NCBI RefSeq assembly: GCF_002358085.1
Contig: NZ_NTJD01000008.1
Location: 62,001 to 126,000 of the forward strand
From: Pseudothioclava arenosa
Lineage (GTDB): Bacteria > Pseudomonadota > Alphaproteobacteria > Rhodobacterales > Rhodobacteraceae
Length of the DNA stretch: 64,000 nucleotides
Direction: 5' to 3'
Shown here: positions 1-64,000 of the stretch, piece after piece
How positions within the stretch are numbered: the first letter of the stretch is position 1
Layout: every line of letters starts with the position of its first letter
Program-made: the position numbers and the translations under genes
Notes under the pieces: model-generated
The model's input: the letters and a program-made list of their open reading frames with translations, nothing else
What the model was told of the DNA's origin: nothing
Databases searched by the model: none

Positions 1-1166
1 ATACTGCGCAGATTACGGGCGACAACATCATGGTCGAGTTTGCCAAAGGCCGCTTCGGGAAGGACGAGGCAGAGTGCGGTTGGATCGATCTGAAAGCGGT
101 CCATCTCCCATTCGAGGTGCTCGATCAGCCTGGGATCGCGCAGGATCTCGGGGCCGAGCCTGATTGAGACGGGTCCGAGGGCTTCGCCCGCCTTTTCCCA
201 GGCGGTAAGAGCCTGAAAGCATTGATAGAGCATGACCTCCCAGTAGCGTGCGGTCAGGCGTGCCGCTGAGATCGCCTGCAACAGCTCGGTTTCAGGCAGG
301 GGCGCGCGGCCCGGATGCGGCCAGACCGGGTGCAGGTCCAGCCCCGAGATCAACCCGGTGTCGGTGCTGAGCTGCGGTTCAAAAAAGGCCTTCACCTGAC
401 CGGCTTCAAGCGCGGCGGCCACCTCGGCGGCGAGGGCGCCGCGGGCCTTGGTCGAGGTTTCAACCTCGCGCGAATAGGCGCGAATCGCACTGGGCCCATT
501 GCGCAGGGCTTCTTCGGCCGCATCTTCTGCGCCGCGCAGCAGGCCGGCGCCGCTGATTTCGGGCGCGCGTGCCATCTGGCAAAACCCGACATGGGCACTG
601 AGCGTCACCATCTGACGCGCGATTGAAAACGGAGTTTCCAGCGCGCCTTGCAGTCGTGTCGAGAGCTGGATCAGGCTTTCGAGATTGAGGTGCCGCGTCG
701 GGTCCAGCAGCACGGCAAACCGTCCCGGCCCGATCTGGAGCACGAAATCGACGTCCCGCACCGTGCCGGCGAGCCGCTCCGCGCAGCGGGTCATGAGTTG
801 TTCGATTTCATCCGGGGCAAGCTGACGCGGGAGTTCGTCCGGCGTGTCGAGCCCGGCGATCAGGCAGGCCGTCAGCTGGTCGTTGAATTGCGCCTTCTCG
901 ACCAGCGCCTCCATGGTTCGGAGCGCGTCCGCGCGTCCGCCCTTGCCCGAAGCGGAGTTGCGCAGCGCCTCAAGCGCCTCGGGTTGTGGAACGGCGATGG
1001 GCCGCGTCATCCAGCCGACGGCGATCGCCGTGGCGGTGACCAGCGACATCGCGCCAAGCCCGAACCAAAGCCCGGCCAGCGCAATCGCAGGCAGAAACAT
1101 CACCATTTCGCGCCGCATCAGGACAGGGCCCGAGCGCACGCCCTTTTCGCCGCCGAAGCTTGCCAT
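1..1166 (-). CDS. Degenerate GGDEF/EAL-domain membrane protein (3' end outside window)
   Basis: The reading frame is open from an ATG at 1166 to the window edge: 388 codons, with the C-terminus missing. Residues about 21-55 are hydrophobic and form one or two membrane spans. A GGDEF-like domain follows, in which the signature position reads IGPGRFAVLL rather than GGDEF. The last visible part aligns with the start of an EAL domain (FFEPQL, then a P-rich stretch and LSRL-type strands). The EAL triad is replaced by LDL in SGLDLHPVW, and the Asn of the usual N-L-S motif is not seen. Both domains therefore look catalytically dead. By analogy with the family, the protein is more likely a c-di-GMP binding or scaffold protein than a cyclase or phosphodiesterase (inference). 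It lies 59 nt downstream of ttcA on the same strand. Confidence 0.75.
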   Translation of the reverse strand, partial: MASFGGEKGVRSGPVLMRREMVMFLPAIALAGLWFGLGAMSLVTATAIAVGWMTRPIAVPQPEALEALRNSASGKGGRADALRTMEALVEKAQFNDQLTACLIAGLDTPDELPRQLAPDEIEQLMTRCAERLAGTVRDVDFVLQIGPGRFAVLLDPTRHLNLESLIQLSTRLQGALETPFSIARQMVTLSAHVGFCQMARAPEISGAGLLRGAEDAAEEALRNGPSAIRAYSREVETSTKARGALAAEVAAALEAGQVKAFFEPQLSTDTGLISGLDLHPVWPHPGRAPLPETELLQAISAARLTARYWEVMLYQCFQALTAWEKAGEALGPVSIRLGPEILRDPRLIEHLEWEMDRFQIDPTALCLVLPEAAFGKLDHDVVARNLRS

Positions 1167-1225
1167 GGCCAACCCCTTTCCAGTTGGAAGCAGGGGCAGG
1201 CTACGGCCGATTGGTCAGCGAAATC

Positions 1226-2110
1226 TTAATCCGCGCGGCGCAAATCCGGGATGTTTTGGTTAAAATCCGATGCTTTTTCGCCTTCGTTCCGCGCGAGGCC
1301 GAGAAAATCGAAGATGTCCGGGTCGCACAGATGCGAGGGGCGCACGTTCATCAGCGCGCGGAACATCACCTGACGGCGGCCGGGCGAGCGGCGCTCCCAT
1401 TCATCGAGGATGCCCTTGACCTGTTGGCGTTGCAGCCCGTCCTGCGAGCCGCAGAGATCGCAGGGGATGATCGGATAGTTCATCTGGGTCGCGAATCTCT
1501 CGCAATCGGCCTCGGCCACGAAGGACAGCGGGCGGTAGACGAACAGGTCGCCCTCTTCGTTCACCAGTTTCGGCGGCATCGTCGCGAGGCGCCCGCCGTG
1601 GAACAGGTTCATGAAGAAGGTTTCCAGAATGTCGTCGCGGTGATGGCCCAGCACCACGGCCGAGCAGCCCTCTTCGCGGGCGATGCGATAGAGATTGCCA
1701 CGGCGCAGGCGGGAACACAGGCTGCAATAGGTGCGGCCCTGCGGGATCTTGTCGACGACGACGGAATAGGTGTCCTGATACTCGATCCGGTGCGGCACGC
1801 CCATGTCTTCGAGGAACTTCGGCAGCACCGTCGAGGGAAAGCCCGGCTGGCCCTGATCGAGGTTGCAGGCGAGCAGATCGACGGGCAAAAGCCCGCGCCA
1901 TTTCAGCTCGTGCAGCACCGCGAGCAGCGTGTAGCTGTCCTTGCCGCCCGAGAGGCACACGAGCCAGCGTGCGCCGCGCTCGATCATGCCGAATTTCTCG
2001 ATCGCGTCGCGGGTTTCGCGCACGATCCGCTTGCGCAGCTTCTTGAACTCGGTGGTCGAGGGCGCACCGGCGAAAAGCGGGTGGATCGGGGCGTCTTCGT
2101 CGTCAAGCAT
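1226..2110 (-). CDS. ttcA: tRNA 2-thiocytidine(32) synthetase TtcA
   Basis: 294-residue PP-loop ATPase that thiolates C32 in tRNA using an iron-sulfur cluster. The ATP-binding P-loop SGGKDS is visible near residue 60. Two CxxC pairs, CSLC (in [11 protein letters not shown]) and CDLC (in [10 protein letters not shown]), match the TtcA cluster and sulfur ligands, and the GHHRDD motif is also present. The ATG at 2110 was chosen because it begins just before the conserved N-terminal [11 protein letters not shown] helix; a longer open frame upstream only reads antisense through yidD. It overlaps the yidD stop by 8 nt, so it is probably translationally coupled and is the last gene of the rpmH-rnpA-yidD-ttcA run. 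Confidence 0.93.
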
Positions 2111-2372
2111 CGTGCTTCTCCTGCTCGCGCTGCGCATCGAATTCGGGGTCGGCGCCGGGCACCGGGTCATAGCCATGCCCGCCGAGCGGATGGCAGCTGA
2201 GCACGCGCTTTGCCGCCAGATAGCTGCCCTTGAAGGCGCCGTGACGTTCGAGCGCCTCCATCGCATAGGCCGAGCAGGTCGGCTGATAGCGGCAGCCATG
2301 TCCGACATAGGGCGACAGCAGCAGCCGGTAGGCGCGCACCGGCAGGGACACGACCCAGGCGAGCGTGCTCAT
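2103..2372 (-). CDS. yidD: Membrane protein insertion efficiency factor YidD
   Basis: 89-residue member of the YidD (UPF0161) family. These small membrane-associated proteins act alongside YidC/Sec in inserting inner-membrane proteins. The hallmark [15 protein letters not shown] segment, with its conserved cysteines, and the later [12 protein letters not shown] segment are both intact. The start overlaps the rnpA stop by 4 nt (ATGA) and the stop overlaps ttcA by 8 nt. Unlike the common rpmH-rnpA-yidD-yidC order, no yidC follows; ttcA takes its place. Confidence 0.93.
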
Positions 2373-2881
2373 GCGGCACCGCCTTTGCCGCGGCGGCGGC
2401 CGCGCGGGGCCGGGCCTTCGGGGCGCGGCGGGCGGGGCGTGTCGGAATGGACCGAGGTCAGCGCGCGGCGCAGGTCTTCGAGAAGGTCGGTGAAGTCGCG
2501 GGTGGCGGTGGCACCGGGGCGGCCGACCAGCACGTAATCCCAGCCGGGCCGGGCGGCATCGGTCAGCACAAGCCGCGCGATTTCGCGCAGACGGCGCTTG
2601 GCGCGGTTGCGGGCCACGGCGTTGCCGACCTTCTTTGAACAGGTGAAGCCCACGCGCACCGCCTCGGGGGCGGCGGCCTCGCCGTCATGGCGCGGACGTG
2701 CCTGCAGCAGAAAACCCGGCGTGCCTTGCCGCCGGGCTGAGGCCGCACGCAGGAAATCGGCGCGCTGGCGCAGGATCTGAAGCCTGTGGGGCAGGGCGAC
2801 CTCCGGACAAACGGAAACCGCCGGGGCGCCTCCCGCGCGCCGACCCTTTGGGCCAGTCACGGGTGCCTCCGGCGGTGTCAT
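2369..2881 (-). CDS. rnpA: Ribonuclease P protein component
   Basis: 170-residue RnpA, the protein subunit of RNase P that helps the catalytic RNA process tRNA 5' ends. The family signature is present in GFTCSKKVGNAVARNRAKRR (the RNR-type basic helix), and LRQRADFLRA opens the conserved core. It is longer than the usual roughly 120 residues: about 35 extra residues precede the core, and a basic Pro/Arg/Gly-rich tail follows it. The ATG at 2881 is the first in frame and lies 21 nt after the rpmH stop. A shorter form starting nearer the core cannot be excluded. The order rpmH-rnpA-yidD is the classical arrangement. Confidence 0.92.
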   Translation of the reverse strand: MTPPEAPVTGPKGRRAGGAPAVSVCPEVALPHRLQILRQRADFLRAASARRQGTPGFLLQARPRHDGEAAAPEAVRVGFTCSKKVGNAVARNRAKRRLREIARLVLTDAARPGWDYVLVGRPGATATRDFTDLLEDLRRALTSVHSDTPRPPRPEGPAPRGRRRGKGGAA

Positions 2882-2902
2882 GCCTTGCGGGCCGTTTGGG
2901 CC

Positions 2903-3037
2903 TTAGGCCGAAAGACGCTTGCGACCCTTGGCGCGACGGGCGTTCAGCACCTTTTGGCCGCCTTTGGTGGCCATGCGGGCGCGGAAGCCGTGACGGCGGG
3001 CGCGAACGAGGTTCGACGGCTGGAACGTGCGTTTCAT
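2903..3037 (-). CDS. rpmH: 50S ribosomal protein L34
   Basis: 44-residue, strongly basic protein. It starts [18 protein letters not shown] and ends KGRKRLSA, the standard L34 sequence (large-subunit rRNA binding). The length matches the family exactly. It is the first gene of the minus-strand rpmH-rnpA-yidD-ttcA group. A good promoter lies 67 nt upstream of its start codon (3104-3132). Confidence 0.97.
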
Positions 3038-3103
3038 AAGTCTCTACTCCGGTTCGGGCCCCAAATCCGCGAGATTCGAGGGCCGAGTGCATTCGAAGCC
3101 CGG

Positions 3104-3132
3104 TCTTTAGAGGGGGATCCGTATCAAGTCAA
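3104..3132 (-). promoter_or_regulatory. Predicted promoter of rpmH operon
   Basis: Read on the minus strand, a -35 box TTGACT (3132-3127) is followed by a 17-nt spacer and a -10 box TAAAGA (3109-3104). This is close to the housekeeping sigma-70 consensus. Initiation would give a leader of roughly 60 nt before rpmH. Confidence 0.65.
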
Positions 3133-3320
3133 TCGACTGACGCGCGATTTTTCGCTCTTTTCACGCATTGCCGAGGGGTTCGGTGCGATCAGCCCTTTTG
3201 CCGATGCCCGGCTCTGCCTATTTATGGGCAAAGACCCGCGGCGAACAGGAAAAAACCGGGGGCATCAAGAAGATGCGGGAGAAAGGCCTGCAGCGGGACG
3301 CTCCGCATTGACGGTGACCA

Positions 3321-4712
3321 ATGGCGCTCAACACGCTCTCAGGCCGGTTTCTGGTGCTGACGACGGTTTTCGTCGTGCTGGCGGAGTTTGCCATTTTGCT
3401 GCCGGGCCTGTCGAATTTCCGCGAGGATTACCTGCTGTCGCGGCTTGAGCGCGCGCAGATCGCCTCGCTGGCGCTGCTGACGACGGACCAGATGATCGAC
3501 GCTGACCTCGAAGAGGAGCTCTTGGCCAATGCCGGCGTGTTCAACGTGGTTTTGCGGCGTGATGCGGTGCGCCAGCTGGTGCTGTCGTCGCCGATTCCCA
3601 GCCCGGTCGTGGCCACCTACGACCTGCGCGAAGACATGGTCTGGCACAAGATTCGCGACGCGCTGGCGGTGCTGGTCGATCCCGAGAATCACGTGATCCG
3701 GGTGATCGGCGATCCGGTGCAGCGCGGCGGGTTGGTGATCGAGGTCACGATGGAGACGGGCGATCTGCGCGTGGCGATGATCGACTACGGGCTGCGGCTG
3801 CTGATGCTCTCGGCGGCGATCGCGATTCTGCTGGCGGTGCTGTTGTTCGCGGCGATGCGGCGGCTGGTGCTGCAACCGATCAGCGGCGTGGTCAGGAAGG
3901 TCGCCGCCTATGCCGAAGCCCCCGAGGATGCGCGCCGCTTCATCGACCCCACCGCGCGGATCGTCGAACTGCGTGTGGCCGAAGAGGCGATTTCCTCGAT
4001 GCAGCACCAGTTGACGGCGGCGCTCAAGCAAAAGGAGCGGCTGGCGCAGCTGGGGCAGGCGGTCGCCAAGATCAGCCACGACCTGCGCAACATCCTGACC
4101 ACGGCGCAGCTGTTTGCCGACCGGATGGAGGATTCGGACGACCCGAGCGTGCAGCGCGCGGCGCCGAAGCTGATGAACTCGATCGGGCGAGCGGTGAACC
4201 TGTGCGAAACGACGCTTGCCTTTGGCAAGGCCGAAGAGCCGCCGCCCACGCTCTCGCGATTCAACCTTGCCGATCTGGCCGCCGAAGTGGTCGAGGGCGA
4301 ACAGCCCCCCGCAGACGCTGCCGAGATCGACTTCGTCACCGATATCGCGCCGGGCCTGCGGATCATGGCCGATCACGAGCAGATGTACCGGGTGATCTCG
4401 AACCTCGTGCGCAACGCGCGCCAGGCGATTGCGGCGACGGGCGCGCCGGGGACGATCGAGATTGGCGCCGGAGAGACCGCGTCGGAATGGTGGATCCGCG
4501 TGCAAGACACCGGCCCGGGCCTGCCTGAGCGCGCGAAGGAGCGCCTGTTTCAGCCGTTCTCGGGCGGCACGCGCAAGGGCGGCACGGGGCTCGGCCTTGC
4601 GATCTCGGCCGAACTGGTGCGCGGCCATGGCGGGCGGCTCGAACTGGTGCGCAGCGATTCGGATGGCACGGAATTTCAGGTTCACCTGCCCAAATCCGCG
4701 GGCGAAGCCTGA
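3321..4712 (+). CDS. Orphan sensor histidine kinase
   Basis: 463-residue inner-membrane histidine kinase. TM1 is at about residues 8-30 and TM2 at about 157-179, with a roughly 125-residue periplasmic sensor region between them. A HAMP-like linker follows (LQPISGVVRKVAAYAE). The phospho-acceptor is His253 in AKISHDLRN. The HATPase domain shows the N box (NLVRNARQAI), G1 (DTGPGLP) and G2 (GTGLGLAI), so the catalytic core looks complete. No response-regulator gene is adjacent. The signal is unknown and the periplasmic part matches nothing I can name. The start is the only ATG before the TM1 segment; its ribosome-binding site is weak. Confidence 0.88.
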   Translation: MALNTLSGRFLVLTTVFVVLAEFAILLPGLSNFREDYLLSRLERAQIASLALLTTDQMIDADLEEELLANAGVFNVVLRRDAVRQLVLSSPIPSPVVATYDLREDMVWHKIRDALAVLVDPENHVIRVIGDPVQRGGLVIEVTMETGDLRVAMIDYGLRLLMLSAAIAILLAVLLFAAMRRLVLQPISGVVRKVAAYAEAPEDARRFIDPTARIVELRVAEEAISSMQHQLTAALKQKERLAQLGQAVAKISHDLRNILTTAQLFADRMEDSDDPSVQRAAPKLMNSIGRAVNLCETTLAFGKAEEPPPTLSRFNLADLAAEVVEGEQPPADAAEIDFVTDIAPGLRIMADHEQMYRVISNLVRNARQAIAATGAPGTIEIGAGETASEWWIRVQDTGPGLPERAKERLFQPFSGGTRKGGTGLGLAISAELVRGHGGRLELVRSDSDGTEFQVHLPKSAGEA

Positions 4713-4748
4713 GCCCCGCATGCGGATTGGCGGGCGTAACAGGGCGCT

Positions 4749-4812
4749 GAAAAAGAAGTTTTTCGTTTTTCGTGTTTTTGACCTTGCAAAGCCCACGCCC
4801 GGGCAGTAAATC
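4749..4812 (+). promoter_or_regulatory. Candidate tRNA promoter with A/T-rich upstream track
   Basis: An unusually A/T-rich stretch (4749-4779, runs of A then T) resembles an UP element. It is followed by TTGCAA (4784-4789), a 17-nt gap and TAAATC (4807-4812), which would start transcription a few bases before the mature tRNA 5' end at 4825. An overlapping TTGACC (4778-4783) is an alternative -35. Confidence 0.4.
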
Positions 4813-4824
4813 GCCCTCCACAGC

Positions 4825-4901
4825 GGACCCGTAGCTCAGCTGGATAGAGCACCAGACTACGAATCTGGGGGTCGGGCGTTCGAATCGCTCCGGGTCCGCC
4901 A
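4825..4901 (+). tRNA. tRNA-Arg (anticodon ACG)
   Basis: 77-nt cloverleaf. The acceptor stem GGACCCG pairs with CGGGTCC. The D-arm is GCTC...GAGC. The anticodon stem CCAGA/TCTGG holds the loop CTACGAA, with anticodon ACG at 4859-4861. The T-arm contains TTCGAAT. The 3' CCA is encoded. A34 would be deaminated to inosine to read CGN arginine codons, as known for this tRNA. No terminator was recognised downstream. Confidence 0.96.
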
Positions 4902-5061
4902 TTTCCTTACATCGCCAGACGTCAGGCGGATCTGACCCTCCGGTCACATCTCCGACCCGGCTTGGCCGCTGCGCGTGCCGAGTAACCGCGCGTGGTTCTC
5001 TGGCGTGAGCCAGAAGGGAAGCCTCTCTGAACCCGGCGATAAATGATGTATGCTTGGCGGC

Positions 5062-5501
5062 ATGGCGCGCGCGTTGAAATCTTTGATCTTTCTTATGGCC
5101 TCGCTTCTGGCGGCTTTTGCGGTCTACGGGGGAAGGGGTATCTTGATGCGGTTCTGGCTGCGGAAGGGCTACGCCCTCGGCCTCGAGCGCAGTCTGAGAA
5201 AAGGCCTGATCCTTGCGCTCTGGCTCGACGCGCTGGAGATGGGGCGCGGGCCTGACGGGTGGATGATCGGGTTTTCGATGCGAGTGAGGCGCTGTTCGGG
5301 GCACCTCCGGCGGAGGTGGCCGAGACGGAGTTTCTCCGGCTGATCGCCGTCCTGATCGCTCCGGCGACTTTTGACCTGCAAGGCGATGAGCGCGCGCTCA
5401 GGGCGCGCGTGGGGCGGATCGAACGCCTGCTCGCGAATGACTGCGCCCCGCTCGATCACGGGGATGTCTGGCTGGAAGGCTGCCGGAGCACGGCGGAATA
5501 G
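5062..5501 (+). pseudogene. Small hypothetical membrane protein gene, apparently frameshifted
   Basis: Two reading frames with coding-like base use abut here. From ATG 5062 the first gives a peptide with an N-terminal membrane segment (SLIFLMASLLAAFAVYGG) and a basic helix, up to ALEMGRGPDGW. Coding-like composition then moves to another frame from about 5259 (GTG), giving DASEALFGAPPAEVAETEF... to a TAG at 5501. Read separately, the first frame would run on to 5343 with an arginine-rich tail that looks non-coding. The simplest reading is one gene of roughly 145 codons with a single indel near 5250-5265. Two overlapping genes, or a sequencing error, are the alternatives. I do not recognise the family. 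It faces the sulfatase gene (5534), 32 nt away. Confidence 0.4.
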
Positions 5502-5533
5502 GCCGGGGAAGCCTGTCGCCTTCTGGGCTGGGC

Positions 5534-7168
5534 CTATTCGAGCCAGAGGCGGCGCTGCAGTTCGACATTACCGCTGAACGCGGTGCTGACGTCTTCGACA
5601 CCAAAGCGTTCGACCAGCGTCGGCGCGGGGGACAGCAGGGACTGCCCCATGTTCGCCTTGCCGTCGCGCAGCCTGTAGCCCAGCAGTTCCAGAAGCGTCG
5701 GATACACGTCGATCATCGCACCCGCCCGCTCGATCTGCCCGGTTTGCCCGGCACCAAGGATGGTTACGAAATTGCGGCGGCTGTCCTCCATTTCGGAAAG
5801 CGCGTCGTCGAGCGTGTTGCGGAAAGCGAGATGGTCGCTCTGGATCAGGATGACCGTGTTCTCGGAGAGGCCGAGGCGGTCGATTTCCGCCAGAAATGCC
5901 TGCACGCGCCGCCCGGTGCAGGCGATTGCGGGGGGGATGTTGCTTTCGCCCTCCGGCGCCGGGGCGCAGTCTTGCGAGAGATAGGCGTCCGGGCCGTGCG
6001 TTGCGAGTGTGAGAGTGCTCAGCAGGAACGGCTGCCCGGCTGCGGCCAGTCGGCGCAATTCGTCGGTCAGGCGCTCGAACAAGAGGTCGTCGTTCATACC
6101 CCAGATATTGCGGCGGGGCTCGTTCTCCCATCCCTCGAACGAGCTGAGACCGCGCACGCGCTGATAGCCGTGGCTCTGGAAGAAAGCGCCCTTGGAGTAG
6201 ATCGCAAGGTCCGACCCGTTCAGGTAACTTGTGGCATAGCCCTCGGCGCCCAGCAGGTCTCCGAGGCATTGTGTGCTGGTCAGGAAGTCCTTGAACTCCG
6301 GCAGCTTGTCGGCATTTTCCGTGTTCTGCCGATCGACGCTGAATACGCCGCGCGGAACAAGCGGTACGCCGCATTGGCTGGCGACGATCCCGCCCGAGGT
6401 GAAGTTGGTGCCCGAGACCTGGCCGATATTCGTCAGCGCAAGGCCGCGGTTTTCAAGATCGGCCAACGCCGCAAAGGCCTCCCGGGTTGCAGGCAGGTCG
6501 CGGTAGTTGCGCTCGAGGCTTTCGAGATAGAAGATGATGACGTTCTTCTTCTGCGCAGGCCGGTGCAGGATTTCCGGCGGCACGACCGAGGACGCGGGCG
6601 CGATCGAGGCGTGCAACGGGTTGGGCACGATCAGTTCGAAGAGGTAACGGCTGATCGGGCTGGCGCTCAGCGTCGCGAGGGCGACGATGGCGATCACGTT
6701 GCGATGGATGCGGTGGCTTGCGCTTAGAATGTAGCCCGCCGCCGCGATCAGCCCGAGCATCGCCAGATACCGCAGGATCGTCGAGGCGAAGCCGTCGAAG
6801 CCGACGGCCAGCATATCGGGTGCGCGGTTCTCGGAGAGGGTCATCAGCAGGTTGCCGACGTCGCCAGTTCCGAAAGCCTCGCGCATGAAGCTGAAGGGCA
6901 GGAGCAGGATGAGGCCGAGCAGCAGCAGGAGCGCAGGGATCAGGAAGGCCCGTGGCCTCTGGGACGGCAGACGCCAGGCGGGCAGCAGCCACGAGAGGGT
7001 CAGTATGAAGCTGACGATGACAGCCCCGAACGCGATCGGGGCAGGCAGACGCAGATAGGGGATGATCCAGCCGATGGCGAATGCGCCGATCACCAGAACG
7101 CTCAGCGCGCGCGCCAATCTCGCCCGGGTGGGCACAGCCGTCTTCGAACTTCGGTCCGCAGCAGTCAT
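5534..7168 (-). CDS. Sulfatase-fold phosphoglycerol/phosphoethanolamine-type transferase (MdoB/LtaS-like)
   Basis: Inner-membrane protein of about 544 residues. Four to five hydrophobic segments fill the N-terminal ~180 residues, and a sulfatase/alkaline-phosphatase-fold domain faces the periplasm. Metal and nucleophile positions are visible: FYLESLE near the domain start, Thr in NFTSGGIVASQCGVPL (typical of MdoB/LtaS-type transferases rather than true sulfatases), and QSDHLA near the end. The family moves phosphoglycerol or phosphoethanolamine from phospholipid to glucans or lipids. The gene directly follows tadC. An alternative GTG start at 7201 overlaps the tadC stop (GTGA); I prefer ATG 7168 because CAGGG lies 9 nt before it. 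Transcription is probably continuous with the tad genes. The acceptor substrate is unknown. Confidence 0.8.
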   Translation of the reverse strand: MTAADRSSKTAVPTRARLARALSVLVIGAFAIGWIIPYLRLPAPIAFGAVIVSFILTLSWLLPAWRLPSQRPRAFLIPALLLLLGLILLLPFSFMREAFGTGDVGNLLMTLSENRAPDMLAVGFDGFASTILRYLAMLGLIAAAGYILSASHRIHRNVIAIVALATLSASPISRYLFELIVPNPLHASIAPASSVVPPEILHRPAQKKNVIIFYLESLERNYRDLPATREAFAALADLENRGLALTNIGQVSGTNFTSGGIVASQCGVPLVPRGVFSVDRQNTENADKLPEFKDFLTSTQCLGDLLGAEGYATSYLNGSDLAIYSKGAFFQSHGYQRVRGLSSFEGWENEPRRNIWGMNDDLLFERLTDELRRLAAAGQPFLLSTLTLATHGPDAYLSQDCAPAPEGESNIPPAIACTGRRVQAFLAEIDRLGLSENTVILIQSDHLAFRNTLDDALSEMEDSRRNFVTILGAGQTGQIERAGAMIDVYPTLLELLGYRLRDGKANMGQSLLSPAPTLVERFGVEDVSTAFSGNVELQRRLWLE

Positions 7169-7197
7169 GGCGCATCGCCCTGATCTGAGGCTGGAGG

Positions 7198-8130
7198 TCA
7201 CCCCCCCGGCTTCAGAGTGGTGAACATCTTGATCAGCATGATCATCACCGGCACCAGCACGATCACGAGGTTGACCGGGAACAGGAAGCCCGCCATCGGG
7301 AACAGCATTTTGACCGGCAAGGCGTTCGCCTTTTCTTCGGCTTTGACCATCCGGGTTTCGCGCATTTCCGTGCTGAAGACCCGCAGCGTCCGGATCACGC
7401 TGGCGCCAAGTTCCTGCGACTGGCGGAACAGGGTGGCGAGGATCTTGGCCTCTTCAACGCCGGTGCGCTCGGCAAAGTTCGCCAGCGCCTCGTGGAGCGG
7501 GCGCCCGGCGCGGGTTTCGAGGCTGATGATCGAAAGATGGAAGCCGAACAGCGGATTGGTGCGCAGGAATTCACGTGCGACCCGGTCCAGCGCGGCTTCG
7601 ATCGACATGCCAGCATCGACGCAGACGATCAGCAGGTCCATCAGGTCGGGGAACAGGCGGCGGGCCTCGGTGAGGCGGCGCGACTGGAAATAGTCGAGCC
7701 CGGCGCTGCACAGGATGAAGGCCACACCCGCCAGCATCATGGCGAGGAGCGCGGACATGGTCGCGGTGACGCCACCGCTGATCGTGTTGAGCGCCGCCCA
7801 GGTCAGGATGAACACGCCAGCCGAGATCGCGAAGCGCAGGACGTTGAAAATCTGCGTGGCCTTCGGGCTCAGGAAGCCCGCGCGGATCAGGCGCATGTCC
7901 AGCCCGTCGGCGGCGGCATTACGCTGCACGTTGTAATAGTGCTGCACATAGGCATGCTCTTCCGAGAAGATCTTGTCGATCTCGGCAAGCTTCCCGCGGC
8001 CGGCGGACCCGACCTTGTCGAGATTGCGGCTGATCTCGCGCCGGCGGGCGACGGTGTTCGCCAGCGTGAAAACTAGGATGAGAACGGCTGCGAAGACCGC
8101 GATGAGGATGACCGTGTCGTTCAGTTGCAC
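7198..8130 (-). CDS. tadC: Tad pilus inner-membrane platform protein TadC
   Basis: 310-residue T2SF/GspF-family membrane protein. It forms the inner-membrane platform of the Tad (Flp) pilus together with TadB. Hydrophobic segments are seen at the N-terminus (residues 7-27), around 95-145 and at the C-terminus (MAGFLFPVNLVIVLVPVMIM). The cytoplasmic GspF core contains LFPDLMDLLIVCVDAGMSIE and ETRAGRPLHEAL, both typical of TadC. It follows tadB by 12 nt and ends against the sulfatase gene. Confidence 0.93.
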   Translation of the reverse strand: MQLNDTVILIAVFAAVLILVFTLANTVARRREISRNLDKVGSAGRGKLAEIDKIFSEEHAYVQHYYNVQRNAAADGLDMRLIRAGFLSPKATQIFNVLRFAISAGVFILTWAALNTISGGVTATMSALLAMMLAGVAFILCSAGLDYFQSRRLTEARRLFPDLMDLLIVCVDAGMSIEAALDRVAREFLRTNPLFGFHLSIISLETRAGRPLHEALANFAERTGVEEAKILATLFRQSQELGASVIRTLRVFSTEMRETRMVKAEEKANALPVKMLFPMAGFLFPVNLVIVLVPVMIMLIKMFTTLKPGG

Positions 8131-8142
8131 TCTCGTCCCTCC

Positions 8143-9090
8143 TCAGAAATCGAACTTGACGAGGTTGCGCAGGATCAGAGCCCCGATCCCCATCCAGACC
8201 AGAACGCCCACGACGATATAGGTGCCGTAACCTGTCGCCCAGACCGAGTCAAAATAGGTCGGAACCATGGTCTTGACCATCAGGTAGAGCAAGAAGGGGA
8301 AGATCCCCATCACCACCGCGGTGATCCGCCCCTCGGCCGAGATTGCGCGGATCTTGGCGCGCATCATGGTCCGGCCGCGCACCATTTGCGACAGGTTTTC
8401 AAGCACCTCGGCAAGGTTGCCGCCGGTGCCGCGTTGCACGCTCATCGAGACCGCCAGCAGGTTCAGCTCTTCGGCGCCCACGCGTTCCACCATGCTCATC
8501 ATGCCGTCGTCGATCTCGGCGCCAAAGGCCAGCTGGTCGGACAGGATGCCGAATTCGGAACCGATCGGGTCGGGCATCTCGCGCGAGACCAGCGAGATCG
8601 CCGCGTTGAGCGGGTGCCCCGCATGAAGCGAGCGCGTCAGCACGTCGACCGCCACCGGGATCTGGTTGACGAAAATATTGATCCGGCGCGAGCGCAGACG
8701 CATCAGGATCATCACCGTGAGCGCCCCGGTCAGGAATACCGTCGAAATCAGTTGCAAGGTGGTGCCGCGCACGAAGAACAGGCTGAGCACCCAGCTTGCC
8801 ATGAAAATCACCAGCAGATACATCGCGCGCTTTGCCGGCGGGATGTGCAGGCCGGATTGCTGATAGAGCCTCCAGAGCCACTGCAGGGCAGGGCCGCGAT
8901 CCTGGCCGAAGCCGCGGTCCTTCAGCAGGCTTCCATAGACGGTGTCCTGGTCCGAACCCTGTGAAATCCGCTTGAGGCGCTCGTTGACCTCGCGCGTGCC
9001 GCGCTGGCTCACCATCAGCGCGCGCACGGCGATATCGACGAACAGGAGAACGGAGGCGAAAACCAGGCCGTAGACGATAATCAGGTTCAT
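8143..9090 (-). CDS. tadB: Tad pilus inner-membrane platform protein TadB
   Basis: 315-residue T2SF/GspF-family protein, partner of TadC in the Tad pilus platform. An N-terminal membrane anchor is followed by a linker and the core [17 protein letters not shown] / [17 protein letters not shown]. The latter is the TadB-type GspF motif (GGNLAEVL). Two C-terminal hydrophobic helices complete it. It sits 8 nt after cpaF and 12 nt before tadC, so the three are one transcription unit. Confidence 0.93.
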
Positions 9091-9098
9091 GGTGGCCC

Positions 9099-10505
9099 CT
9101 ACAGTTTCCGCGACGGGTCGAAGGTCTCTTTCGGGATCCTCGAGCCGATGCCGGCGATCTCGGTCATGAAGCGCGGGCGGATGCCGGTGGCGCGGTATTC
9201 GCCAAGGATCCGGCCATCTTCATCGGTGCCGGTGCGCACGAATTTCATGATTTCCTGCAGCTGGATCACCTCGCCTTCCATGCCGGTCAGTTCGCCGATC
9301 GACATCACGCGGCGGGTGCCGTCGCGCAGGCGGTTGAGCTGGATGATGAAGTGGATTGCCGAGGAGATCTGCGAGCGGATCGAGAGCTGCGACATCGGCA
9401 TCCCCGCCATGCCGACCATCTGCTCCATCCGCGAAAGCGCGTCGCGCGGGTTGTTCGCGTGGATCGTCGTCATCGAGCCTTCGTGGCCGGTGTTCATCGC
9501 CTGCAGCATGTCGAAGGCCTCGCCGCCACGGACCTCGCCGACGATGATACGGTCGGGGCGCATCCGCAGGGCGTTTTTCACGAGGTCGCGCTGGCTGATC
9601 TCGTTCTTGCCCTCGATCGAGGGCGGGCGCGTTTCAAGGCGCACCACATGGGGCTGCTGCAGCTGAAGTTCGGCCGCGTCTTCGATCGTCACGAGGCGCT
9701 CTTCATGCGGGATATAGGACGAGAGCGCGTTCAGCATCGTCGTCTTACCCGAGCCGGTGCCCCCCGAGATCACCATCGAGACCTTCTCCTCGACGGCCAG
9801 CGCCAGCAGGTCGGCCATGCATTGGGGCAGGGCGTTCTTTTCCACGAGGCTGTGCAGCGAGAACGGCCGGCGCGAGAATTTCCGGATCGAGACCTGCGGC
9901 CCGTCGACCGCCACCGGCCGGATCACCGCGTTCACACGCGAGCCGTCGGCAAGGCGCGCGTCGACCAGCGGCGAGGCTTCGTCAACACGGCGCCCGATTG
10001 CCGCCACGATCTTGTTGATGATGCGCAGCAGGTGGCTTTCGTCCTTGAACCGCACATCGGTCGGAGCCAGACGCCCGCCACGTTCGATATAGACCGTGCG
10101 CGGGCCGACCACGAGAATATCCGAGATCGTGTCGTCCTTGAGCAGCGGCTCCAGCGGACCAAGGCCCAGAAGCTCGTCGGCCAGATCCTGCACGAGGTTC
10201 TCAAGCTCTTTCGCATTCAGCGCGTAAGTCTTGGTCTTCACGTAGTCGCGCACGATCGGGCGCAGCTCGGTCAGGATGTCCTCGGGGGTCATCGTGTCGA
10301 GCACCGAGAGGTTGATCTTGTCGAGCAGCAGGCGGTGCAGCGTCACCCGCTCTTCGGCCATGTCGAAAAGATGCGGGTCGGCCGCCGCGGCGGGGGCGGG
10401 CTTGAACTCGTCCGCAGCCTCCGGAGCGGGTTCCGCCGGGCGCGCGCTGGGCGCGGCCATCGGGGATTGCTGCGTGTCCTTGGACTTGAAAAACCGGCTG
10501 ACCAT
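9099..10505 (-). CDS. cpaF: Tad pilus assembly ATPase CpaF/TadA
   Basis: 468-residue secretion ATPase of the VirB11/GspE superfamily that powers Flp pilus assembly. An Ala/Pro-rich N-terminus (to about residue 45) precedes the N-domain. Walker A is [10 protein letters not shown] (residues 247-256, Lys254). The later Asp/His-box region includes [10 protein letters not shown], and the Walker B/arm segment is [20 protein letters not shown], followed by [14 protein letters not shown]. All catalytic elements are present. It is preceded by the L,D-transpeptidase gene (10 nt gap) and followed by tadB. Confidence 0.96.
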
Positions 10506-10515
10506 GCGCTCTCCC

Positions 10516-11142
10516 CTATTCCTTAACGATTACTTTAGTGCCGACGGGAACGTTTTCGAAGAGCTCCATCACGTCGGCATTGGTCAGGCGAAAACAGCCC
10601 GAAGTTTCAAAATTTCCGATGCTCGGCGCGTTATTGGTCCCGTGAATGCGATAGAGCGTGTCGCCACCGTTGCTGTACAGATACAGCGCGCGCGCCCCGA
10701 GCGGATTGTAGGGTCCCGAGGGCACCATGTCGGGCAGGCTCGGATCACGCTTGCGCATCTCGGCCGGCGGGCGCCATTCGGGCCATTTCGCCTTGCGTCC
10801 GACATAGGTCGTGCCGGTCCAGGTAAAGCCGTCGCGCCCGACGCTGATATCGTAGCGCGCCGCCTTGCCGCCGGGCAGCACCACCAGAAGTTCGCGCTTG
10901 CCGTTCGAGATCAGGATCGTCCCCGGCTTCTCGTTGCTCGGGTAGGCGATGACCTCGCGCGTGGTCGGGCCGTGGCTGCGCGGCACCGACTTCACGTTGC
11001 GCGCCTGCGCGAGGATGATCCGTTCGCCCGCCACGGTATCGCGCAGCAGGCCCCGCTCTGATGCCGCCATCGCGGGCGCGATCAGGCCGAGCCCGAGCGG
11101 CCCCAGCATGACAAGCGCGCAGATCAGCAGGCGTCGGATCAT
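10516..11142 (-). CDS. L,D-transpeptidase (YkuD family) embedded in the tad locus
   Basis: 208-residue exported protein. The signal peptide is about residues 1-26 and ends AMA. The YkuD catalytic motif is complete: His167 in RIHGTNN and Cys183 in the SGCFRLTN segment. Such enzymes make 3-3 peptidoglycan cross-links or attach proteins to peptidoglycan. The start overlaps the cpaE stop by 4 nt (ATGA) and the gene ends 10 nt before cpaF. It is therefore inside, and translationally coupled to, the pilus operon. This suggests a role in the cell-wall passage or anchoring of the pilus (inference). An ordinary housekeeping LDT parked in the operon is the alternative. Confidence 0.92.
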   Translation of the reverse strand: MIRRLLICALVMLGPLGLGLIAPAMAASERGLLRDTVAGERIILAQARNVKSVPRSHGPTTREVIAYPSNEKPGTILISNGKRELLVVLPGGKAARYDISVGRDGFTWTGTTYVGRKAKWPEWRPPAEMRKRDPSLPDMVPSGPYNPLGARALYLYSNGGDTLYRIHGTNNAPSIGNFETSGCFRLTNADVMELFENVPVGTKVIVKE

Positions 11143-12317
11143 TTCTTGGCCTCCGCCGGTTCCTTCACGAGGATCTCGTCGAGATATTTCGACAGCGCCT
11201 TGAGGAATTTCGAACCCGAGTTCACATCACGCGGCAGCACGCCACGGTCGATCGCCTCGGGCAGCACCGATTTTTCCTCGGGCAGGAAGAAGAAGGGCGT
11301 GCCCTCGAACAGCTCTTCGAGCTTCGACTTCTTGATCCGCGAGCCACTGAACAGCGAGCCTTCGTGCTTGTTCAGCAGGATGCGGGTGTTCGAGAGGTCC
11401 TGGCCGCGCTCGCGCAGCCCGCGCAGGATATTCAGCGATTGGCTGATCGAGGGCAGCGTGATGTCGCTGACGATGGTGATCGTGTTGACGCCGGCCAGCA
11501 CGTCCTCGCGCCAGTCGGTCTCGAAATAGGGGATGTCGAGCACGGTATGGCTGTGCTGGATCGTGACCGCATCCAGCAGCCGCAGCACGAGCTCATAGGC
11601 GTTAATATTCGTCACTGCGCCGCGATGGTTGAACGAATAGACCGAAAACCCCGCGTCGTGCTTCTGTTCGATCAGCTTGACGAATTCCTCGTCAATCCGC
11701 GAAGGGTCGGCCAGGATCGAGTTCAGCGGGAAATTCTTTTGCAGGTTCAGGTAGTAACCGCAGGAGCCGGTGGAGAAGTCGAGGTCGAACAGAGCCACGC
11801 TTTCAGCCGGGTCCTTCAGCTCGCGCCGCAGCAGATCGGCCAGCGAGATCGCTACCGAGGTCGCCCCCGCGCCGCCCACCGAAGGCACCACCGCATGCAC
11901 CTGGTTGCGGGTGTGCTTGGCGTTGCGCAAAGCCGCCTGAAGCGCGCCGTAAAGATCGTCTTCCTGCAACGGCTTGGGCAGCCAGTCGCTGATCTTGAGC
12001 TTGAGCAGCTGACGCACCCGCTGCCCCGAGAGCGCCTCGGACACGACGATGAGCGGAACGTCTTCGTAGAAACCTTTGGCCTCGCTGATCGCCTCCAGCT
12101 CGGCGGTGTCAATGCTGCCGAAATCGAAAACGATGGCGTTGATCGCCTTGCCGCTCGTGGCCGAGGCCAGCATCTCATAGGAGACGGTCTCGACCTTGAT
12201 GCCGACCATATGGGCGATTGCCTCGGCGGTCTCATGAGTGCCGCCATGGCCTGAATCGACCACTAGGATCGTCGCACCGCGTTGCTTCGAGAGAATGGGA
12301 GGGGTGTTGGAATTCAT
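11139..12317 (-). CDS. cpaE: Tad pilus localisation ATPase-like protein CpaE/TadZ
   Basis: About 392 residues. The N-terminal ~130 form a receiver-like (atypical REC) domain. The rest is a ParA/MinD-type ATPase domain that positions the Tad machinery at a pole or membrane site. The deviant Walker A reads SVGGAGATS, without the usual lysines, as in other TadZ/CpaE proteins; LFDLDFSTGSCGYYLN follows. ATG 12317 was chosen. A GTG at 12326 overlapping the upstream TAG is also possible and adds three residues. The stop overlaps the L,D-transpeptidase start. Confidence 0.92.
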   Translation of the reverse strand: MNSNTPPILSKQRGATILVVDSGHGGTHETAEAIAHMVGIKVETVSYEMLASATSGKAINAIVFDFGSIDTAELEAISEAKGFYEDVPLIVVSEALSGQRVRQLLKLKISDWLPKPLQEDDLYGALQAALRNAKHTRNQVHAVVPSVGGAGATSVAISLADLLRRELKDPAESVALFDLDFSTGSCGYYLNLQKNFPLNSILADPSRIDEEFVKLIEQKHDAGFSVYSFNHRGAVTNINAYELVLRLLDAVTIQHSHTVLDIPYFETDWREDVLAGVNTITIVSDITLPSISQSLNILRGLRERGQDLSNTRILLNKHEGSLFSGSRIKKSKLEELFEGTPFFFLPEEKSVLPEAIDRGVLPRDVNSGSKFLKALSKYLDEILVKEPAEAKK

Positions 12318-12325
12318 TGCGCTCA

Positions 12326-12937
12326 CTAGTCGGAGTAATCGGTGTCAAGGTCTTCACTCGTCACGGTCACGGGCGTTGCCGGAACCGGAATCGAGTCGAG
12401 GGAAAGGAGCGCGCCCGCCAGAAGCATGTCGAACGACAGGCCGCGCGCCTCCACGGTAATGGTCACGACCGGGCCGCCGGGACGCCCGAAATAGCCCAGC
12501 CCGGCGCGGGTGTAGGTGACGCGCACGTTATCAGCCGAAAAGTTCGGGTTGATGTCGCACATGCCGGGGGCGCCCAGGAAATCCGGACGGCAGACTCCGT
12601 CGCCGCCGGTAATCAGGCGGTTGATGTTGGAATTGCAGGCGGTCGTGCCTGCGCCGCAAGAGGCCGAGACGATCGTCGACGGGTAGGGGTCGCCCGCGTC
12701 GAGGCCAGCCGCGTCGGCTTCCAGCAGCGTCGTCAGGTTGTCGATCAGAGGGTCCGATACAGCAAGCTGCCGTGCCGCGACCTGCAGGGCTTTCGCGGTC
12801 TGCGTCCATTGGAACAGCACGAAGCTGAATTCCACGAAGGCCGAGATCACCAGGAGCATGATCGGGAAGGTGATCAGCGCCTCGGTGAGGCTCAGCCCGT
12901 CGCTGTCGCGCCGGAATTTCCGCCAGAGCGTCACCAT
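12326..12937 (-). CDS. TadE/TadF-like minor pseudopilin
   Basis: 203 residues. It opens RRDSDGLSLTEALITFPIML: a short basic leader, a Gly-Leu cleavage point, Glu at +5 and a hydrophobic helix, which is the class IV/TadE prepilin arrangement. The C-terminal ~150 residues are periplasmic, with several cysteines (SASCGAGTTACN, VCRPDF, MCDINP) that could form disulfides. It overlaps the upstream tadE by 7 nt. It is probably the TadF equivalent, a minor pilin processed by the prepilin peptidase encoded at 18761-19261. Confidence 0.85.
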   Translation of the reverse strand: MVTLWRKFRRDSDGLSLTEALITFPIMLLVISAFVEFSFVLFQWTQTAKALQVAARQLAVSDPLIDNLTTLLEADAAGLDAGDPYPSTIVSASCGAGTTACNSNINRLITGGDGVCRPDFLGAPGMCDINPNFSADNVRVTYTRAGLGYFGRPGGPVVTITVEARGLSFDMLLAGALLSLDSIPVPATPVTVTSEDLDTDYSD

Positions 12938-13419
12938 CCGATATACCTCTCGACGTGGGTATAGGAGAGATTGATGGTGCCGATCTCCAGCATCCCCAAG
13001 AGCGGCGAGGGCTGGTAATCGACATTGCCGGCGGCGCGGACCTCGGAATAGCCGCCCGAGGATGAGGGCAGGGCGGCGCGTGTGGCCGGGGTCAGCACCA
13101 GCTCCGCCGCGGTATTCCAGCCCGGAACGCGCAGCCCCCCGGTGCCGGCGGGGTTGCCGTAAAACGCGATATTGCGGGCGATATCCGGGCTGCAGGACGA
13201 GGTAAACCCAGCGACCTGACAGCGCGACCAGTAGCGCGCGGCATCGCGCACCCCGGTCGCCAGTTGATGGCGCTGCCAGAAGATATTGCCGAATTCCAGA
13301 ATGCCGATGGTGAAGAACAGCAGGACGGGGGCTGTAATCAGGACTTCAATGAGAACGGAGCCGTTCTCATTGCGAACAAAATGCTTCAAAAAAGATCGCC
13401 GACCTGCCGGCACGATCAC
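12931..13419 (-). CDS. tadE: TadE-family minor pseudopilin
   Basis: 162 residues. The leader RNENGSVLIEVLITAPVLLF shows the Gly|Ser-Val-Leu-Ile-Glu processing site followed by the hydrophobic pilin-like helix. A periplasmic part of about 120 residues has one Cys pair (SRC and SSC). GTG 13419 is the longest start; a GTG six nt downstream sits at better spacing from the AGGGAG ribosome-binding site. It belongs to the TadE family of proteins needed for Flp pilus formation. The stop region overlaps the next TadE-like gene. Confidence 0.87.
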   Translation of the reverse strand: MIVPAGRRSFLKHFVRNENGSVLIEVLITAPVLLFFTIGILEFGNIFWQRHQLATGVRDAARYWSRCQVAGFTSSCSPDIARNIAFYGNPAGTGGLRVPGWNTAAELVLTPATRAALPSSSGGYSEVRAAGNVDYQPSPLLGMLEIGTINLSYTHVERYIGW

Positions 13420-13511
13420 TTCTCCCTTGGCTGTCCCAAAGCCTCCACGCTCCCTGCGCGGGCGTCCTTTTGGCCATCACCTGATCCCTTTCAAGCCCCC
13501 GCAAAAGCGGA

Positions 13512-13706
13512 TCAAGGAAGCATGATATCCTGGTTACCCGCACCCGGAGGGAACGGATTGATGGTTTGAATCTGCGCGTTCGACAAGGCCGCGTCACCGA
13601 TGCCGAGCGTCACCGAGTCCCGACGGTTCATATAATCGGCGCAGCCCGCAAGCCCGCCGATCAGAACGACGGCCAGAACGAGGTTATTTTTTCGTGATGA
13701 CAGCAT
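13512..13706 (-). CDS. Small lipoprotein of the tad locus
   Basis: 64 residues. A signal sequence ends in the lipobox LAGC, so the mature protein would be a lipidated ~45-mer beginning CADYMNRRDSVTLGIGDA. ATG 13706 has a good GGAG 7 nt upstream and overlaps the end of cpaC by 23 nt. Position between the secretin and tadE is where CpaD/RcpB-type secretin partner proteins occur. None of normal size is seen, so this may be the secretin-associated lipoprotein (inference). I do not recognise a named family. The NRRDSVTLGIGDA stretch looks conserved-like. Confidence 0.75.
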   Translation of the reverse strand: MLSSRKNNLVLAVVLIGGLAGCADYMNRRDSVTLGIGDAALSNAQIQTINPFPPGAGNQDIMLP

Positions 13707-15141
13707 CGTCAAACTCCAGATCGATCAGGTGGCCGTAGGGCCCCAGAATGCCTTCGCCCTTTTCAAACTGCTTGATCATGTCGCGATCGACTTCAAGCAT
13801 GCCGAGCAGGAACAGCTCGACATCGTTCGACGAGCGGCGGCCGTCGAGCGGCGAGACCAGCGGCTGGTCCGGCGAGGCCGGATGCACGAGGCGCGGCGTC
13901 ACCAGGATCACCAGATCGGTTTCCTGTTTCTGGAAGGCGCTCGAGCGGAACAGCGTGCCGAGGATCGGGATCTGGCCCAGCCACGGAACCTGTTTCACGT
14001 TGCGCTCGTTGTCGGTCTGCAGAAGGCCCGCGATGGCGAAGCTCTGGCCGTCGCGCAGGGTGACGGTGGTGTCGGCCTTGCGCGAGATGAAGGCCGGCTG
14101 GCCGTTCACCGAAACCGAGGTGTCGATATCGCTGACCTCGGGGCGGATGCGCAGGCTGATCAGGCCTTCGTCCAGCAGCACCGGGCGGAAGTTCAGGCGC
14201 ACACCGTATTCGCGGTAGTCGGTCTCGGTGGCGACATTGCCGTTGCTGTCGGTCGCGGCGTTGTTGATCGGAACCTCACCACCGACGACGAAGTTGGCTT
14301 CGATGCCGTTCGAGGTGACCAGCGTCGGGTTCGCCAGACGGCGGGCCACGCCCTTGTCTTCGAGCGTGTGGATGATCACGTCGATATCGGTGCCGGCAAC
14401 CGAGAGCAGGCTGCCGATGAAGGTGCCGAAGGGGACCGCGTTGCCGGCCACACCGCTGATTTCACCGCGCGAAATGGCGTCGCCGGCGCCATCGGTCTTG
14501 GTGGCGTTATAGTTGAAGCCCAGAAGGCGGCCCGCGTTGCGGCTGACTTCAAGGATGCGCACATCCAGCTGCACCTGCTGCGGGTTCACCACGCGGATGC
14601 CGTCGACGATCGGCTGATCGCTGAACTGGCGCGCGATTTCGAGCGCGCGGGCCTTGTCGATCGCGTCGCGCACCGAACCCGAAACGCGGATGCGGTTGTT
14701 GATATTGGTCACTTCAAGCCGCGCCGAGGGGATCGCACGGCCGATCGCCGCCTCGATCTCGGCAAAGTCGATCTGAACGCGCAGGACGATCACGCCCAGC
14801 TGCTCGCCCGCGCCGCCCATGAAGCGCACGTTGGTCGCGCCGAGCCGGTTGCCCTGCACATAGAAGGTGTCGGAGGACAGCGGGAACACATCGGCCACTT
14901 CGGTGTTGCCGACGATCACCTCGGAGAAGGGCTGGTCGGTCTGCACCGTCATGGTGAAGCCGGGGGCGACCACAAGCGGTTCATTCGCGGTGCCGCCGCT
15001 CAGGCTGATCATCTCATCCTGTGCCGCCGCCGGCGAGACCAGTGCAGCCATCAGCCAGAACAGGGCGGCGGTGGCGACAGCCAGCCAGCCAGCGCCGCGT
15101 TCCGCGATATCGCACCTCCGTTGCGCATAGGCGAAGTTCAT
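13684..15141 (-). CDS. cpaC: Tad pilus outer-membrane secretin CpaC/RcpA
   Basis: 485 residues. The signal peptide ends SPAAAQ. It is followed by the RcpA N-terminal domain (PGFTMTVQTDQPFSEVIVG), a BON-type domain (RVSGSVRDAIDKARALEIA) and the secretin beta-domain with VGGEVPI, LRDGQSFAIAGLL, VPWLGQIPILGTLFRS and LVILVTPRLV. It forms the outer-membrane pore for the Flp pilus. ATG 15141 has AAGGAG 8 nt upstream, so it is preferred over the ATG 30 nt further upstream. It lies 54 nt after cpaB. Confidence 0.95.
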   Translation of the reverse strand: MNFAYAQRRCDIAERGAGWLAVATAALFWLMAALVSPAAAQDEMISLSGGTANEPLVVAPGFTMTVQTDQPFSEVIVGNTEVADVFPLSSDTFYVQGNRLGATNVRFMGGAGEQLGVIVLRVQIDFAEIEAAIGRAIPSARLEVTNINNRIRVSGSVRDAIDKARALEIARQFSDQPIVDGIRVVNPQQVQLDVRILEVSRNAGRLLGFNYNATKTDGAGDAISRGEISGVAGNAVPFGTFIGSLLSVAGTDIDVIIHTLEDKGVARRLANPTLVTSNGIEANFVVGGEVPINNAATDSNGNVATETDYREYGVRLNFRPVLLDEGLISLRIRPEVSDIDTSVSVNGQPAFISRKADTTVTLRDGQSFAIAGLLQTDNERNVKQVPWLGQIPILGTLFRSSAFQKQETDLVILVTPRLVHPASPDQPLVSPLDGRRSSNDVELFLLGMLEVDRDMIKQFEKGEGILGPYGHLIDLEFDDAVITKK

Positions 15142-15195
15142 GTCGTTGCTCCTTCTTGCCGCCTCGATCATGTCGGGGGCGGCCTCCTCCAGCGA

Positions 15196-16176
15196 TTACT
15201 GATCGAGGGGTTTGATACGGTATTCGGTACGTCTGCCGTGGCTGGTCACGCCGATCGTCACGAATTCGGGACGCGGCTTGGCCTCCGGCTGGGGTTTCGG
15301 GGTGAGCGCATCGGCCATCGACGAGATCCGCTCGTCGACGTTGGCACCCAACTGGTTGATCTGGCTCTCGAGGCGCCGCAACTCCGCCTGATATTCCGGC
15401 GAGTTGGTCTGGTCGGGCAGCGAGGCGGCCGGCTCGGGATTGTTCAGGTGGTTCAGCGTCACGCGGTCGCTTTCCTCGGTGTCGATCGAGACCGCGTTGC
15501 GCAGTGCCAGCGACAGCGTGCCGATGGTGCCGGCCAGCGTCAGTTTCTGCGCCTCTTCGGTCGAGACCTCGAAGGTCACGGTGCGCACGACGCTCGGGTT
15601 GTCCTTGCGCTCATCGGCGATCTGGTCGATCGCGAGCACTTTCACGCCTTGCAGCAGCACGTCGACATAGGCGTCGCTCGCGTTGCGGCCGGTGCGGGTC
15701 AGCAGAACGTCCACGCGGTCGCCCGGCAGCACGAAGCCCGCCACGCCCAGCACGTCGTTCACGCGGATCGACACCGCCTTCATCCCCGGTGAGAGCGCGG
15801 TCGAGAGTTTCGCGCGTTGGCCCGGTGCGGTGACCTTGGTGGCAAGGATCGGTTCGCCTTCGGCCAGCGGCTCAAGCACGAAACGCGCGGTTTCGTCGGT
15901 CGCGCCGACCAGAACTGCCGGATCCTGGAACGAGCCCGTGGGCAGGCGGTCGCTCATCCATTTAATGGTTTCGATCTTGTCGGGGGTGATTCGCTCACCA
16001 AAGCGGAGTTCTTTCTTCGCGACGACGATCTGGCTGGTCGGGATCGCCTGATTGCCGCTGCGGGCCGCTGCCGAGATCGCGTCACGCTGGTCAACCAGCC
16101 AGCCGCGTGCGGCGACCACTGCGAGCAAAGCCAGAACAACAGCGACTGCCAAGCTGATAAGAGTCGTTTTGCGCAT
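15196..16176 (-). CDS. cpaB: Tad pilus assembly protein CpaB/RcpC
   Basis: 326 residues with one N-terminal membrane anchor (LISLAVAVVLALLAVVAARGW). A SAF domain follows (IVVAKKELRFGERITPDKIE) and then the RcpC domain (MKAVSIRVNDVLGVAGFVLPGDRVDVLL). It is a periplasmic component working with the CpaC secretin. ATG 16176 is preceded by GGCAGGAAG and begins directly before the membrane segment. A longer frame upstream would have no signal-like start. It lies downstream of flp, with a hairpin in between. Confidence 0.93.
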   Translation of the reverse strand: MRKTTLISLAVAVVLALLAVVAARGWLVDQRDAISAAARSGNQAIPTSQIVVAKKELRFGERITPDKIETIKWMSDRLPTGSFQDPAVLVGATDETARFVLEPLAEGEPILATKVTAPGQRAKLSTALSPGMKAVSIRVNDVLGVAGFVLPGDRVDVLLTRTGRNASDAYVDVLLQGVKVLAIDQIADERKDNPSVVRTVTFEVSTEEAQKLTLAGTIGTLSLALRNAVSIDTEESDRVTLNHLNNPEPAASLPDQTNSPEYQAELRRLESQINQLGANVDERISSMADALTPKPQPEAKPRPEFVTIGVTSHGRRTEYRIKPLDQ

Positions 16177-16315
16177 CTTCCTGCCTATCTGTCCCGTGCC
16201 GCGAATGCGGTTCTCGAAGTTCTTGGGGCGAAATCGCCAAAATTCTAAACAAACTTGCCCGCAGACCATTGTGCCGGGGGCGGATTACTTAACGCAACCC
16301 ATTTTTAAGAAATTA

Positions 16316-16341
16316 CCCGCCCCAACGTCAATTGGGGCGGG
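16316..16341 (-). terminator. Stem-loop between flp and cpaB (partial terminator/attenuator)
   Basis: A perfect 10-bp stem CCCGCCCCAA / TTGGGGCGGG with a 6-nt loop lies 48 nt after the flp stop. On the transcribed strand it is followed by TAATTTCTTAAAAAT, which is only moderately U-rich. It fits partial termination, or a 3' stabiliser, that would keep the pilin mRNA in excess over the assembly genes. Confidence 0.7.
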
Positions 16342-16389
16342 CGTAGAGGCTTCGGGGCAACGTTCGCTACCCCGGAATCTCATCCGAAC

Positions 16390-16596
16390 TTAGCTCGGAG
16401 CGCCGGTGTTCGCGCCGATCCAGGTCGCCCAGTCGTCATACGAGGTGGCGATGTTGCCACCGAAGAGGATAACGGCGGCGATCACGGCCGCGGTCAGCAG
16501 ACCAAGCAGGATCAGGTATTCCGTCAGAGCGAGGCCGTCCTCGTCTTTCTTGAACTTCCCAAGATAGGCGGCGCCGAATTTCACCAGGTTACGCAT
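16390..16596 (-). CDS. flp: Flp-type major pilin
   Basis: 68-residue prepilin. The leader ends KKDEDG, cleavage precedes LALTEYLILLGLL (Glu at +5 followed by Tyr, the Flp motif), and a hydrophobic helix of about 20 residues follows. The mature pilin is about 48 residues. It is the major subunit of the Tad pilus, processed by the peptidase at 18761-19261. A strong AAAGGAAC ribosome-binding site precedes the ATG. A 440-nt upstream gap and the hairpin after it suggest separate, abundant transcription. Confidence 0.96.
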   Translation of the reverse strand: MRNLVKFGAAYLGKFKKDEDGLALTEYLILLGLLTAAVIAAVILFGGNIATSYDDWATWIGANTGAPS

Positions 16597-17036
16597 TTAG
16601 AGTTCCTTTCTCTTCAAATAATGCCTCAGACAACTCGCAAACTTCCCGGATCTCCCGATGGGTGAGGTGGCGAAATCGTCCTCTGCGTTCTCCCGCTCTC
16701 CCAGCGAGAGCATCGGTAACAAGCCTTTTATACACCAGTTTTTGGCGAGCCGAGAGAGGGGGAGTAAGAAAATCGATGGAGGAAACGCTGGATTTTCGGG
16801 CGACACGGCATCAATCGCGCCGATTTTCCCGGATTGTTGGCTATCGTAAGGTTAACCTGCGCGGAAGGTGCCCCGTTTGCGCCACAGAAATGCCACAGCT
16901 TGACGCCTGTTTTTTAACCATGACGGAGAGTTTGCGCAGCCCATGAGGGTTATTTGCATTGCGCGCTCGCCTTAAGGGTGTGTATCCGGCCGCCGTCAGA
17001 TCGCGTGCTGCGAATCAGCAGAGTCGCGGAAGCGGG
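16597..17036. other. Intergenic region between tadG and flp (flp promoter/leader)
   Basis: 440 nt without a convincing gene. On the minus strand it must hold the flp promoter: a TATAAA box at 16732-16727 would give a leader of about 125 nt, but no clear -35 accompanies it. A 5-bp hairpin (TGCTG/CAGCA) lies just after the tadG stop. Base composition is more A/T-rich than the flanking genes. A 69-codon frame here has no coding character. Confidence 0.5.
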
Positions 17037-18653
17037 TTAGCGCACCAGGACGGCCTCATCGCGGACGAAGGTATCGAGCGTGCCATTCCCGCCCGTGCCG
17101 GTAATGTCGATGATCTCGACGTCGATCGAGCCGTCATCACCGGATCCGTTCTTTTCCATCGGGCTCACGAGGAAGATGCTGGCGAAAGCGTTCACCGGAA
17201 ATTCCGTAACGCCGGTGCCGCCATTTTCAATGCAGTCGACAATGGCGGCAAAGATCACCCGGCGGTCGTCATCTTCCGAGGTGGTGGGTGTCGTCGGTCC
17301 GGGGTTGTTGACGTTGTGGGCATAGCATGACGGCGTGCCATTCTCGCTTTGCGCGCCGTAGGCCGCGCTCTCGGGGTCGGAGATGTTCCCGACAAGCCCG
17401 TTGTCGATTTCATAGCGGTAGACGTCATAGCGCGACGGCAGGGATTTGTTGTCAGAGCCCTTCACCTTGGTTCCGAAGGAGCTCATTTCGGTCCAGGTGA
17501 GGTCCGTCAGCGTCCCGCCATGGTTGGCCAGCCAGTAGCCGCGCGCGTCCCAGCTGCCGGTGCCGATGGCGGCGCCGGGAACGCCCTGATTCGGAAGGCT
17601 CATCGTGTCATTCGGCGGGAAGGCGCTGGTGGTCAGCCAGGCCGGATCGTCCGAAAGCTCGTCCGGGCAGGCATCGGCGCTGCTGCCGGGGTTGTCGACG
17701 GCATAGCCCTTGCGCACATTTGAGGCTGGCGGATAGGCGCGCTTATCTGCGGCGTTCGAGAAGGGCGCATCGTAAATGTCGAAGCGGGTGTTCAGCCCGG
17801 TGCGGATGGAAACGGCGGCGCCCGGCTTGGTCGTCACCCGGGAGGAATTATAGCAGGTCGGGTTCTTTTCGCCGGCAAACACTTCGCGCAGCGCATTGGC
17901 GCCGGCATTGGTGTTCTCGTTATTGCCGGTCACCTGCAGGAAGCCGAAATTCCCGGGCAGGGCGGTCGAGCTTCCGGGCGGGTGCAGGCGCAGCAGGCGG
18001 GCATGCAGCTGCCCATCCGCGAAGGCCGATTGCAGATCACTGCCGATCGGCTCTTTTTCAAACGGGTTGCAGATGAAGACCGGCGTCACGTCGCAGGCGG
18101 CGGTGTTGTAAGTCGCGACCGCATAGGCGCCGATCGTGCGCCCGCCGCCGCCCGAGCAATTCACACCGCGCAGCCGATCGGTGAAAGAGCAGAAATCGTT
18201 GCCGCGATAGCCGACATAGACATACATCGCGTCGGCGCCGTTGGTGTCGTAATTCGCCGGATCGACACGGTTCGCCAGAATATAGGCATTGTCGATCGGT
18301 GTGTCGTCGGAGTCGGGGATATCGGTCAGGAACTCGACGCGGAAATCGCCGGTGCCGTCTGCGTCGTAATTCAGGATGATCTGGCCGTCGGAATCTGCGA
18401 GATCGAGGAAGCTTACAGTATTCGCAAGGTTCTCCATCGCATCTTGCGCGCGCGTGATCGAATCCGTTCCGAAGTCAAGCTCGCGCGCGCCCGCCAGCGC
18501 CAGCGCATCGACTGCGGCCTGAAAATCGGTCTGGGCGTTGTTGCCGCGCCCCATGTCGATCAGCAAGAGCCCCAGCGCGATCATCGCGGGCAGCGAAATC
18601 AGCGTCAGGGCAAAGGCGTAGCCATCTTCGGATTTGCGAAATTTGCGCAGCAT
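17037..18653 (-). CDS. tadG: Tad pilus protein TadG (pilus-assembly TadE/G-like)
   Basis: 538 residues. The N-terminus RKSEDGYAFALTLISLPAMI is the TadE/G-like segment: charged leader, Gly, hydrophobic helix. AQTDFQAAVDALALAGAREL then matches the TadG/putative Flp-biogenesis start. The remaining ~450 residues are extracytoplasmic, acidic and rich in Asn/Gly/Ser, with scattered cysteines and no clear von Willebrand MIDAS motif. ATG 18653 has GGAGA upstream. It is transcribed on the same strand as the other tad genes but lies on the far side of flp from most of them. Confidence 0.85.
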   Translation of the reverse strand: MLRKFRKSEDGYAFALTLISLPAMIALGLLLIDMGRGNNAQTDFQAAVDALALAGARELDFGTDSITRAQDAMENLANTVSFLDLADSDGQIILNYDADGTGDFRVEFLTDIPDSDDTPIDNAYILANRVDPANYDTNGADAMYVYVGYRGNDFCSFTDRLRGVNCSGGGGRTIGAYAVATYNTAACDVTPVFICNPFEKEPIGSDLQSAFADGQLHARLLRLHPPGSSTALPGNFGFLQVTGNNENTNAGANALREVFAGEKNPTCYNSSRVTTKPGAAVSIRTGLNTRFDIYDAPFSNAADKRAYPPASNVRKGYAVDNPGSSADACPDELSDDPAWLTTSAFPPNDTMSLPNQGVPGAAIGTGSWDARGYWLANHGGTLTDLTWTEMSSFGTKVKGSDNKSLPSRYDVYRYEIDNGLVGNISDPESAAYGAQSENGTPSCYAHNVNNPGPTTPTTSEDDDRRVIFAAIVDCIENGGTGVTEFPVNAFASIFLVSPMEKNGSGDDGSIDVEIIDITGTGGNGTLDTFVRDEAVLVR

Positions 18654-18760
18654 TCATCAATCTCCGTCTCCGGGGGCCGAACGGCCCGGCATCTCCCCGG
18701 CAATCTCGAACATAGTATTCAAAGCGTATCATACATGATTTTCGCACGAGGGCCGATAAA

Positions 18761-19261
18761 TCAGTAAACGAGGCCGGGATATCCCGTCAGAAGGCGCCCG
18801 GCGATGGTTCCGGCGCCTGCCAGCGCGAGGGGAACGCCATAAGGCGCGGTGCCCTTGGCGCGCAGCTCGCTCAGCCTTGCCGAAACGTTGCCTTTCGGCA
18901 AGAGACGCGGGCCGAGCTTGATTGCCGCAAGCAGCAGGATCGAGGCGGCAAGCAGTAGAATCGCGAAGGCCGAGAGCCCCTGCCATCCCACCAGAACGCC
19001 CAGCGAGGGAAACAGCTTGGCGTCGCCCGCGCCCATTGCGCCGCGCAGCCAGAACAGGAGCCCCAACAGGAACAAGGCGCCCCCGGCGATCAGGTCTCCG
19101 CCGAGGGAGTCGGGCCCGCGCAGCGCCAGCGCCGCAAGCGCCAGCCCCACCATGATCAGGTTGTCACGATTGCTGATTCGCAGCGTGCGAAAATCCACGA
19201 CGGCGATGCGGAGCAGATAGAAAACGGCCCCCAGCATGACGGCGATATGCAACGCGCTCAT
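18761..19261 (-). CDS. cpaA: Tad prepilin peptidase CpaA/TadV
   Basis: 166-residue polytopic membrane protein of the type IV prepilin peptidase family (A24). Aspartate motifs are present: VVDFRTLRISN (first Asp) and GAMGAGDAKLFPSLG (the GxGD motif with the second catalytic Asp). It cleaves the Flp and TadE-like leaders seen in this locus. Five to six hydrophobic segments are visible. It lies between tadD and tadG on the same strand. Confidence 0.92.
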   Translation of the reverse strand: MSALHIAVMLGAVFYLLRIAVVDFRTLRISNRDNLIMVGLALAALALRGPDSLGGDLIAGGALFLLGLLFWLRGAMGAGDAKLFPSLGVLVGWQGLSAFAILLLAASILLLAAIKLGPRLLPKGNVSARLSELRAKGTAPYGVPLALAGAGTIAGRLLTGYPGLVY

Positions 19262-19287
19262 GATGGGGGCCTCATTCGGGGCGAGGA

Positions 19288-19821
19288 TCAGATCCCCTGC
19301 AGGTCACCCGACGCGCGGCGCGGATAGCCGGTCGAGTTGCGCAGCAGCTCGAGGTTGTTCGCGACGGTCGCGTTCGACGGGTCGATCTCATAGGCGGCGA
19401 TGAAATGCTTGCGCGCGGCGACAAGGTTGCCCCGCAGCATCATCGAATAGCCGTAGTTGTTGTGGAACTCGATGCGGTTGCCGATGACCGGCTGCAGCTT
19501 GCGATAGGCCTTGTCGGCCTCGTCGAAGCGGCGCAGGCGATCCTGCGCGGCGGCATAGAGCAACAGCGCCTGCGGATCGCTCGGGGCGACTTCAAGCGCC
19601 TTGCGCGCATAGGCGCCAGCCTTGCCGAAATGGCCGTTCTTGAACTGAACCTTGCTCGCAACGATCAGCTCGTCATCCGGGTAATAGTCGAGCGAAGCCG
19701 TGTCCGCGATGGTCGAAGCATTGTCGCCAAAGGCGGAAAGATTGCCAAAACCTTCTTCGGTGCAACCGCTGAGCGCAACGGCGGCGAGGCAGGCAAGAAG
19801 CGTAGAGCTGATCGTGCGCAT
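19288..19821 (-). CDS. tadD: Tad locus TPR lipoprotein TadD
   Basis: 177 residues. The lipoprotein signal sequence ends ALSGC, and the rest is two to three tetratricopeptide repeats (GKAGAYARKALEVAPSDPQA, LVAARKHFIAAYEIDPSNAT). TadD proteins are pilotin-like lipoproteins that assist secretin or pilus assembly. ATG 19821 is preceded by AGAGGG at good spacing. The frame extends 55 codons upstream but without a signal-type start. It is the most upstream gene of the tad run and has a 252-nt divergent spacer before the plus-strand gene at 20074. Confidence 0.9.
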   Translation of the reverse strand: MRTISSTLLACLAAVALSGCTEEGFGNLSAFGDNASTIADTASLDYYPDDELIVASKVQFKNGHFGKAGAYARKALEVAPSDPQALLLYAAAQDRLRRFDEADKAYRKLQPVIGNRIEFHNNYGYSMMLRGNLVAARKHFIAAYEIDPSNATVANNLELLRNSTGYPRRASGDLQGI

Positions 19822-20073
19822 GAGAATATCCCTCTGAATCGGGCCCATCATGCTTTCCGATGGGTCAAGATGTCCATTCGGAACTGTCATTTCTTGGGGC
19901 GATATTGTGAAAATGTAACGCTTTTGGGCCCAATCCGGCGAAATCCCAATGGATTGATGCGCGAAATCGGGGGAACAGGCCGTCACAACTCCATCTTCGT
20001 GTCACGCTTTGGCCGAAGTTGATTGCAATCTTTAGGAGAACGAAGACGCGAACATACCGCCGAGGAGACGACC

Positions 20074-20235
20074 ATGAAATTCGCGAAGACCCTGCTGTCC
20101 CGCCTGGCGCTTTCGAAAGGGGCCAAGATGGATGTCGTCGAGGCCCGCTTTGCGCAGCTTTCGATGGCCGAGGGTACCGGGAAGCGCCGTCGTCGCAGCG
20201 TGTCTCCCTTCGCGGTGATCGGCCGCACGGCCTGA
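20074..20235 (+). CDS. Small basic protein of unknown function
   Basis: 53 residues with GAGGAG 8 nt before ATG 20074 and a strong terminator 26 nt after the stop. The N-terminus (MKFAKTLLSRLALSKGAK) could form an amphipathic basic helix. A GTGKRRRRSVSP patch follows, and the C-terminus is hydrophobic. No family is recognised. It is divergent from tadD and convergent with mipZ. The good translation signals and dedicated terminator favour a real gene. Confidence 0.6.
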   Translation: MKFAKTLLSRLALSKGAKMDVVEARFAQLSMAEGTGKRRRRSVSPFAVIGRTA

Positions 20236-20260
20236 ACGCAATTTGTGAGTGCGAGTATTT

Positions 20261-20290
20261 AAAAAGGCGCCTTCGGGCGCCTTCTTTTTT
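20261..20290. terminator. Bidirectional Rho-independent terminator
   Basis: An 8-bp stem AAGGCGCC/GGCGCCTT with a UUCG tetraloop (20264-20283) is flanked by A5 on the left and T6 on the right. It terminates the small plus-strand gene and equally serves mipZ from the minus strand, whose stop codon touches it. Confidence 0.9.
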
Positions 20291-21099
20291 CAGAAATTGA
20301 TCTCGATGCCGGGTAGGTTCAGCTCGATCATCAGGTCGCGCAATTCCTGGCGGGCGGCGACATTCGAGATGTTGAGGTTGTCGACGCCCAGATCTTTGAG
20401 GTCGAGCAGGGTGATGCCGCGCGGGAACAGCTCGCGGAAGATCACGCGCTCGGAGAAGCCGGGCGCCACGCGGAAGCCGATGCGCTTGGCCAGTTCCTCC
20501 AGCGCCGCGCCGACCTTGCGCTTGTTGTGCATCTGCTGCGCGCCAAGGCGGTTGCGCAGCACGATCCAGTCGATCGGCTTCAGACCCGCGCGGGCGCGCA
20601 GTTGCCGCGCCGCCCAGACCATTTCCGAATAGATCGAGGGGCCGGTGACGCGGCTGGTCTCCGGGTCGATCCGCGCCAGCAGGTCGAAGTCGATGAAGCT
20701 GTCGTTCAGCGGCGTGATCAGCGTATCGGCCAGCGAATGCGCGACCTGGCTCAGCCGGGTGTGCGAGCCGGGGCAGTCGATGATGATGAAGTCGCAGCGC
20801 GGCTCCAGCTCGGCCACCGCCGCCGAAAGTCGGTAGTCATAGGGGTTCTCGCCGGGGGCGAGGGTGCTCGCGTCGATCTCGGGCAGTTCGCGATACTCGG
20901 GGCAGGGCAATTCGACCCCTTCGCGCGCCATGAAGGCGATCCGGTTCTCGATGTAGCGCCCGAGCGATTTCTGCCGCAGGTCAAGGTCGAGCGCGCCGAC
21001 GGTCTTGCCCATCCGCACCAGCGCGGTCGCGACATGCATGGAGGTGGTGGACTTGCCCGAGCCGCCCTTTTCATTGCCCACAACGATGATATGCGCCAC
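20290..21099 (-). CDS. mipZ: Division-plane positioning ATPase MipZ
   Basis: 269-residue ParA/MinD-superfamily ATPase. The deviant Walker A is GNEKGGSGKST (residues 8-18). The MipZ-specific stretches DLDLRQKSLGRYIENR, TPLNDSFIDFDLL, WIVLRNRLGAQQMHNKRKV and IFRELFPRGITLLDL match the alphaproteobacterial family closely. MipZ binds chromosomal ParB complexes and inhibits FtsZ near the poles, confining division to midcell. It is a single gene on the minus strand that ends in the bidirectional terminator. Confidence 0.95.
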   Translation of the reverse strand: MAHIIVVGNEKGGSGKSTTSMHVATALVRMGKTVGALDLDLRQKSLGRYIENRIAFMAREGVELPCPEYRELPEIDASTLAPGENPYDYRLSAAVAELEPRCDFIIIDCPGSHTRLSQVAHSLADTLITPLNDSFIDFDLLARIDPETSRVTGPSIYSEMVWAARQLRARAGLKPIDWIVLRNRLGAQQMHNKRKVGAALEELAKRIGFRVAPGFSERVIFRELFPRGITLLDLKDLGVDNLNISNVAARQELRDLMIELNLPGIEINF

Positions 21100-21213
21100 G
21101 TCTGACCCTCTTCCTTTGGCACCTCTTCCGGATGCCCGCGAGACTATAGGAAGCTTGGGCTACCGAAGGAAGGGCGCGGGCGCAAGAGGGGCCGATGCTG
21201 TTGCGGCAAAGCA

Positions 21214-21237
21214 AAAGGGCGCCCGCAGGCGCCCTTT
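21214..21237 (-). terminator. Rho-independent terminator after rpmE
   Basis: A 10-bp stem AAAGGGCGCC/GGCGCCCTTT with a CGCA loop lies 21 nt after the rpmE stop. On the minus strand the stem itself ends in TTT followed by TGC, so the U-tract is short but the stem is strong. Confidence 0.8.
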
Positions 21238-21257
21238 CAAAAACACTCGGGTCGGGA

Positions 21258-21479
21258 TCAGAAGCCCAGACCGGCGTATTTGTTCTTGAACTTGGAGACG
21301 CGGCCCCCGGTGTCCATCAGCTTGGTGCCGCCGCCGGTCCAGGCCGGGTGCGAGGTGGGGTCGATGTCGAGCGACATGGTGTCGCCTTCCTTGCCCCAGG
21401 TCGAGCGGGTCTGATACTCGGTGCCGTCGGTCATCTTGACGGTGATGAAGTGGTATTCGGGATGGGTATCGGCTTTCAT
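21258..21479 (-). CDS. rpmE: 50S ribosomal protein L31
   Basis: 73 residues. It starts [19 protein letters not shown] and ends with the typical [16 protein letters not shown] segment. The zinc-ligand cysteines of the C+ form are absent, so this is the C- (zinc-independent) form. It follows rplS by 11 nt and is co-transcribed with it. A terminator follows. Confidence 0.96.
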
Positions 21480-21490
21480 CGATCCACTCC

Positions 21491-21865
21491 TTATTCGGCT
21501 TTGGCTTTGTAGTTCGTGACTTCGGCGATACGGGCCGATTTGCCACGGCGCGAGCGGAGGTAGTACAGCTTGGCGCGGCGAACGCGGCCACGACGCACCA
21601 CTTCGATCGAGTCGATGTTGGTCGAGTAGAGCGGGAACACACGCTCCACGCCTTCGCCGAACGAGATCTTGCGAACGGTGAAGGAGGCGCCGATGGTGCT
21701 GCCGCCGTTGCGCGAGATGCAGACGCCTTCATACATCTGCACGCGCGAACGCGAGCCTTCGGTCACTTTGTAGCCGACGCGAACGGTGTCGCCGGCCTTG
21801 AAATCCGGGATGCTTTTGCCGAGGGCGGCGATCTGTTCCGCCTCGATTTGCGCGATCAGGTTCAT
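21491..21865 (-). CDS. rplS: 50S ribosomal protein L19
   Basis: 124 residues. The L19 core is present: [26 protein letters not shown]-type [31 protein letters not shown] and [14 protein letters not shown]. The protein sits at the 30S-50S interface. It is the first gene of an rplS-rpmE unit, separated from trmD by a terminator and a leader of about 180 nt. The 30-residue C-terminus is basic and family-typical. Confidence 0.96.
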
Positions 21866-22046
21866 CGCTGGTCCTTTCTGTGCTTGCGGTAGGTCCGCAA
21901 TTGGTGTGCGCGTCCTCAGAGCTCTTGGTCTTCGTCCGGGTCCGCCTTGCCCTATTCAGGGGCGCCCGCCAGAGTTCAGGTCGTCGTTCCTTGGGCCTTT
22001 CCCGGGCTGCGCGCGTGGTGCGGAAGAAGGCACCTTGCAGCAATAA

Positions 22047-22079
22047 GAAAAGGGTCCGGCACCGATTCCGGTCCGGACC
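22047..22079 (-). terminator. Terminator after the rpsP-bluB-rimM-trmD operon
   Basis: Minus strand: GGTCCGG...CCGGACC stem (22079-22073 with 22059-22053), with a partly paired 13-nt loop, followed by CTTTTCTTATT. It lies 48 nt after the trmD stop and separates that operon from rplS-rpmE. Confidence 0.7.
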
Positions 22080-22126
22080 TGCGCCTGATACGGGTGGGCG
22101 GGTGTGAAATCAAGCCCCGTTTCGGG

Positions 22127-22948
22127 CTATTTCCCCTTTTTCTGCTGGGAAATATGGGCCTCCCAGAGGTCGGGGCGGCGGGCGCGCGTGATTTCTTCGC
22201 TCATTTCGCGGCGCCAGCTCTCGATCTTGCCGTGATGGCCCGAAGTCAGCACTTCGGGAATGGCGCGGCCCTGCCATTCGGCGGGGCGGGTGTATTGCGG
22301 ATGCTCCAGCAGCCCGTGCGAAAAGCTTTCCTCTTCGGTCGAGGCCTGATTGCCCAGAACGCCCGGCAAAAGCCGGATCGTCGCGTCGATCAGCACCTGC
22401 GCCGCCAGCTCGCCGCCGGTCAGGACGAAATCGCCGATCGAGACCTCTTCGACCTGGTAATGCTCCAGCACACGCTCATCGACGCCCTCGAACCGGCCGC
22501 AGAGGATGGTCACGCCCTGCGCCCCGGCAAGGCGCCGCGCCATCGCCTGGTCAAAGGGCTTGCCGCGCGGCGACATGTAGAGGATCGGCCAGAGCGCGCG
22601 GTCGCGCGGCGTGCCGGCCTGCGCGGTCTCGATCGCGGCGCCGACCACATCGGGGCGCAGCACCATGCCCGCGCCGCCGCCGGCCGGGGTGTCATCGACA
22701 TTGCGATGCTTGCCGATGCCGAAATCGCGCAGCTGGATCGTGTCATAGCCCCATTTACCCTCGTCGAGCGCGCGGCCGGTCAGCGACAGGCCGAGGATGC
22801 CCGGGAAGGCCTCGGGGAAGAGGGTGATGATGCGCGCGCGCCAGGCGGCGGCGAGGCGTGCGGGTTCCTCCATCAGCACGCGCGGCTTGAGCGAGGCCGC
22901 GATCGACAGCCGCCCGTGCGAGCGCGAAGGCGTGGGCGCGTCGCTCAT
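22127..22948 (-). CDS. trmD: tRNA (guanine-37-N1)-methyltransferase
   Basis: 273-residue SPOUT-class knotted methyltransferase that methylates G37 next to the anticodon to prevent +1 frameshifting. Motifs seen: [49 protein letters not shown] and [11 protein letters not shown], followed by [17 protein letters not shown]. An N-terminal extension of about 35 residues precedes the usual start. The 4-nt overlap of its ATG with the rimM stop supports the longer form, although an internal Met26 is possible. It is the last gene of the rpsP operon. Confidence 0.96.
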
Positions 22949-23457
22949 TCCAGATCCTCGGGCGGGTCGGCGATGATGCGCCCGGCGGTCAGATCGACGG
23001 TGGGCACCACGGCCTTGGTGAAGGGCAGCAGGAGCGCCTGCCGACGGCCCGGCCCGAACACCTCGAGGATGTCACCCGCGCCGTAATTATGCACCGCGCG
23101 CACCGTGCCGAGCCGCGCGCCGCCGGTGTCCAGCACCTCCAGCCCGATCAGGTCGGTATGATAGAATTCGTCATCGGGCAGCGAGGGCAGCTTGTCGCGA
23201 TCGGCCCAGAGCGTCAGCCCGCGCAGCGCGTCGGCCTCTTCCTTGGTGGCGATGCCGCTCATGCGCGCGGCCAGCCCGCCCTTGACGCCGCGCGTCAGTT
23301 TCAGGGTGAAGCTGCGGCTGCCGTCTTCGGAGTAGAGCGGCGCGTAAGAGGTGATATCCTCGGGGGTGGAGCAGAAGCTTTTCAGCCGCACCTCGCCCTT
23401 GACGCCAAAGGCGCCCGCGATCGCGCCGACACAGATACGGTCTTGGTTGGTCATCAA
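22945..23457 (-). CDS. rimM: Ribosome maturation factor RimM
   Basis: 170 residues. RimM N-domain ([21 protein letters not shown]), then the PRC-barrel part ([21 protein letters not shown]...[35 protein letters not shown], abbreviated). It assists late 30S assembly around S19 and 16S rRNA helices. It overlaps bluB (upstream) and trmD (downstream) by 4 nt each, so all are translationally coupled. Confidence 0.95.
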
Positions 23458-24104
23458 CGTTGCTCCATCTCGGGCAGGCCCAGGCGCGGTTCCCAGCCGA
23501 GCTGTTCCAGCTCGGGGGTGGCGCTTTCGGTTTCGGGATAGCCGATGCAGAAATAGCCGATCAAGCGCCAGCTTGCGGGCACGTCAAGGTCGCGGGTCAG
23601 CCGCTCGGGGTCGAGGATCGAAACCCAGCCGAGCCCCACGCCCTCGGCGCGCAGCGCCAGCCACAACAGCGTGACCGCCGAGACCACCGAATAGGCGCGC
23701 ATCTCGGGCATGGTGCGGGCGCCAAGCCCCGCGCCCTTGGGCGTCGCCTCGTCGCAGAACACGGCCAGTTGCACCGGCGCGTCGCGCATCCCCGAGAGCT
23801 TCAGCCCGGCATAGATCGCGGCGCGCGAAAGCTCGCCCCCCGCGTGATATTCGGCGAGGGCCTCGGCATTCGCTCCCTCGAAATTGGCAAGCGCCGCGGC
23901 ACGGGCCGCGGCGCTGTCCACGGCCACCACGCGCCAGGGTTCGGACAAGCCGACCGAGGGCGCGGTGGCGAAAGCGGCAAGGCCACGGTCCAGTACATCG
24001 CCCGGCACCGGGTCGGGGCGGAAGCGGCGCACATCGCGCCGCCACGCCATCAACCGGGCCAGATCCTCGCGGAAGGCGGTGCTGAACCTTGGCGTCAAGC
24101 TCAC
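23454..24104 (-). CDS. bluB: 5,6-dimethylbenzimidazole synthase BluB
   Basis: 216-residue nitroreductase-fold FMN enzyme that cleaves reduced FMN to make 5,6-dimethylbenzimidazole, the lower ligand of vitamin B12. Family features include the N-terminal [12 protein letters not shown] (FMN-phosphate contacts), [50 protein letters not shown] and the GYFCIGYP end. Those segments distinguish BluB from ordinary nitroreductases. Its placement is unusual: it lies between rpsP and rimM with 4-nt (ATGA) overlaps on both sides. A general nitroreductase is the less likely alternative. Confidence 0.85.
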
Positions 24105-24457
24105 TCCTCGGCCGAAGCCTCGGCAGCTTTCGCGGCTTTCTCTTCGGCGCGAGCCTTGGCTTTGGCGCCCGGCACGGCTTTCTTCATGTTGGCGCGGGTC
24201 GCTTTTTCACGCACACCAGCGGCTTCGAGGAAGCGGGCCACGCGGTCGGTCGGCTGGGCGCCCTGAGCGAGCCAGTACTGCACGCGCTCCATGTTCATCT
24301 TGACGCGGTCTTCCGAGTCTTTGGCCAGCAGCGGGTTGTAGGTGCCCAGCTTCTCGATGAAGCGGCCATCGCGCGGCATGCGCGAGTCCGAGGCCACGAT
24401 CGAGTAGAACGGGCGCTTGTTCGAGCCACCACGGGCGAGGCGGATTTTCATAGCCAT
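24101..24457 (-). CDS. rpsP: 30S ribosomal protein S16
   Basis: 118 residues. [41 protein letters not shown] and the following [20 protein letters not shown] define S16. An Ala/Lys/Glu-rich tail of about 35 residues follows, common in alphaproteobacteria. It is the first gene of the rpsP-bluB-rimM-trmD overlap chain and lies 40 nt downstream of the chorismate mutase gene. Confidence 0.97.
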
Positions 24458-24497
24458 GTGAGTTTCTCCTTTGAATGGCAGGGTCGGGCTGTGCCCG

Positions 24498-24800
24498 TCA
24501 TTTCTGATATTGCTCGTGGTGCCGGATCACTTCGGCAATCACGAAATTGAGGAATTTCTTGGCGAACTCGGGGTCGAGTCCGCTTTCTTCGGCCATCCGT
24601 TCGAGCCGGGCGATCTGGGTCGCTTCGCGGGTAGGGTCGGAGGGGGGAAGCTCGTGTTCGGCCTTGAGCTTGCCCACGGCCTGCGTGTGCGAAAAGCGTT
24701 CGGCCAGCGTGTAGATCAGCACCGCGTCGAGGCGGTCGATGCTATCGCGGTGTTCTTTCAGGATCTGGGCGGCGCGCGCCGTGGGGTTTTGCTCGGACAT
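24498..24800 (-). CDS. Chorismate mutase (AroQ class)
   Basis: 100-residue all-helical AroQ-type chorismate mutase, which converts chorismate to prephenate for Phe/Tyr synthesis. It shows the expected order of active-site helices: [20 protein letters not shown], then [21 protein letters not shown] and a C-terminal helix ending [13 protein letters not shown]. It is monofunctional, with no fused dehydratase. It starts 5 nt after the ffh stop, so it is co-transcribed with ffh and probably with rpsP. Confidence 0.9.
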
Positions 24801-24805
24801 GGCGC

Positions 24806-26308
24806 TTATTTCTTCTTGCCGAGGCCCGAGAGCCCGCCCAGACCGCCAAGACCCGGCAGGCCGCCCATGCCACCCATGCCGGGCAGCTTGCCGCCCATCG
24901 CCTTGGCGGCGGCTTCGACCTCGGCCGGATCCATGTTCTCCAGATCGGGCATGCCGCCCTTGCCGCCCATCATCCGCATCGCCTGCTTGAGCATGCCGCC
25001 TTTGCCCATCTTCGACACTTTCTTCATCGTGTCGGCCATCTGGCGGTGCATTTTCAGCAGACGGTTGAGTTCCTGCACATCGAGGCCCGCACCGGCGGCG
25101 ATGCGCTTCTTGCGCGACGCCTGCAGGAGCGCGGGATTGGCGCGCTCTTTCTTGGTCATCGAGTTGATCAGCGCGATCTGGTGACGCAGCAGCAGGTCGT
25201 CCATGCCCGCGGCCTCGGCCTGCTTGGCGTATTTCGACATGCCCGGCATCATGCCCATCACGCCCTGCATGCCGCCCATCTTGAGCATCTGCTCAAGCTG
25301 CTGGCGCATGTCGTTCATGTTGAACAGACCCTTCTGGAAGCGCTTGGCCATGCGTTCGGCCTGCTCGCGCTCCAGCGTCTCTTGTGCCTTTTCCACGAGG
25401 GCGACGATGTCGCCCATGCCGAGGATGCGGCCCGCGATGCGCTCGGCCTCGAAGGTTTCGAGCGCGTCCATCTTTTCGCCGAGGCCGACGAAGCGGATCG
25501 GCTTGCCGGTGACCGCGCGCATCGAGAGCGCAGCACCGCCGCGCCCGTCGCCGTCCATCCGGGTCAGCACGACGCCTGAGATCCCAACCTTGTCCTCGAA
25601 TTCCTGCGCCACATCGACGGCGACCTGACCGGTCAGGCCGTCGACCACCAGCAGGGTCTCGCGCGGGCTGACCGCGTCGCGCACCTGCTGAACCTCGGAC
25701 ATCAGCACTTCGTCGATATGAAGACGGCCCGCGGTGTCGAGCATGTAGACATCATAGCCGCCGAGCGTCGCCTGTTGCTTGGCGCGCTTGGCGATCTGCA
25801 CGGCGCTCTCGCCCTTGACGATCGGCAGCGTGTCGATGCCGATCTGGGTGCCGAGGATCGCGAGCTGCTCCATTGCCGCCGGGCGGTAGATGTCGAGCGA
25901 GGCCATCAGCACGCGCTTGCCCTGCTTTTCCTTCAGGCGCTTGGCAAGCTTGGCGGTGGTGGTGGTTTTCCCCGAGCCCTGCAGGCCGACCATCAGGATC
26001 GGCGCGGGCGGGTTGTCGATTTTCAGCGCGTCGGCCTCGCCTTCGCCGCGCAGCATGTCGATCAGCGCGTCATGGACGATCTTGACGACCTGCTGGCCGG
26101 GCGTGATCGACTTGGTGACGGCCGAGCCGGTGGCCTTGGCCTCGACCGCCTTGATGAAGTCGCGCGCGACCGGCAGCGAAACGTCGGCTTCGAGAAGCGC
26201 CACGCGCACTTCGCGCAGCGCGGTTTTCACGTCATCGGCCGAGAGAGCGCCCTGTTTCGTCAGGCGATCGAAAACGCCGCCAAGGCGTTCTGAAAGGCTC
26301 TCGAACAT
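24806..26308 (-). CDS. ffh: Signal recognition particle protein Ffh
   Basis: 500-residue SRP54-family GTPase that binds 4.5S RNA and signal sequences and targets ribosomes to the membrane. N domain about residues 1-90. G domain with the P-loop GLQGSGKTTTTAKLA, DIYRPAAMEQL, DTAGRLHIDE, TRMDGDGRGGAAL and GLGEKMDALE. Methionine-rich M domain from about residue 300. The C-terminus is an unusually Gly/Met/Leu-rich tail. It is preceded by a GGAGG ribosome-binding site and a structured leader. Confidence 0.97.
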   Translation of the reverse strand: MFESLSERLGGVFDRLTKQGALSADDVKTALREVRVALLEADVSLPVARDFIKAVEAKATGSAVTKSITPGQQVVKIVHDALIDMLRGEGEADALKIDNPPAPILMVGLQGSGKTTTTAKLAKRLKEKQGKRVLMASLDIYRPAAMEQLAILGTQIGIDTLPIVKGESAVQIAKRAKQQATLGGYDVYMLDTAGRLHIDEVLMSEVQQVRDAVSPRETLLVVDGLTGQVAVDVAQEFEDKVGISGVVLTRMDGDGRGGAALSMRAVTGKPIRFVGLGEKMDALETFEAERIAGRILGMGDIVALVEKAQETLEREQAERMAKRFQKGLFNMNDMRQQLEQMLKMGGMQGVMGMMPGMSKYAKQAEAAGMDDLLLRHQIALINSMTKKERANPALLQASRKKRIAAGAGLDVQELNRLLKMHRQMADTMKKVSKMGKGGMLKQAMRMMGGKGGMPDLENMDPAEVEAAAKAMGGKLPGMGGMGGLPGLGGLGGLSGLGKKK

Positions 26309-26358
26309 GGCGCACCTCCATGCGGTTGCCGGACGGACCGGCGGAAAAACGACAAGCG

Positions 26359-26433
26359 CACCAGTGGGCGCAACGCGCTGACTGGTGGCGATCCCCCCGA
26401 ACGGGTTGGGACCGGAGGGATTCGGACCTCCGG
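26359..26433 (-). promoter_or_regulatory. Three-hairpin structured leader upstream of ffh
   Basis: On the strand read toward ffh, three hairpins follow one another. H1 is CCGGAGG/CCTCCGG (26412-26433, 8-nt loop). H2 is CCC-GTTC-GGG (26396-26405). H3 is a perfect CACCAGT/ACTGGTG outer stem with an inner GCGC/GCGC stem closed by a 3-nt loop (26359-26387). They occupy most of the ~130-nt leader predicted from the promoter at 26446-26474. No protein frame is convincing here, and the conserved 4.5S RNA tetraloop motif is absent. Confidence 0.5.
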
Positions 26434-26445
26434 GAAATCTGGGCT

Positions 26446-26474
26446 GCTATAAGAAAAAAGGCCCGCGGCGTCAA
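26446..26474 (-). promoter_or_regulatory. Predicted ffh promoter overlapping the azoR terminator
   Basis: Minus strand: -35 TTGACG (26474-26469), 17-nt spacer, -10 TATAGC (26451-26446). The -35 box is the loop of the upstream terminator, and the U-tract of that terminator lies in the spacer. Confidence 0.6.
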
Positions 26475-26483
26475 CCACGGGCC
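26453..26483 (-). terminator. Rho-independent terminator after azoR
   Basis: Minus strand: stem GGCCCGTGG/CCGCGGGCC (26483-26475 with 26468-26460), one mismatch, 6-nt loop TTGACG, followed by a run of six T. It lies 33 nt after the azoR stop. Confidence 0.85.
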
Positions 26484-26515
26484 TCGTTTCGGAGCTGGAC
26501 CGTCCTCGGGGAGGG

Positions 26516-27088
26516 TCAGGCGGCCAGATCCGCGATCTGCGCTTCGGCGCGGGCCAGAGCGGCGGCCTCGTCGACCGACACGCCTTCGGCGGTCACGAAG
26601 CTCACATCGGTGATGCCGATGAAGGCCAGAACCTGCTTGAGATAGGCCGAGGCGAGGTCATAGGCCGAGCCCTGCGGCACGCCGCCCGAGGCGTAGGCCA
26701 CGATCACGCGCTTCGGGCCGAGCAGGCCTTCGGGGCCGGCTTCGGTGTAGCGGAAGCTCTCGCCAACGCGGCAGATCTGGTCGAGCCAGGCCTTCAGCGG
26801 CGCGGTGACGCCGAAGTTGTAGACCGGCGCGCCGATCACCAGCACATCAGCGGCGCGGATTTCGTTAATCAGCGTGTCCGACAGCGCGAGCGTCTCTTTC
26901 TGTTCGTCGCTGCGGTCTTCGGCGGGGGTGTAGGCCGCGCCGATCCAGGTGCCGTCGATCAGCGGGATCGTGGTGGTGTCGCGGGTGGTCACGTCGCCGC
27001 CGAGCTTTTCGACGATATGGTCGGTCAGCTTGGTGGTGACCGAGTTCGGGCCTTTGATCGAAGAGGTGACGCGCAGGATCTTGGTCAT
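26516..27088 (-). CDS. azoR: FMN-dependent NADH-azoreductase
   Basis: 190-residue flavodoxin-fold protein of the AzoR (acyl carrier protein phosphodiesterase-like) family. The phosphate-binding start is VTSSIKGPNSVTTKL. VLVIGAPVYNFGVTAPLKAW and YASGGVPQGSAYDLASAYLKQVLAFIGITDV are diagnostic. It reduces azo and quinone compounds with NADH and probably protects against electrophiles. ATG 27088 has AGGAG at good spacing; the much longer open frame upstream runs antisense through the LysR gene. It is divergent from that LysR gene, a classic regulator-target arrangement. Confidence 0.92.
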   Translation of the reverse strand: MTKILRVTSSIKGPNSVTTKLTDHIVEKLGGDVTTRDTTTIPLIDGTWIGAAYTPAEDRSDEQKETLALSDTLINEIRAADVLVIGAPVYNFGVTAPLKAWLDQICRVGESFRYTEAGPEGLLGPKRVIVAYASGGVPQGSAYDLASAYLKQVLAFIGITDVSFVTAEGVSVDEAAALARAEAQIADLAA

Positions 27089-27124
27089 TTGGGGGCTCCT
27101 TTCAGAGGGGAGGTTGTTCTGCAT

Positions 27125-27149
27125 CTGCGAAATAGATTGTACTTTGCAG
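27125..27149. promoter_or_regulatory. Candidate LysR operator in the azoR-lysR divergent region
   Basis: An imperfect dyad CTGCGAAA - 9 nt - CTTTGCAG (six of eight positions symmetric) lies midway in the 111-nt divergent spacer. It overlaps a TACAAT -10-like box for azoR (minus strand, 27141-27136) and sits against TTGCAG...CATAAT for the LysR gene (27144-27171). It is a typical site for LysR-type dual control. Confidence 0.4.
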
Positions 27150-27199
27150 GTGTGAACGCAACTGGCATAATCGCATGGGTAATGTTCGCAGGTGCACAT

Positions 27200-28105
27200 A
27201 TGGAAATCGACAATTGGGATGAGATTCGAACCGCCTTTCAGGTTGCCCGCATCGGCACTGTCTCGGGCGCGGCCGAGGCGCTGGGCGTTCACCACGCCAC
27301 GGTGATCCGCCATGTGGATGCGCTTGAACAACGCCTTGGCACCAAGCTGTTTCAGCGCCATCCGCGCGGCTATACGCCGACCGAAGCGGGGCGGCAGGTT
27401 CTGGCTGTGGGGCAGGCGACCGAAGACCAGTTCGCCCAGCTTGCGGCGCGGATCGCGGGCGCGGGCGAAGAGATTTCCGGCGAGCTGACGGTGACCTCGC
27501 TGCTGACGCTCTCGGGGATGATCCTGCCCGCTTTGCGCAAGCTGATGGAGGATTATCCCGGTCTGCGTATTCGCTACATGACCGACGCGCGGGTGTTCCG
27601 CCTTGAATACGGCGAGGCGCATGTCGCGATCCGTGCGGGCAACCGCCCGACCGAGCCCGATAACGTAGTGCAGTCGCTGGCGCCTTTGCGGGTCGCGCTG
27701 TTTGCCTCGCCTGCCTATCTGGAGGCGCATGGCGTTCCGGCTTCTGATGACGATCTGGCGAACCACCGCTTTATCGGCTCGGATAATCGCGATGCGCGTG
27801 CGCCGTATTTCCAGTGGATGGCGGCGCGGGTGCCCGAAGATCGCGTGGTCTTTCGCGCAAACGATCAGGTCGCGCAATGGGCGGCGATCCGGCGTGGCAT
27901 GGGGATGGGCTTCCTGCCGGTGATCGAGGGGCGCAACGACTACCTGCTGACCGAGGTGATGGGCCCGCGCGAGGAATGGAGCTCGAACGTCTGGCTGGTC
28001 ACCCATGTCGACCTGCACCGCACGCCCAAGGTTCAGGCGGCGCTGCAGGCGCTCAAGGAAAGTGTGGCCGAGACCTGCTCCGAGGGCCCGCCGCCTGCGG
28101 GCTGA
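27200..28105 (+). CDS. LysR-family transcriptional regulator
   Basis: 301 residues. N-terminal winged helix-turn-helix (AFQVARIGTVSGAAEALGVHHATVIRHVDALEQ, abbreviated; residues about 10-45) and a C-terminal substrate-binding domain (GELTVTSLLTLSG onward). It is transcribed away from azoR and probably controls it and itself, responding to an azo, quinone or electrophilic ligand (inference from arrangement). ATG 27200 has AGGT 7 nt upstream and begins just before the HTH; the upstream frame is not coding. It ends 4 nt from the convergent opgC stop with no terminator between. Confidence 0.9.
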   Translation: MEIDNWDEIRTAFQVARIGTVSGAAEALGVHHATVIRHVDALEQRLGTKLFQRHPRGYTPTEAGRQVLAVGQATEDQFAQLAARIAGAGEEISGELTVTSLLTLSGMILPALRKLMEDYPGLRIRYMTDARVFRLEYGEAHVAIRAGNRPTEPDNVVQSLAPLRVALFASPAYLEAHGVPASDDDLANHRFIGSDNRDARAPYFQWMAARVPEDRVVFRANDQVAQWAAIRRGMGMGFLPVIEGRNDYLLTEVMGPREEWSSNVWLVTHVDLHRTPKVQAALQALKESVAETCSEGPPPAG

Positions 28106-28109
28106 GCGC

Positions 28110-29285
28110 TCAAGCGGCGCGGCGGTCCTGCGCTGCGGCGTCTGCGGATTGCGCGGCCAGTGCCACGGGTTTCTTCGGCTTGATCCGTTCGCGGATCAGC
28201 GCCAGCCCATATTGAATCGCCAGCCCGCCAAGGATCAGTGCGGTATCTTGCAGCGTGCCCGCCGGATGCACCGCCTTCACCGCCTGCCCGAAGATCGCGA
28301 GGATCGTGCCGGTGGCAAAGACCGGCAGCGAGTGGCGACCAAGGATGCGCAGGGGCTCGGCCAGGCGCGAGCCGGCAAAGCGCGGCACGATCCCCGGCAG
28401 CGACAGCACATAGGCCAGCGCGAGGACATGCAGCAGACGCGGCGCCGAGACATAGGTCTTGTCAAAGCCCGCGATGTAGAAGGGCACGTTCCACTGCTGG
28501 AGCTGCCAGGACACATGGCCAAGCCCCTCCATCAGCATCGGCGAATTCACCCAAAATGCGCATAGCACCAGATACCCGCCCGCGAGCCAGCCGAGCCAGC
28601 GTTTGACCGGCACGAAGCGTTCGCCCCGGCGCAGCGCCAGCCCGGTCAGCAGCCCGAGCGAGAACAGGATTTGCCAGGCGAAGGGGTTAAAGAACCACCC
28701 GCCCTTGAACGGGTAATTCGGAAGATCCAGCCGGAAGGTGCCGACCAGCACCCAGAAGCCGATCGCAAAGGCCAGAAGCCCGCGCGGGCTGCGTTGGCCC
28801 AGCCGGATCAGGAATGGCGCGCCCAGCAGCAGCACCGCATACATCGGCAGGATGTTCACATAGCCCAGCTGGTGCCCGAGCGTCGCGATCCCGATCAGGA
28901 AGGCCAGCGGCTCGGTGGTCAGCGGGCGAAAGGCGTTCTTGGTCAACATCTCTTCGGCGCCGAACCACAGCGCTGCGGCCGAGACGATCGCGATCGCCCA
29001 GGCAGCGGTGAAGATATGCACGAGATAGAGCGTCCAGGCCCGGTGCCAGACCTTGCGCAGCGCGGCCCAGTTCAGCCCGTCGATCAGTCGCGGCCCATAG
29101 GCCAGCGCGGCGGACACGCCCGCCATGAAGACAAAGGCCTCGGCCGCGTCCGACATGCCGAAATTGCGCGAGGTGAAGTTCTCGTAGATCTGGCCGGGGA
29201 TGTGGTTGATGAAAATCATCACCAGCGCGAGGCCCCGGAAAAAGTCGATCCGCGGGTCGCGCAGCGATTTGACGGGCTCAGCCAT
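28110..29285 (-). CDS. opgC: Osmoregulated periplasmic glucan succinyltransferase OpgC
   Basis: 391-residue integral membrane protein of the OpgC acyltransferase family that adds succinyl groups to periplasmic glucans. It starts with RDPRIDFFRGLALVMIFINHIPG, the conserved catalytic-side opening, and continues with about ten membrane helices (NYPFKGGWFFNPFAWQ, VLALAYVLSLPG). ATG 29285 has AGGAG 8 nt upstream and overlaps the opgH stop by 8 nt. It is the last gene of opgG-opgI-opgH-opgC, the order reported for Rhodobacter sphaeroides. Confidence 0.93.
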   Translation of the reverse strand: MAEPVKSLRDPRIDFFRGLALVMIFINHIPGQIYENFTSRNFGMSDAAEAFVFMAGVSAALAYGPRLIDGLNWAALRKVWHRAWTLYLVHIFTAAWAIAIVSAAALWFGAEEMLTKNAFRPLTTEPLAFLIGIATLGHQLGYVNILPMYAVLLLGAPFLIRLGQRSPRGLLAFAIGFWVLVGTFRLDLPNYPFKGGWFFNPFAWQILFSLGLLTGLALRRGERFVPVKRWLGWLAGGYLVLCAFWVNSPMLMEGLGHVSWQLQQWNVPFYIAGFDKTYVSAPRLLHVLALAYVLSLPGIVPRFAGSRLAEPLRILGRHSLPVFATGTILAIFGQAVKAVHPAGTLQDTALILGGLAIQYGLALIRERIKPKKPVALAAQSADAAAQDRRAA

Positions 29286-31038
29286 GGGCGTGCTCCTGTT
29301 CGGACGGCGCGGCGCTCCAGCGGCCGAGGATTTCGTCATGTAGGGCGACGACCGGAGGCGTGGCGATCTCGGAGGGGACGCGCATCAGCGGCGAGCGTGC
29401 GGGCTGCGAGGACCACCACAGCACCACCGGCGCAAACACCATCGGCAGGCCCACCGGCAGCAGCCAGAAGATCAGGTTCGGGGCGAGGAAATAGCTCGCG
29501 AAGAGCACGATCAACCCGGTCGAGGTGATCCAATGCGCGGCGGCGAAACCTTCGGCCAGCGTCAGGCGCCCGTCGCCCCGGTTGTTGGTCGGCCAGCCGC
29601 CATCGCGGCCCGCCAGCACCTGAAACACCGAGCGCGTCGCGAACATCAAGAGGATCGGTGCGGTCAGCGAGGAAAACGCGAGCTCCGCCACGGTCGAGGC
29701 CAGTGCCAAGGTCGCGCCGCCAAAGCCGCGCGCGATCCCCAGAACACCTGCTCGCAGCGCGATCAGGATCTTGGGCACGAACAGGAGCCCGAAGATCCCC
29801 AGCGCCAGCCCGATCGCTTTCGAGGCCTCGGAGGGCGGGAAATAGGGGAAGGGCCAGTAGGGCTCGGGGAAATAGTCGATCGGTTTCGCCATCAGCGGCG
29901 CGAGGATCGAGGCGGTCAGGAAGGCCAGCCAGAACAGCGGCGCGATATAGGCCATGATGCCCTGCGCAAAGACAAACCGCGACCAGGGCTTCAGCCCCGG
30001 CGCGCCGATCACCCGGCTGTGCTGCAGGTTGCCCTGACACCAGCGCCGGTCGCGCTTGGCGTGGTCGACGATATTCTCGGGGCCTTCCTCGAAGGAGCCT
30101 TCAAGATCGTCATCAAGCCGCACCACCCAGCCCTGGCGGGCCAGCAGCGCCGCCTCGACGTAATCGTGGCTCATGACATGGCCGCCGAAGGGGGGCGCGC
30201 CGCGCAGCACCGGCAGGCCGCAGCTTTCGGCAAAGGCGCGCACCCGGACGATCGCGTTATGGCCCCAGAACGGGCCGGTCCGCCCCTGCATCAGCGCAAG
30301 GCCGCGTGCGAAGACGGGGGAGAAGAAGCTGGCCGAGAATTGCATCGCGCGGCCAAAGCGCGATTGCGCGCGGATCACCTTGGGCAGGGTCTGCAACAGG
30401 CCCAGGCGCGGCTCGGCCTCGATCCGGCGGATCATCTGCAGGATCGTCTCGCCCTCCATCAGGCTGTCGGCGTCAAGGATCAGCGCGTAGTCATAGGCCG
30501 CGCCCGAACGGGTGATGAAATCCTCGATATTGCCGGCCTTCTTGCCGGTGTTCATCGCGCGGCGGCGGTAAAAGAACCGCCCCTCGCCACCGGTTTCCTC
30601 GACGAGCTTGGCGAACAGCAGACGCTCTTCGTTGGCGATCTCGTCCTTGCGGGTGTCCGAGAGCACGGCGAAATGGATCTGCGCCGGATCGGCGGTCGCC
30701 GCCAGCGAGGCATGCATCGCGGCGAGGCGCGAAAACGAGGTGCGCGGGTCCTCGTTATAGACCGGCATCAGGATCACGGTGCGGCCGCGGATCGGCGCCG
30801 AGGGATCGACGGGCGGGGCCTTGGGGCGCGAAAACAGCCCGATCAACGCCTGCGCCGCGCCCCAGGCCAGCCAGAGCGTGGAAATCAGGATCAGCAGCGC
30901 GCGGATCACATCGAGCACATCCAGCCCGTCTGCCGAGCCGAACTGCACGAAAAGCCAGAAGGCCCCCAGCCCTGCAAGAGCCGAGAGCCCGAGCGCGAAA
31001 GCGCGCAGCGCAAAGAGGGCGCCGCCGGTGGGAGGCAT
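29278..31038 (-). CDS. opgH: Glucan beta-glucosyltransferase OpgH
   Basis: 586-residue polytopic GT2-family enzyme that polymerises UDP-glucose into the beta-glucan backbone and passes it to the periplasm. Two N-terminal membrane helices are followed by the GT2 domain: VILMPVYNEDP, LDADSLMEG (DxD), FWGHNAIVRVRAF, GGHVMSHDYVEAALL and RDRRWCQGNLQH (QxxRW-type). Four to five C-terminal helices follow. It is shorter than E. coli OpgH at the N-terminus (the separate opgI may supply that part) and lacks the long C-terminal tail. The ATG follows the opgI stop by 3 nt. Confidence 0.95.
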   Translation of the reverse strand: MPPTGGALFALRAFALGLSALAGLGAFWLFVQFGSADGLDVLDVIRALLILISTLWLAWGAAQALIGLFSRPKAPPVDPSAPIRGRTVILMPVYNEDPRTSFSRLAAMHASLAATADPAQIHFAVLSDTRKDEIANEERLLFAKLVEETGGEGRFFYRRRAMNTGKKAGNIEDFITRSGAAYDYALILDADSLMEGETILQMIRRIEAEPRLGLLQTLPKVIRAQSRFGRAMQFSASFFSPVFARGLALMQGRTGPFWGHNAIVRVRAFAESCGLPVLRGAPPFGGHVMSHDYVEAALLARQGWVVRLDDDLEGSFEEGPENIVDHAKRDRRWCQGNLQHSRVIGAPGLKPWSRFVFAQGIMAYIAPLFWLAFLTASILAPLMAKPIDYFPEPYWPFPYFPPSEASKAIGLALGIFGLLFVPKILIALRAGVLGIARGFGGATLALASTVAELAFSSLTAPILLMFATRSVFQVLAGRDGGWPTNNRGDGRLTLAEGFAAAHWITSTGLIVLFASYFLAPNLIFWLLPVGLPMVFAPVVLWWSSQPARSPLMRVPSEIATPPVVALHDEILGRWSAAPSEQEHAHG

Positions 31039-31041
31039 GGC

Positions 31042-31257
31042 TTAGAGCCGGGCGCCCGCGGAGGGCGCGTTATGGCCGCCGGGCAGCACGTGGCCCAGCA
31101 GGCGCCGCAACAGCCCGGCCTCGGGCTCGATCTCCTGCAGCGGCATCGCCATCGGCGCGTCGGGCAGGGCGAAGCGGGCGGTCTCGATCACCGCTTCGTC
31201 GACAAGGGTCATGGGCGTGGCTCGGGGAGGAAGCGCAGCAATCATGATTTGATCCAT
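31042..31257 (-). CDS. opgI: Small protein OpgI of the glucan operon
   Basis: 71 residues between opgG and opgH, overlapping the end of opgG by 16 nt. It reads MIAALPPRATPMTLVDEAV... and ends with an amphipathic LLRRLLGHVLPGGHN region. R. sphaeroides opgGIH contains a small gene of this kind at this position, of unknown function. The ALPP/MAMPLQ stretches recall the cytoplasmic N-terminus of long OpgH proteins, so OpgI may be a detached OpgH N-terminus (inference). Starts at 31245 or 31212 are also possible. No membrane segment is visible. Confidence 0.75.
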   Translation of the reverse strand: MDQIMIAALPPRATPMTLVDEAVIETARFALPDAPMAMPLQEIEPEAGLLRRLLGHVLPGGHNAPSAGARL

Positions 31258-32888
31258 TGATAGGCCCAGATCTCGGTCAGTTTCCGGCTCCAGCCGGCGA
31301 GATGGGCGGAAAGTTCGACGGTGGCGTCTTTCTCGGCGTGAATGTCGACCACGAGGCGCCAGAGGTTCTCGGAGGGGACCTTGAACAGCACCTCGGTGCG
31401 CAGTTCGCCATTGATGACGCTGACCACGGGCTTGATCTTGTCGGCGGCTTCAGGCGGCAGATGCGCCAGCGGGCCGCCGGCGAAATCGACCACGAACTTG
31501 CGCGTGCCGTCCTTGTTCTCGACGCCCGAGACGCCGCCTTCGCCGGCGCGCGCGGCCTTGACATAGGCCAGCTCGCCATCCTCTTCGGGTGTCAGGTCGC
31601 CCCAGATCAGGCGATAGGAAAACTCGCGGCTCTCGCCGGCGCGGGCCTTGGCCTCGGGCACCCAGAAGGCCACGATATTGTCGTTCACCTCAAGATCCGA
31701 CGGGATCTCGACCAGACGCACCGCGCCATGGCCCCAGTCGCCGATCGGCTCGACGCGCACCGAGGGGCGGCGCTCGTAATGCGAGGTCGCGTCCTGATAT
31801 TGCTCGAAGTCGCGCTCGCGCTGATAAAGCCCGAAGCTTTGCGGGGTAGCTTCGGCGAAATAGGACGACGCCAGCCGCAGCGGGTTGTTCAGCGAGCGCC
31901 AGACCCGGTCGCCGCCCGCCCGCGTGATCGCCAGCCCGTCGCTGTCATGCACGCGCGGGCGGAAATCGTCGAAACGGTCGCGGTTGCGGTCGCCATAGAG
32001 GAACATCGAGGTCAGCGGCGCGATGCCGAGTTGCTCGATATCGGCGCGGAAGAACAGCCGCGCGGTCACCTCGATCTCGGTGTTCAGGCCGGGCGTGATC
32101 GCGAAACGATAGGCCCCGGTGAGCGAGTCGCTCTCCATCGCGGCGAAGACCGTCATCGTGCTGTTGCCCGGCTCGGGGCGGGTGATCCAGAACTTGGTGA
32201 AGCGCGGGAATTCCTCGGCCACCGAAAGCCCGGTGTTCACCGCCAGCCCGCGTGCCGAAAGCCCGTAGAGCGAGCCGCGGCCGAGCGCGCGGAAATAGGA
32301 GGCGCCCTGAAAGGCGATCAGCTCGTCGAAGACGTCGGGACGGTTGAGCGGATTGTGCAGGCGGAAGCCCGCGACGCCGGGCAGGGTCTCGCCCTGCGGC
32401 GCATGTGCGGCGGCCTCGCGTTCGTAGATGAAATCCGAAGTCGAGAAGTCCATCGGGCGCGCTTCGGTGCCCGAGACCTCGAACATGTGGATCGGCTCCT
32501 TGAACAGCCAGCCGAGGTGGAAGGCGTGGAGCTGGAACCGCGACGCCTCGATCTCGGCAAAGCGCGCGCGCACCGGATCGAAGCGGATCAGGCGGTAGTC
32601 GTCATAGGTCAGGCCCGAAAGGAACCCCTCGGGCAGGCTTCCGCGCGCGGCCGGGGCCGATTGCGCCGCCAGACGCATCTCTTCGGTCAGCAGATCGAAG
32701 GAAAACGGCAGGCCGGATTGCTGCGGCGCGGCAACGGGCATTTCCGTCGCCTCGGCGGCGGTTTCCGGGGCCGTTTCCTGCGCGCGCAGCCCGCCGGGCA
32801 GAACGCAAAGCGCCGCCAGGCCGCAGGCGCTGCTCAGGAGGGTGCGGCGGGTCGGCGAGGCAGGGGCAGGGCGATGTGCGTGGCTCAT
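31242..32888 (-). CDS. opgG: Periplasmic glucan biosynthesis protein OpgG
   Basis: 548-residue periplasmic protein. A Tat-type signal is likely: SPTRRTLLSSACGLAALCVLPGG has the twin arginine. The OpgG/MdoG catalytic domain runs from FSFDLLTEEMRLAAQ, with GLTYDDYRLIRFDP, LHAFHLGWLFKEPIHMFEV, GASYFRALGRGSLYGLSARGLAVNTG (abbreviated) and VHDSDGLAI. A C-terminal Ig-like domain follows. The family forms or trims beta-1,6 branches on the glucan backbone. It is the first gene of opgGIHC. Confidence 0.95.
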   Translation of the reverse strand: MSHAHRPAPASPTRRTLLSSACGLAALCVLPGGLRAQETAPETAAEATEMPVAAPQQSGLPFSFDLLTEEMRLAAQSAPAARGSLPEGFLSGLTYDDYRLIRFDPVRARFAEIEASRFQLHAFHLGWLFKEPIHMFEVSGTEARPMDFSTSDFIYEREAAAHAPQGETLPGVAGFRLHNPLNRPDVFDELIAFQGASYFRALGRGSLYGLSARGLAVNTGLSVAEEFPRFTKFWITRPEPGNSTMTVFAAMESDSLTGAYRFAITPGLNTEIEVTARLFFRADIEQLGIAPLTSMFLYGDRNRDRFDDFRPRVHDSDGLAITRAGGDRVWRSLNNPLRLASSYFAEATPQSFGLYQRERDFEQYQDATSHYERRPSVRVEPIGDWGHGAVRLVEIPSDLEVNDNIVAFWVPEAKARAGESREFSYRLIWGDLTPEEDGELAYVKAARAGEGGVSGVENKDGTRKFVVDFAGGPLAHLPPEAADKIKPVVSVINGELRTEVLFKVPSENLWRLVVDIHAEKDATVELSAHLAGWSRKLTEIWAYQWIKS

Positions 32889-33482
32889 ATTTTCAGTTGC
32901 ATCTCATGCAGTTCCGGCGGTCTGAACCGCACGGCGATATCGCGTGGTCCATAGCCACAGAGATTGTCAACTTGCAAGAGAGTTCAAGGGGCGCCCGCCG
33001 TCACACCAACGTTATTCGGCGCCAAATCGGCGGATTTGCCATGCTTTGCCGATCGGCAAGGCGAAACGGGCGAATTCCCGCCGATTCTGCGACTGCAAAG
33101 GTGGTTTTCGTGCAGGTGCAAAGGGCGGCGATTCCGGGGCGAATCGGGCTGTGGTTTCGGGTCGCGGAGCGGTCGGGGCCCGGTGTGCCCTCTGACGCTG
33201 CGTTAGTCCGCGCCGGACCCTGAGAGCGGTGTGGTGGAGCAGGCGGGTGCGCTTTGGGCGCAGTGGGCGGGTCTGATCGGTTTTCGGGCGGTCCAGTCAG
33301 AACGTGAGGCATGCAGAGGTGCCAAACGCGGCGGAAAACCCCCGAAATCCGGCGGAAATTGCCCGGTTCTCCTTGACAGGCGAGGGGGCGCAACGCAGTT
33401 AAGGATGACCTCGCGAAAACTGGCCGAAGCGCAGGAAAATGCGCCCCGATAAGGCCCGCCAAAGAACGGACCCGGAGAGAGA
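32889..33482. other. Divergent intergenic region between opgG and mrpA
   Basis: 594 nt without a convincing gene. It carries the mrp promoter near 33373 and, on the minus strand, a TTGACA at 32970-32965 about 80 nt upstream of opgG, which could be the opg -35 although no good -10 follows at 17 nt. Two sizeable minus-strand frames (33001-33495 and 33203-33760) are Pro/Arg/Ser-rich, run into mrpA antisense, and are judged non-coding. Confidence 0.5.
33373..33401 (+). promoter_or_regulatory. Candidate promoter of the mrp operon
   Basis: A perfect -35 TTGACA (33373-33378) with a 17-nt spacer to CAGTTA (33396-33401), about 80 nt before mrpA. The -10 is weak. Confidence 0.4.
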
Positions 33483-36476
33483 ATGTCGCCTGCATTGATC
33501 GCCGCCTTGCCCTTTCTGGGCGCAGTCCTTCCCGCGCTTCTGATCCGTACCGGGCGCAGCCATGCCGCGCTGGCGGCGGGCGCGGTCAGCGGGCTCGCGC
33601 TCTTGGGGTTGTTGTTGCACCTGCCGGCGGCTTTGGCGGGGCAGGTGATCACCGCGAAATTCGACTGGCTGCCCTGGCTCGGGCTGAATGCGAATTTCAT
33701 GATCGACGGGCTCGGGATGCTGTTCGCGACGCTGATCCTCGGCATCGGCTTGCTGATCATCCTCTACGCGCGCTTCTACCTGAGCAATCAGGACCCGGTG
33801 GGGCAGTTCTATACCTATCTGCTGTTGTTCCAGGGCGCGATGGTGGGCATTGTTCTGTCGGATAACATACTGCTTTTGCTAATTTTCTGGGAGCTGACCT
33901 CGCTGTCGTCCTTCCTCTTGATCGGCTATTGGAAGCACCTGCCCGAAGGCCGTCAGGGCGCGCGTATGGCGCTGACGGTGACCGGGCTTGGCGGGCTTTC
34001 GATGATCGCGGGGATGCTGATCCTCGGCAATATCGCGGGCAGCTACGACATTTCGCAGATCCTGCTGGCGAAGGAGGCGATCCAGTCTTCGGATCTCTAC
34101 CTTCCGGCACTGATCCTGATTTTGGGGGGCGCTTTCACCAAGTCTGCGCAGTTCCCGTTCCACTTCTGGCTGCCGCATGCGATGGCGGCGCCGACGCCGG
34201 TTTCGGCCTATCTGCACTCGGCAACGATGGTGAAGGCGGGGTTGTTCCTGATGGCGCGGCTCTGGCCGGTGCTGGCGGGCACGCCCGAGTGGTTCTATAT
34301 CGTGGCGACGACCGGGCTGATCACCATGCTGATCGCCGCCAAGATCGCGATCTTCAAGGATGACCTGAAGGCGCTTCTGGCCTTCTCGACGGTGTCGCAT
34401 CTGGGCCTTGTGACTTTCCTGCTGGGGCTGGGCACCAAGGTCGGAGCGGTGGCGGCGGTGTTCCACATCATCAACCACGCGAGCTTCAAGGCGGCACTGT
34501 TCATGTCGGCGGGCATCGTCGACCACGAGGCCCATACCCGCGACCTCAAGCGCCTTGGCGGGTTGCGCCACCTGATGCCGATCACCGCGACCATCGCCAC
34601 GATCGCGGCGCTGTCGATGGCGGGCATCCCGCTGTTCAACGGGTTCCTGTCGAAAGAGATGATGCTGGAAGAGGCCGCGCATACCGCCTGGCTCGGCAGC
34701 CCCTATGTCGTGCCGGTGCTGGCGGCGATCGCGGCGTTGTTCTCGGCGACCTATTCCTTCCGCTTTATCGCGCATGGCTTCTTTGGCCCGGTGCGCGACG
34801 ACTATCCGCACAAGCCCCATGATCCGCCCTTCGGCATGTGGGCGAGCCCCGCCTTCCTCGCCACGCTGGTCGTGCTGATCGGGGTGATGCCGATTACCTT
34901 CGCCGGGCCCTTCGTGCAGATGGCGGCGAACGCGGTGGTGGGCGGCGATCTGCACATGCACCCGATCAAGCATTGGCACGGCGTCACGCCGGCGCTGATC
35001 ATTTCCGGTATCGCGGTGGTCGGCGGCCTGATCCTGCTCGCGAGCTTCAAGCCGCTCAAGGCCGCGTGGGAGGCGACGCCGCGCCCCGAGGCCAAGGCGA
35101 TCTTCGACTGGATCGTCGGAGCCTGTGGCGCCGCCGCGGATTGGATCACCGCGACGCTGCACAATGGCTCGATGGCGCGGTATCTGACGCTGTTCACCAT
35201 CGGCTCGGTCGCGGCCGGGTTCTGGGCCTTCTCGGGCGGCGGCCTTGGCCCCGAAACCCGCGAGATGCTGCCGATCACGCCGGTCGCGCTGGTCGGCTGG
35301 GTGATGCTGGTGACGGCTTCGGCCTCGGTCGTGGCCTTCCACCACAACCGCATCCTTGCGCTGGTGCTGATCGGGATCGTCGGGCTGATCGTGTCGATCT
35401 GCTTCATCTATCTGTCGGCACCCGACCTTGCGCTGACGCAGATCTCTGTCGAGGTGGTCACGGCGGTGCTGATGCTGCTGGCGCTGAACTTCCTGCCCAA
35501 GCGCACCAAGCGCGGTGCCGGTCCGCTCAAGCATGTGTGGCATATCGCGATCGCGGTGGTGACGGGGCTTGGCACCGGCGGGCTGATCTATACGCTGATG
35601 ATGCGCGATTTCGCCTTTGAGACGATGTCGAAATACCACCTCGTCAACTCGCACACGCTGGGTGGCGGCGACAACGTGGTGAACGTGATCCTCGTGGACT
35701 TCCGCGGCTACGATACCTACGGCGAGGTCACCGTGCTCGGCATCGCCGCGCTGGTGATCTTCGCGCTGACCGAGGCGCTGCTGAATGGGGCGTCGTCGAA
35801 GAAGCTGATCGCCTGGCGGCCAGACGTTCCGCGCGCGGGCGACAAGCACCCGATCATGCTCCTGGTCGGCACGCGGGTGATGATGCCGATCGCGCTTCTG
35901 GTCGGCGTGTTCATCTTCCTGCGCGGGCACAACTTGCCGGGCGGGGGCTTTATCGCGGGGCTCGTGGTCTCGATCGCGCTGGTCATGCAATACATGGCTT
36001 CGGGCTTTGCCTGGACGCAGGCGCGGCAGAAGGTTTACTACCACGTGCTGATCGGTCTGGGCGTGCTGGCCGCCGGGATCACCGGCATCGGTGCCTGGTT
36101 CAACGGCGTGCCGTTCCTGACCTCGGATTACGGCTATGTGAAGCTGCCCGGCCTTGAGAAATTCGAGCTGGCGACAGCGGCGGGCTTCGACCTCGGCGTG
36201 TTCCTCGGCGTTGTCGGCTCGGTGCTGCTGGCACTGGGCGGGCTGAGCCGTCTGGCGCGGCGCGCGGCTGTGGGGGCCGAACCCGTCCACGCCCATATCA
36301 TCGCCGAGAAGCCCGAGGCGCGTAGCCCCGAGCAACCCGGCGCCTTCCCCCCCGAGACCTTGTTGCCCCAGCGCTGGGCTCAGGCGCGCGGCTATACCAG
36401 CGCGCGTCAGGACGATGCCGACACCAAGCCGGTGAAGGCCAAAAAGACCAAACCGACCGAAGCGGAGGAGCAGTAA
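33483..36476 (+). CDS. mrpA: Mrp/Pha Na+(K+)/H+ antiporter subunit A with fused B domain
   Basis: 997 residues. The N-terminal ~500 form the NuoL/ND5-like proton-translocating part (MVGIVLSDNILLLLIFWELTSLSSFLLIGYW, abbreviated; AMAAPTPVSAYLHSATMVKAG). A conserved MrpA C-terminal part follows (SAPDLALTQISVEVVTAVLMLLALNFLP, abbreviated). From about residue 795 there is an MnhB/MrpB domain (GTRVMMPIALLVGVFIFLRGHNLPGGGF, abbreviated). A charged tail of about 75 residues ends it. Alphaproteobacterial Pha systems commonly have this A-B fusion, which explains the missing separate mrpB. The complex exchanges Na+ or K+ for H+ at high pH or salt. The stop overlaps mrpC (TAATG). Confidence 0.95.
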   Translation: MSPALIAALPFLGAVLPALLIRTGRSHAALAAGAVSGLALLGLLLHLPAALAGQVITAKFDWLPWLGLNANFMIDGLGMLFATLILGIGLLIILYARFYLSNQDPVGQFYTYLLLFQGAMVGIVLSDNILLLLIFWELTSLSSFLLIGYWKHLPEGRQGARMALTVTGLGGLSMIAGMLILGNIAGSYDISQILLAKEAIQSSDLYLPALILILGGAFTKSAQFPFHFWLPHAMAAPTPVSAYLHSATMVKAGLFLMARLWPVLAGTPEWFYIVATTGLITMLIAAKIAIFKDDLKALLAFSTVSHLGLVTFLLGLGTKVGAVAAVFHIINHASFKAALFMSAGIVDHEAHTRDLKRLGGLRHLMPITATIATIAALSMAGIPLFNGFLSKEMMLEEAAHTAWLGSPYVVPVLAAIAALFSATYSFRFIAHGFFGPVRDDYPHKPHDPPFGMWASPAFLATLVVLIGVMPITFAGPFVQMAANAVVGGDLHMHPIKHWHGVTPALIISGIAVVGGLILLASFKPLKAAWEATPRPEAKAIFDWIVGACGAAADWITATLHNGSMARYLTLFTIGSVAAGFWAFSGGGLGPETREMLPITPVALVGWVMLVTASASVVAFHHNRILALVLIGIVGLIVSICFIYLSAPDLALTQISVEVVTAVLMLLALNFLPKRTKRGAGPLKHVWHIAIAVVTGLGTGGLIYTLMMRDFAFETMSKYHLVNSHTLGGGDNVVNVILVDFRGYDTYGEVTVLGIAALVIFALTEALLNGASSKKLIAWRPDVPRAGDKHPIMLLVGTRVMMPIALLVGVFIFLRGHNLPGGGFIAGLVVSIALVMQYMASGFAWTQARQKVYYHVLIGLGVLAAGITGIGAWFNGVPFLTSDYGYVKLPGLEKFELATAAGFDLGVFLGVVGSVLLALGGLSRLARRAAVGAEPVHAHIIAEKPEARSPEQPGAFPPETLLPQRWAQARGYTSARQDDADTKPVKAKKTKPTEAEEQ

Positions 36477-36823
36477 TGGAAGCGCTGGTTGCAAGCGCCG
36501 TGGGCGTGATGACGGCGGCAGGCATCTACCTGATCCTGCGCATGCGCACCTTCCCCGTCGTGCTGGGCATGTCGATGCTGTCCTATGCGGTGAACATCTT
36601 CCTCTTCGCCTCCGGTCGCCTGGCGGTGAACCTGCCGCCGATCCTCGATCATGCCGGGGCCGAGACCCAGGGCTACACCGACCCGATCCCGCAGGCGCTG
36701 GTGCTGACCGCGATCGTGATCTCCTTCGGGATGACTGCGGTGGTGGTGATGCTGGCGCTGGGCTCTTTCGTCGAGGCGGGCAATGACCGCATCGACCTCG
36801 ACGAAGAGGAGGCCGGCCAATGA
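36476..36823 (+). CDS. mrpC: Mrp antiporter subunit C
   Basis: 115-residue NuoK-like membrane protein with three helices. VGVMTAAGIYLILRMRTFPVVLGMSML is the family opening, and PIPQALVLTAIVISFGMTAVVVML carries the conserved helix. Its ATG overlaps the mrpA stop by 1 nt and its stop overlaps mrpD by 4 nt. It forms the core of the Mrp complex with A and D. Confidence 0.95.
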   Translation: MEALVASAVGVMTAAGIYLILRMRTFPVVLGMSMLSYAVNIFLFASGRLAVNLPPILDHAGAETQGYTDPIPQALVLTAIVISFGMTAVVVMLALGSFVEAGNDRIDLDEEEAGQ

Positions 36824-38502
36824 TGGGCAACTGGATCATCGCGCCGGTGGTTCTGCCGGCGTTTCTGGCGCCGCTGATCGTGCTGTGGATGCGGTTCGAT
36901 CTGCGCACTCAGCGGATTTTCTCGATCGCGGGGATGGTGTCGCTGCTGGCCGTGGCGCTGGCGCTTGCGGCCTCGGCCAGCGTGAATGCGCCCGAGGTCT
37001 ACAAGCTCGGCAACTGGGAGGCGCCCTTCGGCATCGTCCTCGTGCTCGACCGGCTCTCGGCCCTGATGCTGGTGCTGACGGCGGCGCTCGGGCTGGCGGT
37101 GGCGCTTTATGCGATCGGCTCGGGCTGGGACAAGCGCGGCTGGCATTTCCACTCGCTGCTGCAATTCCAGATGATGGGGATCAATGGCGCCTTCCTGACG
37201 GGCGATGCCTTCAACCTCTTCGTTTTCTTCGAGGTGCTGCTGATCGCGTCTTATGGCCTGATGATCCATTCGGGCGGTGAAAAGCGCCTGAAGGCGGGCG
37301 TGCAATATGTGGTCTACAACCTTGCGGGCTCGACGCTGTTCCTGTTCGCGCTGGGCACGATCTATTCGGTGACCGGCACGGTGAACATGGCGGACCTTGC
37401 GCAGAAAGTCGCGATGATGCCCGCCGACGAGACGGCGCTGGTGCGCGTGGGGGCGGTGCTCCTGATGCTGGTCTTCGCGGTCAAGGCCGCGCTGGTGCCG
37501 TTCCAGTTCTGGCTGCCCGCGACCTATGTGAACGCGCCGGGGCCGGTGGCCGCGCTTTTCGCGATCATGACCAAGGTCGGCGTCTACGCGATCGTGCGGA
37601 TCTATACGCTGGTGTTCCCGGCAGATGGCATTACCGGCGCGCTGGCGGCGGATGTGCTTCTGCCCGCCGCGGCCGTCAGCCTGACCATCGGCATGATCGG
37701 CGTGCTGGGCGCGCGCGATCTGGGCCGCGTGGTCGCCTATGCGGTGATCGGCTCTGTCGGCACGATGATGCTGGCCTTCAGCCAGTTCTCCGAAGCCGCG
37801 ACCGGCGCAGGGCTTTACTACATGGTGCATTCGACGCTGGCCGCGGCGGCGCTGTTCCTGATCGTCGATCTGGTCAAGGAACGCCGTGGGCCGACCGGGC
37901 TTGCGATCGTTCCGGCGGGGCGCACCTATTCGCACGGGCTCCTGTCGGCGATGTTCTTTGCCGGCGCCATCGCGATGGCCGGGATGCCGCCCCTGTCGGG
38001 CTTCCTCGGCAAGCTGATGATCCTGGACGCGCTGCGCGGGCAGTGGGGCCTTTGGGCGCTGGTGCTGGTGACCTCGCTGATCGCCATCGTGGGCTTTGGC
38101 CGCGCCGGTTCGACCGTGTTCTGGAAGGCCTACGCGATCGAGGGCGAACCCGCCCCCGCGCCGCGCGATGCCTCAGCGCCGGGGCTGGCCTTTACCGCGG
38201 CCGGGGCGCTTTTGGCCGGGCTGGTGGCGATGACGGTCTTCGCCGGGCCGCTCAGCGACTGGCTCAAGGCGACGGCGGCGCAGCTCCACCATCCGCAGGC
38301 CTATATCTCAGCGGTGATGGACGGCGCCTATGAGCGTGCGATGGAGGCGCAGGCCGAGGGGCAGAACGGCTCCGGCCATAGTGCCGAGGTCACCGACGAC
38401 CATGCCGCGCCCGAGCCGCATATCGCCACCGAGGCCGAGGTGCAGGACGAGGCCAAGGACACCGGCCACGAACCGGCCACCGCGCCTGCAGCCGCGCATT
38501 GA
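36820..38502 (+). CDS. mrpD: Mrp antiporter subunit D
   Basis: 560-residue NuoN/NuoM-like proton-translocating subunit with about 14 helices. Conserved segments include GDAFNLFVFFEVLLIASYGLM, WLPATYVNAPGPVAALFAIMTKVGVYAIVR and AGMPPLSGFLGKLMI (all quoted in part). The last ~60 residues form an acidic, His/Ala-rich soluble tail (from about residue 500) that lies beyond the usual family end. It overlaps mrpC by 4 nt. Confidence 0.95.
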   Translation: MMGNWIIAPVVLPAFLAPLIVLWMRFDLRTQRIFSIAGMVSLLAVALALAASASVNAPEVYKLGNWEAPFGIVLVLDRLSALMLVLTAALGLAVALYAIGSGWDKRGWHFHSLLQFQMMGINGAFLTGDAFNLFVFFEVLLIASYGLMIHSGGEKRLKAGVQYVVYNLAGSTLFLFALGTIYSVTGTVNMADLAQKVAMMPADETALVRVGAVLLMLVFAVKAALVPFQFWLPATYVNAPGPVAALFAIMTKVGVYAIVRIYTLVFPADGITGALAADVLLPAAAVSLTIGMIGVLGARDLGRVVAYAVIGSVGTMMLAFSQFSEAATGAGLYYMVHSTLAAAALFLIVDLVKERRGPTGLAIVPAGRTYSHGLLSAMFFAGAIAMAGMPPLSGFLGKLMILDALRGQWGLWALVLVTSLIAIVGFGRAGSTVFWKAYAIEGEPAPAPRDASAPGLAFTAAGALLAGLVAMTVFAGPLSDWLKATAAQLHHPQAYISAVMDGAYERAMEAQAEGQNGSGHSAEVTDDHAAPEPHIATEAEVQDEAKDTGHEPATAPAAAH

Positions 38503-38515
38503 GGGAGGGAAAGAC

Positions 38516-39007
38516 ATGATCCGCAAGATACTGCCCCACCCGCATCTGACGCTGCTGCTGACGCTGGTCTGGCTGCTTCTGGCCAATGCCTACACGATCA
38601 ACTCGCTGGTGTTCGGCCTCCTGATGGGGCTTGTGATCCCTTGGATCACCGCGCCCTACTGGCCCGACCGCCCGATCATCCGCAACCTGCCGAAGATCAT
38701 CGAGTACATCCTGATCGTCTTCTACGATATCCTGGTGTCCAACATCGTGGTCGCCCGGATCGTGCTGTTCCTGCCCAATTCCAAGCTGCAACCGGCCTGG
38801 GTCACGGTGCCGCTTGATCTGCATGAACCCGAGGCGATCACCGTGCTCGCCGGCACCATCACGATGACGCCCGGCACGCTCACCGCCGAGGTCTCGGCGG
38901 ATGGCCACAGCCTTCTGGTGCATTGCCTGCACGCGCCCGACCCGGACGGCGTGCGCGACGACATCAAGGCGCGCTACGAGGCCCGGCTGAAGGAGATTTT
39001 CGAATGA
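38516..39007 (+). CDS. mrpE: Mrp antiporter subunit E
   Basis: 163-residue MnhE-family protein. It has two N-terminal helices (LTLLLTLVWLLLANAYTINS) followed by DILVSNIVVARIVL and the cytoplasmic domain with VLAGTITMTPGTLTAEV, the typical MrpE strand region. ATG 38516 follows GGGAGGGAAAGAC. Its stop overlaps mrpF (ATGA). Confidence 0.95.
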   Translation: MIRKILPHPHLTLLLTLVWLLLANAYTINSLVFGLLMGLVIPWITAPYWPDRPIIRNLPKIIEYILIVFYDILVSNIVVARIVLFLPNSKLQPAWVTVPLDLHEPEAITVLAGTITMTPGTLTAEVSADGHSLLVHCLHAPDPDGVRDDIKARYEARLKEIFE

Positions 39008-39273
39008 TCACCTATGCGCTCATCTTCGCGATCGGCTGCTACGCGCTGGCGCTCTTGTTCAACCTCTACCGCGTGGTCAAGGCGCCGGGCGTCACCGACC
39101 GGGTGCTGGCGCTCGACACGATGGCGGTGAACGCGATCGCGCTGCTGGTGCTGTTCGGCATCTGGGAGGGCACGGCGATCTTCTTCGAGGCCTCGATCCT
39201 CTACGCGATGACCGGGTTCGTGGCGACCGTGGCCTACGCGAAATTCCTGCTGCGCGGCGATATTATCGAGTGA
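39004..39273 (+). CDS. mrpF: Mrp antiporter subunit F
   Basis: 89-residue MnhF-family protein with three helices and the conserved VKAPGVTDRVLALDTMAVNA segment. It is a small membrane subunit of the Mrp complex. It overlaps mrpE by 4 nt and precedes mrpG by 7 nt. Confidence 0.95.
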   Translation: MITYALIFAIGCYALALLFNLYRVVKAPGVTDRVLALDTMAVNAIALLVLFGIWEGTAIFFEASILYAMTGFVATVAYAKFLLRGDIIE

Positions 39274-39280
39274 GGGGCTG

Positions 39281-39685
39281 ATGGAACTGTTCTGGGAAAT
39301 CGTGATTTCGGCGCTGCTGGTGATCGGCGGCTTCTTCGGCCTCGTCGGCAGCTTTGGGCTGGTGAAACTGCCCGATCCGATGACGCGGCTGCATGCGCCG
39401 ACCAAGGCGGCGACGCTGGGCGTGGGCGCGACGTTGATCGCCTCGATGGTCTGGTTCGGCGTCTACAAGGACGATCTGACGCTGCACGAGCTGATGATCA
39501 CCATCTTTATCTTCCTCACCGCGCCGATCTCGGCCCATTTCATTGCCAAGGCGAATATCTTCCGCGACTGGAAGCAAGACCAACTGCCGCCGCCCGCGGG
39601 CAATGGCAACTGGGCCGTGCATGAGGTCGAATCCGATACCTCGGCGGAGGAGCTGCAAGAGGCCGAGGTCAGCCAGAAAAGCTGA
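39281..39685 (+). CDS. mrpG: Mrp antiporter subunit G
   Basis: 134-residue MnhG-family protein. VKLPDPMTRLHAPTKAATLGVG is the diagnostic stretch, in a three-helix layout ending with a soluble acidic tail. It is the last gene of mrpA-C-D-E-F-G; with the fused B domain, all seven Mrp functions are encoded. Confidence 0.95.
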   Translation: MELFWEIVISALLVIGGFFGLVGSFGLVKLPDPMTRLHAPTKAATLGVGATLIASMVWFGVYKDDLTLHELMITIFIFLTAPISAHFIAKANIFRDWKQDQLPPPAGNGNWAVHEVESDTSAEELQEAEVSQKS

Positions 39686-39686
39686 T

Positions 39687-39750
39687 CTTTCACTGAGCCT
39701 GAAATACTCCGGGGGTGAATGGCCGCAGGCCAGAGGGGGCAGCGCCCCCA
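39687..39750 (+). repeat. Dispersed 3'-end repeat, copy A
   Basis: It begins CTTTCACTGAGCCTGAAATA, then CTCCGGGGG, and continues into two GC hairpins: GGCCGCAGGCC (39721-39731) and GGGGGCAGCGCCCCC. It starts 1 nt after the mrpG stop. The same unit recurs at 45399-45521 (two inverted copies) and 59331-59391. Confidence 0.8.
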
Positions 39751-39761
39751 CCCCAAAGCAA

Positions 39762-39785
39762 AAGGCGCAGCCGGAGCTGCGCCTT
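39762..39785 (-). terminator. Terminator after dapA
   Basis: A 9-bp stem AAGGCGCAG/CTGCGCCTT with a 6-nt loop lies 25 nt after the dapA stop. On the minus strand it ends in TTTTG. Confidence 0.8.
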
Positions 39786-39810
39786 CTTTATTTTGAAAAC
39801 CCCGAAAGGC

Positions 39811-40683
39811 TCAGATCAGGCCGGCATGCGCCATCGCCGCGTCGATTGCGGCTTTGGTCGCGTCGGTCAGCTCGGTCAGCGGCAGGCGCACCTCGGCGTT
39901 GCACAGCCCAAGCTTCGACATCGCGTATTTCGCGCCCGCCACGCCCGGCTCCATGAAGATCGCGATATGCAGCGGCATCAGCTTGTCCTGGATCTCCAGC
40001 GCCAGCGCGTAATCGCCCGCGAGCGTCGCCTCTTGCAGCTGCGAGCAGAGCTTCGGCGCCACGTTCGCGGTGACTGAGATACAGCCCACGCCGCCCATCG
40101 CGTTGAAGCCCGCCGCCGTTGCGTCCTCACCAGAGATCTGGACGAAATCGGGGCCGCAGGTCAGGCGCTGCTTGGCGACGCGGCTCAGGTCGCCCGTCGC
40201 GTCCTTGACGCCGACGATGCGCGGCAGCTTGGCCAGCTCGCCCATGGTTTCGGGCGTCATGTCCACGACCGAGCGGCCGGGGATGTTGTAGATCACGATC
40301 GGCAGGGTGCAGGCATCGTGCATCGCGGTGAAATGCGCGATCATGCCGCGCTGCGTCGGCTTGTTGTAGTAAGGGGTCACCACCAGCGCGGCATCGGCGC
40401 CCGCGGCCTCGGCATGCTGAATGAGCCCGATGCCCTCGGCGGTGTAGTTCGAGCCCGCGCCCGCGATCACCGGGATGCGCCCGGCCACGGCCTTCACGAC
40501 CTCCGAGACGACAAGGTTGTGCTCGTCATGGCTCAGCGTCGGGCTCTCGCCCGTCGTGCCCACCGGCACCAGCCCGTGGCTGCCTTGTTCGATGTGCCAC
40601 TCGACCAGCTTCTTGAGCGTGTCCAGATCCAGCTCGCCGTTCTTGAACGGCGTGATGAGTGCGGGGATGGACCCTTTGAACAT
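39811..40683 (-). CDS. dapA: 4-hydroxy-tetrahydrodipicolinate synthase
   Basis: 290-residue class I aldolase (TIM barrel). It condenses pyruvate with aspartate semialdehyde, the first committed step to diaminopimelate and lysine. [16 protein letters not shown] at the start, [14 protein letters not shown], Tyr in [13 protein letters not shown], Schiff-base Lys in [12 protein letters not shown] and ISGEDATAA are all intact. It supplies diaminopimelate for the peptidoglycan acted on by the divergent lytic transglycosylase. Confidence 0.95.
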
Positions 40684-40736
40684 GACACGCTCCTTAGTGT
40701 GTGCGGGCGGATTCGCCCGGTTAAAATCGCGCGGAC

Positions 40737-40763
40737 ATTATGCGACGGGCGCGCGCTTGCCAA
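40737..40763 (-). promoter_or_regulatory. Candidate dapA promoter
   Basis: Minus strand: TTGGCA (40763-40758), 15-nt spacer, CATAAT (40742-40737), about 54 nt before the dapA ATG. The spacer is slightly short. Confidence 0.35.
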
Positions 40764-40821
40764 CTTGTGAATTGCATGGCTGCGCCTGCCGGGGCAGGAA
40801 GGAGAAAACAACGAGCAGATC

Positions 40822-42756
40822 ATGATCCGACGCCTTGCACATGCGGCCTGCCTTTGCGCGGGCCTGATTGCCGCCCAGCCCGCCGCCGCGCAGGACCCGC
40901 CCGAGCAGGCCTTGGCGCGTGCGCTCGCGGCCACTCAGGCCGAAGACTGGCCTGCCGCACTCAGTGCCGCGCGCGGGGCGGGGCATCTGGGGTTCGACAT
41001 CATCGAATGGCAGCGCCTGCGCGCGGGCGAGGGGGCCTTTGCCGATTACGCCGATTTTGCCGCGCGCCGGGCAAACTGGCCGGGGATGGAGCTGTTGCGC
41101 AAGAAGGGCGAGGAGGCGCTGGAAGGCGCCCGCCCGCCCGAGGTCATCGCCTTTTTCGCCGGCGAGCCGCCGCAGACCGGCGCGGGTGCGCTGGCGCTGA
41201 TCGGGGCGTTGCAGGCCGAAGGGCGCAGCGCGGCGGCCGCCGCCGTGGCCGAGGCCGCCTGGCGCGACCTTGATCTGAGCGCCGAGGACGAGGCCGCCTT
41301 TCTGGCTGAATACCCCGATCTTGTTGCGCCCCATCACGGCGGGCGGATGCAGGTGCTTCTGGACCGCGCCGATCTGGCACAGGCGCGGCGCCTCCTGGAA
41401 CTGGTGACGCCCGGCACCCAGGCGGTGGCGCGCGCGCGCATCGCGCTGCAGGCCCGCGAGGCCGGGGTCGACGCGCTGATCGCCGCCGTGCCGGAGCGGA
41501 TGATGGGGTCTTACGGGCTGGCGCGCGACCGCGCGCTCTGGCGCTGGCGGGTCGGGCAGGAGGATGGCTCGGCCGAGCTGATCCTCGACTGGTCCTCGGA
41601 TGCGGGGCGCCTTGGCGATCCGGAGCTTTGGGCCGATCTGCGCAAGCGGATGGCGCGCTGGGACCTGCGCAAGGGTGACGCGCGCCGGGCCTACAAGATC
41701 GCCGCGCGGCATCGGCTGGAGCCGGGCGGGGCGGATTATGTCGAGCTGGAATTTCTGGCGGGCTTCTCGGCGCTGAAACTGGGCGACAGCCCCACGGCCG
41801 AGCGCCATTTCGCGGCGATGGCGGCTTCGGCGACGATCCCGACGACGATCTCGCGCGCGGATTACTGGCTGGGCCGGGCGCGCGCGCATCGCGGTGATAT
41901 GGCGGGCGCGCAGGCTGCCTGGCAAACGGCTGCGGCCTATCCCGCGACCTTCTACGGCCAGCTTTCGGCCGAGAAACTGGGGCAGGCGCTGGCCCCGGCC
42001 TTTGGCGCGGACCCGGCGCTGCCCGACTGGCGCACGCAGGGCTTCACCGCCAGCACGGTGTTTCAGGCCGCGCAGCTCTTGCAGGCGGCGGGCGATATCG
42101 CGCTGGCCGAGCGGTTCGTTCTGCATCTCGAAGAGGGGCTCGACGCGCCCGGCACGTTGGCGCTGATCGGGCTGGCGCGGGGGTGGAACAACCCGCATCT
42201 GGAACTGACGCTGGCCAAGCGCGCCGATTTCGCCGGAACGCGGGTGATGGGCGCGCTGTTCCCCTTGCCCGAGTTCGCGCGCGCCGATCTGGGTGTGCCC
42301 TCCGATCTGGCGTTGGCGATCGCGCGGCAGGAAAGCGAGTTCGACCCCGCTGCGCAAAGCTGGGTGGGGGCGCGCGGGTTGATGCAGTTGATGCCCGAGA
42401 CCGCGAAGATGATGGCAGGCAAGCTCGGCATCGGCTACGAGCCCGCTCGCCTGTTCGAGCCGGCCTATAACGCGCGGCTGGGCGGGGCCTATCTGGCCGG
42501 TCTGCGCGAGGAATTCGGCGCCTCTCCGGTGCTGGTTGCGGCGGGCTACAACGCCGGGCCGGGCCGCCCGCGCCGCTGGATCGGCGAATGGGGCGATCCG
42601 CGCGCGGCTGGCACCGAGGTCGCCGATTGGGTCGAGATGATCCCCTTCGACGAAACCCGGAACTACGTGATGCGCGTCTCAGAGGCGATGCCGATCTATC
42701 GCCAGCGTCTCGGTCTGCCCGCGCAGGGGTTCAGCGATCTGCTCAAGGGCCGCTAG
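40822..42756 (+). CDS. Soluble lytic murein transglycosylase (Slt family)
   Basis: 644 residues. The signal peptide is about residues 1-23 (ends AAAQ). An alpha-solenoid, superhelical U/L-domain-like region covers about 25-480. The C-terminal lysozyme-like SLT domain has catalytic Glu504 in IARQESEFDP, followed by GARGLMQLMPETAK, YNARLGGAYLAGL and VAAGYNAGPGRPRRW. It cleaves glycan strands to 1,6-anhydroMurNAc ends in the periplasm. It is divergent from dapA; its stop codon overlaps that of the convergent transporter gene. Confidence 0.93.
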   Translation: MIRRLAHAACLCAGLIAAQPAAAQDPPEQALARALAATQAEDWPAALSAARGAGHLGFDIIEWQRLRAGEGAFADYADFAARRANWPGMELLRKKGEEALEGARPPEVIAFFAGEPPQTGAGALALIGALQAEGRSAAAAAVAEAAWRDLDLSAEDEAAFLAEYPDLVAPHHGGRMQVLLDRADLAQARRLLELVTPGTQAVARARIALQAREAGVDALIAAVPERMMGSYGLARDRALWRWRVGQEDGSAELILDWSSDAGRLGDPELWADLRKRMARWDLRKGDARRAYKIAARHRLEPGGADYVELEFLAGFSALKLGDSPTAERHFAAMAASATIPTTISRADYWLGRARAHRGDMAGAQAAWQTAAAYPATFYGQLSAEKLGQALAPAFGADPALPDWRTQGFTASTVFQAAQLLQAAGDIALAERFVLHLEEGLDAPGTLALIGLARGWNNPHLELTLAKRADFAGTRVMGALFPLPEFARADLGVPSDLALAIARQESEFDPAAQSWVGARGLMQLMPETAKMMAGKLGIGYEPARLFEPAYNARLGGAYLAGLREEFGASPVLVAAGYNAGPGRPRRWIGEWGDPRAAGTEVADWVEMIPFDETRNYVMRVSEAMPIYRQRLGLPAQGFSDLLKGR

Positions 42757-43625
42757 GCGCGGGCCGCACGCCGCGTCCGCCACAGGGTAAACACGCCCGC
42801 GCCCACGACCACCGCTGCCCCAAGCGCGACATTGGGCTTCAGCGTCTCGTCGAAGACCACGATGCCCAGCCCCGAGGCAAAGACCAGTTGCAGATAGGCG
42901 AAGGGCTGGATCGCTGAAGCCTCGGCAATCTCATAGGCCTTGATCAGCAGGAAATGCCCCAGCGAGGCAGACACGCACAGCACCGCCATCCAGCCCCAGT
43001 CGGGCGCGCTCATCGGCATCCAGTGCCAGATGCCTGCAAGCGTCACGATCACCGCGCCCACCACGCCGGTATAAAAGAACGACACCGAGGCCGGATCGAC
43101 CCGCCCGACATAACGCGTCAGCAGCGAGTAGAGCGCGAAAAGCAGGGCCGAGACCAGCGGGATCAGCGCATAGGGCGAGAACACGCCAAAGCCCGGCTGC
43201 AGGATGATCAGCACGCCGACAAAGCCGATGCCGATCGCCACGATCCGCCGCCAGCCGACCTTTTCGCCCAGCACCGGCCCCGAGAGCGCCGCGACCAGAA
43301 GCGGATAGCAGGCGAAGACGGCATGGCTCTCGACGAGGCCCAGATAGACGAAGCCCTGCACCATCACGATCACTTCGACGATCAGCACCGCCGAGCGGAT
43401 CACCTGCACCCAAGGCAGCGCCGAACGCGTCGCGCGGCGAATACCGCCCGGCGCCCGCGCGGCGACGACACTGACGAAAAGCGCAAAGAACCAGAACCGC
43501 ACCATCAGCGCCATATAGACGTTGTAGGTCTCGGCCAGGTGGCGCGAGATCCCGTCCTGCATGGCAAAGATGAAGGTCGTGGCGATCATCAGCCCGATAC
43601 CGCGTGCGGTGTTCTGCTCAACCAT
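42753..43625 (-). CDS. EamA-family drug/metabolite transporter
   Basis: 290 residues with ten hydrophobic helices arranged as two EamA repeats (IGLMIATTFIFAMQDGISRH at the start of the first; ALIPLVSALLFALYSLLTRYVG opens the second, quoted in part). The family exports or imports small metabolites; the substrate cannot be told. It begins inside the last codons of mnmD (8-nt overlap), so the two are co-transcribed. Confidence 0.9.
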   Translation of the reverse strand: MVEQNTARGIGLMIATTFIFAMQDGISRHLAETYNVYMALMVRFWFFALFVSVVAARAPGGIRRATRSALPWVQVIRSAVLIVEVIVMVQGFVYLGLVESHAVFACYPLLVAALSGPVLGEKVGWRRIVAIGIGFVGVLIILQPGFGVFSPYALIPLVSALLFALYSLLTRYVGRVDPASVSFFYTGVVGAVIVTLAGIWHWMPMSAPDWGWMAVLCVSASLGHFLLIKAYEIAEASAIQPFAYLQLVFASGLGIVVFDETLKPNVALGAAVVVGAGVFTLWRTRRAARA

Positions 43626-44292
43626 CGTAGCGTCCGATGCTCATGTGGCGCTTGTGGCCATGGCCCGGCGCGCGCGTGACGGTAAAGCCCGCGGCGGCCA
43701 GCGCGCGGCGCACGAAACCCGCCGCCGTATAGGTCGCAAAGGTGCCGCCCGGCGCAGTATGGCGCCCGACCTCGGCCATCAGGTCTTCGCCCCAAAGCTC
43801 GGGGTTCTTGGCGGGCGAAAATCCATCCAGAAACCATGCATCCGCCCGGCCTGACCAGGCGGAAAGGGTTTCACGCGCGTCGCCCTCGATCACCTCGACC
43901 GCAATCGCGCCGAGATCAAACCGCCGCTGCCCCGCCGCCCAGGCGTCAAGAAACGGCCCCGCCACCGAATGCGCCTCGGGAAAGGCGCGCAGCGCGCGCT
44001 CGATCTCGGGGGCGGACATCGGAAAGGCCTCGAAGGAGGTGAAGCGCAGCGCCATCCCGGCCGGCGCGATCATCGCCAGCGCCAAAAGGTTCAGCCCCGT
44101 GCCAAAGCCCAGCTCGGCCACCTGGAACCCGGGCGCGAGCCGCGCGGGCAGGTCATTGCCGCGCAGAAACACGTGGCGCGTCTCTTCCAATCCGTTCGCC
44201 AGCGAGAAATACGGATCGTCGAACCGGGTCGAAACCGGTGTCGATCCGTCGCGCCACTCAAGCGCGGCTTGGCTCTGGTCAGGGGCGGGCAT
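43618..44292 (-). CDS. mnmD: tRNA (5-methylaminomethyl-2-thiouridine)-methyltransferase MnmD
   Basis: 224-residue SAM-dependent methyltransferase, equivalent to the N-terminal (MnmC2) half of E. coli MnmC. It performs the last methylation of the wobble uridine in tRNA Lys/Glu/Gln. Motifs: DPYFSLANGLEETRHVFLRG, VAELGFGTGLNLLAL (SAM loop), WFLDGFSPAKNPELW and TFATYTAAGFVRRAL. ATG 44292 begins at the family-typical position; the frame extends 21 codons upstream without support. It lies 56 nt from, and divergent to, an oxidoreductase resembling the other half of MnmC. Confidence 0.88.
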   Translation of the reverse strand: MPAPDQSQAALEWRDGSTPVSTRFDDPYFSLANGLEETRHVFLRGNDLPARLAPGFQVAELGFGTGLNLLALAMIAPAGMALRFTSFEAFPMSAPEIERALRAFPEAHSVAGPFLDAWAAGQRRFDLGAIAVEVIEGDARETLSAWSGRADAWFLDGFSPAKNPELWGEDLMAEVGRHTAPGGTFATYTAAGFVRRALAAAGFTVTRAPGHGHKRHMSIGRYDG

Positions 44293-44348
44293 CGGGGGTA
44301 GTCCGTTCGGGGGCGCTATCGGCGCGACACTGGCGAAAGGGCGGGCGA

Positions 44349-45398
44349 ATGGCAAGCGGGCGCGTGGATCTGACGGTGCGGGGCGGCGGCGCCTTTGGTC
44401 TTGCGATCGCGTTCGAGGCGGCCCGGCGCGGTGCGCGCGTGCGCCTGATCGAGCGAACCCGGCTGGGCGCGGGCTCGTCAGGCGGCACGGTCGGCGCGCT
44501 GGCCCCGCATGTGCCCGAGAACTGGAACCCCAAGAAACAGTTCCAGTTCGAGAGCCTGCGTATGGCCGAAGAATTCTGGGGCGCTGTGCGCACGGCGGGT
44601 GGCAAGGACGCGGGCTATGCGCGGCTTGGCCGGATCCAGCCGCTGGCGGATGCCGCGCAGATCGCCCGCGCCGAGGAACGTGCAGCCGGTGCGGCTGAGC
44701 TGTGGCAGGGCTTTGCCGACTGGCGCATCGTGCCCGCCGCCGAGTTCGGCCCCTTCGCGCCCGCCTCGCCGACCGGGCTGGTGATCTATGACACGCTGAC
44801 CGCCCGTGCGGCGCCCCGTGCTGCAGGTGCAGCCCTCGCTGCCGCGCTCACCGCGCTGGGCGGCGAGATCGTGATCGGCGACGGCCCCGAAGAAGGCGCC
44901 GTCCTCCACGCAACCGGCGCCGAGGGGCTGGCGGATCTTTCGGTCGCGTTCGGAAAGGCGGTAGGCACGGGTATCAAGGGGCAGTCCGCGCTCTTGCGCT
45001 TTGACGCGGGCGCCGTGCCGCAGATCTATGCCGAAAGCCTCCATATCGTGCCCCATGCCGATGGCACGGTGGCGATCGGCTCGACCTCGGAACGCGAGTA
45101 TACCGAGCCCTCCAGCACCGACGCGCAACTCGACGCGCTGATCGAGAAGGCGCGCCGGATCTGCCCCGCACTGGAAGGCGCCGAGGTCATTGACCGCTGG
45201 GCCGGCGTGCGCCCGCGCGCGAAAACCCGCGCGCCGATGCTCGGGGTTTGGCCCGGCCGCCCCGGCCACTTCATCGCCAATGGCGGCTTCAAGATCGGCT
45301 TCGGCATGGCGCCAAAAGTCGCGCAGGTGATGGTGGATCTGATGCTGGACGGGCGCGATGCGATCCCCGAAGGCTTCCGCGTCGAGGACAATCTCTAG
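44349..45398 (+). CDS. FAD-dependent oxidoreductase, MnmC-oxidase-like
   Basis: 349-residue DAO-fold flavoprotein. The FAD-binding start is VRGGGAFGLAIAFEAARRGARV. GAGSSGGTVGALAPHVPENW follows, then GVRPRAKTRAPMLG and FIANGGFKIGFGMAP near the C-terminus. These resemble, in order, the FAD oxidase (MnmC1) half of MnmC, which removes the carboxymethyl group from cmnm5U. The adjacency to mnmD strengthens that reading. A generic glycine/D-amino-acid oxidase remains possible. It ends directly against the repeat at 45399. Confidence 0.75.
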   Translation: MASGRVDLTVRGGGAFGLAIAFEAARRGARVRLIERTRLGAGSSGGTVGALAPHVPENWNPKKQFQFESLRMAEEFWGAVRTAGGKDAGYARLGRIQPLADAAQIARAEERAAGAAELWQGFADWRIVPAAEFGPFAPASPTGLVIYDTLTARAAPRAAGAALAAALTALGGEIVIGDGPEEGAVLHATGAEGLADLSVAFGKAVGTGIKGQSALLRFDAGAVPQIYAESLHIVPHADGTVAIGSTSEREYTEPSSTDAQLDALIEKARRICPALEGAEVIDRWAGVRPRAKTRAPMLGVWPGRPGHFIANGGFKIGFGMAPKVAQVMVDLMLDGRDAIPEGFRVEDNL

Positions 45399-45457
45399 GG
45401 GCTCCGCCCCCGAGGCCTGCGGCCTCTCCCCCGGAGTATTTCAGGCTCGATGAAAGC
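45399..45457 (-). repeat. Dispersed 3'-end repeat, copy B1
   Basis: Read on the minus strand: GCTTTCATCGAGCCTGAAAT, ACTCCGGGGG, then the hairpins GAGGCCGCAGGCCTC and GGGGGCGGAGCCCC. It abuts the oxidoreductase stop codon. Confidence 0.8.
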
Positions 45458-45521
45458 CTTTCATTTTGCCGAAAGTATCCCGGGGTGAATGGCCCGGAAC
45501 GGGCCAGAGGGGCAGCGCCCC
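45458..45521 (+). repeat. Dispersed 3'-end repeat, copy B2
   Basis: Head-to-head with B1. CTTTCATTTTGCCGAAAGTA, TCCCGGGG, TGAATGGCCC...GGGCC, then GGGGCAGCGCCCC. It is the most diverged copy, ending 4 nt before the moaE stop. Confidence 0.75.
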
Positions 45522-45524
45522 GGC

Positions 45525-45965
45525 TTACCAGCGGTTCAGCGCGTCCTCGTCGGCCTCTTTCGCGGCGACCCAGGCGGTGCCCGAGCGCATGTGTTCCTTC
45601 TTCCAGAAGGGCGCGCGGGATTTCAGGTAATCCATCAGGAATTCGGCGGCCTCAAAAGCGGCGACGCGGTGGCGGGCGGCGGTGGCGACCATCATGATCG
45701 GCTCGCCCACGGCCAGTCGCCCGTGGCGGTGGATGACCAGCGCATCGGCGAGTTGCCAGCGGGCCATCGCCTGTTCGGTGATCTTGCCGATCGCGGCCTC
45801 GGTCATGCCCGGGTAATGCTCAAGCTCCAGCGCCTCAAGGTCGCCCGAGTCGTCGCGCACTACGCCGGTGAAGGTCACGACCGCGCCGACGTCGTCGCGA
45901 CCTTGCCCGAAGCTGGCAGTCTCGGCGGCGAAGTCGAAGGGCGCGGACTGGACCGAGATCTTCAT
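45525..45965 (-). CDS. moaE: Molybdopterin synthase large subunit MoaE
   Basis: 146 residues. VVTFTGVVRD, LEHYPGMTEAAIG, HRHGRLAVGEPIMMVATAARHR and the active-site Lys region LKSRAPFWKKEHM are all typical MoaE. With MoaD it inserts the dithiolene sulfurs into cyclic pyranopterin to form molybdopterin. The formate dehydrogenase at 55-58 kb needs the final bis-MGD cofactor. It follows moaD by 1 nt. Confidence 0.96.
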   Translation of the reverse strand: MKISVQSAPFDFAAETASFGQGRDDVGAVVTFTGVVRDDSGDLEALELEHYPGMTEAAIGKITEQAMARWQLADALVIHRHGRLAVGEPIMMVATAARHRVAAFEAAEFLMDYLKSRAPFWKKEHMRSGTAWVAAKEADEDALNRW

Positions 45966-45966
45966 C

Positions 45967-46215
45967 TCAGCCTCCCGTCATCGGCGGAAAGAACGCCACC
46001 TCGCGCACGCCCGCGAGGGGGTCGGAAAACTCGGACAATTCCTGATCGAGGGCGACGCGCAGCGCCGAGGTGTCGGCGAAGGCGGCCTCGTAGCGGGGTT
46101 CGCGCGCGGAAAGCTCTGCGACCAGATCGGCCACGGTCTTGGCTTCGGTTTCGACCTGTTCGCGGGCCAGCCCGATGCGTTCGCGGACCCAGGCGAAATA
46201 GAGAACCTCAACCAT
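45967..46215 (-). CDS. moaD: Molybdopterin synthase sulfur-carrier subunit MoaD
   Basis: 82-residue ubiquitin-fold protein. It opens MVEVLYFAWVRERIGLAREQ, and the C-terminus FFPPMTGG carries the required Gly-Gly that is thiocarboxylated. It overlaps pgsA by 8 nt and immediately precedes moaE. Confidence 0.95.
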   Translation of the reverse strand: MVEVLYFAWVRERIGLAREQVETEAKTVADLVAELSAREPRYEAAFADTSALRVALDQELSEFSDPLAGVREVAFFPPMTGG

Positions 46216-46837
46216 CTTTATGCTCCCGCAGGAAGGGCAGGGCCTTGGCGAAATAGTCCCAGCCGGTAATGCCGGTCAGCACAGCCGCGATCCAGATCAG
46301 CGCGAGCCCCGCGTGATTGGCCAGGTCGGCCGGCGAGGCGCCCGTGGGCAGGTCGCCTTCGCCCGCGCGGGGCGGCAGGCCGGATTCGAGGTAATGCAGC
46401 CCGGTGCCGAGGAACAGGACCGCGATGGCAAACATCTGCGCGGTGGTCTTCCATTTCGCGAGCTTCGTCACCTTGAGCCGCCCCGCATCGGCGCCGAGAA
46501 ACTCGCGCAGCCCCGAGACGAAGACCTCGCGGAACAGGATCACCGTGACCGGCAGGATCAGCCAGGGGTTCATGCCCGAATAGCCGGTGATGATAACGAG
46601 CGCGATCACCACCATCGCCTTGTCGGCGATCGGGTCGAGCATGGCGCCGAACTTGCTTTCCTGTTTCCAGGCCCGCGCGAGGTAGCCGTCGAACCAGTCG
46701 GTGATCGCCGCGGTGATGAACAGCGCCAGCGCGAACCAGTCGGCGAGCGGGCGGTTGAAATACAGGAACATCACCGCCACGCCCGGCGCGGCGATCAGAC
46801 GGAGGACCGTCAGGATATTCGGAAGCGTCCATTTCAT
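46208..46837 (-). CDS. pgsA: CDP-diacylglycerol-glycerol-3-phosphate 3-phosphatidyltransferase
   Basis: 209-residue membrane enzyme. It starts WTLPNILTVLRLIAAPGVAV. The CDP-alcohol phosphotransferase motif DGYLARAWKQESKFGAMLDPIADK is intact (D-G-x2-A-R-x8-G-x3-D-x3-D). It makes phosphatidylglycerol phosphate, the precursor of phosphatidylglycerol and cardiolipin. Loops near residues 165-185 are Gly/Pro-rich. The pgsA-moaD-moaE overlap is common in alphaproteobacteria, where uvrC usually precedes pgsA; here two other genes intervene. Confidence 0.95.
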   Translation of the reverse strand: MKWTLPNILTVLRLIAAPGVAVMFLYFNRPLADWFALALFITAAITDWFDGYLARAWKQESKFGAMLDPIADKAMVVIALVIITGYSGMNPWLILPVTVILFREVFVSGLREFLGADAGRLKVTKLAKWKTTAQMFAIAVLFLGTGLHYLESGLPPRAGEGDLPTGASPADLANHAGLALIWIAAVLTGITGWDYFAKALPFLREHKDG

Positions 46838-46887
46838 GCGCGCAAGTTAGCGGGGGCCGGACGGAAGGGAAAGGGGATAGGTTTGCG

Positions 46888-47334
46888 CTAAAGCGCGATA
46901 TCGTAGGTCTGCCAGGTGGTGTGGCGCGCGAGCCGGTCGTAAAGCGCGCGGGCGCGGGTGTTATCTTCGGCGGTGATCCAGCGGATGACGCTCCAGCCGC
47001 GGCTGCGACCGATGGTCTCAAGCTCGTGGATCAGCGCCTCTGCTGCGCCAGAGCCGCGTGCCTCGGGGGCGACAAAGAGGTCGTCAAGAAACCCGCCGGT
47101 GCTGGCCGAGAGCGGCCGCGCAAACGGGCGGTAATGCGCAAGCCCCACCGGCGTGTCGCCTTGCAGGGCCAGCAGCCCCTCGACCTCATGGGCGGGGTCC
47201 ATGATCCAGTCCCAGACGCGGGCGCGCATTTCGGGGGTCTGGATGACGCCGTAGAAATGCGCGTATCCCGCATAAAGCTCTTCCCAGGCATCGCGGTCGT
47301 CGCTGAGGGGCGGGCGGAGGGTGATCTGGGTCAT
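46888..47334 (-). CDS. GNAT-family N-acetyltransferase
   Basis: 148 residues. N-terminal LSDDRDAWEELYAGYAHFYG, then FLDDLFVAPEARGSGAAEAL, which is GNAT motif A (acetyl-CoA pyrophosphate loop, R-G-x-G-x-A), and VIRWITAEDNTRARALYDRL, motif B. The start ATG overlaps the stop of the lysine-2,3-aminomutase-like gene (ATGA). The substrate is unknown. The pairing raises the possibility that it acetylates the product of the neighbour (inference). A longer frame upstream is antisense-type noise. Confidence 0.85.
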   Translation of the reverse strand: MTQITLRPPLSDDRDAWEELYAGYAHFYGVIQTPEMRARVWDWIMDPAHEVEGLLALQGDTPVGLAHYRPFARPLSASTGGFLDDLFVAPEARGSGAAEALIHELETIGRSRGWSVIRWITAEDNTRARALYDRLARHTTWQTYDIAL

Positions 47335-48392
47335 CGGCGGTCGGGGTCCTGATAGAGATGCGTCCCGCCCTGCCAGTCGGTCACGCGCCATTGGCCGGGG
47401 CCAAGCGGGGTGAAATACTCGGCGCTGATGGGCACCTTGCCATAGCCACCCGGAATATCCAGCACGTATGTGGGCAGGAGCACCCCCGAGATCCGCCCGC
47501 GCAGCGCCGCCATCAGCGCGCGGCCCTCGTCGATCGTGGTGCGGAAATGGTGGGTGCCGCGCGCGAGGTCGCAATGGTGCAGATAATAGGGCTTGACCCG
47601 CAGCGCGCCGAGCGCGCGAAACAGATCGCTCAGCGCTTCGGGCGTGTCGTTGATGCCGCGCAAGAGGACCGATTGCGAGAGCATCGGCACGCCCGCGTCG
47701 ACCAGCGCCGAAATTGCCGCGCGCGCCTCGGGCGTCAGCTCCTGTGCGTGGTTGGTATGCAGCACGATCCAAAGCGCGGGGCGCGCCGCGCGCAGCGCCG
47801 CGATCAGGGCGGAGGTGATGCGCGCGGGCGCGACCACGGGCACGCGGGTATGGATGCGAATCTGGTCGAGATGTGCGATCTGCGAAAGCCGCCCGATCAC
47901 CATCGCGATCCGCCGCGCCGAGAGCGTCAGCGGGTCGCCTCCGGTCAGGATTGCCTCGCGGATCGCGGGGGTGGCGGCGATGTAATCGAGTGCCGCGACC
48001 AGATCGGGCTCGGGAAGCGCGCCGGTCTCGCCCACGGTCTCGCGGCGAAAACAGAACCGGCAATAGACATCGCAGGTTTTCGTCAGGTGCAGGATCACCC
48101 GGTCGGGGTAGCGATGGGTCAGCCCCGGCACGGGCGCATGCGCGTCGTCACCGATCGGGTCGAGCAGCTCTTCGGGGCGGGTCTCGGCCTCGGCCTCGGA
48201 GGGTAGGAACTGCGCGGCCACCGGGTCGTCGGGCATGGCGATCGCGGCCTGCATCGCGCTGGTTACCCGGATGCGAAACTCGCGCGCGACGGGCGCCAGC
48301 GCGGGCAGGCGGTCACGCGCGATCAGCCCGGCCTCGGCCAGATCGTCAAGCCGCGTCAGCGCGGGCGGGGCAAGGGGGCGCGGATCGCTCAT
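47331..48392 (-). CDS. Lysine-2,3-aminomutase-like radical SAM protein (KamA/EpmB type)
   Basis: 353 residues. The radical SAM cluster motif CDVYCRFCFRRETVG (CxxxCxxC) is preceded by HRYPDRVILHLTKT, with ILTGGDPL, RIHTRVPVVAPARI and LLRGINDT following. PLP-site and C-terminal segments LLPTYVLDIPGGYGKVP are present. The length is near EpmB (about 340) and shorter than catabolic KamA (over 400). No EF-P (efp) or EpmA gene is in the window. It converts alpha- to beta-lysine in the family; the true substrate here is open. It lies between uvrC (33-nt gap) and the GNAT gene. Confidence 0.85.
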   Translation of the reverse strand: MSDPRPLAPPALTRLDDLAEAGLIARDRLPALAPVAREFRIRVTSAMQAAIAMPDDPVAAQFLPSEAEAETRPEELLDPIGDDAHAPVPGLTHRYPDRVILHLTKTCDVYCRFCFRRETVGETGALPEPDLVAALDYIAATPAIREAILTGGDPLTLSARRIAMVIGRLSQIAHLDQIRIHTRVPVVAPARITSALIAALRAARPALWIVLHTNHAQELTPEARAAISALVDAGVPMLSQSVLLRGINDTPEALSDLFRALGALRVKPYYLHHCDLARGTHHFRTTIDEGRALMAALRGRISGVLLPTYVLDIPGGYGKVPISAEYFTPLGPGQWRVTDWQGGTHLYQDPDRR

Positions 48393-48425
48393 GGCGCAGG
48401 CGCTACAGGGCGCGCGGGGGCGGCG

Positions 48426-50321
48426 TCAATCCCGGTCATTGAAGAAATTATAGATGGTTTCGGCCATCGCCTCGGAAATTCCGGGCACTTCCATCAGGTC
48501 GGGCAGGCCCGCGCGGCTCACCGCCTTGGCCGAGCCGAAATGCTGCAAGAGCGCGCGTTTGCGCGTGGCGCCGATGCCGGGGATTTCGTCGAGCGGGTTG
48601 GCCATCGTGGCCTTGGCGCGTTTCGCCCGATGCGCGCCGATCGCCCAGCGGTGGGCTTCGTCGCGCAGGCGCTGGATGTAATAGAGCACCGGGTCCTGGC
48701 GCGGCAGGGCGAAGGGACGCTGGCCGAGGCGGTGGAATTCCTCCTTGCCGTGGTCGCGATCGACGCCCTTGGCGACGCCCACCACCGGAATGTCGGACAG
48801 GCCTATCTCGGCCATCACCTCGGCCACCGCCGAGACCTGCCCCGCGCCGCCGTCGATCAGCAAGAGGTCGGGCCAGCCCTCGCCCACCCGCTCGGGGTCG
48901 TCGCGCATCAGCCGGGTGAAGCGGCGCGTCAGCACCTCGCGCATCATGCCGAAATCGTCGCCCGGCGTCAGCTCGGTGTTCTTGATGTTCCATTTGCGGT
49001 ACTGGCTTTTCATCAGCCCCTCGGGGCCCGCGACGACCATGCCGCCCACCGCATGCGCGCCCTGAATATGCGAGTTGTCATAGATCTCGATCCGGGCGGG
49101 GGGCTGCGGCAGCGACAACGCCTCGGCCAGCCCGCGCAGAAGTTTCGCCTGCGCCGCCGATTCCGACATCCGCCGGCCGAGGCTTTCGCGGGCATTGCGC
49201 TGGGCGTTTTCCACCAGCTCGGCCTTTTCGCCGCGCTTCGGCACGGCAATTTCGACCTTGCGCCCGGCCTTCTGGCTGAGCGCATCGACCAGGAGATCGG
49301 TGTTCTCGACCGGATGCGACAGGAGGATCAGCCGCGGCGGGGGCTTCTGGTCGTAGAACTGCGCAAGGAAGGCTTCGAGAACCTCGGCCTCTTCGGCGCC
49401 CGCGCCAGTGCGCGGATAGAAATCGTGATTGCCCCAGCTTTGATGGGCGCGGATGAAAAAGACCTGAACGCAGGCCTGTCCGCCCTCCATATGCAGCGCG
49501 ACGATATCGGCCTCGGCGACGGTGCGCGGGTTGATGCCCTGCGATTGCTGCACGTTGGTCAGCGCGCGGATGCGGTCGCGCAACGCCGCCGCGCGCTCGA
49601 ATTCCATCGCCGCCGCGGCCTCTTGCATCTGCGCGGCCAGCTCCTGCTGGATCGTGGTGCTTTTGCCCTCGAGGAAGCGTTTGGCATCGGCGACCAGCGC
49701 GGCGTAATCGGCCTCCGAGATCCGCCCGACGCAGGGCCCCGAGCAGCGTTTGATCTGATATTGTAGGCAGGGCCGCGTGCGGCTGTCGAACATCGCATCC
49801 GAGCAGTCGCGCAACAGGAACACGCGCTGCAGGTGGTTGAGCGTCCGGTTCACCGCGCTGGCCGAGGCGAAGGGGCCGAAGTAATCGCCCGAGGCCCCGC
49901 GCTTGCCGCGATGCTTGCGGATCATCGGAAACGGATGGTCGCCGGTGATGTGCAACAGCGGAAAGCTTTTGTCGTCGCGCAGCAGCACGTTGTAGCGCGG
50001 CTTGAGCTGCTTGATCAGGTTCTGTTCCAGCAGCAGCGCCTCGGTCTCGGTGCGCGTGGTCAGGAACATCATCCGCCGGGTTTCAAAGATCATCCGCGCG
50101 ATCCGTGCCGAATGGCCCGTGGGGCGCGCGTAGTTCGACACCCGCGCCTTGAGGTTACGCGCCTTGCCGACGTAGAGCACCTCGCCCTTGTCGTTCAGCA
50201 TCCGGTAGACGCCCGGCGAACCATCCAGCCGGGTCACGTAATCCGCAATCAGCGCATGCCCGGCCAGGCGCGGAGCGCCTTCGGAAACGGTTTGTTGCGG
50301 GGTTTCGGGCAGGTCGGTCAT
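48426..50321 (-). CDS. uvrC: Excinuclease ABC subunit C
   Basis: 631 residues. GIY-YIG nuclease domain near the N-terminus ([21 protein letters not shown]). UVR motif about 215-250 ([31 protein letters not shown], abbreviated). RNase H-like C-terminal nuclease ([32 protein letters not shown]). Terminal helix-hairpin-helix pair ([31 protein letters not shown]). It makes both incisions in nucleotide excision repair. The upstream gap holds a consensus DnaA box. Confidence 0.96.
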
Positions 50322-50639
50322 GCGATGCGTGGAGCTCTGGGCGATTCTCGGTCTGGCTGCAATCTTACGATGGGGAGTTCAAGGGAAAAGGCATCCACTG
50401 AATCTGTGGATAACTCTGTTGGAAAGATTTCGGCAGAGCGAGAATTTCGTTGAATCCTTGGGGTTTCGACGGGATGCCTAAATTTTGGGCGACATTTCAA
50501 CGCTTTGTTTTTAAAGGATAAAAATATGCGATCCGCGCAAGTCACTGAAAAGCCTGCGCTTTTCGTAACACGTTTGTGACGTGGATCGGCAAAGTGGACA
50601 ACTTGCCGCAACTGCTCGGTTGCGCGGGGGCTTCGGGGG
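50322..50639. other. Intergenic region between the SDR gene and uvrC
   Basis: 318 nt, more A/T-rich than average. It contains a DnaA box (50405-50413), an A/T-rich run (50507-50527) and two adjacent perfect hairpins: GAAAAGC-ctgc-GCTTTTC (50547-50564) and CACGT-ttgtg-ACGTG (50569-50583). None has a U-tract. It must hold the uvrC promoter on the minus strand, but no strong -35/-10 pair was recognised. No gene is supported. Confidence 0.5.
50405..50413 (-). promoter_or_regulatory. Consensus DnaA box upstream of uvrC
   Basis: The minus strand reads TTATCCACA, the perfect high-affinity DnaA box, 84 nt before the uvrC start codon. It is a single copy; no cluster of boxes is seen nearby. Confidence 0.5.
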
Positions 50640-51416
50640 TTATTCGACGCCCAGCACATCGGGTGTTTTCCAGCCCAGATGCTGCCCGCCATCGACGCAG
50701 ATCATCTGCCCGGTGACCGCCTTGGCCTCGATCAGATAGCCGAGCGCGGCGCAGATATCCTCGGGGTCGGCGCCACGTTCCAGGATCGTCGCGGCGCGCT
50801 GGCGGGTGAAGTGGCTTTCCGACTGGCGCGCGCCTTGCAGGGTCGGCCCGGGTCCGATCGCATTAACCCGGATGTCGGGCGCAAGCGCCTGCGCGCCGGT
50901 GCGCGTCAGCGCCCAGAGCCCCATTTTCGCCAGCGTATAGGTCATGAATTCCGGCGTGGGCTTCAGCATCCGCTGGTCGAGCATGTTGACGATCAGCGCG
51001 CGGGCGCGGGGTTCGCGGCCCGAGCGGTCTGCCTTGGGCGCCTGCGCGGCGAAGGCCTGGCTCAGCACGAAAGGCGCGCGCAGGTTGGATTCGAAATGCC
51101 GGTCCCAGCCCTCGCGGGTGGCGCTGCGGATGGTGTCGTACTCGAAGATCGAGGCGTTGTTGATCAACAGGTCCAGCGGCTGGCCCAATGCCTCGGCGGC
51201 GCGCCCGACCAGCGGCGCGACCTGCGCCTCGTCGAGGATGTCGGCCTGCAGCGTGACGGCAGTCACGCCCAGCGCACGGGCCTCGGCGGCGGTGGCCTCG
51301 GCCTCGTCTTCGGAGCCGTTGTAATGGATCGCCACATCGGTGCCGCGCCCGGCCAGATACAGCGCCATCGCGCGCCCCAGCCGCTTTGCCCCGCCGGTGA
51401 TGAGTGCCGCCTTCAT
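50640..51416 (-). CDS. Short-chain dehydrogenase/reductase (pteridine-reductase-like)
   Basis: 258-residue Rossmann-fold SDR. The TGGAKRLGRAMALYL cofactor loop has the extra Arg of NADP-preferring and FolM/PTR1-like enzymes. LLINNASIFEYDTI, the catalytic MTYTLAKMGLWALT (YxxxK) and GPGPTLQGARQSESHF follow. TGQMICVDGGQHL closes the family pattern. The LDQR segment replaces the usual SSxxG serine region, as in pteridine reductases. The exact substrate is unproven. It overlaps the Ca2+/cation antiporter stop by 4 nt. Confidence 0.85.
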   Translation of the reverse strand: MKAALITGGAKRLGRAMALYLAGRGTDVAIHYNGSEDEAEATAAEARALGVTAVTLQADILDEAQVAPLVGRAAEALGQPLDLLINNASIFEYDTIRSATREGWDRHFESNLRAPFVLSQAFAAQAPKADRSGREPRARALIVNMLDQRMLKPTPEFMTYTLAKMGLWALTRTGAQALAPDIRVNAIGPGPTLQGARQSESHFTRQRAATILERGADPEDICAALGYLIEAKAVTGQMICVDGGQHLGWKTPDVLGVE

Positions 51417-52369
51417 GTGAGTGTGTCTCCGATCATCAGCCCGATCACATAGGCAGCATAAAGCAAGGTAAAGCCAATGCCGATCCCGCGTGTGATCGGC
51501 CAGCGATAGAAGACGAAGGGCAGGAGCAGCACCGAGGCGCCCAGCATCACCCAGAGGTCGACCGCCAGCATCTGCGTGGGGACCGGCAGCGGCCCGACCA
51601 GCCCCGCGAAGCCGATGATCGAGAGCAGGTTGAAGATGTTCGAGCCGATCACATTGCCCAGCGCCACGTCGGCGCGGCCCTTGGCGGCGGCACTGACCGA
51701 GGTCGCCAGCTCCGGCAGCGAGGTGCCGACCGCGACCAGCGTCAGGCCGATCACCGCCTCGGAAATCCCGAAGGCGCGCGCGATGGAACTGGCGCCATCG
51801 ACCAGAAGGTTCGCGCCCAGCGGCAGGCCGATCAGCCCCGCGACGATGAAACCGGCCACCTGCCAGCCCGGCAGATGCGGGTCGGCGGAGGCGATTTCCT
51901 CTTCGCAGCGTGCGTTGCGATGCGCGAGCGCCTGACGGATCTGGCGCCCGAGGATCAGCGCCAGCGCCCCCAGCAGCACCAGCGCATGCGGCCAGCTGAT
52001 CGGTCCCATGAAGCACAGAAGGATGAACAGGATCGTCGCGCCGATCATGATCGCGGCGCTTTCGCGGGTGTCCTGCTCGTCGGTGCGGATCGTCGCGATC
52101 AGCGCGGGCAGGCCCAGCACCAGCAGGATATTCGCGGTGTTCGAGCCGACCACGTTCCCCAGCGCGATCGCGGGCGCATTGTCGAGAACAGCAGCGACCG
52201 ACACCATCAGCTCGGGGGCCGAGGTGCCGAAGGCGACCACGGTCAGCCCGACGATCAGTGCCGGAATGCCCAGCCGCAATGCCAGCGCCACCGCGCCCTT
52301 CACCAGCCAGTCGCCCGCCACGACCAGAAGCCCGAGCCCGAGCGTCACGAACAGCAGATCCATCAACAT
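51413..52369 (-). CDS. Calcium/sodium antiporter (CaCA family, YrbG-like)
   Basis: 318 residues, about ten helices in two inverted repeats, each with the alpha-repeat signature: VVAFGTSAPELMVSVAA / ALGNVVGSNTANILLVLG and VAVGTSLPELATSVSA / ALGNVIGSNIFNLLSIIG. These carry the ion-binding Glu/Asn residues. It exchanges Ca2+ for Na+ or H+ across the inner membrane. It lies 1 nt after the small zinc-ribbon gene and is coupled to the SDR gene downstream. Confidence 0.95.
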   Translation of the reverse strand: MLMDLLFVTLGLGLLVVAGDWLVKGAVALALRLGIPALIVGLTVVAFGTSAPELMVSVAAVLDNAPAIALGNVVGSNTANILLVLGLPALIATIRTDEQDTRESAAIMIGATILFILLCFMGPISWPHALVLLGALALILGRQIRQALAHRNARCEEEIASADPHLPGWQVAGFIVAGLIGLPLGANLLVDGASSIARAFGISEAVIGLTLVAVGTSLPELATSVSAAAKGRADVALGNVIGSNIFNLLSIIGFAGLVGPLPVPTQMLAVDLWVMLGASVLLLPFVFYRWPITRGIGIGFTLLYAAYVIGLMIGDTLT

Positions 52370-52370
52370 G

Positions 52371-52541
52371 TCAGGCCTTTGTCTTGCAGGGGCAGGGGCC
52401 GGAGCCGAGCTTGGGGCGGCCGCAATCGGGGCAGCGCGACTGCAGGCGAGGTTGCGAGCGGCGACCCGGCAGGCGCAGCTTGCCGAACATGGCGAGCACT
52501 CCCATCGCCACCAGAAACAGCGTCATTGCCTTGATCAGCAT
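52371..52541 (-). CDS. Small membrane-anchored zinc-ribbon protein
   Basis: 56 residues. One N-terminal membrane helix (KAMTLFLVAMGVLAMFG), a basic linker, and a C-terminal CPDCGRPKLGSGPCPC motif, in which four cysteines could bind zinc. ATG 52541 lies 4 nt after the S49 peptidase stop and the stop is 1 nt before the antiporter start, so the four genes form one unit. It is of a type found as uncharacterised small proteins in related bacteria; function unknown. Confidence 0.75.
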   Translation of the reverse strand: MLIKAMTLFLVAMGVLAMFGKLRLPGRRSQPRLQSRCPDCGRPKLGSGPCPCKTKA

Positions 52542-52545
52542 CTGT

Positions 52546-53385
52546 TCAGAGCCCGTATCGTTGCCACAGTGCGCGCTCTTCGGCGGCGTCGATCATTGCG
52601 CCGGCGGTGGCGGCGCCAAGGTCCGCCCCGAGCCCCATGCCGAAGCGCCGATACCACGGGCGCGCGACGCCCAGCGGCACGATCCGCACCTTCTCGCCAT
52701 ACAGCTCTTTCAGCTTGGGCACGGCATGGGCGCAGCCGTCGATCAGGCCGAACTCCGTCGCTTGACGGCCCAGCCAGAACTCGCCGGTGAACAGGTCGTG
52801 CTTGGCGTCAAGCTTGTCGCCACGCCGCGCGCGCACCCAGTCCTTGAAGATATCGTGCATCGGCTCCAAAAGCGCCTTGAGGCGCTTCACATCGGCCGGT
52901 TTCTCGGCGCTGAACGGGTCCATGAAGCTTTTCGACTTGCCCGCCGTGTGCATCCGCCGTTCGATCCCGTGTTTCTCGATGAAGCCTTGCAGGCCGAACC
53001 CCGCCGAGATCACGCCGATCGAGCCCACGATCGAGGCCGGGTCGGCCCAGATGTCATCGGCGGCGCAGGCGAGCCAATAGCCACCCGAGGCCGCGACATC
53101 CTCGACGAAGGCATGCACGGGCACGCCGTTTTCTTCGGCCAATCGACGGATGCGCGCCGCGATCAGCGAGCTTTGCACCGGCGAGCCGCCCGGCGAGTTG
53201 ATCGCCAGCGCGATAGCGGCGGGTTTCTTGCGAAAGGCGCGTTCAAGCAGCGGGGCGAGCGCCTTGTCCGACAGGCCCTGCGCGCCGGGGCGTGCAGAGG
53301 CGCCGATCGCGCCATCGAGGCGGATCAGTGGCACCACCGGGATCTGGCGGTTGAAACGGGCGGGGATGTAATCGCGGATCGACAT
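52546..53385 (-). CDS. S49-family serine peptidase (SppA/SohB-like)
   Basis: 279 residues. ALAINSPGGSPVQSSLIAARI, EDVAASGGYWLACAADDIWA with the probable nucleophile Ser100, SIVGSIGVISAGFGLQG, and the general-base Lys152 in TAGKSKSFMDPF. It is of the short single-domain type. No signal peptide or strong membrane helix is seen at the N-terminus, unlike many SppA proteins. It degrades signal-peptide remnants or membrane protein fragments in the family. ATG 53385 is preceded by GGAGG (close spacing); a longer frame upstream lacks support. Confidence 0.88.
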   Translation of the reverse strand: MSIRDYIPARFNRQIPVVPLIRLDGAIGASARPGAQGLSDKALAPLLERAFRKKPAAIALAINSPGGSPVQSSLIAARIRRLAEENGVPVHAFVEDVAASGGYWLACAADDIWADPASIVGSIGVISAGFGLQGFIEKHGIERRMHTAGKSKSFMDPFSAEKPADVKRLKALLEPMHDIFKDWVRARRGDKLDAKHDLFTGEFWLGRQATEFGLIDGCAHAVPKLKELYGEKVRIVPLGVARPWYRRFGMGLGADLGAATAGAMIDAAEERALWQRYGL

Positions 53386-53535
53386 GCCTCCGATGTAGGG
53401 GGAGGGCCGCCGCGCGGCAAGCCGGGGGCACAGATAATCTGCTGTCACTTCGCATTCCGTGGCCACTTCGTCGGATTTTGATTTGCTTATGGTCTCCGCG
53501 ATAGGTCAGACTCGGGGCCAATTGGGAGGTGCCGA

Positions 53536-53979
53536 ATGTCTCAGGCCGAACGAATTTCGGAAATCGTCGCATGCCATCGCGGGCGTGAAGGCGCGCTCTT
53601 GCCGATGCTGCATGAGCTTCAGGCGGCGTTTGGGTGCGTCCCCGTCGAGGCCCACAAGCCGATCTGCGCGGCGCTGGGTATTACGGCGGCCGAATTGCAG
53701 GGCGTGATCGCCTTCTACGAGGATTTCCGCGCCGCGCCGCAGGGCCGCCATGTGATCCGCGTCTGCCGCGCCGAGGCCTGTCAGGCGATGGGCGCCGAAG
53801 CGATGATCGCGCGGCTCGAACGCGCGCTGGGCGTGCGGCTGGGCGAGACCGTCGGCGCGGTTACGCTTGAGGCGGTCTATTGCCTCGGGCTTTGCGCCTG
53901 TGGCCCTGCCGCGCAGGTCGATGACCGGCTGATCGCGCGCGCAACGCCTGAACGGCTGGCCGAGGAGGTGCGGGCATGA
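53536..53979 (+). CDS. fdsG: NAD-dependent formate dehydrogenase gamma subunit FdsG
   Basis: 147-residue NuoE-like thioredoxin-fold subunit. The [2Fe-2S] ligands are seen as RVCRAEACQAMGAE and CLGLCACGPAAQ. It begins the plus-strand fds operon after a GGGAGG ribosome-binding site; TTGATT...GATAGG (53478-53505 region) is a possible promoter. With FdsB and FdsA it forms a soluble enzyme oxidising formate to CO2 with NAD+. The stop overlaps fdsB by 4 nt. Confidence 0.93.
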   Translation: MSQAERISEIVACHRGREGALLPMLHELQAAFGCVPVEAHKPICAALGITAAELQGVIAFYEDFRAAPQGRHVIRVCRAEACQAMGAEAMIARLERALGVRLGETVGAVTLEAVYCLGLCACGPAAQVDDRLIARATPERLAEEVRA

Positions 53980-55505
53980 AGATCTATGTTCCCGGCGATG
54001 CGGCGGCGCGGGCGCTCGGCGCCGATGCGGTGGCGGCGGCTGTGGCCTCGCAGGCGGGGCTGCGCGGCCTAGACATCGAGATCGTGCGCAATGGCAGCCG
54101 CGGGATGATCTGGCTCGAACCGCTGGTCGAGGTGGAAACCGAGGCCGGGCGGATCGGTTTTGGCCCGCTGGAACCGGCCGATGTGCCCGCGTTGTTCGAT
54201 GCGCCGGAGACTCATCCGAAGGCGCTTGGGCTGGTCGAAGAGATCCCGTTCTTCAAGGCGCAGACGCGGCTGACCTTCGCGCGCGTGGGTCGCATCGACC
54301 CGCTCAGCCTCGCCGATTATGAGGCCGAAGGCGGGCTTGCCGGTCTGCGCCGCGCGCTTGAGATGAGCGCCGAGGCGCGGCTGGACGAGGTCTTGGCCTC
54401 GGGGCTGCGTGGGCGCGGCGGTGCGGGCTTCCCGGCCGGCATCAAGTGGAAGACCGTCGCGGGCGCCAAGGCCGCGCAGAAGGTCGTGGTCTGCAATGCC
54501 GACGAGGGCGACAGCGGCACCTTCGCCGACCGCATGCTGATGGAGGGCGATCCTTTCGCGCTGATCGAGGGGATGGCGATTGCCGGTCTTTCGGTGGGGG
54601 CCACGCAGGGCTTCGTCTATATCCGCTCGGAATATCCCAATGCGATCGCGGTGATGCGCGCGGCTTGCGATGCGGCGCGGGGGGCGGGGCTGCTTGGCCC
54701 GGCGCTTCTGGGCAATGGCCCGGCCTTCGACATCGAGATCCGCGTTGGTGCGGGCGCCTATGTCTGCGGCGAGGAAACCTCGCTTCTGAACAGCCTTGAA
54801 GGCAAGCGCGGCACGGTGCGGGCCAAGCCGCCGCTGCCTGCGCTGCATGGCTTCATGGGTCGCCCGACCGTGGTCAATAACGTGCTGACGCTGGCGACGG
54901 TGCCCTGGATCTTCGCCCATGGTGCCGAGGCCTATGCGGCCTTTGGCGTCGGGCGTTCGCGCGGCACGATGCCGTTTCAGCTGGCGGGCAATATCCGCCA
55001 TGGCGGGCTGTTCGAGACCGCCTTTGGCACCACGCTCGGCGATCTGGTCGAGGGGATCGGCGGCGGTACGGCTTCGGGCCGTCCGGTGAAGGCGGTGCAG
55101 ATCGGTGGCCCGCTGGGCGCCTATTTCACGCCTGCCGATTTCGACATGAAACTGGGCTACGAGGAATGCGCCGAGCGCGACGGGATCGTCGGCCATGCGG
55201 GTCTTGTGGTATTCGATGACACCGCCGATATGGGCGCGCTGGCGCGCTTCGCGATGGAGTTCTGCGCCCATGAAAGCTGCGGCATGTGCACGCCCTGCCG
55301 GATCGGCTCGACCCGCGGCGTCGAGGTGATCGACGCGATGCGCGCGGGTGACCCAGAAGCCGAAACCCTGTTGCGAGACCTCTGCGAAGTGATGACCCAC
55401 GGATCGCTCTGCGCGCTGGGGGGCTTCGCGCCCTACCCGGTGCTCTCGGCGCTCAACGCCTTTCCCGCAGAGTTCCGCCCGCCCCGGAAGGAGGTCGCCG
55501 AATGA
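53976..55505 (+). CDS. fdsB: NAD-dependent formate dehydrogenase beta subunit FdsB
   Basis: 509-residue NuoF-like diaphorase subunit with an extra thioredoxin-like N-terminal part (about residues 1-100). GLRGRGGAGFPAGIKWK binds NAD(H). VCNADEGDSGTFADRMLMEG and GAGAYVCGEETSLLNSLEG form the FMN site. HESCGMCTPCRIG with a later Cys (THGSLCALGG) holds the [4Fe-4S] cluster. It passes electrons from FdsA to NAD+. It overlaps both neighbours by 4 nt. Confidence 0.95.
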   Translation: MKIYVPGDAAARALGADAVAAAVASQAGLRGLDIEIVRNGSRGMIWLEPLVEVETEAGRIGFGPLEPADVPALFDAPETHPKALGLVEEIPFFKAQTRLTFARVGRIDPLSLADYEAEGGLAGLRRALEMSAEARLDEVLASGLRGRGGAGFPAGIKWKTVAGAKAAQKVVVCNADEGDSGTFADRMLMEGDPFALIEGMAIAGLSVGATQGFVYIRSEYPNAIAVMRAACDAARGAGLLGPALLGNGPAFDIEIRVGAGAYVCGEETSLLNSLEGKRGTVRAKPPLPALHGFMGRPTVVNNVLTLATVPWIFAHGAEAYAAFGVGRSRGTMPFQLAGNIRHGGLFETAFGTTLGDLVEGIGGGTASGRPVKAVQIGGPLGAYFTPADFDMKLGYEECAERDGIVGHAGLVVFDDTADMGALARFAMEFCAHESCGMCTPCRIGSTRGVEVIDAMRAGDPEAETLLRDLCEVMTHGSLCALGGFAPYPVLSALNAFPAEFRPPRKEVAE

Positions 55506-58360
55506 AGGATCTCATCATTCCCGATCAGGGGACGCCCGCACGCCAAGGCGCGCCCGTGACGCTGACCATCGACGGCCAGAGCGTGACCGTGCCTGCGGGC
55601 ACTTCGGTGATGCGCGCGGCGAAAGAGGCCGGGATCACCGTGCCCAAGCTCTGCGCCACCGACATGCTCGAACCCGTGGGTTCGTGCCGGATGTGCATGG
55701 TGGAGATCGCCGGTCAGCGCGGCACGCCGGCGTCTTGCACGACGCCTGTGAGCGATGGGATGGTTGTCCAGACCCAGACGCCGAAACTGGCGCGTCTGCG
55801 TCGTGGCGTGATGGAGCTGTATATCTCGGATCACCCGCTCGATTGCCTGACCTGCGCGGCCAATGGCGATTGCGAGTTGCAGGACATGGCGGCGGCGGTG
55901 GGGCTGCGCGAGGTGCGCTATAGCCCCGGTGCCAACCATTTCGCGCCGCGCAGCGAAGGTGCCGCGAACCCCTGCTACATCCCCAAGGATGTCTCGAACC
56001 CCTATTTCAGCTACGACCCGGCGAAATGCATCGTCTGCATGCGCTGTGTGCGCGCCTGCGAAGAGGTGCAGGGCACTTTTGCCCTGACCGTCGAGGGCCG
56101 TGGCTTCGACTCCCGCATCTCGCCCGCCGCGCCCGATTTCCTGTCGTCGGATTGCGTCAGCTGTGGCGCCTGCGTGCAGGCCTGCCCGACCGCGACACTG
56201 GTCGAGAAATCGGTCGAAGAGATCGGCCTGCCCGAACGCTCAGTGGTGACCACCTGCGCCTATTGCGGCGTGGGGTGCAGCTTTGAGGCGCAGATGCGCG
56301 GTGAGGAACTGGTGCGCATGGTGCCCTGGAAGGGCGGCGAGGCGAACCGCGGCCATAGCTGCGTCAAGGGCCGGTTCGCCTGGGGTTATGCGACCCACAA
56401 GGACCGGATCCTGAACCCGATGATCCGCGACAGCATCGACCAGCCCTGGCGTGAAGTGTCGTGGGATGAGGCGCTGGGCTTTGCCGCCGGGCGGCTGAAC
56501 GCGCTGCGCGAGCGCCACGGCAAGGACGCGCTGGGCGTCATCACCTCGTCGCGCTGCACCAATGAGGAAACCTACCTCGTGCAGAAACTCGCGCGGGCTG
56601 TCTTTGGCACGAACAACACCGATACCTGCGCGCGGGTCTGCCACTCGCCCACCGGCTACGGGCTGAAGCAGACCTTTGGCACCTCGGCGGGCACGCAGAA
56701 TTTCGACTCGGTCGAAGAGGTCGATCTGGCGGTGGTGATCGGCGCCAACCCGACCGATGGCCACCCGGTCTTTGCCTCGCGGCTGCGGAAGCGGCTGCGG
56801 GCGGGCGCGAAGCTCATTGTGATCGACCCGCGCCGCATCGACCTGCTGGAAACGCCGCATCTGGGCGAGGCCTGGCACCTCGCGCTGCGACCGGGCACCA
56901 ACGTGGCCGTTATGACCGCGATGGCCCATGTGATCGTGACCGAGGGGCTGTTCGATGAGGCCTTCATCCGCGCCCGCTGCGACTGGGAGGAATGGGCCGA
57001 TTACGCCGAGTTCGTCGCCAACCCCGATTACGCCCCCGAGGCGGTCGAGGCGCTGACCGGCGTGCCGGCCGCGACACTGCGCGAAGCCGCGCGCGCCTAT
57101 GCCGCCGCCCCCAATGGCGCGATCTATTACGGGCTGGGCGTGACCGAGCATTCACAGGGTTCGACCACGGTGATCGCGATCGCGAACCTCGCGATGATGA
57201 CCGGCAATATCGGTCGCCCGGGCGTCGGCGTGAACCCGCTGCGTGGCCAGAACAACGTGCAGGGCTCGTGTGACATGGGCTCATTCCCGCATGAACTGCC
57301 GGGCTATCGCCATGTCTCGGACCCTGACACCCGCGCGATCTTCGAGGCGGCCTGGGGCGTTACGCTTGACCCGGAGCCGGGGCTGCGCATTCCGAACATG
57401 CTCGATGAGGCTATGGCGGGGCGGTTCAAGGGGATCTACATTCAGGGCGAGGACATCCTGCAATCCGACCCCGACACCCGCCATGTGGCCGCGGGGCTTG
57501 CGGCGATGGATTGCGTGATCGTGCATGACCTGTTCCTGAACGAAACCGCCAATTACGCCCATGTCTTCCTGCCGGGCTCGACCTTCCTAGAAAAGGACGG
57601 GACCTTCACCAATGCCGAGCGTCGCATCAACCGCGTGCGGCGCGTGATGGCGCCCAAGAACGGGTTGGCCGACTGGGAGGTGACGCAGGCGCTGGCGAAT
57701 GCGATGGGGGCGGGCTGGGCCTATGACCACCCCGCGCAGATCATGGCCGAGATCGCCGCGACGACGCCGGGCTTTGCCAATGTCACCTTCGATCTTCTGG
57801 ACGAGCGCGGCTCGGTCCAGTGGCCCTGCAATGATGCGGCGCCGGACGGGTCTCCGGTGATGCATGTCGATGGCTTCGTGCGTGGCAAGGGGCGGTTCAT
57901 CCGCACGGCCTATGTGCCGACAGACGAACGCACCGGCCCGCGCTTCCCGCTGCTGCTGACGACGGGTCGGATCTTGTCGCAGTATAACGTCGGCGCGCAG
58001 ACGCGGCGCACCGCGAACACGGTCTGGCACGATCAGGACGTGCTGGAAATCCACCCGCATGATGCCGAAAACCGCGGTATCAAGACCGGCGACTGGGTGC
58101 GTCTGGCCAGCCGCTCGGGCGAGACGAGCCTGCGCGCCGAGGTGACCGATCGCGTTGCGCCGGGGGTGGTCTACACGACGTTCCACCATCCGGGCACGCA
58201 GGCCAATGTGGTCACCACCGACAATTCGGACTGGGCCACCAACTGCCCCGAATACAAGGTGACGGCGGTGCAGGTGGCACCGTCGAACGGGCCCTCGGAC
58301 TGGCAGAGCGATTACGCCGAACAGGCGGCGCGGGCGCGCCGCATCGAGGCGGCGGAATGA
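55502..58360 (+). CDS. fdsA: NAD-dependent formate dehydrogenase alpha subunit FdsA (Mo-bis-MGD)
   Basis: 952 residues. The N-terminal [2Fe-2S] ferredoxin domain (EPVGSCRMCMVEIAG) and NuoG-like cysteine/histidine domain are followed by two [4Fe-4S] motifs (CIVCMRCVRAC; CVSCGACVQACP) and the CAYCGVGCSF cluster. The molybdopterin domains come next, with the metal-ligand Cys380 in ARVCHSPTGYGL (Cys, not selenocysteine). The C-terminal MGD-binding domain contains LLTTGRILSQYNVGAQT. It oxidises formate in the cytoplasm. It overlaps fdsB and fdhD by 4 nt. Confidence 0.96.
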   Translation: MKDLIIPDQGTPARQGAPVTLTIDGQSVTVPAGTSVMRAAKEAGITVPKLCATDMLEPVGSCRMCMVEIAGQRGTPASCTTPVSDGMVVQTQTPKLARLRRGVMELYISDHPLDCLTCAANGDCELQDMAAAVGLREVRYSPGANHFAPRSEGAANPCYIPKDVSNPYFSYDPAKCIVCMRCVRACEEVQGTFALTVEGRGFDSRISPAAPDFLSSDCVSCGACVQACPTATLVEKSVEEIGLPERSVVTTCAYCGVGCSFEAQMRGEELVRMVPWKGGEANRGHSCVKGRFAWGYATHKDRILNPMIRDSIDQPWREVSWDEALGFAAGRLNALRERHGKDALGVITSSRCTNEETYLVQKLARAVFGTNNTDTCARVCHSPTGYGLKQTFGTSAGTQNFDSVEEVDLAVVIGANPTDGHPVFASRLRKRLRAGAKLIVIDPRRIDLLETPHLGEAWHLALRPGTNVAVMTAMAHVIVTEGLFDEAFIRARCDWEEWADYAEFVANPDYAPEAVEALTGVPAATLREAARAYAAAPNGAIYYGLGVTEHSQGSTTVIAIANLAMMTGNIGRPGVGVNPLRGQNNVQGSCDMGSFPHELPGYRHVSDPDTRAIFEAAWGVTLDPEPGLRIPNMLDEAMAGRFKGIYIQGEDILQSDPDTRHVAAGLAAMDCVIVHDLFLNETANYAHVFLPGSTFLEKDGTFTNAERRINRVRRVMAPKNGLADWEVTQALANAMGAGWAYDHPAQIMAEIAATTPGFANVTFDLLDERGSVQWPCNDAAPDGSPVMHVDGFVRGKGRFIRTAYVPTDERTGPRFPLLLTTGRILSQYNVGAQTRRTANTVWHDQDVLEIHPHDAENRGIKTGDWVRLASRSGETSLRAEVTDRVAPGVVYTTFHHPGTQANVVTTDNSDWATNCPEYKVTAVQVAPSNGPSDWQSDYAEQAARARRIEAAE

Positions 58361-59124
58361 GCCGCGACGGGCCGGGCTGGGTGCAGGCGGGCAGCTATGC
58401 GCTGGCCGCCGAAGTGCCCGTCGCGCTGGTCTTTGATGGGGTCACTCAGGCGGTGATGATGGCGACGCCCGCCGACCTGCCCGAGTTCCTTCTGGGCTTT
58501 GCCCTGACCGAAGGCATCATCGCCGCGCCCGCCGAAGTGCTGCGCAGCGAAATCGTCGAACAGGGCGCGGGCATCGAGGCGCGGGCCTGGCTGGCCGAGG
58601 CGCCGGGCGCGGCGTTTCGTGACCGCCGCCGGGCGATGATGGGGCCGGTGGGCTGCGGGCTCTGCGGGATCGAGTCCATCGAGCAGGCGCTGCGCGCGGT
58701 GCCGCCGGTGATCCCGCGGGCATTGCGGCTGCGCCCGGGCGATCCGGGCCGCGCGCTGGCCGATCTGGAGCGCGCGCAGGAGATCCACGACCGGGTGCGT
58801 GGCTGCCATGCGGCGGGGCTGTGGCGGCCGGGCGCGGGGCTGATTGCGCAGGCCGAGGATGTCGGGCGCCATAATGCGCTCGACAAGCTGGCCGGGAAGC
58901 TGGCCGGGCAGGCTGGCGGTGCGCTGGTGATGACCTCGCGGCTCTCGGTCGATCTGGTGCAGAAGGCCGCGATGATCGGGGCCGAAGTGCTGATGGGCGC
59001 GGGCGCGGCGACCGGACTGGCCGTGGCCGAGGCCGAGCGCGCCGGGATCACCCTGATCGGGCGCGCAGGCAGTCGTGCCCCTGAAATCTATTGTCACCCC
59101 GAGCGGTTCGACGGAGCGAAGTGA
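58357..59124 (+). CDS. fdhD: Formate dehydrogenase sulfurtransferase FdhD
   Basis: 255 residues. PVALVFDGVTQAVMMATPADLPEFLLGFALTEGII (abbreviated) opens the family. GPVGCGLCGIES carries the CxxC used to carry sulfur from IscS to the Mo-bis-MGD cofactor. EDVGRHNALDKLAGKL and MTSRLSVDLVQKAAMIGAE are conserved. It is required to activate FdsA. It sits between fdsA (4-nt overlap) and fdsD (1-nt overlap). Confidence 0.95.
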   Translation: MSRDGPGWVQAGSYALAAEVPVALVFDGVTQAVMMATPADLPEFLLGFALTEGIIAAPAEVLRSEIVEQGAGIEARAWLAEAPGAAFRDRRRAMMGPVGCGLCGIESIEQALRAVPPVIPRALRLRPGDPGRALADLERAQEIHDRVRGCHAAGLWRPGAGLIAQAEDVGRHNALDKLAGKLAGQAGGALVMTSRLSVDLVQKAAMIGAEVLMGAGAATGLAVAEAERAGITLIGRAGSRAPEIYCHPERFDGAK

Positions 59125-59330
59125 TGCGGAAAGAGATCAAGATGGCGAACCAGATCGCCCGTTTCTTTGAAAGCCAGCCGGGCGACAATGCGGCGGCGGT
59201 CGCGGCCCATATCAATGACAACTGGTCGCCGACGATGCGCGCCGAGTTGCTGGCGCGGACTGAGGACCCGGAGTTGCATGATCTGGTGCGGGCGGCGTTG
59301 CCGCTGTTGCGCGGGGTGGTGCGCGCCTGA
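59124..59330 (+). CDS. fdsD: Formate dehydrogenase delta subunit FdsD
   Basis: 68 residues. MANQIARFFESQPGDNAAAV, then HINDNWSPTMRAELL is the FdsD family pattern. It is a small protein that assists or accompanies the FdsABG complex. ATG 59124 shares its A with the fdhD stop (TGATG). A second ATG 18 nt downstream is equally plausible. It is the last gene of the operon, with a dispersed repeat immediately after the stop. Confidence 0.9.
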   Translation: MRKEIKMANQIARFFESQPGDNAAAVAAHINDNWSPTMRAELLARTEDPELHDLVRAALPLLRGVVRA

Positions 59331-59391
59331 GGGGGCGTTGCCCCCGCTCGCCTGCAGCGAGCTCCCCGGAGTATTTCAGGCTCGATGAAAG
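59331..59391 (-). repeat. Dispersed 3'-end repeat, copy C
   Basis: Minus strand: GCTTTCATCGAGCCTGAAAT, ACTCCGGGG, then a GCTCGCTGCAGGCGAGC hairpin and GGGGGCAACGCCCCC. It fills the gap between the convergent stops at 59330 and 59396. Confidence 0.8.
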
Positions 59392-59395
59392 CCGG

Positions 59396-59722
59396 TCAGC
59401 TTTTCTGCATGCGTTCGATATAGCTGCGCAGCTCTTCGGCTTCGTGGCGGGCGTCGCGTAGCCCGTCCATCGCGGCGCGCAGTTCCGCCTCGGTCTGGTT
59501 GATCTGGTTCATCAACTCGGCTTCGCGCTGCTCGACATAGATGATCGCCTGTTCGCGGGTTTCCTCGGCCTCGTGCAGAGCCTGTGCCATCTGTTCCAGC
59601 TCGCCCATGTCGGCGCGGGTGACGCGGGTCAGGCGGTGGATCAGCCAGGAGGCGACCCAGCCCAGCGCGAAGGCGATGAAGAGGATGATCGCGGTGGCGA
59701 TGGTGAATTGGATATTGTTCAT
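59396..59722 (-). CDS. Membrane-anchored coiled-coil protein of unknown function
   Basis: 108 residues. One N-terminal membrane helix (FTIATAIILFIAFALGWVAS) is followed by a basic stop-transfer region (HRLTRVTRAD) and a predicted long coiled coil (residues about 45-105: heptads in ELEQMAQALHEAEETREQAI and ELRAAMDGLRDARHEAEELR). It starts 11 nt after the OmpA-family gene, so they are probably co-transcribed. It could be a bitopic partner of that envelope protein (inference). No named family. Confidence 0.75.
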   Translation of the reverse strand: MNNIQFTIATAIILFIAFALGWVASWLIHRLTRVTRADMGELEQMAQALHEAEETREQAIIYVEQREAELMNQINQTEAELRAAMDGLRDARHEAEELRSYIERMQKS

Positions 59723-59733
59723 CTGGGCCTCCG

Positions 59734-61950
59734 TTACTGGCCGTCGCCGAGCCCTTGCGGGCGCGGGAGGGGCCGGGGCGTCGTCTTGTCCGGGGTCTGC
59801 ACCTCGATCGCGGGCGGGTCAGCCTCGGGCTGGTCGGTCGCGGCCGGATCGGTGGTCGTGGTTTCCGTGGCGGGGGCGGGTGCCGCTTCGGGCTCCGTGG
59901 GGGCGGGATCTGCGGACGCGTCGGGGGCCTCGGCCGTCGGCGCATCGCTTTCAGCCTGGGCGTCTTCGGTCGCCATGTCTTCTGGCGCGGGCTCTTCTGC
60001 CGGTTCCTCGCCTTCGTGTTCCATCGGCGCGGCGTCGGTTTCGGTAAACTCGGCGTTGAGTTCTTCTTCGCTCGGTTCGGCATCGACCGCGTCGGGGATC
60101 GGGGTCGGGACTTCGGCGACGGCGGCTTCGCCCTGTTCCATCGGCTCGGTGTCGAGCAGCACGAATTCGATCCGGCGGTTGGCCTCGCGGCCCTCTTCGG
60201 TGTCGTTATCGGCGATCGGCTGGGTCTCGCCAAAGCCCTTGGCGGTCATGTTGCGCACCGAGATCCGGCGGTCCATCAGCGCGCGCACCACCGCTTGCGC
60301 CCGGTCCTGCGAGAGCGAGAGATTCATCTCGTCGCGGCCTTGCGAATCCGTGTGGCCGCCGACTTCGATACGGAACTCCTCGCAATCCTTCATCGCGGCG
60401 GCAAGCCCATCCATGGCGCCCGCGCCCTCGGCGGCGATCGTGGAAGAGCCCGGCTCGAAGGTGATCTTGGCATGTTCGACCGCGGCATTCAGGCGGCGCA
60501 CGCATTCGGGGCCGTCGGGCAGCGACAGCACGGGATCGAGCCGCTTGTCATATTGCACCTTGAGGTCGATCCGGGCGCCTTCGCCCAGATGGCCGGCGAG
60601 CACCCGTGCAACCTCGTCGGAGGCATTCGCATTGCCGCTGACGCCGGTGACGCGCATCAGGTCGGGGGTGACCAGAAGCTGCCCTTCGTGCAGCTCGGCC
60701 AGCGCTTCGAGCCCGGCCATCGCGCGCACCGACCAGCCTTCGGGCAGGCCCTTGGTGCTGCGCATCGCGCCATAGACGCTGTCATGGCCAAAGAGTGCGC
60801 GGGCATAGTTTTCGATCAGCGTGCGCTGCGCGTCATCCAGGACACGCCCGCGCAGCGTCAGCTGCCCGTCATCGCCCTTGTCGGCAAGAAATTCGATCGT
60901 GTCCGCAGCTTTCGTCTCGGGGCGCTCCAGTTCGGCCTTGAGTGAGAACACCTCGGGGAGGTTCGATTCCAGCTCGCCCACGACGCGGTCGAAATCGCGC
61001 GGCGAAACCGACGGTGCGGCCGAAAGCGCGATATCGGCATCCGAGAAGGTGGCCGAGCCAGCGCCCAGCTCCTTGAGCCCGCGCAGCGTCATCGAGACCG
61101 CTCTGGCCCAGTCGGGCGAGGGGGTGCCCATGCCGATGGTGCAGCCGAGCGCGCCTTCGGCACCGGCCTCGCGTGCGGCGGCGAGGATCTGGTTGCGGGC
61201 CTCTTCGGTATCGGCCGAGCAGGCGTCGAACCGTGCGCCCTCGGTGTCGATCAGGAAGCGCAGCGTGAAGGGCGTGATCACCGGACGCGGTGCGGAAATG
61301 TCGAAGCTCAGCACCAGATCGCTCGGGCGTCGCCGCGCGAGCGTGGTTTCGATCCGGGCCTTTTCCTCGCGCGAGTCGGTGATCGCGACGATATCGACCT
61401 TGCCCGCCTGCACCGAAATCTTGGAGCGCGGCAGCGTGGCCAGCGCCTCAAGCGCGAAGTCCACCGCCGGCTGCCAGTCCACGGGGGCCGGGTAATCGAC
61501 GGTTTCGAGCATGTCGGTGACGGGGCGATCCTTGGCGACCTCGCGCAGGCCCTCGATCATCTTGCCGCGCTTCGAGCCCTTGGGCAGCAGCCCGATCAAC
61601 TGGATGCCTTCGCCGTTGCGCAGGATCTCGAGCGAGAATTCCGGGGCCGCGAGGATGGTGCGGGTCTCGACGTCGATCACGTCGATGATCCGGTCCTTGT
61701 CGACGGCGGTGCCTGCTTTTGATACGGCGCGGAACCGTTCGGCCTCGTCGGGGGCGGTGCCTGCCAGGATCACCTGAAGCCCGTCGGTCTGCACCTGCGC
61801 CCAGCCATGGCCATCGGCCTCCAGCGCCAGCTTCACCGCCTTGCCGGACTGGTCCTCGACCAATGCCGCGATTCCGCTTGCCGCGGCAAAAGACAGAACT
61901 GCGGCCACGCCAAAGGCTGCCGGGGTCATGATCTTGGGGCGAAGTGCCAT
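59734..61950 (-). CDS. Large OmpA-family protein with BON-like repeats and acidic tail
   Basis: 738 residues. An uncleaved-looking N-terminal signal or anchor (FGVAAVLSFAAASGIAALVE) is followed by several BON-like repeats (VQTDGLQVILAGTAPDEAERFRAV, LTLRGRVLDDAQRTLIENYA). The OmpA C-terminal peptidoglycan-binding domain is at about residues 490-610 (ITFEPGSSTIAAEG, RIEVGGHTDSQGRDEMN, LSLSQDRAQAV, GFGETQPIADNDTEEGREAN). The last ~125 residues are a Pro/Ala/Glu/Thr-rich acidic tail. It probably anchors the membrane to peptidoglycan. The OmpA domain is usually terminal, so the long tail is uncommon. Confidence 0.88.
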   Translation of the reverse strand: MALRPKIMTPAAFGVAAVLSFAAASGIAALVEDQSGKAVKLALEADGHGWAQVQTDGLQVILAGTAPDEAERFRAVSKAGTAVDKDRIIDVIDVETRTILAAPEFSLEILRNGEGIQLIGLLPKGSKRGKMIEGLREVAKDRPVTDMLETVDYPAPVDWQPAVDFALEALATLPRSKISVQAGKVDIVAITDSREEKARIETTLARRRPSDLVLSFDISAPRPVITPFTLRFLIDTEGARFDACSADTEEARNQILAAAREAGAEGALGCTIGMGTPSPDWARAVSMTLRGLKELGAGSATFSDADIALSAAPSVSPRDFDRVVGELESNLPEVFSLKAELERPETKAADTIEFLADKGDDGQLTLRGRVLDDAQRTLIENYARALFGHDSVYGAMRSTKGLPEGWSVRAMAGLEALAELHEGQLLVTPDLMRVTGVSGNANASDEVARVLAGHLGEGARIDLKVQYDKRLDPVLSLPDGPECVRRLNAAVEHAKITFEPGSSTIAAEGAGAMDGLAAAMKDCEEFRIEVGGHTDSQGRDEMNLSLSQDRAQAVVRALMDRRISVRNMTAKGFGETQPIADNDTEEGREANRRIEFVLLDTEPMEQGEAAVAEVPTPIPDAVDAEPSEEELNAEFTETDAAPMEHEGEEPAEEPAPEDMATEDAQAESDAPTAEAPDASADPAPTEPEAAPAPATETTTTDPAATDQPEADPPAIEVQTPDKTTPRPLPRPQGLGDGQ

Positions 61951-61996
61951 CGCGCGGGGGGCCTCCCAGTCTAGGTGTATTCTCCTTAAGGGCGGC

Positions 61997-62989
61997 TCAC
62001 CCGAGGATCAATCGCACGATTGCGCCAGCGGCAAGAAACAGCGCAACCAGAAGCCCGGTGTCGCGGTTGGCGCGGAACAGGCGCAGGCAGGTTTCAGGGC
62101 TGTCGATGTCGAGCCCGCGCATCTGCCAGAGCATGTGCCAGCCGAAGGCCCAGGGCGCGGCCAGACAGAGCGCCAGCACCAGCGGGTTGGCGGCCCCTGG
62201 CAGGAGCGCCCAGAGCACCGCGATCGTCATCAGCGCGACCGAAGCGATCAGGAATCCGCCCAGCCATTTCGCGCTATCCGCGCCAAACAGCCGTGCCGTC
62301 GATTTCACCCCGATCAGCGCGTCGTCTTCCTTGTCCTGATGGGCGTAGATCGTGTCGTAGAACAGCGTCCAGACCATCCCCGCCAGATAGAGCGCCACCG
62401 CCGGCGCGCCGAGGCTGCCGGTATGCGCGACCCAGCCCACCAGCGCGCCCCAGTTGAAGGCGATGCCCAGAAACAGCTGCGGCCACCAGGTGAAACGCTT
62501 GGCAAAGGGGTAGAGCGCCACCGGTCCGAGCGAGACGAGCCCAGTCACGATCGCGGGAACATTGAACGTCATCAGGATCGCGCCGCCCAGCGCCACCTGC
62601 AGCACCAGAAACGCCAGCGCGCCCTTCACGCTGACTTGCCCCGAAGGGATCGGCCGCGAGCGGGTGCGCGCGACGGCGGCGTCGAACTCGCGATCGGTGA
62701 TGTCGTTCCAGGTGCAGCCCGCGCCGCGCATCAGGAACGCGCCCGCCGCGCAGGCGATCGCGAGCCACAGATCGGCCCAGCGCGGTCCGGTCGCGGCTGC
62801 GGCCAGCGCGATCCCCCACCAGCAGGGCAAAAGCAAGAGCCAGGTCCCCGCTGGGCGATCGGCACGCGCCAGTCGCAGAAAGGGTCGCGTGGCCGGCGGC
62901 GCCAGCCGATCGACCCAATTGCCCACGGAATCCGCGACGACACCGGTCTCCGGTCCCTTCGCCTCTGGCATTTCCTGCGCCGCTTTCAT
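61997..62989 (-). CDS. ubiA: 4-hydroxybenzoate polyprenyltransferase UbiA
   Basis: 330-residue membrane prenyltransferase for ubiquinone synthesis with eight to nine helices. The first Asp-rich motif NDITDREFDAAVARTRSRPIPSG (N-D-x2-D-x4-D) and the second, DTIYAHQDKEDDALIGVKSTA, are both intact; each is quoted as it stands around the catalytic aspartates. ATG 62989 was chosen (AGGCG upstream). Starts 20 codons upstream or at Met27 are possible. It is divergent from rsmE with only 15 nt between the chosen start codons. Confidence 0.94.
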   Translation of the reverse strand: MKAAQEMPEAKGPETGVVADSVGNWVDRLAPPATRPFLRLARADRPAGTWLLLLPCWWGIALAAAATGPRWADLWLAIACAAGAFLMRGAGCTWNDITDREFDAAVARTRSRPIPSGQVSVKGALAFLVLQVALGGAILMTFNVPAIVTGLVSLGPVALYPFAKRFTWWPQLFLGIAFNWGALVGWVAHTGSLGAPAVALYLAGMVWTLFYDTIYAHQDKEDDALIGVKSTARLFGADSAKWLGGFLIASVALMTIAVLWALLPGAANPLVLALCLAAPWAFGWHMLWQMRGLDIDSPETCLRLFRANRDTGLLVALFLAAGAIVRLILG

Positions 62990-63004
62990 AGATTTCGCCT
63001 CATC

Positions 63005-63739
63005 ATGCAGACACCGACCCGCGCCAAGATCCGCCTTTGTGTAGAGCACCCTTTAGGGGTGGGGCAAGCCGTGCCGCTCTCGCCCGAGCAGGCGCATTAC
63101 CTTTTCGGGGTGATGCGCAAGGGCGTGGGCGATGCAATCGCGCTGTTCAACGGGCGCGATGGCGAGTGGACCTCGGAGGTCGTCGAGGCCGGGAAAAAGC
63201 GCGGCATCCTTGCCTGCCGCGAACAGGCCGCGCCGCAGCAGATGCCGCCGGACCTCTGGCTGATCTTTGCGCCGATCAAGAAGGAGCGCACCGATTTCAT
63301 CGTGGAGAAGGCCGCCGAGCTGGGCTGCGCGCGGATCCTGCCGGTGCAGACCGAGTTCACCAATTCCGGTCGCATCCGGCAGGATCGGTTGCAGGCCCAT
63401 GCGCTGGAGGCGGCCGAGCAATGCCTGGGCACCTTCGTGCCTCCGGTCGATGAGATGGTGCCTCTGTCCAAGCTGCTGGCGGGCTGGGACGGGGCGCGGC
63501 GCATTCTCTGGGCCGACGAAAGCCTTGTCGGCGCGGCTGAGACGCTGGCGGGTCTGGCGCCCGGTCCTTGGGCGATCCTGATCGGGCCCGAGGGCGGGTT
63601 CTCCGAGGCGGAACGTGAAAAGCTCCGCGCGTTGCCCTTCGTCACGCCCGTTAGCCTCGGCCCACGCATCCTGCGCGCCGACACGGCGGCGGTGGCGGCG
63701 ATCACGCTCTGGCAGGCGGCGCTGGGGGACTGGCGGTGA
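63005..63739 (+). CDS. rsmE: 16S rRNA (uridine-1498-N3)-methyltransferase RsmE
   Basis: 244-residue SPOUT methyltransferase. An N-terminal PUA-like part (LSPEQAHYLFGVMRKGVGD) and the knot domain with APIKKERTDFIVEKAAELGC, RILPVQTEFTNSGRI, LIGPEGGFSEAEREKL and LGPRILRADTAAVAAI match RsmE. It methylates U1498 in the 30S decoding region. The stop overlaps the next gene by GTGA. Confidence 0.95.
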   Translation: MQTPTRAKIRLCVEHPLGVGQAVPLSPEQAHYLFGVMRKGVGDAIALFNGRDGEWTSEVVEAGKKRGILACREQAAPQQMPPDLWLIFAPIKKERTDFIVEKAAELGCARILPVQTEFTNSGRIRQDRLQAHALEAAEQCLGTFVPPVDEMVPLSKLLAGWDGARRILWADESLVGAAETLAGLAPGPWAILIGPEGGFSEAEREKLRALPFVTPVSLGPRILRADTAAVAAITLWQAALGDWR

Positions 63740-64000
63740 TCCGGCCTGAACTCGCCGCGCGGCTGCGGCTCTGGCAGGAAAGCGCGGCGGCTGCGGCGGT
63801 TCTGGCGCTCGGCGTCTGGATCGCCTCGCTCGGCGGCTGGCTGTTGCAGCCCGTGGGCGCGCTGATCGGGGCGCTGGGCGCGGGCTGGCTGGTGATCGCG
63901 CTGCGCCGCCTGCGTTTTGCGCGCCCCGTAGCGGACCCGGGCGTGGTCGAGCTGGACGAGGGCCAGATCGGCTATTTCGGCGCGGGGCAGGGGCTGGGTG
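63736..64000 (+). CDS. Membrane protein of unknown function (truncated by window end)
   Basis: GTG 63736 overlaps the rsmE stop (GTGA), and the frame stays open for 88 codons to the edge. One or two hydrophobic helices (SAAAAAVLALGVWIASLGGW, then VGALIGALGAGWLVIALRRL) are followed by RFARPVADPGVVELDEGQIG, the beginning of a soluble domain. The family cannot be named from this fragment. It is co-transcribed with rsmE. Confidence 0.75.
   Translation, partial: MIRPELAARLRLWQESAAAAAVLALGVWIASLGGWLLQPVGALIGALGAGWLVIALRRLRFARPVADPGVVELDEGQIGYFGAGQGLG

Follow-up and report, generated by a model that had tools for sequence, protein, structure and literature searches.

What does the structured RNA leader in front of ffh, the gene for the signal recognition particle (SRP) protein, do for the genes behind it, and is ffh the gene to which it belongs? 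The question arises from a locus in a 64,000-nucleotide stretch of DNA from Pseudothioclava arenosa (Rhodobacteraceae), hereafter the window. On its minus strand, an azoR-like gene is followed by a promoter, three hairpins (P1, P2, and P3), and a run of genes, ffh-(chorismate mutase)-rpsP-rimM-trmD-rplS, that probably form one transcript (Table 1). The core of the leader, consisting of P3 and its flanks, is already known: it is the Rfam family RF01793, the "ffh motif" (here, the motif), which was described in 2009 (Meyer et al., PMC2704228).

Table 1. Features of the leader locus, in order of transcription
Feature	Position	Strand	Basis or remark
azoR-like flavodoxin-fold gene, 5' of the leader	26516..27088	-	Pfam Flavodoxin_2 2.8e-39, FMN_red 1.2e-11; name azoR as labeled in the original prediction; start codon read from the sequence
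Terminator-like hairpin and T-run	26451..26483	-	Scan and sequence; loop 26469-26474 is the -35
-35 hexamer, TTGACG (six-base terminator loop)	26469..26474	-	Position conserved in family loci
-10 hexamer, TATAGC	26446..26451	-	17-nt spacer from the -35
P1, CCGGAGG/CCTCCGG	26412..26433	-	7 pairs
P2, GGTCCC/GGGATC	26390..26413	-	Outside the Rfam structure
RF01793 "ffh" match, full length (1-52 of 52)	26351..26402	-	62.4 bits, threshold 35
P3	26358..26389	-	7-bp stem, internal loop, inner GCGC stem
GGAGG, probable Shine-Dalgarno of ffh	26315..26319	-	Read from the sequence
ffh (SRP54 protein, 500 aa)	24806..26308	-	Family match
Chorismate mutase type II	24498..24800	-	Family match
rpsP, ribosomal protein S16	24101..24457	-	Family match
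rimM (name assumed)	22945..23454	-	Open reading frame located
trmD (name assumed)	22127..22948	-	Open reading frame located
rplS, ribosomal protein L19 (name assumed)	21491..21865	-	Open reading frame located

Promoter of the leader

The original prediction held that the loop of the azoR terminator is itself the -35 hexamer, that the U-tract lies in the 17-nt spacer, and that TATAGC is the -10 hexamer. This was borne out to the base. The arms of the terminator stem, GGCCCGTGG (26483-26475) and CCGCGGGCC (26468-26460), enclose TTGACG, while the spacer (26468-26452) contains the 3' arm along with the T-run, which enters the -10 hexamer by one base. Transcription would be expected to start near 26439, just 5' of P1. 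The promoter was absent from the output of a general promoter scan, which reported one site elsewhere, because TATAGC does not have the T that the scan required at position 6. The call rests instead on comparison across genomes. When we required a -35 with five or six matches to TTGACA, a spacing of 16 to 19 nt, a -10-like hexamer, and a score of at least 8 of 12, 45 of 58 Rhodobacteraceae loci had a promoter, placed 63 to 79 nt before the motif, compared with 20 of 1160 shuffles.

The nesting of promoter and terminator is another matter. By eye, the same arrangement with altered stem letters is seen in two close relatives of the window (L021, from the same genus, and L016). A scripted search for a nested hairpin with at least five T in its tail returned 3 of the 58 loci, namely the window and two others in which the hairpin sits upstream of the -35. 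Since a nested terminator was seen in no loci but the window and these two relatives, the nesting is local and does not belong to the element as such; the promoter is widespread in the family. Sub-threshold Rfam matches to Thr_leader, suhB, and anti-hemB were set aside, since they fall on the azoR terminator and the promoter and leave the hairpins of the leader uncovered.

Structure of the leader

Three hairpins had been proposed 3' of the promoter, the last with a 7-bp stem and an inner GCGC stem. They are real, and their conservation in close relatives was confirmed by compensatory changes in P1, P2, and P3 across 58 aligned loci. The minimum-energy fold of 26440-26345 consists of the three hairpins (z -3.04; 1 of 200 shuffles equally stable), and folding was less remarkable when the stretch was extended to the ATG (z -1.62; 15 of 200). 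Over P1-P3 together, 94% of cells pair in the 58 Rhodobacteraceae loci and 10 of 21 pairs carry changes on both sides; no slid control alignment approached the true pairing. P1 is a family-level covarying hairpin, with 97.5% of cells paired and both-side changes in three pairs. For P2, the corresponding values are 98.9% and two of six pairs, and the minimum-energy fold gives it an inner stem of its own. Two G residues are common to P1 and P2, so that their end pairs compete. A G.U pair in P2 of 58/58 loci and a U.G at one P3 pair in 23/58 would be mismatches on the opposite strand, which places the structure on the ffh-sense strand.

The third hairpin is conserved far beyond the family. Among 69 class-wide sequences, 9 of the 10 P3 pairs show both-side changes, and slid controls fall far lower. 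P3 of the window has a C.C mismatch (26380/26366), an A.C beside it (26379/26367), and one bulged base on the 5' side. What might be taken for a 2x2 internal loop is in fact the C.C mismatch, found in 69/69 sequences, next to one variable position, which is A.C in 46/69, A.A in 5/69, and one of five standard pairs (C-G, G.U, U-A, G-C, and A-U) in 18/69. Three stable hairpins at a 5' end could, with no ligand involved, simply stabilize the mRNA. We regard this as the most improbable of the readings weighed here, given that an invariant mismatch and a core conserved across the class point to recognition and not to stability alone.

P2 reaches into several lineages, where it is a covarying hairpin that is common but not universal. 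A P2-like stem of 5 bp that stops exactly 2 nt short of P3 was present in 43 of the 69 model sequences, compared with 453 of 3450 shuffles. Among 53 named loci, 16 had such a stem, compared with 231 of 2650 shuffles. These 53 scored best among 57 full-length sense-strand matches, of which four weaker ones were left out, and one of the 53 (L146) shares its contig with a member of the 69-sequence set. P2-like stems comprise 28 distinct arm pairs. In the 69-sequence set, stems ending 3, 4, 5, and 6 nt before P3 numbered 43, 42, 33, and 36, as would arise from longer stems, and stems that stop 0 and 1 nt short of it numbered 1 and 4. As far as we have searched the literature, the extension of the element by P1 and P2 is new; Rfam models P3 alone.

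Two simple switches were considered and dropped. In the window, CCTCC in the 3' arm of P1 is complementary to GGAGG and might act on the Shine-Dalgarno sequence by pairing with it, but most relatives have CTTCC and, by eye, no generally matching leader site. Likewise, P3 appeared terminator-like in the window scan and might have served as a transcription attenuator, but its U-tract, judged by eye, is not conserved. As a separate observation, a single genome (L083) seems by eye to have a second copy of the 3' part of P3, together with its flank, directly downstream.

Distribution of the motif and the genes behind it

RF01793 exceeded its threshold in 65 of 101 genomes of relatives and was matched in 57 of 61 genomes of the window's family. 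In a draw of 289 genomes from the class, 80 held a match and 64 passed the threshold. Our own covariance model (R1), built from the 69 sequences, matched 159 of the same 289 genomes. In a phylum-wide draw of 299 genomes it matched 77, all of them in the window's class.

We examined which genes follow the motif on the same strand in 74 loci from distinct genomes, selected for the presence of the motif and for a downstream reach of 5.9 kb or more (of 81 candidate loci, 7 fell short and were left out). The S16 gene followed in 73 loci, Ffh in 72, RimM in 70, TrmD in 66, and L19 in 58. The element thus stands 5' of an operon encoding a ribosomal protein, and rpsP is the gene least often missing, within loci that reach about 6 kb of operons that may be longer. 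Between RF01793 and the ATG of ffh lie 42 nt in the window and 10 to 284 nt across loci, with 10-20 nt from motif to start codon in several lineages. In ten Rhodobacteraceae loci, ffh is separated from the chorismate mutase or S16 gene by 1.2-3.7 kb; open reading frames picked there by length and third-base G+C all lie on the same strand, often overlapping, so it is plausible that rpsP is still cotranscribed. In L067, L070, L078, L069, and others, tandem frames that by eye look acetyltransferase-like, often overlapping and on the same strand, lie between ffh and the chorismate mutase gene. Two loci from small genomes (L128 and L130), which we guess to be SAR11-like, have the order ffh-rpsP-trmD-rplS with no detectable rimM.

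Where ffh is lost or apart from rpsP

Given its position, the leader was first proposed to serve autoregulation or to be a short stable RNA. In the first case Ffh, perhaps without 4.5S RNA, would bind the leader and repress its own synthesis. Autoregulation by Ffh has also been published as a possibility (PMC2704228), and it draws on the presence of ffh downstream in 72 of the 74 loci, adjoining the motif in most. A more informative comparison comes from genomes in which ffh and rpsP have parted. In the PS1/OCS116 clade, the motif stands directly before rpsP, both in G108, G213, and G294 (RF01793 scores of 38.5, 41.2, and 48.7 bits) and in L146-L149; rimM, trmD, and rplS lie behind rpsP where the contig extends. 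Taking L146 as the same contig as G213, we count six PS1 genomes (G108, G213, G294, L147, L148, and L149), and the ffh model had no match in any of them. In the first three, which are 95-97% complete, searches found no SRP GTPase (14/14 controls positive) and no 4.5S RNA (11/14 controls positive); the genomes of L147-L149 may be partial. Because R1 holds three PS1 sequences, its scores in this clade are partly circular, while those of RF01793 are not. The loci L150, L157, and L160 (Parvibaculum, Rhodobiaceae), which we take to be from relatives of PS1, have the order motif-ffh-rpsP. If the whole SRP has been lost in PS1-clade bacteria, which presumably are free-living, that in itself would be remarkable.

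Two further lineages have the motif at rpsP with ffh elsewhere. In a genome of the window's family (G015), the motif (41.9 bits) precedes chorismate mutase-rpsP and ffh lies on another contig, where the nearby motif hits were sub-threshold and on the opposite strand (E of 0.33 and 2.2). In G143, a motif of 22.1 bits (E of 2.6e-4) precedes rpsP-rimM-trmD-rplS; about 70 nt separate the end of P3 from rpsP, and no motif was found at ffh, on another contig. As in the PS1 clade, rpsP is the first gene behind the motif in G143. We also noticed by eye that ffh of G143 sits behind a gcrA-like gene. A weak hairpin with the same core lies directly before rpsP in two small sister genomes, G126 and G225, scoring 11.7 and 12.2 bits, which are not significant alone; these hairpins lend the link to rpsP weak backing. 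In G225, the M domain of Ffh (signal-peptide-binding) stands alone in a frame of 178 residues that lacks the GTPase part (L294 961-1497), and no M domain was found in its sister.

These genomes argue against Ffh autoregulation as the general function of the leader: the motif is kept in six genomes without detectable Ffh, and in G015 and G143, where ffh lies elsewhere, it was not found at that gene. Were Ffh to bind the leader in the way it binds 4.5S RNA, some likeness between the two RNAs would be expected. A search of the leader with the SRP RNA model (RF00169) gave no match even with E allowed to reach 1, so that the leader is without a recognizable SRP RNA domain. The authors of the 2009 description likewise noted that the motif does not resemble the portion of 4.5S RNA to which Ffh binds (PMC2704228). 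We therefore consider Ffh a very unlikely ligand.

The link of the motif to rpsP is well supported by these comparisons of gene order, yet other genomes are neutral or count against it. In at least one (G080), ffh and rpsP are apart and the motif was found at neither; this genome and G143 were chosen by eye among the S16 and ffh matches listed, and the census of separated genomes is therefore partial. In G261, the motif precedes a shortened ffh, rpsP is absent at the locus, and S16 was found nowhere in the assembly; the cut ffh together with the missing S16 suggests an assembly fault. Finally, G112, G180, G263, and G309 (90-97% complete) contain S16 but gave no match to the ffh model, no motif before rpsP, and no 4.5S RNA. 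More broadly, S16 was found in 283 of the 289 class genomes and the motif, by R1, in 159, so rpsP often does without it.

Alternative ligands and a possible small RNA

Another product of the operon (L19, RimM, or TrmD), or a general factor of translation or growth rate, could bind the same leader. The genes for RimM (70/74), TrmD (66/74), and L19 (58/74) usually lie behind rpsP, and Firmicutes are known to have a leader for L19 (PMC7247131). However, RimM was not found in L128 and L130, where ffh, rpsP, and trmD are present, and the genes for TrmD or L19 are often not within 6 kb of the motif. We judge a ligand of this kind to be unlikely, though worth keeping in mind.

A different possibility is that the element is a separate small RNA, transcribed from a promoter of its own, with its 3' end at P3 or behind it, and acting in trans. 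RF01793 is typed as sRNA in Rfam, the window scan reported P3 as terminator-like, and metatranscriptome studies of small RNAs have detected transcripts of the motif, according to the 2009 paper (PMC2704228). In addition, a second promoter-like site behind P3 was found in 24 of 56 family loci, compared with 62 of 2800 shuffles (2 of the 58 loci were dropped for want of a start codon). The site consists of TTG, a spacing of mostly 17 nt, and a TA-rich hexamer, lies about 47-103 nt behind the start of the motif, and often has its -35 overlapping the conserved 3' flank of RF01793 (for example, in L010 and L001). No such site was found behind P3 in the window. Against a separate RNA, the U-tract behind P3 is by eye short and variable, several lineages with gaps of 10-20 nt from motif to start codon leave no space for a second promoter, and in Mesorhizobium the RF01793 region belongs to a 441-nt stretch in RNA-seq data that is longer than the element (PMC5596092). 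The lasting link to one operon favors action in cis over a trans-acting small RNA, which we hold to be decidedly unlikely, although a short RNA is possible in lineages with the second promoter-like site.

A proposed regulatory leader of the rpsP operon

The reading that we favor, with a rough probability of just under one-half (about 0.48), is that the leader is an autoregulatory RNA of the ffh-rpsP-rimM-trmD-rplS operon and that S16 is its likeliest ligand. We infer a regulatory role, the binding of a protein, S16 as that protein, and control at the level of translation. S16 is preferred since rpsP, the most constant partner, is the gene that the motif stays with, and a leader for S16 has been predicted in Flavobacteria; together these make autogenous control by S16 the preferred conjecture. 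Under this scheme, a conserved promoter of the vegetative type would drive transcription from a point immediately 5' of P1. In the transcript, P1 and P2 would fold beside P3, the putative recognition hairpin, which carries the invariant C.C mismatch. Excess protein encoded by the operon would then bind P2/P3 in the vicinity of the first gene's ribosome-binding site, thereby lowering expression of the operon. The short distances from motif to ffh in several lineages suggest that such a protein could block the ribosome.

Several observations weigh against S16. In 72 of the 74 loci, ffh lies between the motif and rpsP or beside the motif and may there be a target of the regulation; the second promoter-like site would bypass the leader in 24 of 56 loci; and any of RimM, TrmD, and L19, encoded behind rpsP in most loci, could be the ligand. 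Furthermore, the leader had no significant sequence similarity to Escherichia coli 16S or 23S rRNA in 16 comparisons, made at the sequence level with four query strings on both strands. The lowest p values came from the antisense strand, at 0.055 for the consensus core (16S 736-763) and 0.115 for the window hairpin (16S 369-389, which we take to lie near helix 15), and these similarities were set aside.

The position of ffh between the leader and rpsP would tie synthesis of the SRP protein to the supply of a ribosomal protein. It is tempting, if more tentative, to state the S16 reading in full: the "ffh motif" would be an autoregulatory leader of alphaproteobacterial rpsP, bound by S16 at P2-P3, to which SRP supply has been tied secondarily and which survives loss of the SRP. 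If so, one Rfam family changes its meaning and a second phylum gains an S16-type leader. The link between ribosome and SRP supply would become testable, and Ffh-less bacteria that keep the motif would provide a natural test. As far as the literature was searched, the reassignment is new. No paper assigning the motif to rpsP or S16 was found in open-access titles, beginnings of abstracts, and text passages; one passage of PMC3264578 and none of PMC3815206 contained words for the SRP. Regulation of the rpsP/trmD operon has been called unknown (PMC10931766).

Comparison with known leaders

The window element and RF01793 share the same P3, located 5' of ffh in the window, and the two descriptions differ in three respects. 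The first 15 positions of RF01793 are unpaired in Rfam, and here several lineages have P2 in that place. Its "bulge" is, in the present alignment, the C.C mismatch together with a covarying position. Its adjacency to ffh is not universal, since the motif lies at rpsP, not at ffh, where the two genes are separated. The closest counterpart by gene context is the S16 leader predicted in Flavobacteria (PMC7247131), which is likewise a leader-type RNA before rpsP(-rimM) with S16 as its predicted ligand. That leader belongs to another phylum, and the likeness noted here is one of gene context. In the leader described here, ffh usually stands between the RNA and rpsP.
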